Shown here: positions 1 to 64,000 of the stretch, piece by piece | Numbering within the stretch: the first letter of the stretch is position 1 | Layout: every line of letters starts with the position of its first letter | NCBI GenBank assembly: GCA_021816775.1 | Contig: JAKAXA010000014.1 | Coordinates: 1-64,000, forward strand | DNA from: Pseudomonadota bacterium | GTDB lineage: Bacteria > Pseudomonadota > Gammaproteobacteria > Steroidobacterales > Steroidobacteraceae | Direction: 5' to 3' | Length of the DNA: 64,000 nucleotides | Program-made: the position numbers and the translations under genes | The notes under the pieces: generated by a model | What the model saw: the letters and a program-made list of their open reading frames with translations, nothing else | Databases searched by the model: none | What the model was told of the DNA's origin: nothing

Positions 1-745
1 TCACGGTGCCGACGAAGATCGCCCCGTGGCGCACGACCAGATTGCGGGACAGCTGGTGCAGATGATCGGATCTGCGGTTTTTGAGCCTGGCATGGATCGC
101 CCGGGCGCGAGCCTTCTTGCCGGCGCGTTGTGCGACGGCAAGCTTGCCCTCGAGTTCCGGGTAGAACCGCGCCGCCTCGACCTTCAGGCCCGCGGAGGTG
201 GTGCTCAGATCCTTCAGGCCGAGGTCGATCGCGATCGCATCAGAAGGGGCATGCAGGGGCGCTGCTTCCCGCTTCACTCTCACGAGCGCGTTCAGATGCC
301 ACCGGGCGCGGCCGTCCTCGCAGACAGAGCCGCAACGGTTGCAATACTTCGAGAGATCCCAGCTGTCCCAGGGCCGCAGGCGCCGGCCCATGACGCGCAC
401 GACACCCGGGGAGCGGCATTGGATCGCGACCGCCTTGAAGGGGACCCATCCCAGGCTGTCGTTCGAGCGCTTCCGATCCGAGACGCGACAGCGGAGCCTG
501 CGCCGGCGCAACGGCAGCCGGCGCAGCACGTACTCCTCGTTCACCGCCTGCACCGTCTGGGAGTGCAGCTCAAGACCCGCTTTCGTGGCGAGGGCGGTGA
601 ACTCATGCAGATCCTCTGCCGAGAGAAACCGATCCTCGCGCTCGAGGACCTTCAGGCAGGTCCGCGGGTCGTCGTTCCAGACAAAGTTGACCTCACACGC
701 TCGAGCTCAAATTCAGGACACGTGCTTGTCCCGCACGCGCACCCG
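1..745 (-). pseudogene. IS200/IS605-family TnpB (OrfB) remnant, truncated by the window edge and carrying in-frame stops near its N-terminus
   Basis: My minus-strand translation gives RVRDKHVS*I*ARACEVNFVWNDDPRTCLKVLEREDRFLSAEDLHEF...SLGWVPFKAVAIQ...GRARWHLNALVRVKREAAPLHAPSDAIAIDLGLKDLSTTSAGLKVEAARFY..., with TnpB N-terminal features and a RuvC-I type IDLGLKD motif. Stops fall at about 707-709 and 713-715. Confidence 0.8.
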
Positions 746-904
746 CGGCGTGCGCCCGCACTCCTATTCCGGACAGACCGAGCGGTTGCGGGGCATCTCC
801 AGGGTGTATATCCCACCAGGTATCGAGATCGATTCCCAACGACGCCTGATCTCTCTGCATGAATGCCGGAGTCTTACGGCGTGATGGGATAATCTTCCTT
901 CGCC

Positions 905-2254
905 ATGTGGACGAGAATCTGGGCATTCCTGGATGACTGGTTCTTCGGGACCGCCGCGGGCGGTGCCGTCCCCCGCGGCCGGCTGGTCCGCGGACTGAGC
1001 TATCTCTACGCGGTGCTGCGCGACCTGCTGACGGGCGGGCAGATCAATCTGCGCGCGATGGGGCTCGTCTACACGACGCTCCTGACCCTGATTCCGCTGG
1101 CGGCCTTCAGCTTCGCGATCCTGAAGCTCTTCGGCGCGGGCGGCGATCTGCAGCCGGTCGTCTACCAGTTCTTCAGCGCCCTCGGGCCCGCGGATGCCGC
1201 CAAGGTGACCTCGCGCGTGGTGCTGTTCGCCGATCGCGTCGGTGGTGGGGTGCTCGGCTCGGTGGGCTTCGCGCTGCTCGCCTGGACGCTGATCGGCACC
1301 ATCAAGAAGGTCGAGGACAGCTTCAATTTCCTCTGGCGCGTGCAGAAGGCGCGCAGCTTCGCGCGCCGCATCACCGAGTACCTCACGCTGGTCGTGGGCG
1401 GTCCGGTCATTCTGGTGATGTTCATCGGCATGTCGCACCGCGCAATCGACAGCGCGCCGTTTCGCGACCTGGCCCGTCTGCCGTGGGTCGACCTGTTCAC
1501 CACCGCGGGGATCAAGCTCGCCCCCTACGTCATGGTGATCGTCGCCTTCACGGGGCTGTATCTGCTCGTGCCCAATACGCGCGTGCAATTCCGTCCCGCG
1601 CTGATCGGTGCGGTGGTCGGTGGCGTGATCTGGGCGGCGGTGGGGCGGGTGTTCACGGCCTTCGTGGTGCACTCGACGCGCCTCGCCATCGTCTACGCGG
1701 GTTTCGCATTCATCGTGGCGGGTCTGCTGTGGACGTACCTCGGCTGGCTGATCCTGCTCGCCGGAGCGCAGCTGTCGTTCTACATCCAGAATCCGGCCTA
1801 TCTGCGCCTCGGTCTGCAGGAGCTGAAGCTCTCGGGCGCAGAGGTCGAGCAGCTGGCCCTGCGCATGATGTATCTGGTGGGGCGCGCCCATCTGACGGGC
1901 GAGAAGCTCTGGAGCATGAACGCGCTCGCCACGGAGCTCGGACTGCCGGGCATCGCGGTGGCGCAGATCGTGCACGCGCTCGAGCACTGCGGGCTGCTGG
2001 TCGTGACCGAGGATGATGAGCTCCTGCCGGCGCGCGATATCGGGCGCATCAGGCTCGCGGAGATACTCGACGTCGCCCGCAGCCGCCTGCCCGGGGACTT
2101 CACCCCGCGCCTGGCGCCCATCCCGCCGGTCGATCGCCTGCTGAGCGCGATCGATGAGGCGCGCCGCCACCGCTGCGGTGAGCTCACGCTGCGCGATCTG
2201 GTGCAGGAGCCTCCCCGGCCGGCGCTGGTCATCGCCTCCGGCAACGGCCCGTGA
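905..2254 (+). CDS. YihY/BrkB family inner membrane protein
   Basis: 449 aa ORF with multiple TM segments; GLVYTTLLTLIPLAAFSFAILK and the C-terminal winged-helix-like region are typical of YihY family proteins. Confidence 0.88.
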   Translation: MWTRIWAFLDDWFFGTAAGGAVPRGRLVRGLSYLYAVLRDLLTGGQINLRAMGLVYTTLLTLIPLAAFSFAILKLFGAGGDLQPVVYQFFSALGPADAAKVTSRVVLFADRVGGGVLGSVGFALLAWTLIGTIKKVEDSFNFLWRVQKARSFARRITEYLTLVVGGPVILVMFIGMSHRAIDSAPFRDLARLPWVDLFTTAGIKLAPYVMVIVAFTGLYLLVPNTRVQFRPALIGAVVGGVIWAAVGRVFTAFVVHSTRLAIVYAGFAFIVAGLLWTYLGWLILLAGAQLSFYIQNPAYLRLGLQELKLSGAEVEQLALRMMYLVGRAHLTGEKLWSMNALATELGLPGIAVAQIVHALEHCGLLVVTEDDELLPARDIGRIRLAEILDVARSRLPGDFTPRLAPIPPVDRLLSAIDEARRHRCGELTLRDLVQEPPRPALVIASGNGP

Positions 2255-2264
2255 GTCCCAGCCG

Positions 2265-2951
2265 CTAAATCGTCTCGGTGCCCGTCGCGGTACCCACGAC
2301 GAGCACATCCGCCGGGCGCGCGGCGAACAGTCCCACGGTCACGACACCGGTAATCTCACCCAGCTCGCGCTCGAGCGCGCGCGGATCGCTGATCGAGAGG
2401 CCGTGCACGTCGAGGATCTGGTTGCCGTTATCGGTCACGAAGCCGCGGCGCCACACCGGGCGTGCGCCGCGTGCCTCGATCGCCCGTGCCACCAGCGTGC
2501 GGGCCATCGGGATGACCTCGACGGGCAGCGGAAAGGCGCCCAGGGTCTCGACCAGTTTGCCGTCATCGATGATGCACACGAAGCGCTGCGCCGCGGCCGC
2601 CACGATCTTCTCGCGCGTCAGCGCACCGCCGCCGCCTTTGATGAGGTGGCGCGCGCGGGTCGCCTCGTCGGCGCCGTCGATGTACAGGGGCAATGCGGCG
2701 ACGTCGTTGAGGTCCAGGACCTCGATACCCGCGGCGCGCAGCAGAGTGCTGCTTGCCTCGGAGCTCGATACCGCCGCGCGGATCAGGCCGGGCCGCGCTG
2801 CGAGCGCCTCGATGAGGCAGCCGACGGTCGAGCCGGTGCCGACCCCGAGCACGCTGTCCGCTGCGACGTAGCGCAGCGCGGCTTCGGCGCTGCGGCGCTT
2901 CTTGGCGTGGGCCTCGGTGTCTTTCGAAGCTGTGCGAGTGGTGTGTGACAC
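2265..2951 (-). CDS. rpiA: Ribose-5-phosphate isomerase A
   Basis: [46 protein letters not shown] and DNGNQILDV are RpiA motifs. Probable GTG start at 2951. Confidence 0.93.
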
Positions 2952-2979
2952 GGCTATTTCCCAGGGGCTGAAAACGAAT

Positions 2980-2999
2980 GTGCCCGCTTGCGCGGGCAC
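2980..2999 (-). terminator. Hairpin GTGCCCGC-GCAA-GCGGGCAC followed by a T-rich tract; possible terminator or REP-like repeat
   Basis: Perfect 8-bp stem, GNRA loop on the minus strand, followed by ATTCGTTTTC. Confidence 0.55.
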
Positions 3000-3021
3000 G
3001 AGGGCATCGAACTTTGTTTCA

Positions 3022-3049
3022 CTCGGCGGCCGCCGAAGCGGCCGCCGAG
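3022..3049 (-). terminator. Very stable 12-bp stem with UUCG tetraloop downstream of the Lys/Ala peptide gene
   Basis: CTCGGCGGCCGC-TTCG-GCGGCCGCCGAG, a perfect inverted repeat, just after the TAA of the 17-aa ORF. Confidence 0.6.
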
Positions 3050-3058
3050 CGAAAGGCC

Positions 3059-3112
3059 TTACTTCTTCTTCGCAGCTTTCTTCTTCGCGGCCTTCTTCTT
3101 TGCCTTCGCCAT
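3059..3112 (-). CDS. 17-aa Lys/Ala-rich peptide [17 protein letters not shown] (histone H1-like tail peptide)
   Basis: ATG..TAA read directly on the minus strand; GGAGAG Shine-Dalgarno-like sequence upstream; promoter-like sequence; hairpins immediately downstream. Confidence 0.65.
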
Positions 3113-3150
3113 GTTGGCTCTCCAGTTGACGGGTTAGTCCGAGGGCCGAG

Positions 3151-3180
3151 TATATACATGCGAAACAAAAATACAAGCAA
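3151..3180 (-). promoter_or_regulatory. Sigma70-like promoter for the Lys/Ala peptide gene
   Basis: Minus strand TTGCTT - 18 bp - TATATA, about 40 bp upstream of the ATG. Confidence 0.5.
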
Positions 3181-3252
3181 GTCCTAAGAGGATGTGCTAG
3201 CGGACCATCGGTCGTGCCGTGCCTCTCGATCGGCGCCGCGTGTTCCCATCGC

Positions 3253-3840
3253 TCACGGCAAGGCGCGGGTGCGGGCGCAATGGATGATGCCGCGCTCGGT
3301 GATCACCATGTCGAGCGGCACATCGTGCGCGGCGCGCTCGATGCGCTCGAGCTGCTGCATCGCGTAGCCGAGTCCAACGAGCAGCGGTCTCGCGCTCATC
3401 GCGCGCGCGCGCGTGAAGGCCAGCGCGCGATCGTAATAACCACCGCCCATGCCGAGACGGTTCCCGCGCCGATCGAATCCGACCAGCGGAACGAAGAGGA
3501 TATCGAGCGCGCGCGCGCTCGGCAGCGCGGGACCGAGCGGCTCGGGGATGCCGAAGCGATTGCGCAGCACCCGCGTGCCGAGCCGCACGAACTGCATCGA
3601 GCGGGCCGGTGATTGCGCGCCGATGCGTGGCAGATACACCTGGCTGCCGCGGCGGCGGGCGAGCGCCAGCAGCGCGGCGGTATCGAGTTCTTCGGGCAGC
3701 GCGATGTAAAGGCCGATGCGCCACTGCGGACGCACCAGGCGCTCGCGCTCGGCGATCAGCGCCACGCGGCGCGCGCTGCGCGCGCGCTCGATCGGAGGGA
3801 TGCTCCGGCGGGCTTGTCGGAGCGAGGCCCGCAGTCGCAT
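3253..3840 (-). CDS. fau: 5-formyltetrahydrofolate cyclo-ligase
   Basis: [25 protein letters not shown] signature; located next to zapA with 6S RNA between, as in many gammaproteobacteria. Start assigned at MRLRASLRQ. Confidence 0.88.
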
Positions 3841-3865
3841 GCGGGCCGGCTGCGAGCTGGAATCA

Positions 3866-4063
3866 GGAAGCGTCACCCGCCTGTGCCGGTGCGAACCGTT
3901 GCTCTCGAACCGGAGCAACAAGTGGGACAGGCTGCGGCAGGTAAGGCTTTCCGCTCGGGGCGGACTTGCACAATTCTGCCGGCAAGCCCTGAAGTCCCAT
4001 GGGTGTTTCAATTAGGGTCCGAGGTAACCCGGCCCGCGTGTCGAACACCGCAGGCGACGCTGC
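3866..4063 (-). ncRNA. ssrS: 6S RNA (SsrS)
   Basis: About 200-nt non-coding gap between zapA and fau (the canonical ssrS position). Complementary ends (CGTCGCCTG...CAGGCGGGTGACG) form a closing stem; TACAGT -10-like box upstream. Boundaries approximate. Confidence 0.65.
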
Positions 4064-4122
4064 AAGCACTGTACACCAAAGCACGCCCGGGCGCAGTCGG
4101 GGCGAGCGCACCGCGGCGCGCC

Positions 4123-4437
4123 TCACAGTTCGAGCGGCCGGCTGTGTCCGAGCGCCGTTTCCACCCGCTCGCGCAGGGCGCGGATCTTGTCGCCGGCCTC
4201 GACGGTGCTGCGGTTGCCCCGCTCGCGAAGCAGCAGCAGCTCGTTTGCCATATTGAGCGCGACCATCACCGCGATGCGGTCGAGTCCGACGACCTTGCCG
4301 CTGTCGCGCACTTCGCGCATGCGGGTATTGAGGTATTCCGCCGCATCGAGCAGGGCCGGCCGCTCCTCGTGGGGGCAGGCGATCATGTAGTCCCGGTCGA
4401 GGATGCGCACGCTGACGCGCGCCGGATCTGCGCTCAC
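4123..4437 (-). CDS. zapA: Cell division protein ZapA
   Basis: 104 aa: VSVRILDRDYMIACPHEERPALLDAAEYLNTRMREVRDSGKVVGLDRIAVMVALNMANELL. Confidence 0.9.
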   Translation of the reverse strand: MSADPARVSVRILDRDYMIACPHEERPALLDAAEYLNTRMREVRDSGKVVGLDRIAVMVALNMANELLLLRERGNRSTVEAGDKIRALRERVETALGHSRPLEL

Positions 4438-4664
4438 GCGCCGTGCTCCAGGGTTTTCAATCGCCCGATCATGGCCTCGACCCGCGCGCGCACCTGTTCG
4501 TTCTTCTGCAGCAGCGTCGCGCGCTCGCTGGCGAGCGATTCGTGCCGCTGCTTGAGCGCGTGGTTCTCCTCGCGCAGCTGCTCAAGGGCGCCGAGCAGCT
4601 CATCGATCCGCCGGGTCAGGCGGGTGAGCTCGGTATCGAGGGCTGATGATGCGGCAGCGCTCAT
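4434..4664 (-). CDS. TIGR02449-like/ZapB-like coiled-coil protein
   Basis: 76 aa coiled coil LTRRIDELLGALEQLREENHALKQRHESLASERATLLQKNEQ immediately upstream of zapA. Confidence 0.75.
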   Translation of the reverse strand: MSAAASSALDTELTRLTRRIDELLGALEQLREENHALKQRHESLASERATLLQKNEQVRARVEAMIGRLKTLEHGA

Positions 4665-4778
4665 GCTGGCGCGACTATAGTGCGGCGCTCTCCACGCGGT
4701 CAATGCGAAGCTCCGGGCGCCCCCCGGGGGAGCCGGGCGGGGATCCGCCGGCGCCGACATGCGGCATAATGGGCGGTA

Positions 4779-5336
4779 ATGATGCAGGCGGACTATGCCG
4801 AGGTTCAGACCGTTCTCACCGGCGAGCATTCGCTCACCGATGCGGCCGAGGCGCACGGCACGCTGACCGGCTCGCTGTGCTCTGCGCCGGGGTATCGCTT
4901 CGAGGACTGGCTGCTCGACATCCTGCCGGAGGGGCAGGCCCGCCCGCCGAGCATGCCGGTGCTGCGCGCCCTGTATCGGCGAACGGCCGGGGCGCTTACC
5001 GGCCCGCAGATGGGATTCGACCTGCTCCTGCCCGATGACGGCCGCCCGATCATCGAGCGCGCCGGGGCGCTCGCGCTGTGGTGTCAGGGGTTTCTCTACG
5101 GACTCGGCCTCGGCGTGCTGCGCGATGCGGCGAACATGCCCGGCGAGGTGAGCGAGATCGTCAACGACATCACGGAAATCGGCAGCGCCGCGGTCGACAC
5201 GACGCAGAGCGAGGAGTCGAACGAGGCGGCCTATGCTGAGCTCGTCGAGTTCATCCGCGTCAGCGTGCAAGTGGTCTTCGAGGAGCTCGCGCCGCTGCGC
5301 GACCCGCCCGCCTCACCTGGAGCGCCTTTCCATTGA
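4779..5336 (+). CDS. ygfB: UPF0149 family protein YgfB
   Basis: 185 aa with HGTLTGSLCSAPGY and WCQGFLYGLGLG motifs; next to pepP. Confidence 0.87.
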   Translation: MMQADYAEVQTVLTGEHSLTDAAEAHGTLTGSLCSAPGYRFEDWLLDILPEGQARPPSMPVLRALYRRTAGALTGPQMGFDLLLPDDGRPIIERAGALALWCQGFLYGLGLGVLRDAANMPGEVSEIVNDITEIGSAAVDTTQSEESNEAAYAELVEFIRVSVQVVFEELAPLRDPPASPGAPFH

Positions 5337-6724
5337 AGCCTGAGACCCCCGCAGAAGAGTTCGCGCGCCGCCGCAGAGCGTTGATGCGACTGATGGGGCG
5401 CGACGCCATCGCCATCGTCCCGGCCGCGCCGGTTCGCAAGCGCAACAACGACGTCGATTATGCATACCGGCAGGACAGCGACTTTCACTATCTCACCGGC
5501 TTCGGCGAGCCGGAGGCGGTCGCCGTTCTGATCCCGGGGCGCGAACAGGCCGAGTACATTCTGTTCGTGCGCGACCGTGATCCGGCGCGCGAGACGTGGG
5601 ACGGCCGGCGCGCAGGCCCTGCGGGCGCGCGCCGCCTCTACGGCGCGCACGATGCGTTCCCCATCACCGATATCGACGAGATCCTCCCCGGGCTGATGGA
5701 GAACCGCGCCAAGGTCTTCTATGCCATGGGCATGTACCCGGAATTCGACCAGCGAGTGGTCGGCTGGGTGAACGGCCTGCGCACCCAGGCGCGCAATGGC
5801 CGCCATCCGCCGCAGGAGTTCGTGGCGCTCGATCAGGTGCTGCACGAGCTGCGCCTGTTCAAATCGCGCACCGAGCTCGGTCTGATGCGTGAAGCGGCGC
5901 GTATCGGCGCGCTGGCGCATGTGCGGGCCATGCGTTTCTGCCGCCCCGGCCGCATGGAATACGAGCTGATGGCCGAGCTCGTGCACGAGTTCCGCCGCCA
6001 CGGGGCCGACACCTCGTATTACCCGATCGTCGGCTCGGGGGCGAACAGCTGCATCCTGCACTACAACGAGAACGATCAGCCGCTGCGCGACGGCGAGGTG
6101 GTGCTGATCGACGCCGGCTGCGAATACGAGTACTACGCCTCGGACATCACCCGCACCTTCCCGGTGAGCGGGCGTTTCAGCCGCGAGCAGCGGGCGGTCT
6201 ACGAGGTCGTGCACGAGGCCAATCTCGCGGCGATCGCCAAAGTGCGCCCCGGCAGTCACTGGAACGAGCCGCACGAGGCGGCGGTCCGGGTGATCACGCA
6301 CGGGCTGGTCAGACTCGGGCTGCTCAAGGGTCGGCCGGCGAAGCTCGAGCGCGATGGCGCCTACCGGCGCTTCTTCATGCACCGCACCGGCCACTGGCTC
6401 GGGATGGATGTGCACGATGTCGGCGATTACAAGGTCGGGGAGGCGTGGCGTGTCCTCGAGCCCGGCATGGTGTTGACGATCGAGCCGGGCATCTACATCC
6501 CTCGCGGCGCGCGCGGCGTGCCCAAACGCTTCCAGGGCATCGGCGTGCGCATCGAAGATGACGTCGTGGTGACCAAGAGCGGAGCTGAAGTGCTCACCGA
6601 CGGCGTCCCGAAAGACCCCGATCTGATCGAGGCGCTGATGGCCGCGCCGCATGTGAACGGCGTGCGGGCTTTGGCCACGCGCACGCGCGGCAAGGCGCGG
6701 CGGAGTCAGCGTGCCCAAGCATGA
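5333..6724 (+). CDS. pepP: Xaa-Pro aminopeptidase
   Basis: 463 aa; DAGCEYEYYASDITRTFPVSG, HRTGHWLGMDVHDVG, GMVLTIEPGIYIP metallopeptidase M24 motifs. Confidence 0.93.
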   Translation: MKPETPAEEFARRRRALMRLMGRDAIAIVPAAPVRKRNNDVDYAYRQDSDFHYLTGFGEPEAVAVLIPGREQAEYILFVRDRDPARETWDGRRAGPAGARRLYGAHDAFPITDIDEILPGLMENRAKVFYAMGMYPEFDQRVVGWVNGLRTQARNGRHPPQEFVALDQVLHELRLFKSRTELGLMREAARIGALAHVRAMRFCRPGRMEYELMAELVHEFRRHGADTSYYPIVGSGANSCILHYNENDQPLRDGEVVLIDAGCEYEYYASDITRTFPVSGRFSREQRAVYEVVHEANLAAIAKVRPGSHWNEPHEAAVRVITHGLVRLGLLKGRPAKLERDGAYRRFFMHRTGHWLGMDVHDVGDYKVGEAWRVLEPGMVLTIEPGIYIPRGARGVPKRFQGIGVRIEDDVVVTKSGAEVLTDGVPKDPDLIEALMAAPHVNGVRALATRTRGKARRSQRAQA

Positions 6725-7955
6725 GGTGCGCGGTGGCGAGCCGCGCGAGTACGACGTCGCGATCGTCGGCGGCGGGCTGGTCGGCGCGAGCCTGGCGCTG
6801 GCGCTTGCCGGCAGCACGATGCGGGTGCTGCTCATCGAGGGCGTCGCGCCGGATTCGAGCAGCCAGCCGAGTTTCGATGAGCGCACGACCGCGCTGGGCA
6901 ACGCCAGCCGGCGCATCTTCCAGGGACTTGGCATCTGGGAGGATCTCGCGGGCGAAGCGGCGGCGATCCGCACCATCCATGTCTCCGAGGCGGGCCGCTT
7001 CGGCAGCGCCTGCCTGCGCGCCGCGGAACAGGGTGTCGAGGCGTTCGGACACGTGATTCCCAATCGCGTGATGGGGGCCGCCCTGTGGCGCGGATTGCGG
7101 CGCGCCGGCGGTGTCACGATGCGCGTGCCGGCGCGGGTCACCGCGGTGGAGATTGCCGCCGATGGCGCGGCGTTCTCGGTCGAGACGGCGGACGGCGCGT
7201 GCGAGACCGTGAGTGCGCGGCTGTTGGTGGCCGCGGACGGCGCCAACTCCGTAGTCCGTGCGGCAGCGGGCATCCCGGCGCAGGTGGAGGATTACGCTCA
7301 GGTGGCCATCACCGCGGCGGTCGTCACCGATCGGCCTCATGACGGGACGGCATACGAGCGCTTCACGCCGAGCGGTCCCGTGGCCGTCCTGCCGCTGCAC
7401 GGCGGGGGCTACGGCACGGTCTGGGCCAGCGAGCCCGCACGCGCCGCGGAGCTGCTCGCCCTCAGCGACGGGGCCTATCTGAATGCGCTGCAGGAGCGCT
7501 TCGGCTGGCGTGCGGGGCGCTTCCTGCGCGCCGGAAGGCGCGCATCCTATCCTCTGAGGCTGTCGCGCGCCGCCGCGACGGTGGGCATGCGCACGGTGCT
7601 CATCGGCAATGCGGCCCAGGGGCTGCACCCGATCGCCGGGCAGGGGTTCAACCTCGGTCTGCGGGATGCGGCGCTGCTGGCGGAGCGCATCGCCACGTGC
7701 GCCGGTGATCCCGGCGCGCCGCAGCTGCTCGGCGCCTACAGCGAGGCGCGGGCGGCGGACCGCGGCGGCGTGGTGCGCTTCACCGACTCTCTGGTCAAGC
7801 TGTTCGAGAGCCGGCTCCCCGGGGCGAGCCTGCTGCGCAATCTCGGCCTGGTGTTGTTCGACCTGTCGCCGCCGGCCAAGCGGGCGCTCGCCCGGGTGAG
7901 CCTGGGATTCGGCGGTCCGACACCGCGTCTGGCGCGGGGGCTGCCGCTCACATGA
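6711..7955 (+). CDS. ubiH: FAD-dependent 2-octaprenyl-6-methoxyphenyl hydroxylase
   Basis: 414 aa; DVAIVGGGLVGASLALALAG, LIGNAAQGLHPIAGQGFNLGLRD. Confidence 0.88.
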   Translation: MPKHEVRGGEPREYDVAIVGGGLVGASLALALAGSTMRVLLIEGVAPDSSSQPSFDERTTALGNASRRIFQGLGIWEDLAGEAAAIRTIHVSEAGRFGSACLRAAEQGVEAFGHVIPNRVMGAALWRGLRRAGGVTMRVPARVTAVEIAADGAAFSVETADGACETVSARLLVAADGANSVVRAAAGIPAQVEDYAQVAITAAVVTDRPHDGTAYERFTPSGPVAVLPLHGGGYGTVWASEPARAAELLALSDGAYLNALQERFGWRAGRFLRAGRRASYPLRLSRAAATVGMRTVLIGNAAQGLHPIAGQGFNLGLRDAALLAERIATCAGDPGAPQLLGAYSEARAADRGGVVRFTDSLVKLFESRLPGASLLRNLGLVLFDLSPPAKRALARVSLGFGGPTPRLARGLPLT

Positions 7956-9208
7956 GCGCTGCTGCGCCGCGTTGGGATGTGCTGATCGTCGGCGGCGGAC
8001 CGGTGGGCGCGTGCGCCGGGGCGCTGCTGCAGCGCGCCGCCGGCACCGGGCGGCGCGCGCTGCGCATCGGATTGCTCGAGCCCGCCCGGCCCGCGCCGCC
8101 GGCTCCGGAGGCGGCTCTCGATGCGCGCGTGTCCGCCTGGTCGCGCTCGAGCGAGCGGATCCTCACCACGGCCGGTGCGTGGGAGCGAATGCCCGCGCGC
8201 CGTGTCCAGCCCTATGAGCGCATGTGCGTCTGGCCGGCGCATCTGCCGGCGCGCAGCCCCGATGCGCTGGTATTCGATGCGGCCTATGCGGGCGAGGCGA
8301 ATCTCGGCGCCATCGCCGAGAACCGCCTCGTACAGTGCGCGGCGCTCGAGGCGTTCGAGGCGGCCGGCGGAACCGTCATAGCGGCGGGGTTCTCCGGGCT
8401 TGCGATACGCGATCCGGATGTGCAGGTGCGCGCCGGCGCGGATGTCCTGCATTGCAGGCTGCTCGTCGGGGCCGACGGCGCGCGCTCCAGGGTGCGCGAT
8501 GCGCTCGGGCTGGCGGTCCGCGAGGCGAGCTACCAGCAGACCGCGATCGTCGCCAACGTGCGCACGGAGCGTCCGCACGAGCGGACGGCCTGGCAGCGGT
8601 TCCTGGGGGACGGCACGCTGGCGTTTCTGCCGCTCGCCGACGGATCGAGCTCTATCGTGTGGTCCCTCGATGAGGCGAGCGCCCGCGAGCGGCTCGCCCT
8701 GCCGGCGGCGCAGTTCGAGGAGGCGCTGCTTGCCGCCTCGGACGGTGTGCTCGGCGCGGTGCGGCTGTGCACGGAGCGCCTCGGGGTGCCGCTGCGCCGG
8801 CTGCGCGCCGAGCGCTTCACCGCTGTGCGCTGCGCCCTGATGGGCGATGCCGCGCACGTGGTGCATCCGCTGGCCGGGCAAGGCGTCAACCTCGGCCTGC
8901 TCGATGCGGCAGCGCTCGCCGAGTGCGTGCTGCTCGCGCACCGCGCGGGGGAGGATCCGGGCGCGGCGCGGCCGCTGCGCCGCTACGAGCGCTGGCGCAA
9001 GAGCGAGCTGGCGCCCATGACGCTTGCCATCGACGGGTTCAACCGCTTTCTCGCCCACGGCTCCGGCCCGCTCGCGCAGCTGGCGCAGCACGGGCTCGCC
9101 TGGGTGAACCGCAGCGAGACGGTGAAGCGCCTGTTCATCGGTCAGGCGCTCGGGCTCACCGGCGAGCTGCCCGCCGCGGCGCGCCTCGGCGGGGCGCCGC
9201 TCAGCTGA
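7952..9208 (+). CDS. ubiI: UbiH/UbiF/VisC family FAD-dependent ubiquinone hydroxylase (UbiI-like)
   Basis: 418 aa; DVLIVGGGPVGACAGALL, ALMGDAAHVVHPLAGQGVNLGLLD; ATG overlaps the ubiH stop. Confidence 0.82.
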   Translation: MSAAAPRWDVLIVGGGPVGACAGALLQRAAGTGRRALRIGLLEPARPAPPAPEAALDARVSAWSRSSERILTTAGAWERMPARRVQPYERMCVWPAHLPARSPDALVFDAAYAGEANLGAIAENRLVQCAALEAFEAAGGTVIAAGFSGLAIRDPDVQVRAGADVLHCRLLVGADGARSRVRDALGLAVREASYQQTAIVANVRTERPHERTAWQRFLGDGTLAFLPLADGSSSIVWSLDEASARERLALPAAQFEEALLAASDGVLGAVRLCTERLGVPLRRLRAERFTAVRCALMGDAAHVVHPLAGQGVNLGLLDAAALAECVLLAHRAGEDPGAARPLRRYERWRKSELAPMTLAIDGFNRFLAHGSGPLAQLAQHGLAWVNRSETVKRLFIGQALGLTGELPAAARLGGAPLS

Positions 9209-9539
9209 GCGGGATGCGGTCGATCTTCGCGGCGCAGATGAAGTCGTTCTCGGACAGGCCCTTGATGGCGTGCGTGGTGTACTGCACGCGGCAGTAGTTG
9301 TAGCCGATCTCGAGGTCCGGATGATGGTCCTCGATGTTGGCGATGTGCGCGAGCGCGTTGACGAAGCTCATGGTGCGGTAGAAGTCCCTGAACCGGAATT
9401 CGCGCCGCAGGTACGGCCCCTCCGTGGACAGGACCCACTCGCGCGAGAGCTGCCGGGCCAGGGCCTCGGCCGCCGCGCGCGTCAGCGGCGCGACGCCGCC
9501 CTCGCAGGGCTTGCATTGGCGCTCGTTCAGTTCGCTCAT
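9201..9539 (-). CDS. phhB: 4a-hydroxytetrahydrobiopterin dehydratase
   Basis: 112 aa; FRFRDFYRTMSFVNALAHIANIEDHHPDLEIGYNYCRVQYTTHAIKGLSENDF. Confidence 0.93.
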   Translation of the reverse strand: MSELNERQCKPCEGGVAPLTRAAAEALARQLSREWVLSTEGPYLRREFRFRDFYRTMSFVNALAHIANIEDHHPDLEIGYNYCRVQYTTHAIKGLSENDFICAAKIDRIPLS

Positions 9540-9574
9540 CGCCGCACCTCGTGCCTGCCGCCCGCGCCGCGCCC

Positions 9575-10819
<1,245 letters not shown>

Positions 10820-10870
10820 GGAGACCTGCCAGTGATTTCGGGGACCGAACCGGTGGGGCTGGCATTTTAC

Positions 10871-10929
10871 CGGGCCGGCCGGCCCGCCGCGACCGCCGGC
10901 GCGAGCGGGGGCGGCGCGCCGGCGGTCGC
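10871..10929. repeat. 16-bp GC palindrome plus a perfect 15-bp inverted repeat (11-nt loop) in the ispG/gcv divergent region
   Basis: CGGGCCGGCCGGCCCG (10871-10886); GCGACCGCCGGCGCG (10889-10903) pairs perfectly with CGCGCCGGCGGTCGC (10915-10929). Confidence 0.8.
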
Positions 10930-10983
10930 GCCAATCCGGCCCAAAGGCTGGTATCATCGCCGCACCCTGAACACCGATCTGCA

Positions 10984-11180
10984 CGGAGAGAGTCCGGCCC
11001 GCGGGCCGGAACGCCGAAGGCGCAATTCCCGCCCGGAAACGCTCAGGCACACGAACGGCAGATTGCGCAGGCCGCGGGGTTCTGCGCGGGGTCTCTGGAG
11101 AGCGGCGGGCGCGTTGCAGCGCCGGCCCACCGAAGGGGAGAGGCGCGCAGCGCCCGATCTCTCAGGTCACCGGACAGAGG
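10984..11180 (+). ncRNA. Tandem glycine riboswitch (two aptamers) upstream of gcvT
   Basis: Repeated aptamer hallmarks: GGAGAGAG...ACGCCGAAGGCGCAA...CTCAGGCACACGAACGG, then CTCTGGAGAG...CACCGAAGGGGAGAG...CTCTCAGGTCACCGGACAGAGGGG. Confidence 0.92.
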
Positions 11181-11181
11181 G

Positions 11182-11208
11182 GCGGCAGGCGAGCCTGCCG
11201 CTTTTTTT
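11182..11208 (+). terminator. Rho-independent terminator forming the riboswitch expression platform
   Basis: GCGGCAGGC-GAG-CCTGCCGC followed by TTTTTTT, directly after aptamer II and before the gcvT start. Confidence 0.88.
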
Positions 11209-11225
11209 GTTTCTCTGGAGGATCT

Positions 11226-12311
11226 GTGGCACGACGAACCCCTTTATTCGCCATCCATCAGGCCGCGGGCGCGCGCATCGTGGATTTCGGGGGCTGGGAC
11301 ATGCCCCTGCAGTACGGCTCCCTCATCGCCGAGCACCATGCCGTGCGGCGCGCGGCCGGCGTGTTCGACGTGTCCCACATGTGCGTGGTCGATCTCGAGG
11401 GCGAGGCAGTGCGGCCCTTCCTGCTCAAGCTCTACGCCAATGACGTGAATAAGCTCGCCGTGCCCGGCAAGGCGCTCTACGGGTGTCTGCTGAATGAGCG
11501 CGGCGGCGTCATCGATGACCTCATCGTCTACTACCTCGGCGAGCAGCGGTTTCGCGCGGTGGTCAACGCCGGCACCCGCGACAAGGATCTCGCCTGGATG
11601 CGCCGGCACGCCGAGCCGTTCGGCGTCGCCGTGCGCGAGCGGGCCGATCTGGCGATGCTCGCCGTGCAGGGGCCCGAGGCGCGCGAGCGCGTGGCGGGCC
11701 TGCTGTCGAGCGCCGGGGCGCAGCGCGCGCTCGCGCTCGGCGCCTTCTTCGGTGCCGAGATCGACGGCTGGTTCATCTCCCGGACGGGCTACACGGGCGA
11801 GGACGGCTTCGAGGTCATGCTGCCGGCGAGCGAGGCCGAATCGCTGTGGCACGCCCTCACGGGCGCCGGCGTCGTGCCTTGCGGCCTCGGCGCGCGCGAT
11901 ACGCTGCGCCTGGAGGCGGGCATGAACCTCTACGGCAACGACATGGACGAGAACACCAACCCGCTCGAGTCGGGCCTCGCCTGGACGGTCGCGATGGGGC
12001 CGGGGCGCGCGTTCATCGGCCGCGAGGCGCTCGAGGCGCTGCGCGCGCGCGGGCTCGAGCGCAAGCTCGCCGGCCTGGTGCTCGAGGAGCGCGGCGTGCT
12101 GCGCGCGCATCAGCGGGTGATCGCCCCGGGCGCCGGCGAGGGCGAGATCACCAGCGGCACGTTCTCCCCGACTCTCGAGCGCTCGATTGCGCTGGCGCGC
12201 ATCCCCGCCTCGGCGAGCGATCAGGTCCAGGTCGACGTGCGCGGCAAGCTGCTCGCCGCCCGCGTCGTGAAGCCGCCATTCGTGCGGCACGGCAAGTCGC
12301 TCGTCGGCTGA
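11226..12311 (+). CDS. gcvT: Glycine cleavage system aminomethyltransferase (T protein)
   Basis: 361 aa; [44 protein letters not shown]. Confidence 0.95.
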
Positions 12312-12388
12312 GCCTCGGCGAACCGGCCGCCTCCCTCACCCGCCATCCCACCACCTACAATCGTCGATTCGACCCTACGGAGCGTCGC

Positions 12389-12778
12389 ATGAGCAAGGTT
12401 CCTTCCGATCTCAAATACACGCGCACCCATGAATGGCTGCGGACGCTGCCCGACGGTACCGTCGAGGTCGGCATCACCGATCATGCGCAGCACGCTCTCG
12501 GCGATCTGGTGTTCGTCGAGGTGCCCGAGAAGGGCCGCAAGGTCACCCCGGGGGAGCCGTTCGCCGTGGTCGAGTCCGTCAAGGCGGCCTCGGACGTCTA
12601 CGCGCCCGTCACCGGCGAGGTGATCGAGGGCAACGCGGCTCTCGCGAACGCCCCGGAGACCATCAACACCGACCCCTACGGCGGCGGCTGGCTCGCGCGG
12701 CTGCGCCCCGAGGGCGCGCCGGGCGCGCTGCTGAGCGCCGCCGAGTACGAGAAGCTGACCGCGGAGGAGGGTAACTGA
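12389..12778 (+). CDS. gcvH: Glycine cleavage system H protein
   Basis: [50 protein letters not shown] lipoyl domain. Confidence 0.95.
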
Positions 12779-14151
12779 TGGCGTTCGTTCCGCACACGCG
12801 CGAGGACGTCGCGGCGATGCTCGAGGCCATCGGCGTCGATGGCATCGAGCGGCTGTTCGAGGAGATCCCCGCGAAGCTTCGCAGCCGCTCGCTCGCGGGA
12901 GTGCCCGAGGCGCTCAACGAGATGCAGCTCGCACGGCTGATGAGCGCGCGCGCGCGCCGCGACGGGCGGCCGCTGTGCTTCATCGGCGCCGGCGCCTACG
13001 AGCATCACATTCCGGCGGCCGTCTGGGCGGTGGCGACGCGCGGGGAGTTCTACAGCGCCTACACACCCTATCAGGCCGAGGCCAGCCAGGGCACGCTGCA
13101 GCTGCTGTACGAATACCAGACGATGATGGTGAATCTCACGGGCATGGAGGTCTCGAACGCATCGCTCTACGACGGAGCCAGCGCGCTCGCCGAGGCGAGC
13201 CTGATGGCCGTGCGCGCCAACCGACACTCGCGCTCGCAGCGCATTCTCGTGCCGCGTACCGTGCATCCGCATTATCGGCGCGCCGCGCTCGGCATCGCCG
13301 GCAACCAGGGCCTGGCGTTCGAGGAGGTGCCGCTCTCAGCCGCGGGCGGCTGCATCCCGATGGCGGCGCTCGAGCCCTACGAGGGCGAGGACATCACCGC
13401 GCTCGTCATCCAGCAGCCCAACGTGTTCGGACGCCTCGAGGACGTGGACGCGCTGACCGACTGGGCGCACGCGCGCAACATTCTGGTGGTGGGGGTGGTC
13501 AATCCGGTCTCGCTCGCGCTGCTGAAGCCCCCGGGGCAATGGGGCGCGCGGGGCGCGGACATCGTGGTCGGCGACGGCCAGCCGCTCGGCATTCCCCTCT
13601 CCTCGGGCGGGCCGTACTTCGGCTTCATGACCACCCGCATGTCGCACGTGCGACAGATGCCCGGGCGCATCGTCGGGCGCACCGTCGATGCCGACGGCCG
13701 GCCGGGCTTCACCCTGACACTGCAGGCGCGCGAACAGCACATCCGCCGCGCCAAGGCCACCTCGAACATCTGCACCAATCAGGGCCTGATGGTCACGGCG
13801 GCCACGATCCACCTGTCGCTGATGGGGGCCGAGGGGCTGCGGCGCACCGCAGCGGCCTGTCACGCGCGCACCGCGGAGCTGATTGCCGCGCTCACCGCGC
13901 TGCCGGGGGTGCGGCGGCTGTTCGCCGAGCCGGTGTTCCATGAGGCGGCGATCGGCCTGGAGCGCCCGGTGGCGCCGCTGCTCGAGCGCCTGGCCGCGCG
14001 CGGCATCATCGGCGGCTGGGACCTCGCCGAGCACTATCCCGAGCTCGGGCCGGCGCTGCTGGTGTGCGCCACCGAGACCAAGACCCGTGAGGACATCGAG
14101 CGCTACCGCGCCGCGCTCGATGAGTGCCTGCGCGAGGCGCGCGCCGCCTGA
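12778..14151 (+). CDS. gcvPA: Glycine dehydrogenase (decarboxylating) subunit 1
   Basis: 457 aa; [34 protein letters not shown]; overlaps the gcvH stop. Confidence 0.94.
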
Positions 14152-15653
14152 TGCGAGACTCGACGATGAGCTGTGAACGAACCAACCGTCTGGAAAAACT
14201 GATTTTCGAGCACTCGGTGAGCGGCCGCGGGGCCGAGGACCAGTGGCCGCCCGAGCCCGATGAGCGCAGCACGGCGGATCTGCCGGCCGCGCAGCTCCGC
14301 CTCGCCCCGCCGCTGCTGCCCGAGGTGAGCGAACTGGAGGCGGTGCGCCATTTCACGCGCCTCTCGCAGCTGAACTTCTCCATCGACACGAACTTCTACC
14401 CGTTGGGCTCGTGCACGATGAAGTACAACCCCAAGGCGTGCAATGAGTACGCGATGCTGCCGGAGTTCCTCGGCCGCCATCCGCTTGCGCCCGAGTCGAG
14501 CGGCCAGGGCGTGCTCGAGTGCCTGTTCGAGCTGCAGGAGATGCTGAAGGAGGTCACCGGCATGCAGGCGGTGGCCTTGAGTCCCATGGCCGGCGCCCAG
14601 GGCGAGTATGCGGGCGTGGCGATGATCCGCGCCTACCACCGAGCGCGCGGCGACCTCGAGCGCAATGAGATCATCGTGCCCGAAGCGGCGCACGGCACCA
14701 ACCCGGCCACCGCGACCATGTGCGGCTGCGTGGTGCGCGAGGTGCCGGTCGATGCCGAGGGCGATGTCGACATCGAGGCGCTCAAGCGCGCGGTCGGACC
14801 GAAGACCGCCGGCATTATGCTCACCAACCCCTCGACACTCGGGGTCTTCGAGCGGCGCATCGAGGAGCTCGCCCGCACGGTGCACGCCGCCGGCGGGCTG
14901 CTCTATTACGACGGAGCCAACCTCAATGCCATTCTCGGCAAGGTGCGCCCCGGCGACATGGGCTTCGACGTAATTCACGTCAATCTGCACAAGACCTTCT
15001 CCACCCCGCACGGCGGCGGCGGCCCGGGCGCAGGCCCGGTCGGCGTCGCCTCGCGGCTCGCGCCGTTCCTGCCGGTGCCGATCGTGGCGCGCCGCGCCGA
15101 GCGCTACGTCTGGCTCACCGAGCGCGATCTGCCGCAGTCGATCGGCCGGCTGTCGGCCTTCGCCGGCAATGTCGGGGTACTGCTGCGGGCCTACATCTAC
15201 ATGCGCATGCTCGGCCGCGACGGCATGGCCAAGGTGGGCGAGTACGCCACGCTCAATGCCAACTACCTGCTCGCGTGCCTCACCCGGGCGGGCTTCGATG
15301 CGGCCTACCCGCGCCGGCGCGCCAGCCACGAGTTCATCATCACGGTGAAGCGCCAGGCGCGCGAGCTCGGTGTGACGGCGATGGACTTCGCCAAGCGGCT
15401 GCTCGATCATGGCCAGCATGCCCCCACCACCTACTTCCCGCTGCTCGTGCCGGAATGTCTGCTCATCGAGCCGACGGAAACCGAGAGCAAGGCGGCCCTG
15501 GACGCGTTCGTCGAGGCCATGACGCTCATCCTCGCCGAGGCCGCGCAAGAACCCGAGCGCGTCACGAGCGCTCCGCATACCATGCCGTTACGGCGGCTCG
15601 ATGACGTACGGGCCGCCAAGCAGCTGGATCTTGCGTGGAAACCGGCCCGATAG
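14151..15653 (+). CDS. gcvPB: Glycine dehydrogenase (decarboxylating) subunit 2
   Basis: [45 protein letters not shown] (PLP-lysine motif). Start may be 14151 or 14166. Confidence 0.94.
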
Positions 15654-16021
15654 CGATTGACCGATACAAGCCGCGGGGCCTCGCGCGGGTGCTGCGCGCC
15701 TTCGGTGCAAGCTGGCGGGGTCTCGCCGGGGCGTTTCGCGAGGAGGCCGCGTTCCGCCAGGAGCTGGCGTTCGCGGCGGTGGCGATGCCGCTCGCGCTGT
15801 GGCTCGGGCACGACGGCACGCAGCGGGCGCTGCTCGCCGCTCCGGTCCTGCTGATTCTGGTGGTGGAGCTGATCAACAGCGCCATCGAGGCGACCGTCGA
15901 TCGCATCGGGCTTGAGCGCCATGCGCTCGCCGGTCTTGCCAAGGACATCGGCTCGGCCGCCGTGCTGATGTCGTTCGTCCTGCTCGCGGTGGTGTGGCTG
16001 CTGGTGCTGCTCGGCCGTTAG
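15635..16021 (+). CDS. dgkA: Diacylglycerol kinase
   Basis: 128 aa; [33 protein letters not shown]. Confidence 0.92.
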
Positions 16022-16025
16022 CGCA

Positions 16026-18932
16026 ATGTCAATCGGGGGGCCGATGCGATCTGTGCGACTGCTGTGCCTGCTTGTTCTCGTCCCGCCGGTCGGCCTGGCC
16101 GGCATCGGGCCCGCCCGTGCGGCCGCGCCGCCGCGGCCGCCGCTGCCGGGCGGCACGGCCGTCGCGGCTCACCTGGCCCGTCAGGCCGCCGCGCTCGAGT
16201 CGAATCCGACCTGGGCCGCGACGCTCGCGCGGGTGGCGAGCAGCGTCGTGGCGATCAACTTCAGCCAGGACCGCGCCTTCGATACCGATGTCAACGAAAC
16301 GGCCGAGGCCACCGGCTTCGTGGTCGACGCCAAGCGCGGCATCATCCTCACCAACCGCCACGTGGTCACGCCGGGGCCGGTGACGGCCACGGCCACTTTC
16401 CTCGACCGCGAGCAGATCCCCATCTATCCGATCTACCGCGATCCGGTGCATGACTTCGGTTTCTACCGCTTCGATCCGAAGAAGCTGCACTACATCCACC
16501 CCAAGGCGCTCGAGCTCGATCCGGCGGGCGCGCGCGTCGGACGCGAGATCCGCGTCATCGGCAACAACGCCGGGGAGCAGCTGTCGATCCTCGCCGGCAC
16601 GCTGGCGCGGCTGCACCGCCGCGCGCCGGACTACGGGTTCGGCAACTACAACGACTTCAACACGTTCTACCTGCAGGCGGCCTCCGGGACCTCCGGCGGC
16701 TCCTCCGGCTCCCCGGTCATCGACATCCGCGGCCACGTGGTCGCGCTCAATGCCGGCGGCGCCAACAACGCCGCCTCGAGCTTCTACCTGCCGCTCTGGG
16801 CGGTGCAGCGGGCGTTGCAGCGGATCCGCCAGGGCCGGCAAGTGACCCGCGGGACGCTGTACACGATCTTCCACTACAGGCCGTTCGATGAGCTTGAGCG
16901 GCTCGGGCTGCCGCGCCGGGTCGAGGCGGCGGTGCGCAAGGCGTATCCGCAGCGGACCGGCATGCTGGTGGTCAGCACGGTGTTGCCCGGCTCGCCGAGC
17001 GCCCGGGTGCTCGAGCCCGGCGATGTTCTGGTGCGCGTCAACGGCCGGTACGTGACGACCTTCCAGCCGCTCGAGCGCATTCTGGACCATTCGGTGGAGC
17101 GCCAGATCAGCCTCGAGCTCGAGCGTGGCGGACAGAAGATCTCGGTGAGGCTGCCGGTGGGCAACCTCAACGCCATCACGCCGAGCGCCTACGTGCAGTT
17201 CGGCAACGCCGTGCTCAACACACTCTCATACGAGATGGCGCTGCAGCTGAACGTGCCGCCGCGCGGAGTATGGGTCGCCAATCCCGGCTATGTGTTCGGG
17301 GCCGCCGGCGTGCCGCGCGGGGCGGTCATCCACGCCGTCGACTCGTGGCCGATCGACAATCTGCAGGACTTGCGCCGCGCACTCGGGCAGCTCGCCGACG
17401 GCGAGTACGCCACCGTGCGATTCACCGTCGCCAACGATCCGAACAGCACCCAGCTCGCCTACTTCCGCATGGACCGGCGCTGGTTTCCGGCCGAGTACTG
17501 CGTGCGCAACGACAAGCTCGGCATCTGGCCGTGCACGGCGCTGCCGCCCGGACCGCCGCCCAAGCCCCGCCCGGCGATCTCGACGCGCTTCCCGGTCTAT
17601 CGCAATCCACTGCTCACGCGCCTCGCGCACTCGCTCGTGTCGGTGACCTTCAGCATGCCGTACTCGGTCTCCGGCGTGACCGAGCACTACTACCACGGCA
17701 CGGGGCTGGTGGTGGACGCCAAGCGCGGCTGGGTGGTGGTGGACCGCAACACGGTGCCGGTCTCCCTCGGGGACGTCACGATCACCTTCGCCGGCACGCT
17801 GCAGGTGCCCGGCCGGGTGGTGTACGTCAGCCCCATCCACAATCTCGCCGTCGTCGCGTACGACCCGCGCCTCATCGGCTCGACGCCGGTGCGCTCGGCG
17901 GACCTCGTGCCGCAGCGCCTCGAGGCGGGCGAGCCGATCGACGTGGTCGGCATCGCCGATGACAACGATCTGCATTTCCGCTCCACCCAGGTCTCGAGCA
18001 TCGAGCCGCTCGAGCTGCCGCTGTCGCGCACCATGCGCTTCCGCGACACCAACATCGAGAGCATCCAGCTGGTCAATCCGCCGAGCAACTTCGATGGCGT
18101 GCTGGTGAACCGGCGCGCAGCGGTGCTCGGGCTGTGGTCGAGCTTCGCCTTCGACACCGCCAACGGCGTGGGCCAGGACCTGCAGGGCGTGCCGATCGCC
18201 CCGGTGCGCGACATGATCGAGCGGATGCGCAGCGGCCAGCCGCTGCATTCACTCGACGTCGAGCTCGCGCTGACACCGCTTGCGAGCGCGCAGCTGATCG
18301 GACTCGCGCCCAGCTGGACCGCGCGGCTCGCCGCGCACAGCGGCACGCGGCGTGTCGTGCTGACGGTGATCCGCACCACCGGCGGCTCGCCGGCCGCCCG
18401 GATGCTCGAGCCCGGTGACCTGCTGCTCGCCATCGACGGACACGTCGTGACGCGCTTCGAGCAGGTCGAGCGGGCCACCGCGGATCGCAGCCGGGTGCGC
18501 CTGACGATCTGGCGCGGCCAGCGGGCCCTGACGCTGACCGTGCCGACCGTGGTGCTCTCCGGTACTCGCCTGCACCGCGTGGTGGAGTGGGCGGGCGCGA
18601 CGCTGCAGACCCCGTTCCACTCCATGCTGGCGCAGCGGGGCGTGCCGCCCTACGGCGTGTACGTCGATGATTTCGACTACGGCTCGCCGGCGGCCCGCTA
18701 CGGACTGTACGCGGGTCTGCGGATCGTTGCGGTCGACGGCAAGCCGACGCCCAATCTGGATGCGTTCCTGCGTGCCGTGGCGATGCGGCCCGAACACGCC
18801 TCGGTGCGCATCACCACCCTCGGCTGGAACAATGCGCCGCAGGTGATCACCTTGACGCTCGACGATCACTATTGGCCGGCCTACGAGCTGCTGCGCACGC
18901 CGCACGGCTGGGTGCGCCGCGCGCTGCCGTGA
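16026..18932 (+). CDS. Tandem HtrA-like serine protease with PDZ domains (Deg7/Nma111-like architecture)
   Basis: 968 aa. First unit has LTNRHVV (His), HDFGFYRFD (Asp) and GTSGGSSGSPV (Ser). The second unit (from about GTGLVVDAKRGWVVVDRNTV) lacks His and GNSGG-type Ser. Several PDZ-like segments. Confidence 0.8.
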   Translation: MSIGGPMRSVRLLCLLVLVPPVGLAGIGPARAAAPPRPPLPGGTAVAAHLARQAAALESNPTWAATLARVASSVVAINFSQDRAFDTDVNETAEATGFVVDAKRGIILTNRHVVTPGPVTATATFLDREQIPIYPIYRDPVHDFGFYRFDPKKLHYIHPKALELDPAGARVGREIRVIGNNAGEQLSILAGTLARLHRRAPDYGFGNYNDFNTFYLQAASGTSGGSSGSPVIDIRGHVVALNAGGANNAASSFYLPLWAVQRALQRIRQGRQVTRGTLYTIFHYRPFDELERLGLPRRVEAAVRKAYPQRTGMLVVSTVLPGSPSARVLEPGDVLVRVNGRYVTTFQPLERILDHSVERQISLELERGGQKISVRLPVGNLNAITPSAYVQFGNAVLNTLSYEMALQLNVPPRGVWVANPGYVFGAAGVPRGAVIHAVDSWPIDNLQDLRRALGQLADGEYATVRFTVANDPNSTQLAYFRMDRRWFPAEYCVRNDKLGIWPCTALPPGPPPKPRPAISTRFPVYRNPLLTRLAHSLVSVTFSMPYSVSGVTEHYYHGTGLVVDAKRGWVVVDRNTVPVSLGDVTITFAGTLQVPGRVVYVSPIHNLAVVAYDPRLIGSTPVRSADLVPQRLEAGEPIDVVGIADDNDLHFRSTQVSSIEPLELPLSRTMRFRDTNIESIQLVNPPSNFDGVLVNRRAAVLGLWSSFAFDTANGVGQDLQGVPIAPVRDMIERMRSGQPLHSLDVELALTPLASAQLIGLAPSWTARLAAHSGTRRVVLTVIRTTGGSPAARMLEPGDLLLAIDGHVVTRFEQVERATADRSRVRLTIWRGQRALTLTVPTVVLSGTRLHRVVEWAGATLQTPFHSMLAQRGVPPYGVYVDDFDYGSPAARYGLYAGLRIVAVDGKPTPNLDAFLRAVAMRPEHASVRITTLGWNNAPQVITLTLDDHYWPAYELLRTPHGWVRRALP

Positions 18933-18947
18933 CCGGCGCGGCGGAGG

Positions 18948-19958
18948 ATGACGATGGGGCGAGTGGCACCGGCGGATCTCGAGGGCGCGGTGCGCGCGCT
19001 GCGCGCCGGCGAGCTGGTCGCGTTTCCGACCGAGACGGTCTACGGGCTCGGCGCCGATGCGCGCAATCCGGCCGCGGTGCGCCGCATCTTCGAGGTCAAG
19101 GGGCGCCCCGCGCGCCATCCGGTGATCGTGCACCTCGGCGACATCGCGCAGCTTCCCGAGTGGGCACGGCAGGTGCCTCCCGAGGCGCGGCGGCTGGCCG
19201 AGCAGTTCTGGCCCGGGCCGCTCACTCTGGTGCTGCCCCGCGCCGCCGGGGTCGATGACAGCGTGACCGGCGCTCAGGACACCGTGGCCCTGCGCGTGCC
19301 GGCGCACCCGGTGGCGCAGCAGCTGCTCGCGGCCTTCCGGGGCGGCATCGCCGCACCCTCCGCCAATCGCTACGGGCGCCTCTCCCCGACCCGTGCCGAG
19401 CACGTGCGCGAGGAGCTCGGCGACGCGGTGAGGGTGGTGCTCGATGGCGGGGATTGCCCGATCGGTCTGGAGTCGACCATCGTCGCGTTCCAGGACGGCA
19501 GCACGCGCTTGCTGCGGCCCGGCCGAATCACGGCCGGTCAGATCCGCGCGCTCGTCGCAGACCTCGTCATCGGTGCCGATCCGGCATCGCCGCGAGTGCC
19601 GGGCAGCACGGCGGCGCATTACGCCCCCTCGACGCCGCTCACCATCGTCCCCGCTGGGCAGATCGACGCGCGCAGCGCGGCGCTCGCCGAAGGCGGCCGC
19701 CGCGTGGCGGTGCTCGCCTGGCGGGCGCCGCTCGCCGCGCAGCCCGGGGTGACGTGGATCAACGCCGGCGAGCGTGCGCAGCAGTACGGCCACGACCTCT
19801 ACGCGCACCTGCGCACGCTCGACAAGAGCCGCTGCGAGCGCATTCTGGTGCAGGATGTGCCCGACGGGGAAGCCTGGGCGGCGATCCGCGATCGGCTGCG
19901 CCGCGCGGCCGCCGGCGCCGCTTCCGCCGAGGCGAACGCGCAGGGGGAGGCGCCATGA
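18948..19958 (+). CDS. L-threonylcarbamoyladenylate synthase, Sua5 type
   Basis: 336 aa; VAFPTETVYGLGADARNP, FEVKGRPARHPVIVH, PSANRYGRLSPTRAEHV plus a C-terminal Sua5 domain. Confidence 0.88.
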   Translation: MTMGRVAPADLEGAVRALRAGELVAFPTETVYGLGADARNPAAVRRIFEVKGRPARHPVIVHLGDIAQLPEWARQVPPEARRLAEQFWPGPLTLVLPRAAGVDDSVTGAQDTVALRVPAHPVAQQLLAAFRGGIAAPSANRYGRLSPTRAEHVREELGDAVRVVLDGGDCPIGLESTIVAFQDGSTRLLRPGRITAGQIRALVADLVIGADPASPRVPGSTAAHYAPSTPLTIVPAGQIDARSAALAEGGRRVAVLAWRAPLAAQPGVTWINAGERAQQYGHDLYAHLRTLDKSRCERILVQDVPDGEAWAAIRDRLRRAAAGAASAEANAQGEAP

Positions 19959-21136
19959 GTGTCAGACGCAATCGGTTCGTCGATCCGTTCCAGCCGGCGG
20001 AAGTGCGCCGGCTGGTGCACCAGTTCGGCTCGCCGCTCATCGTTCTCGATTGCGAGCGGGTGCGCGTGCAGTACCGCAAGCTGCGCGCGGCGCTCGGGCG
20101 AGTGGACCTGCACTACGCGCTGAAGCCCATGCCGCACGCGGCGGTGGTGCAGACCGTGCTCGCCGAGGGCGGCTTTCTCGATCTGGCCACGAGCGGCGAG
20201 GTGCAGCTCGCCCGGCGCCTCGGCGTCGATCCGGCGCGCTGCATCCACACCCATCCGATCAAGCGCCCGCAGGACATCCGCAATGCGCTGGAGTTCGGCG
20301 TGCGCACTTTCGTGGCCGACAATCCCGACGAGGTGCGCAAGTTCGAGCGCTTCACGGACCGCGCCGAGCTTCTGCTGCGCGTTTCGTTCCGCAGTCCCGG
20401 GGCGGTGTGCGACCTGTCGCGCAAGTTCGGCTGCGACCCGGAGGATGCCCTGGCGCTTGCGCGGCTCGCCGCCGAGCTCGGCATCACCGTGCGCGGACTG
20501 TCGTTTCACGTCGGCTCGCAGGCCGGCGACTCGGCCAAGCACGTCGAGGCGTTGCATGCCTGCGCCCGCCTGATGGCCGCAGGGCGGCGCCGCAAGCTGG
20601 GCGTGCTCGACACGCTCGACATCGGCGGCGGCTTTCCGATCGACTACACGCAGCCGGTGCAGGACATCGAGCGCTTCTGCGAGCCGTTGCGCGCCGCGCT
20701 CGATGAGCTGCCCAAGCGCGTGCGGGTGATCGCCGAGCCCGGCCGCTTCATCGTCGGGCCCGCCGCGATCGGCGTCGCCTCGGTCATGGGACGCGCGCGC
20801 CGGGAAGGGCACTGGTGGTATTACCTCGATGACGGCCTGTACGGCTCCTACAGCGGTCAGCTCTACGATCACGCGCGCTATCCGGTCGAGCCGCTGAAGG
20901 ACTCCGATGAGCGGCTGCCCTCGGTGCTCGCCGGCCCCACCTGCGACAGCATCGATGTGATCGCCGAGAATCTGCTGCTGCCGAAGCTCGAGGCGGGCGA
21001 CCTGATCATCGGGCGCGCCATGGGCGCCTATACCTGGGCGAGCGCCTCGGAGTTCAACTTCTTTCCCAAGGCCACTGTGGTCGCGGTGAACCTGACCCCG
21101 GGCGATACCGGGATGGTGATGCCGTTTCCGCTGTGA
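19955..21136 (+). CDS. Group IV (eukaryotic ODC-type) PLP-dependent ornithine/lysine decarboxylase
   Basis: HYALKPMPHAAVVQTVLAEGGFLDLATSGE, SFHVGSQ, IGGGFPIDY, EPGRFIVG, GPTCDSIDVI signatures. Confidence 0.85.
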   Translation: MSVRRNRFVDPFQPAEVRRLVHQFGSPLIVLDCERVRVQYRKLRAALGRVDLHYALKPMPHAAVVQTVLAEGGFLDLATSGEVQLARRLGVDPARCIHTHPIKRPQDIRNALEFGVRTFVADNPDEVRKFERFTDRAELLLRVSFRSPGAVCDLSRKFGCDPEDALALARLAAELGITVRGLSFHVGSQAGDSAKHVEALHACARLMAAGRRRKLGVLDTLDIGGGFPIDYTQPVQDIERFCEPLRAALDELPKRVRVIAEPGRFIVGPAAIGVASVMGRARREGHWWYYLDDGLYGSYSGQLYDHARYPVEPLKDSDERLPSVLAGPTCDSIDVIAENLLLPKLEAGDLIIGRAMGAYTWASASEFNFFPKATVVAVNLTPGDTGMVMPFPL

Positions 21137-21172
21137 TCCGGCGCGCGCGAACCCGAGAGAGTCAACCGCCTG

Positions 21173-21766
21173 ATGCGTAACATCGTCTTCGATATCGGCT
21201 GGGTGTTCGTGCACCTCGACAGCACGCCCTTTCTGGAGTTCCTGCGCGCGCACGGGGCCGAGGCCCCCGATCTGAACTCGGTGCTGACGCGCGTCGAGCT
21301 GCACGAGCACGAGTGCGGGCGGCTCGCCGGGCGCGACCTGCTCGCGCGCTTCGCCGGCCTCGCGCGTGAGCCGCTCGACCTCGATGCCGCGCATGAGCGC
21401 TGGGTGGACATGTTCGAGCTGCAGCCGCCGATGGTGCAGCTCGCGCACGGCCTGAGCGAGCGTTACCGGGTGTACCTGCTCTCGAACATCGGCGATCTGC
21501 ACTGGGCGCATCTGTCGCGCGAATACGGCCTGCATCGCATCGGCCACGGCGCACTGCCGTCTTTTCTCGCGGGGGTCATGAAGCCCGATGCGCTCATCTA
21601 CGCCGAGGCCGAGCGGCGCTTCGCCCTCGAGCCGGCCGACACCGTGTTCATCGACGATCGCCCCGAGAACGTGCGTGCCGCGCGCGGCCGCGGCTGGCAC
21701 GCCATCGAGCACACCAGCCATGCCGTCACGGTGAGCGCGCTGCGCGCGCTGCAGGTCGTGTGCTGA
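21173..21766 (+). CDS. HAD-superfamily hydrolase
   Basis: 197 aa; NIVFDIGWVFVHLD, LLSNIGDLHW, VFIDDRPENVRAARGRGWHAI. Confidence 0.85.
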   Translation: MRNIVFDIGWVFVHLDSTPFLEFLRAHGAEAPDLNSVLTRVELHEHECGRLAGRDLLARFAGLAREPLDLDAAHERWVDMFELQPPMVQLAHGLSERYRVYLLSNIGDLHWAHLSREYGLHRIGHGALPSFLAGVMKPDALIYAEAERRFALEPADTVFIDDRPENVRAARGRGWHAIEHTSHAVTVSALRALQVVC

Positions 21767-22218
21767 ACACGCCCGTCACCGCCATTCACCGCCAGGTCGA
21801 GGCGGCGCGCGCGGCGCGCGAGCCGCGGGTGATCGCCCGGCTCGAGTCCGGATGGGCGTTGATGGGCGAGCGGCAGTTCCTGCGCGGTTACGCGCTGCTG
21901 CTGCCCGATCCGGTGGTGCCGAGCCTCAATGCGCTCAACGGGGCCGGCCGCGCCCGCTTCCTGCTCGATCTGGCCCGCCTCGGCGATGCGGTGCTCGCGG
22001 TCACCGGCGCGGTGCGCATCAACTACGCGATTCTCGGCAATCTCGAGCCGGCGCTGCACGCGCACGTCATTCCCCGCTACGCCGATGAGCCCGAGCGGCT
22101 GAGGACCTCGCACCCCTGGGCCTACGACTGGCAGGCGGGCGCACCGTTCGATCCCGGTGCGCACGGGGAACTGGCGGCGCGCTTGCGCCGGGAACTCGAG
22201 CGCTGCGCAGGCGCCTGA
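21760..22218 (+). CDS. HIT-family protein
   Basis: 152 aa with NYAILGNLEPALHAHVIPRY (HIT-like HxHxx); GTG start overlapping the previous stop. Confidence 0.75.
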   Translation: MLNTPVTAIHRQVEAARAAREPRVIARLESGWALMGERQFLRGYALLLPDPVVPSLNALNGAGRARFLLDLARLGDAVLAVTGAVRINYAILGNLEPALHAHVIPRYADEPERLRTSHPWAYDWQAGAPFDPGAHGELAARLRRELERCAGA

Positions 22219-22234
22219 GGCGCCGCGGGCCGGC

Positions 22235-23077
22235 CTACTGCGGCGCTTTGGCGATCAGCGTGCGCAGCTGACGGAGCTTGTGCTCGATGACGGCGGCGTT
22301 CTGCGGTCCCATGCGGATCAGGAGCTTCTGCCCGGCTGGCAGCGCCTCGAGTTTCGGGTCGGCGAACTGCCAGAAGACCTTCGGCCGCTCGAGCGTAACG
22401 GGTGTGCTCACCGAGGGCGTGGCGAGCAGACTGTCGATGGCCTGCACCAGACGGTCGTTGAAGTACTTGCCGGGGTAGCCGAGGCTTTCGTAGGCCTGTT
22501 GGAACAGCGGATACATCCGGAAATACAGCCTCGCCAGCGCCTTGACGTTGAGGCGGCTCACCACCGCGACGAACGGCGTGTAGCGGGCGAAGTTGCGCTG
22601 GCTGAGCAGGGCGACCCCGCCCTGGCGGTTGACGATGGTCTGCCCCGGGGTCGGCTTGACCGGGCGCAGATTCGCGGCAACCTTGACCCGCGGCAGACTG
22701 TCCACCGTGACCACGATGCGCCGGATGATGTTCTTCGGCACCAGGAAGCGCGCCACCGCCGGCTGGCCGATGAGCGTATTCAGCGCGCTGAGCATGGCCG
22801 CGTCGCTGTAATTGAGCGGCGGCAGCGGCTTGCCGCTCGCCTGCGCCGCCGGCGCCGGAACGGGGTGCTGAATCGCTGGCGGAGTGCTCGGCAGCGGCGT
22901 GGGAGCACTGGTGACGGCCGGGGCGGGCGCCGGCACGGGAGTGCTCACCGGCGCGCGCTGTGGCGTGTGAAAGCGGTAATAGATGCCGACGCCGATCAAT
23001 GCGGCCGCGACGACTCCGGCGGCCACCCATATGACTTTATTGCGGAAGGACTCTTCCGGGTCAGTCTTGTTCCACAT
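22235..23077 (-). CDS. DUF3014 family membrane-anchored protein
   Basis: 280 aa; N-terminal TM, Pro-rich linker, PLNYSDAAMLSALNTLIG...FLVPKNIIRRIVVTVDSLPR...LNVKALARLYFRMYPLFQQAYESLGYPGKYFNDRLVQAID. Confidence 0.82.
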   Translation of the reverse strand: MWNKTDPEESFRNKVIWVAAGVVAAALIGVGIYYRFHTPQRAPVSTPVPAPAPAVTSAPTPLPSTPPAIQHPVPAPAAQASGKPLPPLNYSDAAMLSALNTLIGQPAVARFLVPKNIIRRIVVTVDSLPRVKVAANLRPVKPTPGQTIVNRQGGVALLSQRNFARYTPFVAVVSRLNVKALARLYFRMYPLFQQAYESLGYPGKYFNDRLVQAIDSLLATPSVSTPVTLERPKVFWQFADPKLEALPAGQKLLIRMGPQNAAVIEHKLRQLRTLIAKAPQ

Positions 23078-23103
23078 CTGGCGTCACTCCCGATGACGAG
23101 AAA

Positions 23104-23300
23104 TATTGTACTGTACACCCTTGACGTCGTCCCCTCCCTGAAGGCAGGGGATTTCCGTCTACCGGAGGCCGGCGTTCCGGCCCGAGACGAGGAGATTGAT
23201 CGCAGAGTTGACGTCCCGGTCATGCCGAGCGCCACATCCGCAACAGATCCACTCTCTGACTACGAGGCCCTCTCGACCTTGTCGGCCGCCGCGCGCACCG
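23104..23300 (-). ncRNA. Putative TnpB omega-RNA/right end, including RE hairpin and adjacent guide
   Basis: Minus strand GGAAATCCCCTGCCTTCAGGGAGGGGACGACGTCAA after the tnpB stop resembles right ends of IS605-type tnpB elements. Predicted guide is the flanking GGGTGTACAGTACAATA. 5' boundary is a guess. Confidence 0.5.
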
Positions 23301-24181
23301 CACGCGGAACAGACCTGCGTGGTCAATCGCTCGTCAACCTCGATGTACTCGGCCCCGTGCCTGATGGCTTTATAGCGGAGCTGGGATCGAAGTTGCGAGC
23401 AGCCCGCATCGAGCGCGGACTTGGCCACGGCAGTGCGGGCCCGACCTTGCGCGTTGACGTTGCCCACGCAGATTCGACCGTTCTCGCGCACGAGGCGGCT
23501 GGAGACCTCGTGCAGGCCGTGCCGGCGGCAATTTGCGATCTTGGTGTGGAGGGCCCGCACACGCGGCTGGCGTGCGGCCCGTTGTGCAACGGCGAGCGCC
23601 TGGTCATGCTGGCGGTAGCGGCGCGGCGCCTCGACCTTCTCTCCCGTGGAGAGTCTCGCCAGGGACTTCAGGCCCGGATCGATGCCCACTTCCCCCGTGC
23701 CACACGCTCTGTCTTGCGCGACTGGTGCCTGCAGGTTCAGGTACCAGCGGCCGCGGGCGCCCTCGGCGAAGCAGCCGCAGAGGATTCTGCCCTCGAGCGG
23801 ACGACTGAGCCAGACCCGGTACCGCCGCCCGAGGAAGATCACCGCATCGCCGTCCAGGCGAATGGCGCGCGCGGCCTGCAAGGGGATCCGCCCCAAGGAA
23901 TTCCTGCCGAGCCATCGCGGCCGCTCGTGGCGGGCATCCCGCGCGATCGCGATCGGTGTGCACACGGGCTGAACAGCATCCGAGTGCAGGCCCCGGGGCT
24001 TGCTGCTGCCGCTGGCGAGGCGGATCAGATCGAAGGCCGAAGGCCAGCGCTTGTCGTGGCAGCGAGCCGCGTGCTGAACCTCCCCACAGTCGTTCCGCAC
24101 GCGCTTCACCGCGCGGGCCTGCCGCTCGAGATGCCGAGCGGGGCCGGCATCTTTGACCCTATACTGAGAGGTCAGCACCAT
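23159..24181 (-). CDS. tnpB: IS200/IS605-family TnpB (OrfB) RNA-guided endonuclease, full length
   Basis: 340 aa from MVLTSQYRVKD. RuvC-I VGIDPGLKSLARL, RuvC-II YIEVDERLTTQVCSACGA, zinc finger CSAC...CCGCG, RuvC-III HDRDVNSAINLL. Confidence 0.92.
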   Translation of the reverse strand: MVLTSQYRVKDAGPARHLERQARAVKRVRNDCGEVQHAARCHDKRWPSAFDLIRLASGSSKPRGLHSDAVQPVCTPIAIARDARHERPRWLGRNSLGRIPLQAARAIRLDGDAVIFLGRRYRVWLSRPLEGRILCGCFAEGARGRWYLNLQAPVAQDRACGTGEVGIDPGLKSLARLSTGEKVEAPRRYRQHDQALAVAQRAARQPRVRALHTKIANCRRHGLHEVSSRLVRENGRICVGNVNAQGRARTAVAKSALDAGCSQLRSQLRYKAIRHGAEYIEVDERLTTQVCSACGARGGRQGREGLVVREWICCGCGARHDRDVNSAINLLVSGRNAGLR

Positions 24182-24228
24182 TGCGACATTGTCGTCGAGA
24201 GATGCGGCAAGAAACAAGACCAACGGCT

Positions 24229-24263
24229 ACGGCGTGCGGGCATTTTCACGCCCGACTTGCCGT
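24229..24263 (-). repeat. Putative left-end imperfect hairpin of the tnpB element
   Basis: ACGGC-AAGT-CGGGC-GTGAAAAT-GCCCG-CAC-GCCGT on the minus strand; two 5-bp stems with an internal loop, subterminal upstream of tnpB. Confidence 0.5.
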
Positions 24264-24443
24264 CGGCAATACCACAACTTGCAACACCCTGAGGAGCGAC
24301 GAGCTCGTGCTGCGCGCTAGATTTGCCTCTCGCGGATGCTCGACAATACGTGCCGTTCGAGGTCTGTCAACAGCCGCGAGAGCGCTCACCCAGGCGCCTG
24401 CTCCTCGCCCTGAACGGCGAGGCTTGCGGCGCGGAGAGTTCGG

Positions 24444-24974
24444 ATGACTGTCCGACGGGTGTTGAAGATGGGCGAGCCGCTGCTCGGGCAGGTGGCCGCC
24501 CCGGTGGAGCGATTCGATGCCGAGCTCCAAGGGCTGGTGCAGGACATGGATGACACCATGCGCGCCCTGAACGGCGCCGGAATCGCCGCACCGCAGATCG
24601 GAGTCAGTCTGCGGGTGGTCATCTTCGAGGTCGCCGACAACCCACGCTATCCGCACGTGTCGCCGGTGCCCTACACGGTGCTGGTCAATCCCGAGCTGAC
24701 GCCGCTCGGCACCGAGCAGGCCGAGGGCTGGGAGGGGTGTCTGTCGGTGCCGGGACTGCGCGGGCTGGTGCCGCGCTACACGCGGCTGCGGTACCGTGGA
24801 TACGATCTGCGCGGCGCGCCGATCGAGCGCACGGTCGAGGGCTTTCACGCGCGCGTGGTGCAGCACGAGGTGGATCACCTCGACGGGATCCTCTACCCGC
24901 AGCGCATCGAGGACATGCGCAACTTCGGCTTCGAGGACGCCCTCGGGGCGCGCATGACGCCGATGCCGGACTGA
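24444..24974 (+). CDS. def: Peptide deformylase
   Basis: GAGIAAPQIGVSLRVVI, EGWEGCLSVPGLRG, QHEVDHLDGILY. Confidence 0.95.
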   Translation: MTVRRVLKMGEPLLGQVAAPVERFDAELQGLVQDMDDTMRALNGAGIAAPQIGVSLRVVIFEVADNPRYPHVSPVPYTVLVNPELTPLGTEQAEGWEGCLSVPGLRGLVPRYTRLRYRGYDLRGAPIERTVEGFHARVVQHEVDHLDGILYPQRIEDMRNFGFEDALGARMTPMPD

Positions 24975-24991
24975 GCCGGCGCGGGGCGGGC

Positions 24992-25714
24992 TCAGGCGAG
25001 GGTGTGGAACACCCGCTGCACGTCATCGTCCTGCTCGAGCTTGTCGATCAGCGCCAGCACCTCCTGCGCCTGCGCCTCGGGCAGTTCCGTCGGTACGGTG
25101 CAGATGTACTCGTGCTCGGCCGACAGCGGCGTGAGGCCGCGCGCCTCGAGCGCCTCCTGCACCTTGCCGAAATCCTCGAACGCGCAGCGGATGACCAGCT
25201 GCGGCTCGCCGTTCTCGCCGCTGCCCTCGCCCATGTCCTCCAGACCGTGATCGATCAGGTACAGCTCAAGGTCGTCCGGGTCGATTCCCGCCGGATCGAG
25301 GCGGAACACGCCCATGTGCTTGAACAGGAACGCGACGCTTCCGGAGGTGGCCAGGTTGCCGCCGTTCTTGGTGACGATGTTGCGCACGGCGGCCACCGTG
25401 CGCGTGGGATTGTCCGTCGCCGCTTCGATCAGCAGGGCGACGCCGTGCGGCGCGTAGGCCTCGTAGTGCACCTGCTGGTACTGGGTGGCATCGCGACCGG
25501 TGGCCCGCTTGATGGCGGCCTCGATCTTCTCCTTCGGCATGTTGACCGCGCGGGCGTTCTGGATCACGCGCCGCAGGGTCGGGTTGCCCGTCGGATCGCT
25601 TCCGCCCGCCTTCACCGCCATGGTGATGTCCTTGGCGATGCGCGCGAACTGCTTGGCCATGCGGTTCCAGCGCGCAAACATGGTGTGCTTGCGGACTTCG
25701 AAAATTCGTCCCAT
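24992..25714 (-). CDS. YebC/PmpR family transcriptional/translation regulatory protein
   Basis: 240 aa; [16 protein letters not shown]-like start, [54 protein letters not shown]. Confidence 0.93.
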
Positions 25715-25747
25715 GAAAGTCTGCCGGGGGCGGAGCGGGCAGCGCGC

Positions 25748-26917
25748 TCAGGCGAGCTGGGCCTGAAGCACGCGCAGTCGGCGGCGCTGCAGGCGTAATC
25801 GCTGCTCGAGCTCCTTGAAGCGCAGCTGGAAGCTGGTGTGCTCCCAGTGCTCGGCGACGGCGCGCTTCTTCTCGGTGAGCCACTGCTCCTTCACCTTGGC
25901 CCAGTCGGCGACGGCCGCAAGGAAGCTATCGTATTCGCGCGAGATGTGCTGACGCAGCTCGCTGATGCGCGAGGGCGCGGCGGTCGGCGCGACGCGCTCG
26001 AGCGAGCTCTGCGCCCGCGCGAACTGCATCGCGAGCAGCGCGCGCTGGATCTGGAACACCGGCGTGCGCTTCAACTTGCGGGTCAGCCCCACGAACTGCA
26101 GGCCGGCGATCAGCCACTTGGTCGGATCCCACTGCCACCAGCGCACGCCGTTGCGGTAATCGTGCGCGAAGATGTGGTGGAAGTTGTGGTAGCCCTCGCC
26201 GAAGGTGAGCACGGCGAGCACCGGGTTGTCCCGGGCGGTGTTGTCTTCGGTGTACGGACGCGAGCCCCACATGTGCGCGAGCGAATTGATGAAGAATGTG
26301 AAATGGTGGCTCACCACCAACCTCAGCACTCCGGCGAGCAGGAACACGCCCCACAGGTCGCCGGTGAGCCATCCGGCGAGCAGCGGCAGCCCGAGGTTGG
26401 TGAGCAGCACGAGCGCCAGGTAGTGACGGTGCTGGAAGGCGAGCATGCGGTCGCGGCGCAGGTCGGGAATGTTGCTGAAGTCGGTTTTGCCGCTCGGGTA
26501 CTCGCGCAGCATCCAGCCGATGTGCGAGAACCAGAAGCCGCGGCGCGCCGAGTACGGGTCGAGCTCCTCGTCATCGACGTTCAGGTGATGGCGGCGGTGG
26601 CCGCTGCACCAGATCCAGGCGCTGTTCTGCATCGCCATGGTGCCGAAGATGAGGTAGAGCACCCGCAGGCTCCAGTGGGCCTCGTACGTGCGGTGCGCCC
26701 AGAGCCGGTGGTAGCCGGCCGTGATCGACAGCTCGTTCGCCGCCAGGAACACCCCGAACAGCACCCAGGCCGCGGCGCTGTACCCGTGCGTGATGCCATA
26801 CCACGGCACGACCACGATCGCGGCCAGAAATGTCAATGAAAACAATGCAATATTGACCCAGATCGGCGGCGCTGACCGCGCGGCGGACGGCTGGACCGTG
26901 GCGGATGACTTCGGCAT
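25748..26917 (-). CDS. Acyl-CoA desaturase (delta-9-type) with C-terminal coiled-coil extension
   Basis: 389 aa; HRLWAHRTYEAHW, GHRRHHLNVDDEELDPYSARRGFWFSHIGW, EGYHNFHHIFAHDYRNGVRWWQWDPTKW histidine boxes. Confidence 0.92.
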   Translation of the reverse strand: MPKSSATVQPSAARSAPPIWVNIALFSLTFLAAIVVVPWYGITHGYSAAAWVLFGVFLAANELSITAGYHRLWAHRTYEAHWSLRVLYLIFGTMAMQNSAWIWCSGHRRHHLNVDDEELDPYSARRGFWFSHIGWMLREYPSGKTDFSNIPDLRRDRMLAFQHRHYLALVLLTNLGLPLLAGWLTGDLWGVFLLAGVLRLVVSHHFTFFINSLAHMWGSRPYTEDNTARDNPVLAVLTFGEGYHNFHHIFAHDYRNGVRWWQWDPTKWLIAGLQFVGLTRKLKRTPVFQIQRALLAMQFARAQSSLERVAPTAAPSRISELRQHISREYDSFLAAVADWAKVKEQWLTEKKRAVAEHWEHTSFQLRFKELEQRLRLQRRRLRVLQAQLA

Positions 26918-27040
26918 GGGCAGTGGGCGCTCAGGGGCGGTGGATCAAAACATAATAACCATAGCACGTTCTGCGCGCCGCGGGCAGGCGCGATGCCGCG
27001 CTCGACCCGCCGAGCGGCGGTGGGCCGAGCGCCGGCTGCT

Positions 27041-28153
27041 CTAGAAGGAATAGACCCCCTGCACGGCGAACTCGCTCTGGTGGGCGCTGTAGTCGGTGAG
27101 CGTGCGGCCGGTGGCCGGGTCCGTGTGCACGTAGAGGAACGTCGGCCGGTTCGAGGTGTCGTAGCGGCCCTCGATGCGCAGCTCGAAGTCCGCCGTCGGG
27201 TCGTAGCCGAGCGTCAGGGTCGCCTCCTTGAGCCTCTGCGCCGTTCCGGTGACGAACCCGTTGCGGTCGTCGAACGATTCCCCGCGCACCGAGACGCGCC
27301 ACCGGCTGCTCAGGCGCTCATTCACGTACAGCGCAACGCCGCTCCATTGTCCGCCGGCCGTCACCGCGCTCGGGCGCTGCCGGCCCCAGTCATAGCTCGC
27401 CACGACCTGCAGCGCGGCGGTGACGTTGTAGGTGGCGACGGTGTCGATCAAGGTGCGCCGGGTGAGATCCACCGGGTCGTTGCCGATGTAGCTTTGCGCG
27501 GTGAAGGAGAGGCTCGCGGTCGGGTTCAGGGCGATCCCGAGCTCGACGGTCTTCGATCCGGAGCTGACGCTGGTGTAGTTCCAGCCGTTGTTGACGCCCA
27601 CGATGAGGCTGACGGCGCGGTCGAAGGCATAGGTGGCGCGCACGCCGGTGTGGGTCATCGGCTCGGCGTAAAAGAGAAACGATCGCGAGAAGTTGCTGTT
27701 GCCCGTCGGCGCGATGACCTCGGCGCCCGCGAGAGTGGTGAATTTCCCGGCCTGCACCGTGAGTGCGCCGTCGACGTACTGCACGAAGCCCTGCAGGATG
27801 TCGATGGGATTGTTGCTCGAAGCCGAGGCGCTTTCGGCGGCGTTGACGATCTTGGCGTCATCGCCTGCGATCGTGTCGATCAGCGCGCCGAAGCCCTGCT
27901 TGGGCTGGTAGGCGAGAGTGAGACCCGCCTGATCGAGCTGGAATGCCTCGTGCGCCGTGTCGAACTGATGAAACGTGTTGCCGCCGGAGGAGGTGTAATA
28001 CGAGGCGGCGACATAACCGGACGCCGTGATGCCGGAGTCGGCAAGCAGCTGCGCGAGCGTGCCCGCCGGCGGCTCGGCCGCGCGCGCGCCTGTGGGCCCG
28101 AGGGCGCCGAGCGCCGCAGCCAGCAGGGACAGTGTCGGGAGGAACTTGGGCAT
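27041..28153 (-). CDS. Outer-membrane beta-barrel porin-like protein
   Basis: Signal peptide MPKFLPTLSLLAAALGALGPTGARAA; repeated amphipathic strands; C-terminal VQGVYSF. Confidence 0.7.
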   Translation of the reverse strand: MPKFLPTLSLLAAALGALGPTGARAAEPPAGTLAQLLADSGITASGYVAASYYTSSGGNTFHQFDTAHEAFQLDQAGLTLAYQPKQGFGALIDTIAGDDAKIVNAAESASASSNNPIDILQGFVQYVDGALTVQAGKFTTLAGAEVIAPTGNSNFSRSFLFYAEPMTHTGVRATYAFDRAVSLIVGVNNGWNYTSVSSGSKTVELGIALNPTASLSFTAQSYIGNDPVDLTRRTLIDTVATYNVTAALQVVASYDWGRQRPSAVTAGGQWSGVALYVNERLSSRWRVSVRGESFDDRNGFVTGTAQRLKEATLTLGYDPTADFELRIEGRYDTSNRPTFLYVHTDPATGRTLTDYSAHQSEFAVQGVYSF

Positions 28154-28382
28154 GCTGAACCTTTCCTGACCGCAGTCGGGTGTCGGACACGGGCAGGCAA
28201 GCACGCGCCGTGCCAGGGCCGGCGCGGCATGAATTCCCCGGAAATCGAGTCTCCGCAGGCTTCGCGCGGCAGGCCGTTGCACCGCGCTGGTGCGCGGCGG
28301 GACTCATGGTGGTGCGCGCGCCGGCGCTGAGCCCAACTCTATGGGCGCCGTCGTCAGCGACAGGTGAGGAAATCGGCCGCGC

Positions 28383-29381
28383 CTAATGCGGCTTGCCGGT
28401 GGGCGCGGCGCCCGGCGGGCTCAGCGGCAGGGGCGGCGCGGCCGAGCCGGTATCGGCGCGCAGCGCGTCCTCGGCCTCGCGCCGCGTCATGACGATGATG
28501 CTGATGCGCCGGTTGATCGGGTCGTACGGATTGGCCTTGTCGAACAGCACGCTCGAGGCCAGGCCCACCACCCGGGCGATCTTGCCGGCGGCGAGCCCCC
28601 CGGCGACGAGCGCGCGGCGCGCGGCGTTGGCCCGGTCGGCGGACAGCTCCCAGTTGGTGTAGCGCGCCTCGCGCGGGTACGGGTGCGCGTCGGTGTGGCC
28701 GATGATGGCGATCTGGTTGGGCACGGAGTTCAGGTACGGCGCGAGCGTCTTGAGGATGCGCAGCGTGTAGCTGCGCAGCTTCGCGCTGCCGAGATCGAAC
28801 ATCGGGCGGTTCTTGGCATCGACGATCTGGATACGCACGCCGCGGGGCGTGATGTCGATGAGCAGCTGGTTCTTGAACGGCTTCAGCGCCTGGCTCTTGT
28901 TGACCGCCTGGCGCAGCTGTGCCATCAGGGACTCGAGGCGCTTGTGGTCGGCGCCTTCGAGCTGCTTTTTCGCCTCGGCGAGGTTCGTGCGCGGCGCGGG
29001 CTGCTGATAACGGTTGCTGCCGGGGCCCTTCTCGGGCGCCTCGACGTCGATCACCTGGTGCGGCGTCGAGCTCAGGCCGTTCAGGCCGCCGCCGAGATTG
29101 ACCGGGCTGGTGCTCGCGCCGCCCGGGCCCATCGGGCCGGGCGCGGCCCGCACGCTGTGCCCGCTCTGCATGCTGGGGTTCTTGAAATAGTTGAAGATCG
29201 CCGCGCGCTCGGCCTTGTTGACCGCCGTGACGATCCACATGACCAGGAAGAACGCCATCATGGCGGTGACGAAATCGGCGTAGGCGACCTTCCAGACGCC
29301 GCCGTGGTGCTCGGCCGCGCGGCGCCTGTTGCGCCGGATGACGATGGTCGCCTTGTCGTCTTTGTTCGCGTTGCTGGCCAT
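28383..29381 (-). CDS. motB: MotB family flagellar stator protein
   Basis: 332 aa; WKVAYADFVTAMMAFFLVMWIV plug/TM and OmpA-like GHTDAHPYPREARYTNWELSADRANAARRALV. Confidence 0.88.
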   Translation of the reverse strand: MASNANKDDKATIVIRRNRRRAAEHHGGVWKVAYADFVTAMMAFFLVMWIVTAVNKAERAAIFNYFKNPSMQSGHSVRAAPGPMGPGGASTSPVNLGGGLNGLSSTPHQVIDVEAPEKGPGSNRYQQPAPRTNLAEAKKQLEGADHKRLESLMAQLRQAVNKSQALKPFKNQLLIDITPRGVRIQIVDAKNRPMFDLGSAKLRSYTLRILKTLAPYLNSVPNQIAIIGHTDAHPYPREARYTNWELSADRANAARRALVAGGLAAGKIARVVGLASSVLFDKANPYDPINRRISIIVMTRREAEDALRADTGSAAPPLPLSPPGAAPTGKPH

Positions 29382-30250
29382 CAGGCGCTGGCTCTGGCCT
29401 TACCTTTCAGCTGGGCCTCGAGATCGGCGAACGTCGGGCGCACGTCGCTGAAGAGGAGTTTGCGCGAGAACTCGATCGCAACGGCGGGAACGTAGCCGCG
29501 CACGCTCGCCACGAGGGCCATCTTGACCAGCTCGAAGGCCTTGGCCTCGTCATTGGCCGCGTGCGCCATGGCCGCCGCCAGTGGCCCGGCGAAGCCATAG
29601 GAGATCAGGATGCCGAGGAAGGTGCCCACCAGAGCGGAGGCGACCCGCGCGCCGATGCTTGCCGTATCGGCGCCGGCAATCGACGCCATGGTGTTCACGA
29701 TGCCGAGCACTGCGGCCACGATGCCGAATCCCGGCAGGGAGTCGGCCATGCGCTGCACCGCGTGCGAGGGCTCGTGGATCTCCTGGTGGAAGGTCTCGAG
29801 CTCCTGGTCGAGCAGGCTCTCGAACTCGTGCGGGTCGAGGTTGCCACCGACCATCAGGCGCAGGCAGTCGGTGATGAACTGGCGCAGGTGATGGTCCGCG
29901 GCGATGCGCGGGTATTTCTTGAACAGCGCGCCGCCGTCCGGGGCGTCGATGTCCGACTCGATCGCCATCAGGCCTTCCTTGCGGATCCTCACCAGGATGT
30001 CGTAGAGCAGCTTCAGGAGCGAGACGTAATCGTCGTGCTCGTAGCGCTCCTGGCGGACGAGCGCGACGATGTCGGCGAAGCTCGCCTTGACGATCTTGAT
30101 CGGGTTGCTGGTGAGGAAGGCGCCGAAGGCGGCCCCGACGATGATGAGAAATTCCGCCGGATGCCACAGGGCGAGCAGCTTTCCACCCTCTATCATGAAG
30201 CCCACGGCCACGCAGGCGAGGACGACGACGCTTCCGATGATCTGAATCAC
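29381..30250 (-). CDS. motA: MotA family flagellar stator protein
   Basis: 289 aa; FLIIVGAAFGAFLTSNP, DSLPGFGIVAAVLGIVNTMASI, GTFLGILISYGFAGPLA. Confidence 0.88.
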   Translation of the reverse strand: MIQIIGSVVVLACVAVGFMIEGGKLLALWHPAEFLIIVGAAFGAFLTSNPIKIVKASFADIVALVRQERYEHDDYVSLLKLLYDILVRIRKEGLMAIESDIDAPDGGALFKKYPRIAADHHLRQFITDCLRLMVGGNLDPHEFESLLDQELETFHQEIHEPSHAVQRMADSLPGFGIVAAVLGIVNTMASIAGADTASIGARVASALVGTFLGILISYGFAGPLAAAMAHAANDEAKAFELVKMALVASVRGYVPAVAIEFSRKLLFSDVRPTFADLEAQLKGKARASA

Positions 30251-30450
30251 GAGCTGCGTAAGCCTGTTCTAAGGATGCTGCGCGCGGTCCTTGGCGCCGA
30301 GGCGGGCGAGCCGGTCCACTGTGCAGCGATACTGATGCGAGTATCGGCGGCGCCACGGCGTTCTTGAACCGCGCAGGCCCGGAACTGTGACGCTGACCGT
30401 GTAAACTGCCCCCCGCAGCGCCGCCCAAGGCGAGCGGCGAGGAGACCCCC

Positions 30451-31647
30451 GTGCTTGAGCATCTCGACCGGCTGCCGCCGGACCCCATCCTGGGGCTGAT
30501 GGCCGCATTTCGCGCCGATTCCGATCCCCGCAAGGTCGATCTCGGCGTCGGCGTATACCGTGACGAGCGGGGCGAGACGCCGGTCATGCAGGCCGTGCGG
30601 GATGCCGAGCGTGCCCTGCTTGCGCGCCAGACCACCAAGACCTACGTGGCGCCCGCCGGCAACGCGGGCTTCAACGAAGCGATGCGCCGGCTCGCGCTGG
30701 GCGAGGACTCGCCCCTGGTCGCTTCCGAGCGGGTGTGCGCGGTGCAGGCGCCCGGAGGCTGCGGGGCGCTGCGCCTCGGCGCGGAGCTGATCCGGGCCGC
30801 GCGGCCCGAGGCGGTGGTGCACGTGAGCGCGCCGACCTGGGCCAATCACGTGCCGCTGCTGTCGGGCTGCGGGTTGAAGCTCGAGCGCTATCCGTACTTC
30901 GACACCGCCACCGGCGGCGTCCGCTTCGAGGCCATGCTGAGCGCGCTCGAGGCGTTGCCGCCGCGCTCGGTGGTGCTGCTGCACGCCTCCTGCCACAACC
31001 CCACGGGCGCGGATCTCGATGAGGCGCAATGGCGGGAGACTGCTGCGGTGATCCAACGCCGCGCGCTCCTGCCGTTCATCGACATGGCCTACCAGGGGCT
31101 CGGCCGCGGACTCACCGAGGACGCCTACGGCGCCCGCTTGCTCGCCGAGCAGCTGCCCGAGGCGCTGATCGCCGTGTCATGCTCGAAGAACTTCGGTCTG
31201 TACCGCGAGCGCGTCGGATGCCTGCTGGCCCTCGGCGAGAGCGGCGCGGCGGCCGCGGCGGCGCTCACCCAGCTGGTGCGCATCGCGCGCGGCCTGTACT
31301 CGATGCCGCCGGATCACGGCGCGGCCATCGTGGCGGAAGTTCTCGCCAGCGAGCCGTTGCGCGCTGCGTGGCTCGCAGAGCTCACTGTCATGCGCGAGCG
31401 CATTCTGCAGCTGCGCGGCGCCACGGCCCGCGAGCTCGCGGCGGCATGTCCGCACAAGGATTTCAGCCGCATCGTCCGCCAGCGCGGCATGTTCTCCTTT
31501 CTCGGCGTCGCGCCCGAGACGGTGCGGCGGCTGCGCGAGGCGCACCACGTCTACATGACCGATGACAGCCGGATCAACATCGCCGGGCTGCGCATGGAGA
31601 ACATTCCCTACTTTGCGCGCGCGGTGGCCCAGGCGCTCGGTCAGTAG
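30451..31647 (+). CDS. Aromatic amino acid/aspartate aminotransferase
   Basis: 398 aa; DPRKVDLGVGVYRDERG, LLHASCHNPTGADL, SCSKNFGLYRERVGCL. Confidence 0.9.
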   Translation: MLEHLDRLPPDPILGLMAAFRADSDPRKVDLGVGVYRDERGETPVMQAVRDAERALLARQTTKTYVAPAGNAGFNEAMRRLALGEDSPLVASERVCAVQAPGGCGALRLGAELIRAARPEAVVHVSAPTWANHVPLLSGCGLKLERYPYFDTATGGVRFEAMLSALEALPPRSVVLLHASCHNPTGADLDEAQWRETAAVIQRRALLPFIDMAYQGLGRGLTEDAYGARLLAEQLPEALIAVSCSKNFGLYRERVGCLLALGESGAAAAAALTQLVRIARGLYSMPPDHGAAIVAEVLASEPLRAAWLAELTVMRERILQLRGATARELAAACPHKDFSRIVRQRGMFSFLGVAPETVRRLREAHHVYMTDDSRINIAGLRMENIPYFARAVAQALGQ

Positions 31648-32168
31648 GCCCCCGGCGGCTGCGGGGCGCTCTTGCGCTCGAGCGTCATGAACGTGAACGC
31701 ATAAGGGTTGCGCTCGCCGGCCGCGTGGCGATGGCACTCGACGTCGGCCCACTGCGTCGGATCGATGGCTGGGAAGAAGGTATCGCCGGCGACATCGGCG
31801 TGCACCAGGGTGAGATAGATGCGGCGCGCGAACGGCATCAGCAGCCGGTAGACCTCGGCGCCGCCGATGCCGATGAGCTCGATGTCGTCGCGCGCGCACC
31901 CGAGGGCGTGGCCGAGGGAGTGCACGGCGAGCACGCCGCGCGAGCACCACTGACGATTGCGCGTCAGCACCAGGTTGCGCCGCTCGGGCAGGGGCCGACC
32001 GATCGACTCGAAGGTCCTGCGGCCCATCAGGATCGGCTTGCCGAGGGTGAGGGACCTGAAGCGCCTGAGGTCCTCCGGCAGCCGCCAGGGCAGGGCATTG
32101 TCGCGGCCGATGCAGCCGTTCTCGGCCATGGCCACGATGAGCGAGACCTGCGGCTGCAGCAGGCTCAC
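31641..32168 (-). CDS. folA: Dihydrofolate reductase
   Basis: 175 aa; LIVAMAENGCIGRDNALPWRLPEDLRRFRSLTLGKPILMGRRTFESIGRPLPERRNLVLTR. Confidence 0.93.
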   Translation of the reverse strand: MSLLQPQVSLIVAMAENGCIGRDNALPWRLPEDLRRFRSLTLGKPILMGRRTFESIGRPLPERRNLVLTRNRQWCSRGVLAVHSLGHALGCARDDIELIGIGGAEVYRLLMPFARRIYLTLVHADVAGDTFFPAIDPTQWADVECHRHAAGERNPYAFTFMTLERKSAPQPPGAY

Positions 32169-32211
32169 CGGCCGCCCCGCGCCATTGGATCGCGACGGTG
32201 CACGCGTGGCC

Positions 32212-34083
32212 TCAGATTTCCACCACGGTGTTGAGCGCGACGACGCCGCGCGAGGGCATGCGGAAGAACTCCGCCGCCTGGGTGCTGTGCCGCTGCATGC
32301 GCGCGAACAGGATCCGCTGCAGCCCGCGCCAGCCGGGCAGGTCGCGCGCGCGCACCACGTGCTGGCCGACGAAGAACGAGCTGTCTTCCATGAACACCTT
32401 CAGCCCGCGGGCGCGGCAGCCGCGCAGCGCCTCGGCGACATCCGGGGTCTCCATGAAACCGAAGCGCGCGGTGACCCGGTACACCCCCGGCAGCGTCTCG
32501 TCGATCTCCACCCGGTTGGCCGGGTCCTGGCGCGGGGTGCGCACGATCTCGAGATTGAGGATGATGAGCCGCTCGTGCACCACGCGGTTGTGCTCGAGGT
32601 TGCGGATCAACGCCGAGGGCACCAGATCCGGGGTGCTGGCGAGAAACACCGCGGTTCCCGGCACGCGGTGCACACCGGCGAGCAGATTCGGCAGCTCGCT
32701 GCGCGGAATCGCCTGGCGCGCCAGCGCCGCGCGCAGCTCGAGCCGTCCGCTGCGCCAGGTGACGAACACCACGAACAGCATCGCCGCGAGCGTGAGCGGA
32801 ATCCATCCGCCGTTCGGCACCTTCGTCATGTTGCCGACGAAGAAGGTGGCATCGACCAGTAACAGCACCCCGAACACCAGGCCCACGACCCACTTCGGCC
32901 AGTTCCACTGCTGCAGCGCGACGAACGCCCCGAGCACGGTGGTGATCAGCATGGTGCCGACCACGGCCGAGCCATACGCGGCCGACAGAGCGTTCGAGGA
33001 TCCGAAACCCACCACGAATGCGACCACCGCGAGGAATACCAGCCAGTTGACCGCCGGCACGTAGATCTGGCCGAGCTCGGTGGCCGAGGTCTGCAGCACC
33101 CGGATGCGCGGCAGCAGATCGAGCTGCACGGCCTGGCGGGCGATGGAGAAGGCTCCCGAGATGACGGCCTGGGAGGCGATGACGCTGGCGGCGGTGGCCA
33201 GGATCACCATCCAGGGCAGCGCCGAGGTCGAGACCATGAAGTAGAGGGTCTGCGGAATGTAACGCCCCTGCCCGAGCTGCAGCGCGCCCTGGCCGAAGTA
33301 ATTGAGCAGCAGCGCCGGCCAGACCAGCGAGAACCACGCCACGCGCACCGGCAGCTTGCCGAAGTGCCCCATGTCGGCATAGAGCGCCTCGCCCCCGGTG
33401 AGGCACAGGAACACCGCGCCGATCACCGCGAGCGCGACCCCGGGCCGGCGCACCAGCAGATCGACGCCGTAGAGCGGGTTCAGCGCATAGAGCACCACCG
33501 GATCGGCGCGGATCGCATTGATGCCGGTCGCCGCCAGCACCAGGAACCACACGATCATGATCGGACCGAACAATGCGCCGACGCGCGCCGTGCCGCGGCG
33601 CTGATAGGCGAACAGCCCGATGATCACCCCGACCGTCAGCGGCACCACCGCGTGACTCAAATCCGGGCTCAACACCTGCAGGCCCTCCATCGCGCTCAGC
33701 ACGGTGATCGCAGGGGTGATCAGCGAATCGCAGAAGAAGAACGCCGTGCCGGCGAGCGCGAGCCACACCACCAAGCGCGCCCAGAGGCTGCCGGCGATGC
33801 TGTTGCGTTGGGCGAGCGCGAACATCGCCAGGATTCCGCCCTCGCCCTCGTTGTCGGCGCGCATGATGATGCTGACGTACTTGATGGTGACCGAGATGGT
33901 CAGCGCCCAGACGATCAGCGACAGCGAGCCGAGCACCGCCACACGATCGAAGCGCCCCGCCTCGGTCAGGGTCTCCTCCAGGGCATAGAGCGGGCTCGTG
34001 CCGATGTCCCCGTAGACGATGCCGGTGGCCCCGATCACCGCCGCGAGCGTCAAGCCGCGCGCGTGCCCCGAGTGAGTGCTCAA
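32212..34083 (-). CDS. kup: KUP family low-affinity potassium transporter
   Basis: GATGIVYGDIGTSPLYALEE, GEGGILAMFAL, GGEALYADMGHFG. Probable TTG start just after the SET gene. Confidence 0.9.
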   Translation of the reverse strand: MSTHSGHARGLTLAAVIGATGIVYGDIGTSPLYALEETLTEAGRFDRVAVLGSLSLIVWALTISVTIKYVSIIMRADNEGEGGILAMFALAQRNSIAGSLWARLVVWLALAGTAFFFCDSLITPAITVLSAMEGLQVLSPDLSHAVVPLTVGVIIGLFAYQRRGTARVGALFGPIMIVWFLVLAATGINAIRADPVVLYALNPLYGVDLLVRRPGVALAVIGAVFLCLTGGEALYADMGHFGKLPVRVAWFSLVWPALLLNYFGQGALQLGQGRYIPQTLYFMVSTSALPWMVILATAASVIASQAVISGAFSIARQAVQLDLLPRIRVLQTSATELGQIYVPAVNWLVFLAVVAFVVGFGSSNALSAAYGSAVVGTMLITTVLGAFVALQQWNWPKWVVGLVFGVLLLVDATFFVGNMTKVPNGGWIPLTLAAMLFVVFVTWRSGRLELRAALARQAIPRSELPNLLAGVHRVPGTAVFLASTPDLVPSALIRNLEHNRVVHERLIILNLEIVRTPRQDPANRVEIDETLPGVYRVTARFGFMETPDVAEALRGCRARGLKVFMEDSSFFVGQHVVRARDLPGWRGLQRILFARMQRHSTQAAEFFRMPSRGVVALNTVVEI

Positions 34084-34087
34084 CGTA

Positions 34088-34675
34088 TCACCGCAGCGCC
34101 GGTTGCTTGCGCTTGCGCGCCGGGCCGCGCTTGGCGCTCTTGGCGGGCGGCGCGCGCTTGGCGCGCCGAGCGGTGTGCGGGCGTGGCGCCGCGCCTTGCG
34201 GCTCGCTCGCCGGTGGCCACAGCATGGTGCCCCGGCAGTTGGCCTGGCCGCAGCGGCAGGCATAGATCTCATCGACGTCGGGCGGATCGTCGGGCGCGCG
34301 CCCGAGCTGATAATCGTAGTTCAGCTCCTCGCCCGGCTGGATGGTGCGGATCGCCTCGATGAACACCCGCCTGCCCTCCAGCACCGTCTCGCAGTTCGGA
34401 TTGCACGAGTGGTTGATGAAGCGCGCCTCGTTGCCGCCCGCGCCGGCGTCGATCACGGTGCGCGCATCGACGATGAACAGGAATGTGTGACTGTCGCGCG
34501 CGCCGCGCTCCTCGTAGCGCCGGTCCGCCTCCTGGTGCGAGACCCGCTCGCCGAGGTACTCGATGATGCGCGTGCCCTTGCGGATGCGCCGCGCGGCGAA
34601 CGCGCCGCGGCCGTGCACCCGCGAGCGGCGTACCTTGAACAGCGGCGCGCCGCGCGCGGCGCTCTTGCCGGTCAC
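34088..34675 (-). CDS. SET domain-containing protein lysine methyltransferase-like, with post-SET motif and basic C-tail
   Basis: 195 aa; RFINHSCNPNCET, GEELNYDYQLG, YACRCGQANCRGTM; tail RRAKRAPPAKSAKRGPARKRKQPALR. Confidence 0.88.
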   Translation of the reverse strand: MTGKSAARGAPLFKVRRSRVHGRGAFAARRIRKGTRIIEYLGERVSHQEADRRYEERGARDSHTFLFIVDARTVIDAGAGGNEARFINHSCNPNCETVLEGRRVFIEAIRTIQPGEELNYDYQLGRAPDDPPDVDEIYACRCGQANCRGTMLWPPASEPQGAAPRPHTARRAKRAPPAKSAKRGPARKRKQPALR

Positions 34676-34684
34676 CGGCGCCCC

Positions 34685-35479
34685 CTAGACGGCCACCGGC
34701 GCGGGGATGGCCGGGTGATGTTGGTAGTTCACGAACTCGAAGTCCTCGAAGCGATAATCGAAGAGCGTCGGCGGGCGGCGGCGGATGCGCAGGCGCGGCC
34801 GCGGGAACGGCTCGCGCGTGAGCTGCAGCCGCGCCTGCTCGAGGTGATTGCGGTAGAGGTGGCAGTCGCCGCCGGTCCAGATGAACGCGCCGGGCTCGAG
34901 GTCGCACTGCTGGGCGAGCATGTGCGTCAGCAGCGCGTAGCTGGCGATGTTGAACGGCACGCCGAGAAACACATCGGCGCTGCGCTGGTAGAGCTGGCAG
35001 GAGAGCCTGCCGGCGGCGACGTGGAACTGGAACAGGGCGTGGCAGGGCATCAGGCGCATCTGCGCGAGCTCCCCGACGTTCCAGGCGCTCACCATGATGC
35101 GCCGCGAGTCGGGGTCCCGCCGGATCAGATCGATCGCGGCGCTGATCTGATCGATGCGCTCACCGTGGGCGCCCGTCCAGGCGCGCCACTGCTTGCCGTA
35201 TACGGGGCCGAGCTCGCCGAGCTCGTCGGCCCACTCGTCCCAGATGCTGACGCCCTGCTCGTGCAGCCAGCGCACGTTGGTGTCCCCGCGCAGGAACCAC
35301 AGCAGCTCGCAGATCACCGAGCGCAGGTGGATGCGCTTGGTGGTGACGAGCGGGAAGCCGTCGGCGAGCTCGAAGCGCAGCTGCTCCCCGAAGCTCGAGA
35401 GCGTCCCGGTGCCGGTGCGATCCCCCTTCGGCGTGCCGCTCTCGAGGATGCGGCGCATCAGATCGAGATACGGGCGCAT
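34685..35479 (-). CDS. thyA: Thymidylate synthase
   Basis: 264 aa; [67 protein letters not shown]. Confidence 0.96.
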
Positions 35480-35485
35480 CGCGGC

Positions 35486-36295
35486 TCAACGCGCGGCGGC
35501 GGGAAGGTAGTTACCCGAGGTCTTGCGCGCCTGATAGGCGTAGATCAGCAGTCCTGCGCCAACCACGATCATGGGGAAGGAGAGCACCTGGCCCATGGTG
35601 ACCCAGCCCCAGGCGAGGTAGCCGAGCTGCGGGTCCGGCAGGCGCACGAACTCCACCAGGAAGCGGAACGTGCCGTACAGCAGCAGGAACAGCCCCGAGG
35701 CGGCCAGGCGCGGCTTGGGTTTGGCGGTGAAGAGCCACATCGTGCTGAAGAGCACGACGCCTTCGAAGAAGGCCTCGTAGAGCTGCGAGGGCTGGCGCAC
35801 CACGCCGTGGTAGAGAAAGCCCCACGGCAGCGTCGTCGGCTTGCCCCACAGCTCGCCGTTGATGAAGTTGCCGATGCGGCCGAAGAACAGGCCGAGCGCC
35901 GGCAGCGGCACGGTGAAATCGAACACGTCGGCCGCGTTGCGCTTGCGGCGCACGGCGAAGATCGTCATGGCCAGGATGACCCCGAGCAGGCCCCCGTGGA
36001 AGGACATGCCCCCGTCCCACACCTCGATCGGATACCACGGGTTGTGCGCCGTCCAGAAGGTCATGCCGTAGAAGAGCACATAGCCGATGCGCCCGCCGAG
36101 GATGACCCCGAGCATGCAGTAGAAGATCAGGTCATCAACATCCACGGCCTTCCACGTCGATCCGGGTCGCGAGGCGCGGTAGCGCGCCAGGCCCCAGGCG
36201 CCGGTGAAGCCCAGCAGATACATGATGCCGTACCAGTGCACCTTCAGCGGGCCGATACGGAACGCGATGGGGTTGAAGTTCGGGTACTTGATCAT
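35486..36295 (-). CDS. lgt: Prolipoprotein diacylglyceryl transferase
   Basis: MIKYPNFNPIAFRIGPLKVHWYGIMYLLGF, FGRIGNFINGELWGKPT. Confidence 0.94.
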   Translation of the reverse strand: MIKYPNFNPIAFRIGPLKVHWYGIMYLLGFTGAWGLARYRASRPGSTWKAVDVDDLIFYCMLGVILGGRIGYVLFYGMTFWTAHNPWYPIEVWDGGMSFHGGLLGVILAMTIFAVRRKRNAADVFDFTVPLPALGLFFGRIGNFINGELWGKPTTLPWGFLYHGVVRQPSQLYEAFFEGVVLFSTMWLFTAKPKPRLAASGLFLLLYGTFRFLVEFVRLPDPQLGYLAWGWVTMGQVLSFPMIVVGAGLLIYAYQARKTSGNYLPAAAR

Positions 36296-36306
36296 GGCGG
36301 TGCAGT

Positions 36307-37536
36307 TTATCCGAGCTGGCTGGAAATGCGGCAGAAGAACGCCTTCAGGTAGCGTGTCTCCGGGACCGCAGGGTGGATCGGGTGGTCCGGCGACTGTCCG
36401 CCGGCCTCGAGGATCTGCGCGCTGCGCCCGCTGTGCCGGGCCGCCGACTGCAGGATCTCGGTCAGTGCCTCGCCCGTGAGGTGATACGAGCAGGAGCACG
36501 ACACCAGCAGCCCCTCCTCGCCGATCAGCCCCATCGCCAGCTGGTTGAGCTTGCGGTAGGCGGCCTGGCCGCGGGGGATGTCCTTCTTGCGCTTGATGAA
36601 GGCGGGCGGGTCGAGCACGACCACGTCGAATCGCTCGCCGCGCTGCGCGAGCGCGGCGAGCGCCTCGAACGCATCCCCGCGCAGGGTCTCAAGGGCGAGC
36701 CCGTTGGCCTCGGCATTGCGCGCGGCGTACTCGAGCGCGCTCTGCGATGCGTCGATGCACTGTGCCGAGCCAGCGCCGGCGGCCAGCGCCGTGAGGCTCC
36801 ACGCCCCGACGTAGCCGCACACATCCAGAACGCGCGCGCCGGGGCTCAGGTAGCGGGCAAGGCGGGAGCGGTTGGCGCACTGGTCGTAGAACCAGCCGGT
36901 CTTCTGCCCCGCCGCGAGCGGCGCGCTGAAGCGCAGGCCGGCCTCGCGCACCGCGAGCTGCGCGGGGACCTGCCCGAAAGCCGTCTCGGCGATGCGCGGC
37001 AGTTCCTCGAGCACGCGTGCGCCCGAATCGTTCTTCCAGAACAGCCCCGCCGGGGCGAGCCGCTCGCGCACCGCCGCCTCGACGGTGGCGCGCAGCGCTT
37101 CCATCCCGGCGGTGGCGATCTGCCCGACCAGCAGATCCCCGTAGCGGTCGAGCACCAGGCCCGGCAGGCCGTCGGACTCGCCGAACACCAGCCGGTAATA
37201 CGGCTCGCGGTACAGGCGCTCGCGCAGCCGCAGCGCCCCCTGCAGCCGCTCCTCGATGAGCGCGCGGTCGATCGGCCGCGTGGCCTCGCGGCTCATGATG
37301 CGGGCGCAGATGAGCGCATGCGGGTTGACGTAGGCGTGGCCCAGAAACTGCCCGCGGTGCGACTCGATCCGCGCGTGCTCCCCCGGAGTGAATGCGCGCA
37401 GCGGGGTGTGCTCGTCGACCTCGTTGCTGAACACCCAGGGATGCCCCGCCACGATGCGGCGTTCCTCGCCGCGCTTCAGGCGCAGCGCGCGCGGGGGGCT
37501 CGGGGCGGTCTCGGCGGTGGACGGGGGGGCGCTCAA
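36307..37536 (-). CDS. Class I rRNA methyltransferase (RlmI-like, PUA + SAM domain)
   Basis: 409 aa; GHPWVFSNEV, GEHARIESHRGQFLGHAYVNPHALICARIMSRE, FDVVVLDPPAFIKRKKDIPRG, LLVSCSCSYHL. Confidence 0.9.
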   Translation of the reverse strand: MSAPPSTAETAPSPPRALRLKRGEERRIVAGHPWVFSNEVDEHTPLRAFTPGEHARIESHRGQFLGHAYVNPHALICARIMSREATRPIDRALIEERLQGALRLRERLYREPYYRLVFGESDGLPGLVLDRYGDLLVGQIATAGMEALRATVEAAVRERLAPAGLFWKNDSGARVLEELPRIAETAFGQVPAQLAVREAGLRFSAPLAAGQKTGWFYDQCANRSRLARYLSPGARVLDVCGYVGAWSLTALAAGAGSAQCIDASQSALEYAARNAEANGLALETLRGDAFEALAALAQRGERFDVVVLDPPAFIKRKKDIPRGQAAYRKLNQLAMGLIGEEGLLVSCSCSYHLTGEALTEILQSAARHSGRSAQILEAGGQSPDHPIHPAVPETRYLKAFFCRISSQLG

Positions 37537-37646
37537 GGCAACGGATGGCGGCGGTTCGAGGGGGGCGCAGTATACAGGCGCTCGCGCCGTGCCGCGCGCT
37601 ATGCTGAGCGCCCCTGTCCTCCGCCCGGCACGGCCGCGGGAGTCTC

Positions 37647-39734
37647 ATGGAAAGCCGACATCGCAACGCGGACGGCACGCCGAAATACACCAACCGCCTG
37701 ATCGGCGAGACCAGCCCCTATCTGCGCCAGCACGCGCACAACCCCGTCGACTGGCATCCCTGGGGGGATGAGGCGTTTGCGCTCGCCCGCGATCTCGGCC
37801 GCCCGGTGCACCTGAGCATCGGCTATGCGGCCTGCCACTGGTGCCATGTGCTCGCCGCCGAGAGCTTCGAGGACGAGCAGACCGCCGAGCTGCTCAACGA
37901 GCGGTTCGTGAACATCAAGGTCGACCGCGAGGAGCGGCCCGACGTCGATCGGATCTACCAGATCGCCCAACAGATGCTCACCCGCGGCCCCGGCGGCTGG
38001 CCGCTCACCATGTTCCTCACCGCCGAGCGGCGGCCGTTCTTCGGCGGTACGTACTTCCCGCCCGAGCCGCGCCACGGGCTGCCGGGCTTCAAGGACCTGC
38101 TCGGCCGCGTCGCGCGCTACTACGAGGAGCACCGCGAGGAGCTCGATGCGCAGGGCGAGGCGCTCAGCGCCGCGTTCCAGAGCATCGATCCGCCGCCGCC
38201 GGAGGCGGGCCTGGTTCTGACCGCCGAGCCGCTCGAGCGCGCCCGCGCGGATCTGGAGCGCGTGTTCGATGCGCGCCACGGCGGCTTCGGCGGCGCGCCG
38301 AAATTCCCGCACCCGGGCTCGATCGAGCGGCTGCTGCGGCACTGGCGTGCGAGCGCGCACCGGGATCCGCCGGACCTGCGCGCGCTTTACATGGCGGGCC
38401 TGACGCTCAAGCGCATGGCCGACGGCGGCATCCACGATGTCCTCGGGGGAGGCTTCTGCCGCTACTCGGTCGATGAGCTGTGGAGGATTCCGCACTTCGA
38501 GAAGATGCTCTACGACAACGCGTGGCTGCTCACGGTGTATGCCGACGCGTACGTGGCGAGCGGCGACGAGTTGTACGCGGGCATCGCGCGCGACACCGCC
38601 GAGTGGATGCGGCGCGAGATGCAATCTGCCGAGGGCGGCTTCTATTCGAGTCTGGATGCGGATGCCGCCGGGCACGAGGGCAGCTTCTACGTGTGGGATC
38701 GCGATGAGGTGCGCGCGGCGCTCAGCGCCGAGGAGTACGCCGCGTTCGCCCCGTGTCACGGTCTTGACCTGCCACCGAACTTCGAGGGCCGCTGGCACCT
38801 GTATGTGGCGCGCGAGCCGGATGCGCTCGCCGCCGAGCTCGATGTGCCGGCGCCGCGCCTGGCGGCTCTCCTGGAGAGCGCCCGCGGCAAGCTGCTGGCG
38901 GTGCGCGCGCAGCGCGAGCGCCCGGCGCGCGACGAGAAGATCCTCACGGCCTGGAACGGGCTCGCCATCGCGGGCCTCGCGCGCGCGGCCCGTGCCCTCG
39001 GGTGCGCCGGGCTCGAGGAGTCGGCCACGCGCGCGCTCGAATTCGCGCGCGCCGCGCTGTGGCGCGACGGGCGCCTCCTGGCGACCTACAGCGGCGGCAC
39101 GGCGCGCCTGAACGGGTATCTCGATGACTACGTGTTCCTCGCCGAAGGGGTGCTCGAGCTGCAGCAGCTGCGGCTGCGGCCGGCGGAGCTCGCCTTCGCC
39201 TGCGAGCTGATGGAGGTGGTGCTGCGTCGTTTCGCCGCCGAGGACGGCGGGTTTTTCTTCACCTCGGACGATCACGAGCCGCTGCTGCACCGCATGAGGA
39301 CCTTCGCCGATGAGGCGCTGCCGGCCGGCAACGCGGTCGCGGCGCGGGTGCTGACGCGGTTGGGGTATCTGCTCGGGGAGAGCCGTTATCTGCAGGCGGC
39401 CGAGCGCATCGTGCGGGGGGGCTGGGCGCCGCTGGCGCACCATCCGCAGGCGCACGCGACGCTGTTGAATGCGCTCGAGGAGCTGCTCGATCCGCCCGAG
39501 ACGGTGATTCTGCGCGGCGAGCCCGAGGCCATCGAGTCCTGGCGGCGCGAGCTCGCGCGCCTCTACGCGCCGCGGCGCATGGTGCTCGCGGCCGCCGCAG
39601 GCGCGCCGGACCTGCCGAGCGCGATCGCGGCCAAGCCGCCGCGCGGCGCGGCGACGGCCTACCTCTGCCGCGGCAGCGTCTGCGCAGAGCCAGTCGATTC
39701 CCTCGGCGCGCTCGCCGAGGCGCTGCGCGGCTAG
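37647..39734 (+). CDS. Thioredoxin-like/six-hairpin glycosidase-like protein (YyaL/SSP411 family)
   Basis: 695 aa; [61 protein letters not shown]. Confidence 0.9.
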
Positions 39735-39735
39735 C

Positions 39736-42700
39736 TCAGGCGAGCAGCTCCACCGCGCCGCCGATCGCCGCGGTGTTGATCGTGAGCGTACGCTCGGTGG
39801 CGAAGCGCACCAGGTAGTGCGGGCCGCCGGCTTTGGGGCCGGTGCCGGAGAGGCCCTGGCCGCCGAAGGGCTGCACGCCGACCACCGCGCCGATCATGTT
39901 GCGGTTGACGTAGGTGTTGCCGGCCGGCAGCGCATGAAACACGTGCTCGGCCAGGGTCTCGAGCCGGCTGTGCACGCCGAGGGTGAGCCCGAAGCCGGTG
40001 GCGCGGATCGCCGCGAGCACCTGCGGCAGCTCGCGGGCGCCAAAGCGGGCCACGTGCAGGATGGGGCCGAACTCTTCGCTCCTGACCTGATCGAGCGCGG
40101 CGAGCTCGATCAGGTGTGGCCCGAAGAAATGCCCGCCCGCGGCGCAGTGATCGGTCGGGCAGGCGTAGAGGAGCTTCGCCTCGCGGCGCATGCGCTCGGC
40201 GTGCCGCGTGAGGCGCGCCAGCGCGTCCGGGTTGATGACCGGTCCGACGTCGGTGGCCGGATCGCCCGGGTCGCCGACCCTGAGGCAGCGCATCGCGCCG
40301 ATGAGCATCTCAATGACCCGCTCGGCGATGTCCTCCTGCAGGTACAGCACGCGCAGCGCCGAGCAGCGCTGGCCGGCGCTGGTGAACGCCGAGGTGATCA
40401 CATCGTCTACCACCTGCTCCGGCAGCGCGGTGCCGTCGACGATCATCGCGTTGACTCCGCCGGTCTCGGCAATGAGCGGAACGATCGGGCCCTCGCGCCC
40501 GGCGAGCGTGCGGTTGATGTTGGCTGCGGTCGCGGTCGAGCCGGTGAACGCCACGCCCGCCAGGGCGGGGTGCGTGAGGGCCGAGCGGCTGAACGGCGGG
40601 CCGTCCGCGGGCGTCAGCTGCAGGACCCCGCGCGGAACGCCCGCCTCGTGCAGCAGGCTCACCATGGCGTGCGCCACGAGCGGGGTGCTGGGGGCCGGCT
40701 TGGCGAGCACCGCGTTGCCGGCCATGAGCGCGGCGGTCATCTGGCCGGTGAAGATGGCGAGCGGAAAGTTCCACGGGCTGATGCAGGCGAAGACCCCGCG
40801 TCCCTGCAGCCACAGCTCGTTGCGCTCCCCGACCGGGCCCGGCAGCGCCTGCGCCGCGCCGAAGAGCCTGCGGCCCTGCTCGGCGTAGTAGCGGCAGAAA
40901 TCACTGGCCTCGCGCACCTCGGCCAGGGCGTCGGGCAGCGTCTTGCCCGCCTCGCGCACCAGCAGATGGAGAAACGCGCCGCGGCGCTGCTCGAGCAGAT
41001 CGGCCGCGCGCTCGAGGCACTCGGCGCGCTCGGCTGCGGGCCGGCGGTCCCAGGCGGGCTGGGCCTGCGCGGCGGCGTCCATGGCGGCCGTGATTTGCGC
41101 CTCGCTGGCGTCGCGGCTGAGGCCGACTGTCTGCCCGTCCGCCGGCGAGCGCACGGGCGTTTCGGGCGCCGCCCCGGCGCCGGCGGCGAGGATCGGTCCG
41201 CCCGTGTAGGGCCGCTCGCGCCCGGCCTTGAGGTCTGCGAGCAGGGCGGCGAGCTGCTGCGGATTGCCGAGGTCCGCACCGCGTGAATTGGCGCGCGAGC
41301 CGTACAGGCGCGGCGGCTCGCGCACGCCGGAGGGCCGCTCGGGGTTTTCGGGAAGGATCTGTCCCACGACGTGCTCCACGGGGATGCGTTTGTTGAGAAA
41401 GTGGTGGACGAAGGAGGTGTTGGCGCCGTTCTCGAGCAGCCGGCGCACCAGATAGGGCAGCAGCTCCTGATGGGTGCCGACCGGCGCGTAGACTCGCACC
41501 GGCGCGAGCTCCGGCCGCTCGGCGCGCACCACCCCGTACAGCGCCTGGCCCATGCCGTGCAGCCGCTGGAACTCGTAGCGCGCCCCCGACGGCGCGAGCG
41601 CGGCCACCGCGGCGACGGTCAGCGCGTTGTGGGTGGCGAACTGGGAATAGATCACGTCGGTCGCCGCGAACAGCCGCCGCACGCACACCAGGTAGCTGGC
41701 ATCCGTCACGGCCTTGGCGGTGTACACCGGAAAGCTCGCCAGCCCCCGCTCCTGCGCCCGTTTGATCTCGGCATCCCAATAGGCGCCTTTGACCAGGCGC
41801 GTGCTCATGCGCCGGCCCGTCGCGCGCGCCAGCGCCGCGATCCACTCGATCACGAGCGGCGCGCGCCGCCCGTACGCCTGGACTGCAAGACCGAGGCCCT
41901 CCCAGCGGCCGGTCTGCGGATCGCGCGCGAGCGCCTCGATGACATCGAGCGACAGATCGAGCCGGTCGGCTTCCTCGGCATCAATGGTGAGCCCGATGCC
42001 GGCGCGGCACGCGGCGCGAGCGAGCTCGATGGCCTTGGGAACCAGCCGCTCGAGCACCCGCGGCCGCTGGGTGAGCAGGTAGCGCGGCTCGAGCGCCGAG
42101 AGCTTCACCGAGATCCCCGAGCGGTCATGCACGGGGCCGGCCGGCTGGCGGCCGAGCGCCTCGATGGCGGCGCGGTAGGCCTCGAAATAGCGCTGGGCGT
42201 CAGCGTCGGTGCGCGCGCCCTCGCCGAGCATGTCAAAGGAGCACAGCGCGAGTTCCCTCTGGCGCGCGCCGCGCGCGAGCGCCGCCTCGATCGACTCCCC
42301 GACGATGAATGCGTGACCCATCAGCCGCATGGCGCGGCGCATGACGCGGCGGGTCGCCGGCGCGAGCGGATGGCTCCATCCCGACGGCTGGTTGATCAGC
42401 GCGCGCGCATCGGGCAGCAGATGCCCCGCGCTGCGCAGCAGCGCCAGGCCGAGCCGCACCTGCAGGCTCGCCTCCCGGCCCGCACCGCCGAGCGCCGCGA
42501 GACGCTCGGCGATCAGGCGGTCGGCGCTCAGCGCATCGGGAGTGCGCAGCAGCGCCTCGGCGAGGCTCATCAGCGCCTTGCCCTCGGCACTGTCGAGGGC
42601 GAACTGGCCGAGCAGGGACTCGACCAGCGATCCGGCGCGCGCATGCGCGCGCGCCGCGCTGACCCAGCGCATGGCCTGGGCGCGAGCGGCCTCGAGCGGC

Positions 42701-42843
42701 TGCGCGACGATCAACAGCTCCTCGCGCAGAGCCGCGATGGCCGGTTCCTCCGGCCGCAGCGTTGCCTCGCGCATGTGCTCGCGCAACGTGTCGAGATCGT
42801 CCCGGTCCTGTGAGAGCACCCGGTGGGCGGGCATGGCAGTCAT
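39736..42843 (-). CDS. putA: Bifunctional proline dehydrogenase / delta-1-pyrroline-5-carboxylate dehydrogenase, without an obvious RHH DNA-binding domain
   Basis: 1035 aa; PRODH barrel (STRLVKGAYWDAEIKRAQERG) and ALDH (AGQRCSALRVLYLQED). Confidence 0.93.
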   Translation of the reverse strand: MTAMPAHRVLSQDRDDLDTLREHMREATLRPEEPAIAALREELLIVAQPLEAARAQAMRWVSAARAHARAGSLVESLLGQFALDSAEGKALMSLAEALLRTPDALSADRLIAERLAALGGAGREASLQVRLGLALLRSAGHLLPDARALINQPSGWSHPLAPATRRVMRRAMRLMGHAFIVGESIEAALARGARQRELALCSFDMLGEGARTDADAQRYFEAYRAAIEALGRQPAGPVHDRSGISVKLSALEPRYLLTQRPRVLERLVPKAIELARAACRAGIGLTIDAEEADRLDLSLDVIEALARDPQTGRWEGLGLAVQAYGRRAPLVIEWIAALARATGRRMSTRLVKGAYWDAEIKRAQERGLASFPVYTAKAVTDASYLVCVRRLFAATDVIYSQFATHNALTVAAVAALAPSGARYEFQRLHGMGQALYGVVRAERPELAPVRVYAPVGTHQELLPYLVRRLLENGANTSFVHHFLNKRIPVEHVVGQILPENPERPSGVREPPRLYGSRANSRGADLGNPQQLAALLADLKAGRERPYTGGPILAAGAGAAPETPVRSPADGQTVGLSRDASEAQITAAMDAAAQAQPAWDRRPAAERAECLERAADLLEQRRGAFLHLLVREAGKTLPDALAEVREASDFCRYYAEQGRRLFGAAQALPGPVGERNELWLQGRGVFACISPWNFPLAIFTGQMTAALMAGNAVLAKPAPSTPLVAHAMVSLLHEAGVPRGVLQLTPADGPPFSRSALTHPALAGVAFTGSTATAANINRTLAGREGPIVPLIAETGGVNAMIVDGTALPEQVVDDVITSAFTSAGQRCSALRVLYLQEDIAERVIEMLIGAMRCLRVGDPGDPATDVGPVINPDALARLTRHAERMRREAKLLYACPTDHCAAGGHFFGPHLIELAALDQVRSEEFGPILHVARFGARELPQVLAAIRATGFGLTLGVHSRLETLAEHVFHALPAGNTYVNRNMIGAVVGVQPFGGQGLSGTGPKAGGPHYLVRFATERTLTINTAAIGGAVELLA

Positions 42844-42884
42844 GCGGCACGCGCAGATGGCTAGGTGAATGTGCTAATCGTATC

Positions 42885-42942
42885 CCGTTCAGCAGAGAAT
42901 ATTTTTATATTTTAGCCGTAATAGAAGTAAGATTAACTACGT
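42885..42942. promoter_or_regulatory. AT-rich divergent putA/lrp-like control region
   Basis: GAATATTTTTATATTTTAGCCGTAATAGAAGTAAGATTAAC stands out in a high-GC background between divergent genes. Confidence 0.55.
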
Positions 42943-43476
42943 ATGAGGCAAAAGACCGCTGCCATGGGATACCGCCCGCTCGACCGGATCGACCGCAAGC
43001 TGCTGTTCCGCCTGCAGCAGGACGGCCGCGTGCCGGTCTCCCAGCTCGCGCGCGAAGTCAATCTCACGGTCACGCCGACGCTCGAGCGTATCCGGCGCCT
43101 CGAGGCGGCCGGCTTCATCAACGGGTATTTCGCGCACCTGAACGCGCGCCGGCTCGGGCTGGGCCTGCTGGTCTACGTGGAAGTGACGCTGGACCGCACC
43201 ACCCCGGAGGCGTTCGAGCGCTTCAAGGAGATGGTGGCGGCGCACGATGAGATCATGGAATGCCACATGGTCGCCGGCGGCTTCGATTACCTGCTGAAGG
43301 TGCGGGTGAAGGACATGGAGCGCTACCGCACGCTGCTCGGGGAGACCATCGCGGGCATCCGCGGCGTGCAGCAGACGCACAGCTACTTCGTCATGGAGGA
43401 AGTGAAGTCAACGCACCGCATCGGGATACCGGAATTGGCGCCTGCCGGCGAGGGTGCTCTGGCGCAGCGGCGCTGA
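42943..43476 (+). CDS. Lrp/AsnC family transcriptional regulator, probably controlling putA
   Basis: 177 aa; LDRIDRKLLFRLQQDGRVPVSQLAREVNLTVTPTLERIRRLEAAGFINGYFAHLN. Confidence 0.9.
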   Translation: MRQKTAAMGYRPLDRIDRKLLFRLQQDGRVPVSQLAREVNLTVTPTLERIRRLEAAGFINGYFAHLNARRLGLGLLVYVEVTLDRTTPEAFERFKEMVAAHDEIMECHMVAGGFDYLLKVRVKDMERYRTLLGETIAGIRGVQQTHSYFVMEEVKSTHRIGIPELAPAGEGALAQRR

Positions 43477-43520
43477 ACGGGTCCGGGTGGCCCGCGTGGA
43501 CCCACGCTGCGCTCGCAGTA

Positions 43521-43546
43521 GAGATAATTTCGGCATCAAATTTCTC
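43521..43546. promoter_or_regulatory. Operator-like inverted repeat upstream of the Xre antitoxin remnant
   Basis: GAGATAATTT-CGGCATC-AAATTTCTC immediately 5' of the ATG at 43563. Confidence 0.45.
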
Positions 43547-43562
43547 CAGGAAATCGCTCGAC

Positions 43563-43822
43563 ATGTCCCAGGCGCTTCGACATCCCCGTGCGGCAGCAGT
43601 GCTCTCGCAAGCGATCGTCCGCGCGGCCGAGCAGCTCGAGCTGCCCCAGCGGGAGCTCGCGCAGGTGCTCGGCGTCAGCGCAGCGACAGCCTCGCGGCTC
43701 ACGGCGGGCACCTGGCGCCTGGCCGAGGGCAGCAAGACCTGGGAGCTCGCAGCGGCGTTCCTGCGACGGTACCGCTCGCTCGCGACAATGACGGGCGGCG
43801 GCCCGCAGGCCATGCGCGCTTG
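43563..43822 (+). pseudogene. Xre/ParS (MbcA) type antitoxin, C-terminally truncated
   Basis: MSQALRHPRAAAVLSQAIVRAAEQLELPQRELAQVLGVSAATASRLTAGTWRLAEGSKTWELAAAFLRRYRSLATMTGGGPQAMRAW matches the N-terminal part of the family; the expected DUF2384 C-terminus is absent and the frame runs into toxin sequence. Confidence 0.75.
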
Positions 43823-44440
43823 GCGCTATGGCGCGCGGTGGAGGCGCAGCACGTCGCGGCGACGCGCGCGTCGGTCGACGATTTGGACGAACAGGAGATT
43901 CTCGAATCGATCCTCGAGGCGTCCAAGCCGCCGCGCCCGGCCGTCAGCGACCGGCTGGAGTGCCTGCTCTACACGCCGTTCCGCTACGCGCCACCGGCGC
44001 CGGGGCGAGCCGCACCGGTTGCGCGCAGCTCGGCTACTGGCGCTGGCGATTCCTGCGCGATCGTCATGGCCTGACGCGACTCGACGCCGTGCCGCACACG
44101 CTCTGTGAGACGGTGGCAGTGGGTACCGCGGTCGATCTGCGCCTGCCGCCGCCCGCACGGGACCGAGCGCTCTGGACTGGTCCCAACGATTACAGCACAT
44201 GTCAGCAATTCGCCCGCAGCGCTCGTCAGGCCCACGTGCGGATCGTCCGTTACGCCTCAGTGCGTGATCCCGAGCACGGCGGTTGCAGCAGTGCTCGACT
44301 GCCGGACCTTCACCGCCGGAATCCGTCAAAGGCAAACGTGGTTTCTCACTGTTGATGCTCGCCGCGTCTCATGGGTGCGCGCCGGCGGGCAGCGCCGCGA
44401 GCGGCATGAGTTCTCCTTTGGCTCAGTGGTCCTGGGGTGC
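43820..44440 (+). pseudogene. RES-domain (ParT-type) toxin, frameshifted into three pieces with internal deletions
   Basis: Frame A LALWRAVEAQHVAATRASVDDLDEQEILESILEASKPP...LLYTPFRYAPPAPG; frame B RTGCAQLGYWRWRFLRDRHGLTRL...VDLRLPPPARDRALWTGPNDYSTCQQFARSARQAHVRIVRYASVRDPEHGG; frame C AVLDCRTFTAGIRQRQTWFLTVDARRVSWVRA...HEFSF. Confidence 0.75.
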
Positions 44441-44443
44441 CGC

Positions 44444-46204
44444 CTACGGCGCCGCGCCGAGGCCCGCAGGCGGTAACTCGCCTTCCAGCAATGTGATGGC
44501 GCGGCGCCGCGCGGTGTCAGGATCGAGGCGTCCGGCCGCGACGTCGGCCACCAGCCGCGCATGCTCCCGATGCCTCAATCCAGTGAGCGCCATCCCCAGG
44601 TGGTGCGCGACGTTGGCAAGCGCAACGCGGATCTCGGGCGCGAACTGCTCGCCGTCGCGCGGGCGGCACACCAGCGCGCCCAGCAGGGATTCGGCGACGG
44701 TCATGGGAAGCGCCAGCCCCTCGGTGCCGATGCCGTTGGCCTGCGCCGCGAGCGCCACCGGCTCGTGAGAGGCGCGCAGCGCGACGAACACCGGATCGTC
44801 GGCGTCGATCACCGCCGGCCAGGAATCGTCGCTCGCGGCGTGCCGGCGGTAGGCGCTGCCGCCGCGCTCGTAGACCGCGACCGCGGCGCATTGCATCTTC
44901 AGGCGCTCGAGCGCCATCTCGAGCAGGCGCGCCTCGCGCTCGACGAACGGGCACTCGCGCGCGAACCGCTCCAGAGCCAGCAGCGCCAGGCGCTGGCTGC
45001 GGAAGAACGCCTGCTCGATCCAGCTCTCGAGCCGCCGGTGCAGCGGGCTCAGCACCACCGCCAGCACGAGCGCCGCGAACGCCTGCAGCGCCCAGCCGAT
45101 CCGGTCGCTGACGGCGAACTGGTGCAGCGTCTGCTCGAGGATCGAGAACGTGCCGAACACGAGCGCGGTGAGCAGGCCGAACACCAGCGCCCGGTCGACC
45201 ACGAATCCCACGTCGATGAGGCGCGTGCGCAGGACGGCATACAAATATCCGAACAGCGCGATGCCCTGCAGCGCGGTCACGACTTGGGTCACATCCGCTT
45301 GCCAGCTGCGTGGCGTCACGACCAGCAACAGACTGCTCCCCAGCAGCAGGGCCGTGCTCCAGAGCACCCAGCGGATGCGCAGCCGCTCCTCGTGAGCCGC
45401 GAAGCGATAGCCGGCGAGCAGCACGGACAGCGTCACGGCGATGATTACGGCGAACAGCATCGCGCTGATCGCGCGGTGGGTTCCCGCCATGAGCGTCACG
45501 CCGTCGCGAATGAGCGCGACGTACCGAATCTCCGTGGAGCCAAACATGGCCAGAATGACGAGCGCGATGCTCACGCGGGACGCGGTGCGCCAACGTGCCG
45601 GCAGGCTCGCACCGCCCAGGCTGTCAGCCATGGTGAACATCGCCAGTATGATTGCCACGCCGTCCAGGGAGGCCGCCTGGTACTGCCAGAACACCCACGC
45701 CGGCGGCAGCGGCAGCTGCAGGGGGCCGGCGTTGAACAGCGCGAGGAGAAACAGTGCTGACATTCCCCAGCCCGCCCAATCGCGTCCGCGCCACAGGGCC
45801 AACATCGCGATCACGAACATCACGAGCTGAAAGCCGAGAAACTCCGCGCGCTGCAGTGTCGACATCCTGTCGGGGACGGTCGTGACGCGCCGCTCGGCCA
45901 GGCGGCCGTCACGCATGATCGGCAGTGCGAGCTTCGTGCCGGGGACAACGTCGCGACGGTCGAACAGCACGGCGCGTTCGGCTGGCTCCAGGCGGTGAAT
46001 GGGTATGATGTCGCCGGCGCGCAGGCCCTGCGGCAGCGGGGACTGTTGCGTCGCGTGGACCACGTACAGGCCGTCGCGCAGGTGCACGAGTCGCGCCGCA
46101 AAGGTCGATCCCGGCGCGAGTCCGAGTCCGATCAGTGCGCCGGAGGCGAGGCTGCCGAGCGCGAACAGGGTCAGCACCAACCGAACACCGAGGACGCGTG
46201 ACAT
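44444..46204 (-). CDS. Multi-TM membrane protein with N-terminal PDZ-like periplasmic loop and C-terminal GAF-like domain, no kinase domain
   Basis: About 586 aa from MSRVLGVRLVLT; GLRAGDIIPIHRLEP PDZ-like piece, about 8 TM helices, then RLLEMALERLKMQCAAVAVYERGG...GLALPMTVAESLLGALVCRPRDGEQFAPEIRVALANVAHHLGMAL. Confidence 0.65.
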   Translation of the reverse strand: MSRVLGVRLVLTLFALGSLASGALIGLGLAPGSTFAARLVHLRDGLYVVHATQQSPLPQGLRAGDIIPIHRLEPAERAVLFDRRDVVPGTKLALPIMRDGRLAERRVTTVPDRMSTLQRAEFLGFQLVMFVIAMLALWRGRDWAGWGMSALFLLALFNAGPLQLPLPPAWVFWQYQAASLDGVAIILAMFTMADSLGGASLPARWRTASRVSIALVILAMFGSTEIRYVALIRDGVTLMAGTHRAISAMLFAVIIAVTLSVLLAGYRFAAHEERLRIRWVLWSTALLLGSSLLLVVTPRSWQADVTQVVTALQGIALFGYLYAVLRTRLIDVGFVVDRALVFGLLTALVFGTFSILEQTLHQFAVSDRIGWALQAFAALVLAVVLSPLHRRLESWIEQAFFRSQRLALLALERFARECPFVEREARLLEMALERLKMQCAAVAVYERGGSAYRRHAASDDSWPAVIDADDPVFVALRASHEPVALAAQANGIGTEGLALPMTVAESLLGALVCRPRDGEQFAPEIRVALANVAHHLGMALTGLRHREHARLVADVAAGRLDPDTARRRAITLLEGELPPAGLGAAP

Positions 46205-46295
46205 CACGATCTTCCCCCGCCAGCGGCCCGGGGCGGCCGCCGATGGGCGAGTGTAAGGAAAACCGGCGGGACGCGGAAGTTCTGCCGCGCGCGCC

Positions 46296-46805
46296 TCAGC
46301 GCTCGAGCACGGTGCCGCAGCGCTTGCAGGTGCGCGCCGCACGATTGGCGTAGAAGCGCTCGAACACCGGCGGCAGCTGGGCCTCGATGTCGGTCAGCTC
46401 GATGAACGCCTCGTGCAGCAGGCTCGCGCAGCTCGGGCAGTACCACTGGAACCCGTCGCGCTCCCCGGGGCGGCGCTGGCGCTCGATGACCAGGCCCAGA
46501 CTCCCTGCGGGCCGTTGCGGGGAGTGCGGCACGAGGGCCGGCAGCAGCAGCATCTCGCCCGGGCGGACCGGGAGGTCGACCGGGCGCCCGCCCTGCATCG
46601 TCTTCAGCACGATGTCGCCCTCGAGCTGGTAGAACAGCTCCTGGCCCGGGTCGAGGTGGAAGTCCTGGCGGGCGTTGGGCCCCCCGACCACCATGATGAT
46701 GAAGTCCCCGTCGGCGAACACGCGCCGGTTGCCGACCGGCGGCTTCAGCAGGTGGCGGTTGGCCTCGATCCACTGTTGCAAGTTGAGCGCATGCGGGGCA
46801 TCCAT
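46296..46805 (-). CDS. 3-hydroxyanthranilate 3,4-dioxygenase
   Basis: 169 aa cupin; [46 protein letters not shown] and C-terminal CPSC...CKRC metal site. Confidence 0.9.
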
Positions 46806-46816
46806 GGCGGATCTCC

Positions 46817-47635
46817 TCAGGTCTCGATGGATTGATAGCCGCGCGAGGGCACTGCGGTGGTGATTCCGCTGTCGAGATCGAGCGCGGTCAGCGCGCCGCC
46901 CCACACACAGCCGGTGTCGAGTCCGGCGAGGTTCGCGCGCAGCACCAGGCCGAGCGCCGACCAGTGTCCGAACACGACGCGAACGGCGCCGCTGAGCCGA
47001 TCCTCCGCCTCGAACCACGGCCGCCACGCGGAGCCGTCCGCGGGCGGCTGGCCCTTGAGCGCGAGATTGATCTGCCCGTCGCGCGTGCACAGGCGCATGC
47101 GGGTCAGCACGTTGATGATGAAGCGCAGGCGGTCCATGCCCGCGAGGTCCTCCGACCAGCGGTCGGGCTGATCACCGTACATGTGCTCGAACAGTTCCAC
47201 CCGTCCCGTGCGCAGCTCGGACTCGACCTCGCGCGCGTGCGCCAGGGTGGCCTCGGCCGTCCACTGCGGGACGACGCCGGCATGCACGATCAGGTCGCCG
47301 GCCGCCAGATGCGCGAGCGGGCGCTGGCTCAGCCACTCGATCAGGCGCTCGCGGTCCTTGGCGCCGAGCACTTCCTCCAGCGTGTCGGAGCGGCGCATCC
47401 GGCGGCGGCCGGCCGCCACCGCGAGCAGATGCAGATCGTGGTTGCCGAGAACCGTCTCGGCGTTCTCGCCGAGCGCGCGCACGAAGCGCAGCACCTCGAG
47501 CGAGCGCGGCCCGCGGTTGACCAGGTCGCCGACGAACCACAGCCGGTCCCGATCCGCCGAGAAGCGCAAGCGCGCGAGCAGCTCGCGCAGTTCCTCGTAA
47601 CAGCCTTGCACGTCGCCAATGGCGAAGCGGCTCAA
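46817..47635 (-). CDS. apaH: Symmetrical bis(5'-nucleosyl)-tetraphosphatase
   Basis: [65 protein letters not shown] start overlapping the apaG stop. Confidence 0.92.
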
Positions 47636-48009
47636 TGCAGGATCCCGGGCATGGCGAGGCGAAACAGCGGGATGGGCGCATCGAAGCGCTGTCCTTGCGC
47701 GTCGATCATCTGGTAGCTGCCCTGCATCGTGCCGACCGGCGTCTCGAGCACCGCGCCGCTCGAGTAGCGGAAGCCCTGGCCGGGCTCGAGCCGCGGCTGC
47801 TCGCCGACCACCCCGTCGCCGCGCACTTCCTTCACCCCGCCATTGGCGTCCGTGATGATCCAGTGCCGCGTGAGCAGCGTCGCCGGCAGCCCGCCCTCGT
47901 TGCGGATGGTGATGGTGTAGGCGAACACGTAGCGCTGCTCGCCCGGATCGGATTGCTCGCCCAGGTAGCTGGTCTCGACGTCGATGCGGATATTGTGCGG
48001 CGCGCTCAT
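47632..48009 (-). CDS. apaG: ApaG (Co2+/Mg2+ efflux-associated) protein
   Basis: 125 aa; [59 protein letters not shown]. Confidence 0.94.
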
Positions 48010-48063
48010 ACGCGGGCATTTTACCGGGCCGTGGCCGGCCCCGCGATGCGCGTGGCGCGCCGC

Positions 48064-48525
48064 TCAGTCCTGGGGGGCCGCGCTCGCGCGCTTGACGCGC
48101 ACGGCGAGCACGTCGCAGGGGGCGGCGTGCAGCACCGTATCCTCGGTGAGATTCACCAGAATGGACATGCCGTGCCGCTCGCGGCTGCCGAGCACGATGA
48201 GGTCCGCCTGACGCTTGCGCGCGAGGCGCACGATCTCGGCCTTGACGTTGCCGGTCTCGACCCAGCACGGCGCCCCCGCGAACCCGAGCTCACCGGCGAG
48301 CTGGGCGAGCCGTGCGCGCGCCTGCTCGAGCAATTCGTTCTCGATGCGCCCGGTGGCCATGAGCGTCTCGGCCATCGGCTCGACCGGGAGGAACTCCACG
48401 ACGTGCAGCAGCTCGATCTGCGCCTCCAGCCGCCGGGCGAGAGCGGCGGCGTGCCGCCCGATCTGCATGCTGTCCTCCCTCAGATCGAGCACCACCAGAA
48501 TGCGACGGTATGACTCGCTGGCCAT
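48064..48525 (-). CDS. Universal stress protein (UspA family)
   Basis: RRILVVLDLREDS; LIVLGSRERHGMSILVNLTEDTVLHAAPCDVLAVRV ATP-binding G-2X-G-9X-G-like motif. Confidence 0.88.
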   Translation of the reverse strand: MASESYRRILVVLDLREDSMQIGRHAAALARRLEAQIELLHVVEFLPVEPMAETLMATGRIENELLEQARARLAQLAGELGFAGAPCWVETGNVKAEIVRLARKRQADLIVLGSRERHGMSILVNLTEDTVLHAAPCDVLAVRVKRASAAPQD

Positions 48526-48539
48526 ACGCACAGCCTAGC

Positions 48540-49361
48540 TCAATCCGGCGCTTGAGACATCTGGGCGAGAGCGTTGAAGGTCTCGGGCGCGACCGTCTCG
48601 GGGCGGGCCGACGGGTCGACCCCGCAACGCTCGATCTGGGCAACCGTGACCTGCCCGCGCAGCGCATTGCGCAGGGTCTTGCGGCGGTGGGCAAAGGCGG
48701 CGGCCACCAGGGCGGCATAGCGCGGGTGCACCGGGAAGCGCGGCGACGGCCGCACCGTGAGCCGGGCCACGGCCGACCAGACCCGGGGCGGCGGCTGGAA
48801 TGCGCCGGGTCCGACATCGAAGAGCGGCTCGACCTGCACCCAGGGGGCGAGCATCACGGTCAGCCGGCCGTAGGCGGCATCGCCGGGCGCAGCGGCCATG
48901 CGCTCGATGAGCTCGCGCTGCAGCATCACGTGCAGGTCGGCGATCACCGGCGCGCTCTCGAGCAGGTGAAACAGCAGCGGCGTCGAGATGTTGTACGGCA
49001 GGTTGCCGATCACGCGCAGCCGGCCGCGCGTGGCGGCGAGCGCGGCGAAGTCGAAGCGCAGCGCGTCGGCCTCGTGCAGCGTGAAGCGCGGCTCGTGCGC
49101 GAAACGCTCGCGCAGCAGCGCGGCGAGGTCGCGGTCGATCTCCACCGCATCGAGCGTCCGGCACGAGGACTCGAGCAGCAGCGCCGTGAGCGCTGCGCGC
49201 CCGGGCCCGATCTCGATCAGGGCGTCCCCGGCGCGCGGCGCCACGGCGGTGACGATCCGCTCGAGCACCGCGGGATCGTGCAGGAAGTGCTGGCCGAAGC
49301 GCTTGCGGGCGCGCGGCGCGGCCGCAGTCCGTCGAGGGACCTGGCCGCGGGGGCGTCTCAC
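48540..49361 (-). CDS. rsmA: 16S rRNA (A1518/A1519) dimethyltransferase
   Basis: 273 aa; [52 protein letters not shown]. Confidence 0.95.
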
Positions 49362-50335
49362 GCGCGGCGTCGGGCCAGCGTGACGGCCAGCTCGAGGGCG
49401 GCGATCAGGCTCCCGGGCTCGGCGCGCCCGGTGCCGGCCAGCTCGAGCGCGGTGCCGTGGTCGACCGAGGTGCGCAGGATCGGCAGGCCCAGCGTCACAT
49501 TCACGGCGGTGTCGAACCCGGCGTGCTTGACCACCGGCAGGCCCTGGTCGTGGTACATCGCCAGCACGGCGTCGTAGCCGGCCAGCACGCGCGGCACGAA
49601 CACGGTGTCGGCCGGGAGCGGACCCGCCACGTCGATGCCGCGCGCACGCAGCGTCTCGAGCGCCGGCGCGATGATGCGGATCTCCTCATCGCCGAGATGT
49701 CCGCCCTCGCCGGCGTGGGGGTTCAGGCCGCACACGGCGATGCGCGGGCGCGCGAGGCCCCACCAGCGTTTCAGATCACCATCGAGGATGGTGCCGATCG
49801 TGCACAGCGACTCGCGGGTGATCGCGCCGCTCACCCGGGCGAGCGGCAGGTGCGTGGTGGCGAGTGCGACGCGCAGCGACCCGGTGAGCAGCATCATGAC
49901 GGGCAAGGCGCCGGTGCGCTCGGCGAAGAACTCGGTGTGGCCCGTGAACGGGATGCCGGCGTCGTTGATGACGCCCTTGTGCACCGGGGCGGTCACGATG
50001 GCCGCGAACTCACCGGCCCGGGCGCCTTCGCAGGCCCGCTCGAGCAGGCCGATCACGTAGCGCGCATTGCGTACATCGAGCCGGCCGGGCTCGCTCGCGG
50101 CGGCGAGCGCATGATGCTCGACGGTGAGGCCGCCGGGCTCGTGAGGGCAGGGGGCATCCGGCCGGTACTCGCGCAGGCTCACCGGCAGCCCGAGTGCCTG
50201 CGCGCGCCCGGCGAGCAGCGCGCGATCGGCGAGGCAGACCAGCTCGCACTCGAAGCGCCGCGCGGCGACCGCGAGGCACAGCTCGGGTCCGATTCCGGCC
50301 GGCTCGCCCGAGGTGAGCACGATGCGCGGCGGCAT
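49358..50335 (-). CDS. pdxA: 4-hydroxythreonine-4-phosphate dehydrogenase
   Basis: 325 aa; [78 protein letters not shown]. Confidence 0.96.
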
Positions 50336-50348
50336 GGGCGCGGCCCGC

Positions 50349-51725
50349 TCAGTCGCTCAGAATCTTCACGTACGCATCATCGCGCAGCCGCTGCAGCCAC
50401 AGCTCGGTGTCCTCCTCGGCGCGGCTCGCGCGGATGGCTTCCATCGCGTGCAGCCGCTTCATCTCCTTCGTCTCGTCGTACTGGCGCCGGCCGAGCAGCT
50501 GCGCGATGTGCCAGCCGTAGCGGGTCTGGAACGGCTGGCTGATCTGGCCGACTTTCAGTTTGGCGATCGCCGCGGCGAAGCGCTTGGTGAAGACCGAGGG
50601 GCTCTGCCAGCCGAGATCGCCCCCCTTGGACGCCGAGCCCGGATCCTTCGAGATCGACGCGGCGATCACGGAGAATTTGACCTTGCCCGCGAGGATCTCC
50701 TTGCGGATCTTCTCCAGGCGCGCGCGAACCGTGGCATTGTCCTGCAGCGCATTCGGGACGAGCAGGATGTGCCGCACGTGCACCTGCTCGATGATGTCCT
50801 TGTGCTCCTGGCGGCGGATGTTGTTCAGCTTGACGATGTGGAAGCCCGACGGGGTGCGGATCGGCGCGCTCACCTGGCCCGGCTGCAGTTTCGGCACCAC
50901 GCGGGTGAGGAACGTCGGCAGGTCGATGCCCTTGCGCCAGCCGAGATTGCCGCCCTTGAGCGCATCCCCGCTGTTGGAGTAGGTGACCGCGAGCTTGGCG
51001 AAGTTCTTGCCTTGCTTGGCGAGCGCGTCGACCTTGTCGGCGAGCTTCTGCGCGGCGGCGAGCTCGGCCGGCGTGGCATTCGGCGGTACGGCGATGAGGA
51101 TGTGCGAGACGTTGTACTCCGTGCCGGTGGTGGGCTCCCTGGCCTGACGCGCGAGGAACTGATCGATCTGACGCGGCGTGACCACGATGCGCTGCAGCAC
51201 GTCGCGCTCGCGCAGCAGGCCGATGATCAGCTGATCGCGCATCTGCTCACGGTAGTCGGCGTAGTTGATGCCCTGCTGCGCCAGCGCGCTCGGCAGGTCC
51301 GCGAACGGGATGCCGTTGCGTGCCGCGACACTCTGCAGCGCCGCGTTCAGCGTGTCGTCGGAGATCGCGATGCCGTCCTGCCGGGCCTGCTGCAGCTGGA
51401 CCTGCTGCAGGATCAGGCTGTTGAGCACCTGCTTGCGCAGCACGCTCTGCGGCGGGGGGGTCAGGCCCTGCGCCTTCAGCTCCGCCACGACCTGTTGGAC
51501 GCGGTCATCGAGCTGGCTCTGCATGACGACGCCGCTGTTGACGATGGCCGCGATCCGGTCGAGCAGCTGCCCCTGGGTGGACAGGTCGCGGGTCTGGGCG
51601 AGCCCCCGGCCGGGCAGCGCGAGCGCGGCCATCGCGCACAGGGCGCCCAGCCACGCCGCCGGTACGGCGCCCGTGGGGCGCGAGCCCCGAGGGGCGCGGG
51701 TGAAGAAGAAAAAGTACCGCCGCAT
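50349..51725 (-). CDS. surA: Periplasmic peptidyl-prolyl isomerase SurA
   Basis: Signal peptide, two parvulin repeats (SHILIAVPP...[18 protein letters not shown]...GGDLGWQSP). Confidence 0.93.
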
Positions 51726-51748
51726 GCGCTTGAGTCCTCGATCGCTCT

Positions 51749-54112
51749 TCAGGGATTGGGTGCCGGGGCGTTCATGGCCGCCGGAGTGTAGCCGGGGATG
51801 GTTTCGGAGAGGAACGCATCCGGCGCTGATCCGACACTGGCTAGGCCCGTGAGTTCCACCTGCAGGTAGATGCCCGTGTCCTGCGCGCCGGTGCGTGCCA
51901 CGGTTCCCACGGGCCCTACCGCCGGTCGCACCGCCACATAGCGGCGCGCGCCCAGGCGTACCGCCCAGCAGCACGCACGGTACTCGAAGCCGACGAATCT
52001 CTCCAGTGCCTCGTGATCCTGGATCGAATAGATCCCGCGGGCGAAGATGCTCCAATGGCGCCCGATGGGCCAGGCGGCCGAGATCTCCGCCTGCTCGATG
52101 CCGCAGGGGCTGCCGGCCGCCACCCCCAGGGAGTTGCTGCAGAGCACCGTATTGGCGCCCAGCTGCTCGATCGTATTGCGCTCATAGCGGTAGTCGAGAT
52201 TGATCACCCGATCCGGGGCCGGCCGGTACTGCAGCGACACCTGCGCGCGCTGCGCCCGGGAGGCCTGGGGGTCCCATTGCAGTCCGGCCCGCGCGCTCCA
52301 GTGCCGGAATGCCGTCAGCGACAGCTCGGCGATGATGTCCGAGCGCCGGTCGGTGCGCACGACCTCCCCGGGCAGCAGCACGCGCGGGGTCTGGAAATAG
52401 AAGGCCTCGCCGACGGTGGCCGAGAGGTACTGGCGGCCGCTTGCGGTGCCGAGCAGCCGCGTGGTGATGGCGGTGCTCACCTGATTGGCGTCCCCGACGC
52501 GGTCGGCACCCACGTAGCGGTTGGTGCGAAACAGCTCCACCGGCTCCAGGTCCGGCAGGCCGGTATCGAAGATCGGCAGATCGTTCTGGTTGCGGTAGGG
52601 GACGTAGAGGTACATCACCCGCGGCTCGATCGTGATCAGGTGCGAGCCGCCGCGGCCGGCCGTCCGCTCGAGCGTCACCCCCGTATCGAAGCTGGCGATC
52701 GGCAGCGTGCGCGAGGGGGCCTGCGGCGCACCGGGCGCCGTGTGGCGCAGCTCGTACCCGGTGGCGCGCCAGGCGATGGCCGGCCGGATGAAGTATCCCG
52801 GCCCGTCGAAATTGAGCGACACCCGGGGCATGGCGTCGAAGCGCCAGCCGCTCACGGCCGTCGAGTGATCGGAGCGCTGGAAATCGACGACTTCCGATTT
52901 GAATCCGTAGCGCAGCACATCGCCCGGACCCCAGCCGTAGTCGGCATCGACCGTGAGGTCGGGCACGCGGGCGTAGGGGCGCTCGTTCAACGGCAGCGTG
53001 CTGTCGATGGTCTGGAACTGCTGGGCCATGCCGCGGATGTTCCAGTGCTCGGTGCGGTAGGTGAGCGCGGCGCGCCGGTCGAGGAAGGCCGTGCTCGTGC
53101 CCTCGGGCCCGGTGGCGAAGTCCTCGAAGTACGCACTGTCGCTCACGTTCTCCCCGTTGAGCGTCAGGCGCAGCCCGCGCGGCAGGTTCATCACGCTGTC
53201 GAGCCGGATGCGGCCGCGGGCGCGCCCGCCGAGGTAGCTGGTGTCGTTCGGCAGATAGTCCCACTTCAGCTGGGTGTACTGCCGGGCCGTGAGCCAGCGC
53301 ATCTCCCCGCCGACATCCACGCCGCGATGCTGGTACTCGGTCGGCACCAGCGTGAGGTCGGCGTTCGGCGCGATGTTCCAGTAGAGGGGCGCCGAGACCT
53401 GCAGGCCGCCGCGCGAGGTATTGCCGAACGTCGGGAACAGGAAGCCGGTCTTGCGCACGTTGCCGAGCGGAAACGACACCCAAGGCAGGTACACGATCGG
53501 CACGCCGTGCAGGTCGATGCGCGCGTTGCGGCCGACACCGGTGTGCGTGCGCGTATTGAGCGTGATGGAGCTCGCGCGCAGCACCCAGGAGGGCTTCACC
53601 TGCGGGCAGGTGGTGAAGCTGACACCCTGCAGATCGATCACCCCCGCGGGCGTGAGGCGCAGCAGTTGCGCCGTGCCGCGGGCCGAGCGGCGCCGCAGCG
53701 CGAAGTGCGCCGAATTGAACCGCGCGCCGCTCGAGGGGGAATAGCTGCCGCCCTTGCCGGTGACCTTGATCTCGGGATCGGTGTAGTCGATCCCGCCGCG
53801 CGTGCTGAGCGCGCCGCTGCGGCTGTCGTACTCGAGATGCTCGGCGCGGATGCGCCGCTTGCCCTGGCGCACCAGCACATGGCCATCCAAGGTGAACTGT
53901 CCGTCCTTGCCGAGAACCGCGTGGTCCGCAGAGGCGTGCACCTCGCCGCCGGCGGCGAGGCGCTGCTGCGCGGCCCGCCGGCGCGCGGCGCGCGCCGGGG
54001 CGGGCAGCGTCGCCGGCGCAGGCGGGCTCGGCGGCGCGGCGGCCCACAGGCAATGGGGCGCGATGCCGCCAATCGACAGCAGGGCGGCCCAGAGTGCTCT
54101 CCAACGCGGCAT
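51749..54112 (-). CDS. lptD: LPS-assembly protein LptD
   Basis: Signal peptide, OstA domain (HADHAVLGKDGQFTLDGHVLVRQGKRRIRAEHLEYD), barrel; next to surA. Confidence 0.93.
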   Translation of the reverse strand: MPRWRALWAALLSIGGIAPHCLWAAAPPSPPAPATLPAPARAARRRAAQQRLAAGGEVHASADHAVLGKDGQFTLDGHVLVRQGKRRIRAEHLEYDSRSGALSTRGGIDYTDPEIKVTGKGGSYSPSSGARFNSAHFALRRRSARGTAQLLRLTPAGVIDLQGVSFTTCPQVKPSWVLRASSITLNTRTHTGVGRNARIDLHGVPIVYLPWVSFPLGNVRKTGFLFPTFGNTSRGGLQVSAPLYWNIAPNADLTLVPTEYQHRGVDVGGEMRWLTARQYTQLKWDYLPNDTSYLGGRARGRIRLDSVMNLPRGLRLTLNGENVSDSAYFEDFATGPEGTSTAFLDRRAALTYRTEHWNIRGMAQQFQTIDSTLPLNERPYARVPDLTVDADYGWGPGDVLRYGFKSEVVDFQRSDHSTAVSGWRFDAMPRVSLNFDGPGYFIRPAIAWRATGYELRHTAPGAPQAPSRTLPIASFDTGVTLERTAGRGGSHLITIEPRVMYLYVPYRNQNDLPIFDTGLPDLEPVELFRTNRYVGADRVGDANQVSTAITTRLLGTASGRQYLSATVGEAFYFQTPRVLLPGEVVRTDRRSDIIAELSLTAFRHWSARAGLQWDPQASRAQRAQVSLQYRPAPDRVINLDYRYERNTIEQLGANTVLCSNSLGVAAGSPCGIEQAEISAAWPIGRHWSIFARGIYSIQDHEALERFVGFEYRACCWAVRLGARRYVAVRPAVGPVGTVARTGAQDTGIYLQVELTGLASVGSAPDAFLSETIPGYTPAAMNAPAPNP

Positions 54113-54165
54113 GAGGGAGCGGATTATAATGGCAGGCCCGAAATCCCGTGGGCCCAAAGCACTCC

Positions 54166-55203
54166 ATGGTTGATCAAGACGCGCGGCTCGCGCTGCTGCA
54201 CGGTTGGCTCTCGCGCGAGCTTCGCGTGCATCCGCAGCGCATCGAGCCGGCTTCGAGCGATGCGAGTTTCCGGCGTTATTTCCGGGCGTTCTGCGCCAAC
54301 GGCACGTACATCGTCATGGATGCGCCGCCGGGCCGGGAGGATGTCCGTCCGTACCTGCGCGTCACGAAGCTGCTCGAGCCGCTCGGCATCCATGTGCCTC
54401 ACGTGTATGAAGCGGACGTCGAGCGGGGCCTGGTGCTGCTGGAGGATCTCGGCGCGACGCCGTACCTGACGCGGCTCGCCGAGCCCGGCGCCGTGGCGCC
54501 GCTTTACTCCGATGCGCTCGCGGCACTGGCGCGCATCCAGCTGCTCGGCCTCGAGGCGGCCGAGCAGCTCGCGCCCTACGACCGCGCCGCGCTGCGGCGC
54601 GAGATGGACCTGATGCCCGAGTGGTTCCTCGCGCGCCACCTCGGCCTGGCGCCGACGCCCGCCGAGCGCGCCGCGCTCGAGGCGGTGTTCGAGTGGCTGA
54701 TCGAGCAGGCCCTGGCGCAGCCGCAGGTGTTCGTGCACCGCGACTATCACTCGCGCAATCTCATGGTCACCGCCGAGCGCAATCCCGGGGTGCTCGATTT
54801 CCAGGACGCGCTGCGCGGCCCGGTCGGCTACGACCTGGTCTCGCTCCTGAAGGACTGTTACATCGCGTGGCCGCGCGAGCGCGTGCTCGAGTGGGTGAGC
54901 GGATACCGCGCGCTGCTCGCCGGGCGCGGCGGGCCCGCCGGCGAGGATGCGGCGCAGTTCCTGCGCTGGTTCGACCTGATCGGCGTGCAGCGGCACCTGA
55001 AGGTGCTCGGTATCTTCGCCCGCCTGTGGCACCGCGACGGCAAGCCCGGTTACCTGCGCGATCTGCCCCTGACGCTGCGTTACGTGCGCGAGACGTGCCG
55101 GTACTACGCCGAGCTTGCGCCGCTCGGGGAGCTCATCGAGGGGCGCATCGCCGCCGAGCTGCCGCGGGCCAACGCGCGCGCGGCGTGCGAGTGCTCGACA
55201 TGA
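54166..55203 (+). CDS. amgK: N-acetylmuramate/N-acetylglucosamine kinase (aminoglycoside phosphotransferase fold)
   Basis: VFVHRDYHSRNLMVTAERNPGVLDFQDALRGPVGYDLVSLLKD; divergent from lptD and followed by murU as in Pseudomonas. Confidence 0.87.
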   Translation: MVDQDARLALLHGWLSRELRVHPQRIEPASSDASFRRYFRAFCANGTYIVMDAPPGREDVRPYLRVTKLLEPLGIHVPHVYEADVERGLVLLEDLGATPYLTRLAEPGAVAPLYSDALAALARIQLLGLEAAEQLAPYDRAALRREMDLMPEWFLARHLGLAPTPAERAALEAVFEWLIEQALAQPQVFVHRDYHSRNLMVTAERNPGVLDFQDALRGPVGYDLVSLLKDCYIAWPRERVLEWVSGYRALLAGRGGPAGEDAAQFLRWFDLIGVQRHLKVLGIFARLWHRDGKPGYLRDLPLTLRYVRETCRYYAELAPLGELIEGRIAAELPRANARAACECST

Positions 55204-55889
55204 GGGCGATCCTGCTCGCGGCCGGCCGGGGCGAGCGGCTGCGCCCGATCACCGACACGGTGCCGAAGCCGCTGGTGCGCATCGCCGGGCGGGCGCTGAT
55301 CGAGTACCACCTGGAGAACCTCGTGCGCGCGGGCATCGGCGAGGCGGTGATCAATCTGTCGTGGCTCGGCGGGCAGATCCGCGCGGCGCTCGGCGCCGGC
55401 GAGCGCTACGGGCTGCGCATCCGCTACAGCGAGGAGGGGCCCGTGCCGCTCGAGACCGGCGGCGGCATTGCGCGCGCGCTGCCGCTGCTCGGGCCCGAGC
55501 CGTTTCTCGTCGTCAATGCCGACGTGTGGACCGATCTGGAGTTCGCCGCGCTGCGTGAGTTGCCCGCGGGGGCGGATGCGAGCATCGTGCTCGCGCCCAA
55601 CCCCGAGCATCACCCCGAGGGGGACTTCGCGCTGCGGGACGGGAGGGTGCTCGAGGCGCCCGCGCATCGCCTCACCTACACGGGCATCGGCCTGTATCGG
55701 CCCGAATTGTTCACCGGCTGGCCGGGGGAGCGCTTCCCGCTGCGGCCCCTGCTGCACCGCGCCATCGCCGCCGGCCGCCTGCACGGCCAGGTGCATCGGG
55801 GCGAATGGTTCGACGCCGGCTCGCCCGAGCGGCTCGCCTGGCTGGACGCGCACGTGCGCGCCAAAGGGGGCACGGGCGAATCCTGCTAA
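55200..55889 (+). CDS. murU: N-acetylmuramate alpha-1-phosphate uridylyltransferase
   Basis: 229 aa; [42 protein letters not shown]. Confidence 0.88.
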
Positions 55890-55932
55890 CCCGGTATTGG
55901 GGGGCGGGCTGCGGGAACCGTACAATAGCCCG

Positions 55933-56967
55933 ATGTCCACCCCCAAAGACATCCCCCTCGCCGCCCGGTCCGCGGCCACGCGCAGCGGCGAGAAATACGT
56001 TACGCCCCAAGGATTTACGGCCATCCGTGACGGCATGAAGGCCGCCGCCGCGGCCGGCCCCTCCGCTTTCTCGCCCAAGCCCTCGTGGCTGCGGGCCCGG
56101 GCGCCCTCGGGGGAGGGCTTCCAGGCCGTCAAGGGGATCGTCCGCGAGCACCGCCTCGCCACGGTCTGCGAGGAGGCCAAGTGCCCGAACATCGGCGAGT
56201 GCTGGAACGCGGGCACGGCGACCATCATGCTCATGGGCGCGGTGTGCACGCGCGCCTGCCGCTTCTGCTCGGTCGATACGGGCAATCCGCGCGGCTGGCT
56301 CGATCGCGACGAGCCGGACAACAGCGCCCGGACCGTGGAGCTGATGCAGCTGAAATACGTGGTGCTCACCTCGGTCGATCGCGATGATCTTCCCGACGGC
56401 GGCGCCGGCCATTACGCGGCCTGCATCCGCGCCATCAAGCGGCGCAATCCCGGCACGGCCGTCGAGGCGCTCACCCCGGATTTCCAGGGCGTGCAGGCCG
56501 ACGTCGAGACCGTGGTCGGCTCGGGCCTCGATGTGTTCGCGCAGAACATCGAGACCGTGCGCCGCCTCACCCATCCGGTCCGCGACCCGCGTGCCGGGTA
56601 CGAGCGCACGCTGAAGGTGCTGCGCCACGCCAAGGGCCACCGCCCGGAGGTCCTGACCAAGAGCAGCCTCATGCTCGGCCTCGGCGAGACGGACGAGGAG
56701 ATCGAGGCGACGCTGCGCGATCTGCGCGCCGCCGGAGTCGACATCGTGACACTCGGCCAGTATCTGCGCCCGACGGCGAACCACCTGCCCGTGGAGCGCT
56801 TCGTGACACCCGCCGAGTTCGATGCGTATCGGCGCTGCGCGCTCGATCTGGGCTTTCTCGAGTGCGTCGCGGGGCCGCTGGTGCGCTCGAGCTATCGGGC
56901 CGAGCAGGCGCTCAATCGCAACAACGCCGGCCTCGACAACACGCGCCTCGCGGCGCGGCCGCGGTGA
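55933..56967 (+). CDS. lipA: Lipoyl synthase
   Basis: [27 protein letters not shown] radical SAM cluster; [18 protein letters not shown]. Confidence 0.96.
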
Positions 56968-57659
56968 GCGGCGGCGCGGATCTCGCGCCGGCAGCGCAAG
57001 CGCGCTCGCTCGCGCCCGTGCCGCCACCGCTGGTGCGGCGGCTCGGCCTGGCACCGTACGAGCCGACCTGGCGGGCCATGCAGCGCTTCACCGACGCGCG
57101 CTCGGCCGAGACAAGGGACGAGATCTGGCTGCTCGAGCATCCGGCGGTCTTCACGCTCGGCATGAACGCCGATCCGGCGCACGTGCTCGCCGCCGGGGAC
57201 ATTCCGGTGGTGCGCATCGACCGTGGCGGACAGGTGACCTACCACGGGCCGGGCCAGCTGCTCGTCTATCCGCTCATCGATCTGCCTCGCGCGCGCCTCG
57301 GGGTGCGTGATCTGGTCACGGCGCTCGAGGGCGCCGTGATCGATTACGCGGCCGAGCTCGGTGTCGGCGCCGAATCCCGGCGCAGTGCGCCCGGCGTGTA
57401 CGTCGGGGGCCGCAAGCTCGCCAGCGTCGGCATCCGCGTGCGACGCAGCGCGAGCTACCACGGCATTGCGCTCAATGTGTGCAACGATCTCGAGCCGTTC
57501 GCGAGAATCAACCCCTGCGGCTACGCCGGCCTCGAGATGACGCGCCTTGCCGATCTCAGCGCGGTGGACTCGGTGAGCGCGGCCGCCGAGGGGGTGCTGG
57601 CGCATCTGCTGCGGCGCCTGTACGGCAACCGCGGCGCGGTGAACAACCCCATACCGTAG
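56964..57659 (+). CDS. lipB: Octanoyltransferase
   Basis: [59 protein letters not shown] start overlapping the lipA stop. Confidence 0.95.
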
Positions 57660-57673
57660 AGTGCGAGGCTGAC

Positions 57674-58657
57674 ATGACTTTACGCGGCTGCCTGCGTCGC
57701 CCCGTCACGGTGCCGCCCTCCGGGCTGCGGCGCTGGCTGCTGCGGCCGATGTTCGATGCGCGCGGCGTGCGCGGCTGGGTGCGCGCCGTGCTGTTCGCGG
57801 CGCTCGTGGTCCTCGCCGTCATGCTGCTCATGGTCCTGATCAGGGCGCTGGCGCTGACTGTCCCGGCGCACCTGCGGCAAGCGCTCGGCGCGGTGTTCCA
57901 TCGGCCGCGCGCCGGGGCCGGGTTCTCGCCGTGGTTTGCGGGCTTGAACGAGCTGGGGCTGCTCGCCTGTGCGCTGTGCGCATCGTCGCTCATGGTGTGG
58001 CTCGATGGCCGGCGGCTGCGCGAGGTTGGCCTGGCGCCCCGCAGGCGGCTGCGCGAGTTCGCCGGCGGTGCGGCCGTGGGCGTCGTCATGATCACGCTGC
58101 TGGTTGCCGGCCTGGTGATCACCGGCGGCGCGCGGCTCGAGCTGCCAGTCGTGTCGGCCGGTGCCGCCCTGGGCTGGGGCCTCGCGTGGGCCGCGGCCGC
58201 CGTGCTGGTCGGGCTGTTCGAAGAGATCGCCTTTCGCGGCTACCTGTTCGTCACGCTGCGCGAGGATTACGGGTTCTGGACGGCGACCGTCGCGGTGGCG
58301 GTGCTGTTCACGCTCGCCCACGGCGTCAATCCCGGTGAGAATCCCCTCGGCATGCTGACGGCGGGCCTCGCGAGCGTATTGTTCTGCCTCGGCATCCGCC
58401 GCACGGGCGCACTGTGGTGGGCAATCGGCTGCCACGCGGCGTGGGACTGGTCGGAGAATTTCTTCTACGGCAGCGCCGACAGCGGCATTCACTCGATGGG
58501 CCGGCTGTTCAGGCTCGAGCCCCACGGCAACCTGTACCTCAGCGGCGGCACGGTCGGGCCCGAGGGCTCGGTGCTGTGCTTCGTGGTGCTGCTCGCGGCC
58601 ATCCTGGCCGTGCCGCGCCTCGTGCCGCGCGGCACCGCGATCAAATCAACATCATGA
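57674..58657 (+). CDS. CPBP family intramembrane glutamic endopeptidase
   Basis: 327 aa; FEEIAFRGYLFVTLRE, LFTLAHGVNP, GCHAAWDWSENFFYG. Confidence 0.9.
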   Translation: MTLRGCLRRPVTVPPSGLRRWLLRPMFDARGVRGWVRAVLFAALVVLAVMLLMVLIRALALTVPAHLRQALGAVFHRPRAGAGFSPWFAGLNELGLLACALCASSLMVWLDGRRLREVGLAPRRRLREFAGGAAVGVVMITLLVAGLVITGGARLELPVVSAGAALGWGLAWAAAAVLVGLFEEIAFRGYLFVTLREDYGFWTATVAVAVLFTLAHGVNPGENPLGMLTAGLASVLFCLGIRRTGALWWAIGCHAAWDWSENFFYGSADSGIHSMGRLFRLEPHGNLYLSGGTVGPEGSVLCFVVLLAAILAVPRLVPRGTAIKSTS

Positions 58658-58901
58658 CGCCGTCGCAGGCTTTGAGCTCGGCGGTAAGCGCCTCGATCTG
58701 CTCGCGGCTCTCGGCGAGCAGCGTGTAGGAGATCGAGAGAAAATTGCCGTTGCCGCTCAGGCGCTCGCTCACCCGTTCGGCCTCGAGTCCGGGCGAGTGG
58801 CGCAGGACCACCGCGTGCACCCGCGCGCGGAACTCATCCGAGGGCCGGCCGATGATCTTGAGCGGATAGTCGCTCGGGAACTCGAGCAGCGGCTTGCTCA
58901 C
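58641..58901 (-). CDS. DUF493 family protein (YbeD-like)
   Basis: 86 aa; LLEFPSDYPLKIIGRP...VSERLSGNGNFLSISYTLLAESREQIEALTAELKACDGVMMLI. Confidence 0.9.
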   Translation of the reverse strand: MSKPLLEFPSDYPLKIIGRPSDEFRARVHAVVLRHSPGLEAERVSERLSGNGNFLSISYTLLAESREQIEALTAELKACDGVMMLI

Positions 58902-59770
58902 CAGGGCTTCTCCTGCAGCTCGCGCTTCCAGTCCTGGAACGCCGCATGCACCCGCCGCCACAGCGGTCCCGGCCGCCCCTTGCCGACCGCATGCCCGTCG
59001 AGCCGCGTGACCGGCTGCACCTCGCGGGTCGCTGCCGAGATCCAGATCTCCTCGGCTGCGCGCAGCTCGCTCTCGCTGACGGGCGCAGCCCGCCAGGGGA
59101 TGCCGGCGCGGGCGGCGAGCTCCTCGACCACCGTGCGCGTGGTGCTCGGCAGAATCTCGTGCGAGTTCGGCGGCGTGCGCACCTCACCGTCGATCACCAC
59201 GTGCACCGCCGAGGCCGACGCATCGGTCAGCCGTCCCTCGCGCAGCAGAATGGTCTCGGCGGCCGCGGCGTCGACCGCGAGCTGGCGCAGCAGCACGTTG
59301 GCGAGCAGCGCGGTCGATTTGATGTCGCAGCGCGCCCAGCGGGTGTCGGCGGCGGTCACACAGGCGAGGCCATGCTCCAGAGCCTCGCGCGAGGGCACGG
59401 GCCACGGCGCGGCGAAGGCGAACACGGTCCTCGGGATGTCCGGCAGCGGCGCATGATTGCGGCCCGGCTCCGCGCCGCGGCTGACCTGCCAGTACAGGTA
59501 CTGATCGCCGTGGCCGCCCGCCTCGATCAGCGTGGCGAACATCTCGCGCCACTGCGCGCGGGACAGCGGGTCACGCATGCGCAGCTCGGCGAGGCTGCGG
59601 GTGAGGCGTGCGCAGTGCGCCTCCAGCCGGAACGGCCGCCCGCGGTAGACCGGCATGACCTCGTAGGCGCCGTCGCCGAAGAGAAAGCCGCGGTCGAGCG
59701 GCGAGATGCGCGCCTCGCCGAGCGGCAGGTACGCGCCGTTCAAGTAGCAGGTCGGGAACGGTTCGGCCAT
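58898..59770 (-). CDS. D-amino-acid aminotransferase (class IV)
   Basis: 290 aa; LDRGFLFGDGAYEVMPVYRGRPFRLEAHCARL, LYWQVSRGAEP, ETILLREGRLTDASASAVHVVIDGEV. Confidence 0.9.
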   Translation of the reverse strand: MAEPFPTCYLNGAYLPLGEARISPLDRGFLFGDGAYEVMPVYRGRPFRLEAHCARLTRSLAELRMRDPLSRAQWREMFATLIEAGGHGDQYLYWQVSRGAEPGRNHAPLPDIPRTVFAFAAPWPVPSREALEHGLACVTAADTRWARCDIKSTALLANVLLRQLAVDAAAAETILLREGRLTDASASAVHVVIDGEVRTPPNSHEILPSTTRTVVEELAARAGIPWRAAPVSESELRAAEEIWISAATREVQPVTRLDGHAVGKGRPGPLWRRVHAAFQDWKRELQEKPW

Positions 59771-59804
59771 GGGCGTCTCGGGTCGCGTGGATCCTGCGCA
59801 GATC

Positions 59805-60977
59805 CTAGCTCGCGAACCAGAGCCGGATGTCGTCGGCGAGGCGGGTGAACAGACCGCCGGCGGGCACGGACTGCAGGGTGACGAGCGGCGTCGTTTCGAC
59901 CTGCTGCCCGGCGCCGTTCGTGACGATGAGCGTGCCGACTTCGGCGCCGGCGGCGAGCGGTGCCACGAGCGGCCAGTGAGCCCAGAGAATCCGCGTGCTC
60001 AGGGTCGCATCCGGGCCGCGGGGCACGGTGAGCACGACCGACTGGGCAGGCCCGACTGCCGCGTGCCCGGCGGCCGACTTGTACACCCGCGGCCTGGCGA
60101 CGATGGCGCGCGCGACGTCGACCCGCTCGTTCTCGTAGAAGTTGTAGCCGTAGTTGATCAGCGCCTCGCTGTCATCGACCCGCCCGTTCCAGCTCGGGGC
60201 TCCGAGCACCACCGACACCAGGCGCATGCCGTGACGGTCGGCCGAAACGACCATGCAGTAGCCGGCCGCATCGGTATAGCCGGTCTTCATGCCGTCGACC
60301 GACGGGTCCGTCCACAGCAGCGAGACGCGGTTGCGCTGCGTGATGTGGTCCCAGGTGAATTTCTTGATCTTGAAGATGGAGTAATACTGCGGGAAGTCGC
60401 GGATGATGTCCGAGGCGAGCGTGGCCAGATCGCGCGCGGTGGTGAAATGATCGGGTTTCGGCAGTCCGTCGACGTCTTCGTAGTGTGTCGAGCTCAGGCC
60501 GAGCCGCCGCGCGTAATCATTCATCAGCGTGACGAAGCCGGCCTGCGTGCCCCCGACCTTCTGCGCGAGCGCGACGGTGGCATCGTTGCCCGATTCCACG
60601 ATCATGCCCTTCAGGAGGTTCAGCACCGAGACCTGGCTGCCCGGGTTGATGAACATGCGCGAGCCGCCCGTGCGCCACGCCGCGGTGCTGATCGTCACCG
60701 GAGTCTGCAGCGTGAGCTGGTGGCTCTTCAGCGCCGAGAAGACGATGTAAGCGGTCATCAGCTTCGTCAGGCTCGCCATCGGCATTTTCTCGTTGGCGTC
60801 CTTCGCCGCGAGCACCTTCCCGGTGTTGAAGTCGACCAGAATGTAGGAGTGTGCATTCAGCGCCGGAGGGGGCGGCACCGGCACGGCGGCGACGGCAGCC
60901 TGGGCTGCGGGCGCGAGCGCGGTCAGAAGCGCCAGCGCAACGGCCGACACGGCGGTGAGGGCGGACGAGCGGAGCAT
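59805..60977 (-). CDS. D-alanyl-D-alanine carboxypeptidase (PBP5/6 family)
   Basis: 390 aa; MASLTKLMTAYIVF (SxxK), VESGNDATVALA (SxN), DGMKTGYTDAAGYC (KTG). Confidence 0.95.
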   Translation of the reverse strand: MLRSSALTAVSAVALALLTALAPAAQAAVAAVPVPPPPALNAHSYILVDFNTGKVLAAKDANEKMPMASLTKLMTAYIVFSALKSHQLTLQTPVTISTAAWRTGGSRMFINPGSQVSVLNLLKGMIVESGNDATVALAQKVGGTQAGFVTLMNDYARRLGLSSTHYEDVDGLPKPDHFTTARDLATLASDIIRDFPQYYSIFKIKKFTWDHITQRNRVSLLWTDPSVDGMKTGYTDAAGYCMVVSADRHGMRLVSVVLGAPSWNGRVDDSEALINYGYNFYENERVDVARAIVARPRVYKSAAGHAAVGPAQSVVLTVPRGPDATLSTRILWAHWPLVAPLAAGAEVGTLIVTNGAGQQVETTPLVTLQSVPAGGLFTRLADDIRLWFAS

Positions 60978-61072
60978 GGGACGATTCCTCCTTACTGACA
61001 GGGTGCGGCGGGGGCGCAGATTAAGATTACGCCCGTGCCCGATAGTTCGCTGCGGCAGACACGCACGGGGGC

Positions 61073-61885
61073 TCAGGGTTTGACCAGGATGGCGCCGGGG
61101 TAGCCGAGAGCGGCCAGGCGCGCGGCCAGCCGGTCGTAATCGGCCACATCGCGGATCGGCCCGACCCGCACGCGGTACAGGTCCCCGCCGATCACCGCCG
61201 GGGAGAGGATGAACGCGCTCGACAGGCCGGCCGCCTGCAGCCGGGCGAGCACCCGATCGGCGTTTGCCGGGACGGCGAACGCGCCGACCTGCACGTAGAG
61301 CAAGGCGCCGATCGGGGCAACGGCCCCGGCGATCGTCGCGGGGCTGCCGGGGGAGAGGGCCTGCACGTCGACCAGGGCCGTGCCGGTTCCGAGCATGCGC
61401 AGCTTGGCGGCCGCCAGGTAGGACAGGTCGATCAGCCGGTGCGCGACGAACGGCCCGCGGTCGTTGACCTTCACGATGATGCTGCGGCCGTTGCTCAGAT
61501 CGGTGACCCGGACATAGGTCGGCAGCGGCAGGACCTTGTTCGCCGCGGTCATGGCGTACATGTTGTAGCGGTCGCCGTCGGCGGTGTACTTGCCGTCGAA
61601 ATCCGGGCCGTACCAGGAGGCCACGCCGATCTGGTTGTAGCCGGCGGCGCTCGGCAGCACGTAGTAGCGTCTCCCGTCCACGTCATAGAAGGGCGGATTG
61701 CCGCGCGGCGCCGGCGGCAGGTAGCGCGGCACGGGATTGGGGACCGCGCGCCAGTTCGCCGGCAGCGGCGGCAGTCCCGCCGCGGGAGGGGGCGCCATGT
61801 GGCGGGTCGTGGCGCAGCCGGCGAGCGCCGTGGCGAGCAGCAGTGCTCCGAGCCGGGGCAGGTGAGCGCGGGGCGCGCTCCTCAC
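61073..61885 (-). CDS. rlpA: RlpA septal ring lytic transglycosylase with SPOR domain
   Basis: Lipobox LAGC; GVASWYGPDFDGKYTADGDRYNMYAMTAANKVLPLPTYVRVTDLSNGRSIIVKVNDRGPF; C-terminal SPOR repeat. Confidence 0.94.
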   Translation of the reverse strand: MRSAPRAHLPRLGALLLATALAGCATTRHMAPPPAAGLPPLPANWRAVPNPVPRYLPPAPRGNPPFYDVDGRRYYVLPSAAGYNQIGVASWYGPDFDGKYTADGDRYNMYAMTAANKVLPLPTYVRVTDLSNGRSIIVKVNDRGPFVAHRLIDLSYLAAAKLRMLGTGTALVDVQALSPGSPATIAGAVAPIGALLYVQVGAFAVPANADRVLARLQAAGLSSAFILSPAVIGGDLYRVRVGPIRDVADYDRLAARLAALGYPGAILVKP

Positions 61886-62949
61886 CGCGGCGGACCCACC
61901 CCGTCCGGCCTGTTGCGCGGGCGGCTCACCGCCGCGGCCATCGCGGCGGGCGGACGCGACTCATCGACGCGCTGCTCGATCGCCCGCGCCAGCGCATCGA
62001 CCGCCATGGCGTAGAGCTTGCTGCTGTTGTAGGTCAGCAACGCGTGGAAGTTGTTGAACCCGGCGCGGTAGACCGGCCCGGTGCGCGTGTGCGCGAGCAG
62101 CAGCACCACCGGGGTGTCAGGCGGCTCGGTGGCCTCGACCTTCACGCCCTGCGCGGCGAGCGAGCCGACCGTGCGATCGAGCGCCAGGTTGTCCGGATCG
62201 ACCTGGAACGTCGCGCCCGGCTCGATGCGCACCCGGGAGAGCACCGGTGCGCCGGGCTGCCAGCCGTGCGCGCGCAGATAGTGCGCGACGCTCGCGAAAA
62301 TGTCGTCCCAGTCCGTCAGCAGGTTCGGCGGAGCCGGACCGCTGCCCACGGCGTAGCGCAGGTAGGCCGAGGGCATGAACTGCAGAGGGCCCATCGCGCC
62401 GGCGTAGGAGCCCTTGACGGTGAGCGGATCGAGCCCGTCGCGCTCGGCGACCAGCAGAAACCGCGCGAGCTCGTGGGCGAAGTAGCGGCTGCGGGACGGG
62501 TAATCGAACGCCAGGGTGGCGAGCGCGTCGATTACGCGGAACGGGCCGGTGATGCGGCCGTAGTAAGTCTCGACGCCGAGGATGGCGACGATGTAGCGCG
62601 GCGCGACACCCTGTTCGGCGCCGATGCGCTCGAGCGCGCGCCGGTGCGCCTGCCAGAACGCCGCGCCGGCATCGATCCGCGCCGGCTGCAGAAAGATCCG
62701 CCGGTACTGCCACCACTTGAGCACCTGCTCGGCCGGGCGGTTCATCATCGCAATGATGCGCGGCTGCGGGCGCGCCTGTTCGAGGACCGCGATGACGCGA
62801 CGGCGGTCGAGGCCGTCGCGGCGGGCAACGCGATCGGCGAAGCGCACGATCTGGGCGCGTGAGAAATGCGTCCCGCCGGCGAGCGCGGCCGAGGCCGGGC
62901 GCGGCACGAGGATCGCGATGAGCGGGATGAAGAGGATGGATCGCAGCAC
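61882..62949 (-). CDS. mltB: Membrane-bound lytic murein transglycosylase B
   Basis: IVAILGVETYYGRITGPFRVIDALATLAFDYPSRSRYFAHEL, GSYAGAMGPLQFMPSAYLRYAV. Confidence 0.93.
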   Translation of the reverse strand: MLRSILFIPLIAILVPRPASAALAGGTHFSRAQIVRFADRVARRDGLDRRRVIAVLEQARPQPRIIAMMNRPAEQVLKWWQYRRIFLQPARIDAGAAFWQAHRRALERIGAEQGVAPRYIVAILGVETYYGRITGPFRVIDALATLAFDYPSRSRYFAHELARFLLVAERDGLDPLTVKGSYAGAMGPLQFMPSAYLRYAVGSGPAPPNLLTDWDDIFASVAHYLRAHGWQPGAPVLSRVRIEPGATFQVDPDNLALDRTVGSLAAQGVKVEATEPPDTPVVLLLAHTRTGPVYRAGFNNFHALLTYNSSKLYAMAVDALARAIEQRVDESRPPAAMAAAVSRPRNRPDGVGPPR

Positions 62950-62960
62950 TGAAGCGCTCC

Positions 62961-64000
62961 TTAGCCCATCAGCTTCCGATGCGAGTACAGCGCCATCAGA
63001 ATACCGAAACCTGTCAGGACCGTCACCACTGAACTGCCCCCGTAGCTCACGAGCGGCAGCGGCACGCCGACCACGGGCACCAGTCCCGTGACCATGCCGG
63101 CGTTGATGAACACGTACACGAAGAACGTCAGCGCGACGCTGCCGCCGAGCAGACGCGAGAACGTATCGGGGCACTGCATCGCAAGGTAGATCGAGCGGCC
63201 GATGACGAACGTGTACAGCAGCAGCAGCAGCGCGAGGCCGAGCAGTCCGAACTCCTCGCCGATCACAGCGAAGATGAAATCCGTGGTGCGCTCGGGCAGG
63301 AAGTCGAGCTGCGCCTGGCTGCCGGCCATCCAGCCCTTGCCGAACAGCCCGCCGGAGCCGACGGCGATCTGCGACTGGATGATGTGGTATCCGGCGCCGA
63401 GCGGGTGGGCCTCGGGATTGAGGAAGGTGAGCAGCCGCTCGCGCTGGTAGCCGTGCATGAAGCGCAGGCCCGCCGCGCCGGCGGCGAGCGCGAGCAGCAG
63501 CAGAGCGATCAGCGTGCGGGCGCGCAGCCCCGCGAGGAACACCACCATGGCGCCGGCGGCGGTGATGAGCGCCGCGGTGCCGAGGTCCGGCTCCTTCGCC
63601 ACGAGCCCCACCGGCGCCAGGATGATGAGCGCGAGCATGCCGAGGTCCGACCAGCGCGGCGGCAGGGGACGCTCGTGCAGATACCAGGCGCACATCATGG
63701 GCACGGCGAGCTTCATCAGCTCGGAGGGTTGGAAGTGGATCGGGCCGAGATCGAGCCAGCGCTTGGCGCCGAGATGCACGTGGCCGACGGCCGCCACGGC
63801 CAGCAGCAGCACGATGCCCAGGCCATAGAGCCAGGGGGAGGCGCGCCGCAGCAGATTGGGGCTGATGCGCACCACGGCGAGCATGATGATGATGCCGAGG
63901 AGCAGGCGCAGCACGGTGCGCACGAGCATGGGCGTGCTCTCGGCCGAGGCGCTGTAGAGCACCACCAGCCCGTAGGCGGCGGTGAGGGCGAGCCCCACCG
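62961..64000 (-). CDS. rodA: Rod shape-determining protein RodA (5' end beyond window)
   Basis: SEDS protein: GAKRWLDLGPIHFQPSELMKLAVPM, KEPDLGTAALI, FLPERTTDFIFAVIGEEFG, LPLVSYGGSSVV. Confidence 0.94.
   Translation of the reverse strand, partial: VGLALTAAYGLVVLYSASAESTPMLVRTVLRLLLGIIIMLAVVRISPNLLRRASPWLYGLGIVLLLAVAAVGHVHLGAKRWLDLGPIHFQPSELMKLAVPMMCAWYLHERPLPPRWSDLGMLALIILAPVGLVAKEPDLGTAALITAAGAMVVFLAGLRARTLIALLLLALAAGAAGLRFMHGYQRERLLTFLNPEAHPLGAGYHIIQSQIAVGSGGLFGKGWMAGSQAQLDFLPERTTDFIFAVIGEEFGLLGLALLLLLYTFVIGRSIYLAMQCPDTFSRLLGGSVALTFFVYVFINAGMVTGLVPVVGVPLPLVSYGGSSVVTVLTGFGILMALYSHRKLMG

What the first reader, a model, noticed from the sequence alone, without database searches (positions are those of the whole stretch)
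23104..24290. Intact tnpB-only element with readable ends and a predictable guide
TnpB retains all three RuvC motifs and the zinc finger. The right-end hairpin (CCCCTGCC-TTCA-GGGAGGGG...GACGTCAA) and a left-end imperfect hairpin are visible, and no TnpA is encoded locally. By analogy to ISDra2-type TnpB, the omega-RNA should end at GACGTCAA and carry the flanking DNA GGGTGTACAGTACAATA as guide, so donor-site homing can be predicted.
Basis: partly seen in the sequence, partly recalled or inferred. Interest (0 to 1): 0.6.

Follow-up and report, generated by a model that had tools for sequence, protein, structure and literature searches.

The report
Start-codon-landing TnpB transposon family, decaying copy
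The window holds a 1.3-kb RNA-guided-nuclease transposon whose nuclease gene is open but decaying; its relatives repeatedly landed exactly against the start codons of working genes and carry a ribosome-binding-site-like sequence at that edge, which could let them sit in front of essential genes without silencing them.

Summary
The element is real, but its left end and its 'intact' status need correcting. Comparison with empty sites in congeners fixes it at 23121-24443 (minus strand, 1,323 bp). The tnpB frame is open, but its RuvC-II glutamate is in the alternative (E_alt) position, conserved residues are lost, and it evolves near neutrally; a sister species has the same insertion with a broken tnpB.

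The element belongs to a family of TnpB elements and 0.3-kb tnpB-less derivatives with target motif TCAT (45 of 47 sites). TCAT is the complement of ATGA, and 30 of 47 insertions abut the start codon of a Pfam-supported gene (def, lysS, metF, proC, gcvH...), against 4.5% of TCAT sites in the genome. In 41 of 50 left ends a Shine-Dalgarno core sits just upstream of that ATG. Here the element separates def (peptide deformylase) from its conserved native promoter region. Start-codon association is shown; a working ribosome-binding site is inferred.

The parts
23121..24443 (-). whole element, 1,323 bp
   Evidence: absent as a clean block from orthologous sites in G008, G041, G029 and others: 23120 joins 24444
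23159..24181 (-). tnpB open frame, 340 aa from the likely ATG; E_alt-type RuvC plus zinc finger; near-neutral evolution
24343..24370 (-). promoter-like site for tnpB, TTGACA-16-TATTGT
   Evidence: 1 found, 0.1 expected in shuffles; consensus match only
24403..24422 (-). left-end hairpin CCTCGCC-GTTCAG-GGCGAGG
   Evidence: conserved in family with double changes in the stem
24433..24437 (+). Shine-Dalgarno-like GGAGA, with GGAG ending 7 nt before the def ATG; inside the left end
   Evidence: sequence; SD core in 41 of 50 family left ends; function inferred
24444..24447 (-). target motif TCAT (on + strand ATGA, start of def)
   Evidence: 45 of 47 family sites have TCAT
24444..24974 (+). def, peptide deformylase, begins at the element border
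   Evidence: Pfam Pep_deformylase residues 4-159, 9.6e-49
23131..23150 (-). right-end hairpin CCCCTGCC-TTCA-GGGAGGGG, one mismatch against the family
23167..23182 (-). second right-end stem GGCCGG-AACG-CCGGCC of the presumed guide-RNA scaffold
   Evidence: two pairs with double changes across the family
23104..23120 (-). right flank, predicted guide GGGTGTACAGTACAATA = displaced native def leader

Best explanation
This is an old, decaying copy of a TnpB-only IS200/IS605-like element whose family inserts 3' of TCAT. TCAT is the complement of ATGA, and the insertions seen are heavily concentrated exactly against gene start codons. Inferred cycle: a Y1 TnpA acting in trans moves a single strand between TCAT and the right-end TTAA/TCAA; TnpB with the right-end RNA recognises TCAT plus the flank in an unoccupied allele and cuts it, so that the element is copied back. 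The left end carries a Shine-Dalgarno-like GGAG/GAGG 5-7 nt before the ATG, so the gene behind it would keep a usable ribosome-binding site although its own leader has been pushed away. Here the element lies between the conserved def leader and def; its tnpB is drifting and probably inactive. Shown: borders, target motif, match of guide to the empty site, start-codon association, tnpB-less relatives, near-neutral tnpB evolution. Inferred: transposition mechanism, nuclease activity of the family, RBS function, source of def transcription.
For: Clean empty sites. Family with conserved ends and tnpB-less copies. TCAT in 45/47 sites. 30/47 sites abut Pfam-supported gene starts against 4.5% of all TCAT sites and 25.8% of noncoding-boundary ones; p = 5.8e-28 and 3.5e-7 computed for 30/50. 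SD core in 41/50 left ends, in linkers of differing sequence and length. TCAT+guide exact in 8 congeners, the own junction reads TCAA. Own-branch 26 nonsynonymous: 11 synonymous, like the G048 pseudogene branch, 29:13.
Against: The SD letters lie beside the hairpin foot, where they may serve TnpA; copies are related, so 41/50 is not 41 independent events, and the shuffled-energy contrast is weak. About a third of sites are not at recognised gene starts. No outward promoter found, so def transcription after insertion is unexplained. No cognate TnpA identified. No expression or cleavage data. Background start calls come from a home-made gene caller.
Confidence: 0.75

Rival explanations
1. Survivorship only: the element inserts at any TCAT, most insertions inside genes are lost, and start codons are simply common harmless TCAT sites. 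The GGAG/GAGG of the left end is a transposase recognition sequence without a role in translation.
For: Purging of intragenic insertions is expected; the SD letters are conserved beside the hairpin foot, also in copies not at starts.
Against: Start sites exceed even the noncoding-boundary background, 25.8% (p = 3.5e-7). Surviving sites include genes expected to be essential (def, lysS), whose native leader is displaced and which need some replacement leader.
Confidence: 0.22
2. One reading: an intact, active element whose own TnpB cuts the empty def site with this guide.
For: Open frame, zinc finger, readable ends, correct guide, promoter-like site.
Against: 16 of 86 family-invariant positions altered, including W29R, W98R, W261C, R91L, L169P; near-neutral changes on its branch; low AF2 confidence over the N-terminal part; hairpin mismatch; same insertion broken in G048.
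Confidence: 0.12
3. Exaptation: a TldR-like RNA-guided repressor of def or of the def/DUF3014 intergenic region.
For: The guide lies on a promoter-like leader conserved across congeners and the nuclease site looks altered.
Against: No target within 2 mismatches in the own genome except the element's own junction, which lacks TCAT; no purifying selection visible on the branch; the same copy is a pseudogene in G048.
Confidence: 0.03

Closest known systems
ISDra2 / IS608-type IS200/IS605 elements with TnpB
   Same: TnpB fold and domains (8h1j, 8exa, 8bf8); subterminal hairpins at both ends; insertion 3' of a short motif without target duplication; right end followed by a guide flank
   Different: no tnpA in the element; TCAT motif; E_alt RuvC-II; landing against start codons with an SD-bearing left end
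E_alt TnpBs (ISXfa1, IS607) and pro-Fanzors, PMC10711439
   Same: RuvC-II glutamate six residues before the zinc finger; the window copy also reads DPG in RuvC-I
   Different: IS200/IS605-type ends rather than IS607; relatives read DLG, so DPG is a private late change; the published pro-Fanzor spacing pattern does not match
tnpB-less IS200/IS605 derivatives (MITE/PATE type)
   Same: short, both ends kept, no gene, many copies
   Different: keep about 65 nt of guide-RNA-like right end, so they might be served by TnpB in trans; land at start codons
TldR RNA-guided repressors
   Same: TnpB relative with altered nuclease site and a guide on a promoter-like region
   Different: no separate genomic target and no sign of purifying selection

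Membership tests
IS200/IS605 family, TnpB-only (IS1341-like) element | TnpB with RuvC and zinc-finger domains | tested here: met
   Pfam, NCBIfam and Foldseek matches, although the copy is decaying
IS200/IS605 family, TnpB-only (IS1341-like) element | subterminal hairpins, insertion 3' of a fixed short motif, no target duplication | tested here: met
   empty site 23120|24444, TCAT in 45/47, covarying hairpins
IS200/IS605 family, TnpB-only (IS1341-like) element | mobilised by a Y1 TnpA | tested here: inconclusive
   an intact IS200-type TnpA is encoded elsewhere in the genome; not shown to be cognate
active RNA-guided TnpB nuclease | guide RNA from the right end and TAM-dependent cleavage | not testable with these tools
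   sequence predicts TCAT + GGGTGTACAGTACAATA; activity of this copy doubtful
E_alt TnpB | no canonical RuvC-II Glu; Glu six residues before the zinc finger | tested here: met
   alignment, VGNVN and VDERLTTQVC; definition from PMC10711439
pro-Fanzor | DPG plus E_alt with the published spacing | tested here: not met
   published pattern does not match; close relatives read DLG
TldR | retained, nuclease-dead TnpB with a guide matching a promoter elsewhere in the genome | tested here: not met
   no target within 2 mismatches other than its own junction; near-neutral evolution

The most novel reading that the evidence does not exclude
A TnpB transposon family specialised for start codons: its target motif is the complement of ATGA, its left end supplies a ribosome-binding site, and its guide then targets the leader of the same gene, so that a host can hardly escape by mutating the motif without damaging a start codon. 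tnpB-less derivatives that keep the guide-RNA-like end use the same trick.
Probability: 0.5. Interest if true: 0.75.

Novelty: new variant of a known kind. Interest (0 to 1): 0.58.

Why it matters
It suggests a concrete way for an insertion element to sit directly in front of essential genes without killing the cell: land on the start codon and bring a replacement ribosome-binding site. If confirmed, it would explain target choice, tolerance and persistence of a TnpB family, give a start-codon motif (TCAT) for an E_alt TnpB, and make it testable whether TnpB homing favours sites the host cannot easily mutate.

Tried and rejected
Rfam: no family in the region. Genome-contig search returned only the sister copy. 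Pro-Fanzor reading of DPG rejected: spacing fails, and relatives read DLG. TldR-like reading rejected. AF2 gave a low-confidence model (pLDDT 67), enough for fold assignment but not for active-site geometry. The SD energy contrast with shuffled or slid leaders discriminates only weakly, because the ends are G-rich and the copies related. An outward promoter for def was looked for and not found. Left-end-model hits outside the genus (G092, G173, G221, G398) lack TCAT and look like chance; G288 has TCAT but its ORF has no Pfam match. The element is not held in plasmids beyond short tnpB pieces. Literature searches for start-codon landing, TCAT-type motifs or RBS-carrying IS200/IS605 ends found no precedent in the held library; Borrelia IS605 stem-loops lie at 3' ends of genes and are a different case. 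Only open-licence papers were searchable.

Full report
OBSERVATION. The minus strand of 23159-24181 encodes a 340-aa TnpB. A query made of the two flanks finds the uninterrupted site in many congeners; in G008 (94% identity) window 23120 joins directly to 24444. The element is therefore 23121-24443.

FAMILY. Searches of 58 genomes of the genus with left and right ends, a left-end pattern, a tnpB-less element, and a left-end covariance model over 396 genomes of the order gave about 50 loci, essentially all in this genus: TnpB-type elements, and about 290-bp elements without tnpB that share the right end. Hairpins at both ends show compensatory changes (right end: 14 double-change cells against 5.2 in shuffles; left end: 19 against 8.5, carried by the inner stem; shuffles ignore relatedness). 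Flanks are unrelated except for TCAT immediately 5' of the left end in 45 of 47 sites, with TCAC and TCAG once each.

START CODONS. TCAT is the reverse complement of ATGA. Reading outward from the left end, 30 of 47 sites start a Pfam-supported gene exactly at that ATG (in one case GTG, with TCAC): def, P450, metF, proC, an alpha-amylase-family gene, cheB, a 2-oxoacid dehydrogenase E2, PPK2, nadC, lysS, hisIE, a ParA-like gene, a histone-deacetylase-like gene, a NAD epimerase, gcvH, a ferredoxin, nudix, SDR, a VapB antitoxin and others. One of the 30, a truncated LMWPc match, is just under its Pfam cut-off. Domain matches mostly begin near the N-terminus. Insertions before metF, hisIE, gcvH and def seen in two species each were counted once. 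In 463 kb of the genus (mostly this genome) there are 2,804 TCAT sites; 125 (4.5%) are predicted gene starts and 359 more are noncoding or boundary sites (home-made gene caller, approximate). Thirty of 50, a conservative denominator, has binomial p = 5.8e-28 against all TCAT sites and 3.5e-7 against noncoding ones.

RIBOSOME-BINDING SITE. The left end read outward is GGCGCGGAGANNTCGG-ATG in TnpB-type copies and CGCCGAGGATCGG-ATG in tnpB-less copies; divergent subfamilies read CCGGAGATCGG, CCGGAGATGCG or CCGGAGACGTG before the ATG. GGAG, GAGG or AGGA occurs at the right place in 41 of 50 (16% in shuffled leaders). The copies are related, and the same letters lie beside the hairpin foot where a transposase could read them, so RBS function remains an inference. 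Native def leaders in over a dozen congeners read AAATATTGTACTGTACACCC-ATG or close to it, with no SD; in this genome that block now lies 1.3 kb away, across the element. No outward promoter was found, so how def is transcribed here is open.

GUIDE. TCAT plus the 17-nt guide occurs without mismatch in 8 congeners, at the empty def site; in this genome the only near match is the element's own junction, where the motif reads TCAA. Several congeners whose def begins ATGG or ATGT have the leader but not the TCAT motif. This is the arrangement expected of a homing TnpB that spares its own junction.

STATE OF TnpB. The protein has the E_alt arrangement of RuvC-II (glutamate six residues before the zinc finger; PMC10711439), as do its closest relatives. 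It departs from 16 of 86 positions invariant in family members; the close relatives G055 and G022 depart from 4 and 5, a more distant one (G014) from 15. Since the split from G048 its branch has 26 nonsynonymous and 11 synonymous changes, close to neutral and like the G048 branch (29:13), whose copy has a 93-bp deletion, a stop and a frameshift. Pairwise dN/dS is 0.31-0.39 for the window copy against its close relatives, and 0.19-0.40 among those relatives, so the pairwise values alone do not decide; the polarised counts do the work. The copy is best read as a decaying relic. AF2 with 16 sequences gave pLDDT 67, with the N-terminal part poorly modelled; Foldseek finds TnpB structures first.

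TRANSPOSASE. No TnpA lies in the element. An intact IS200/IS605 transposase is encoded on another contig, and a broken one elsewhere; neither is shown to be cognate.

VERDICT. The locus itself is an aged member of a known kind. The family-wide landing on start codons, with an SD-bearing left end, appears to be an undescribed variant as far as the held literature shows.

Noticed in passing
window 2-700 (-): Second, diverged TnpB fragment cut by the contig end (38% identity to the first; OrfB_IS605).
   Followed up: partly
window 23078-23120: The def/DUF3014 intergenic block ATATTGTACTGTACACCC, with the palindrome TGTACTGTACA, is strongly conserved across congeners; it could be a shared promoter or operator.
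   Followed up: partly
L142-L154 and others: Family of about 290-bp tnpB-less elements, many copies in G034 and G055, keeping a guide-RNA-like right end.
   Followed up: yes
L229 (G039:C323): Single insertion at TCAC, abutting a GTG-start ParA-like gene.
   Followed up: partly
L130 (G000:C41:79837-80193): Lone intact IS200/IS605 TnpA in the same genome; cognate ends not identified.
   Followed up: partly
L309, L311: Insertion of a divergent subfamily before gcvH in both G055 and G035, with the same target.
   Followed up: partly
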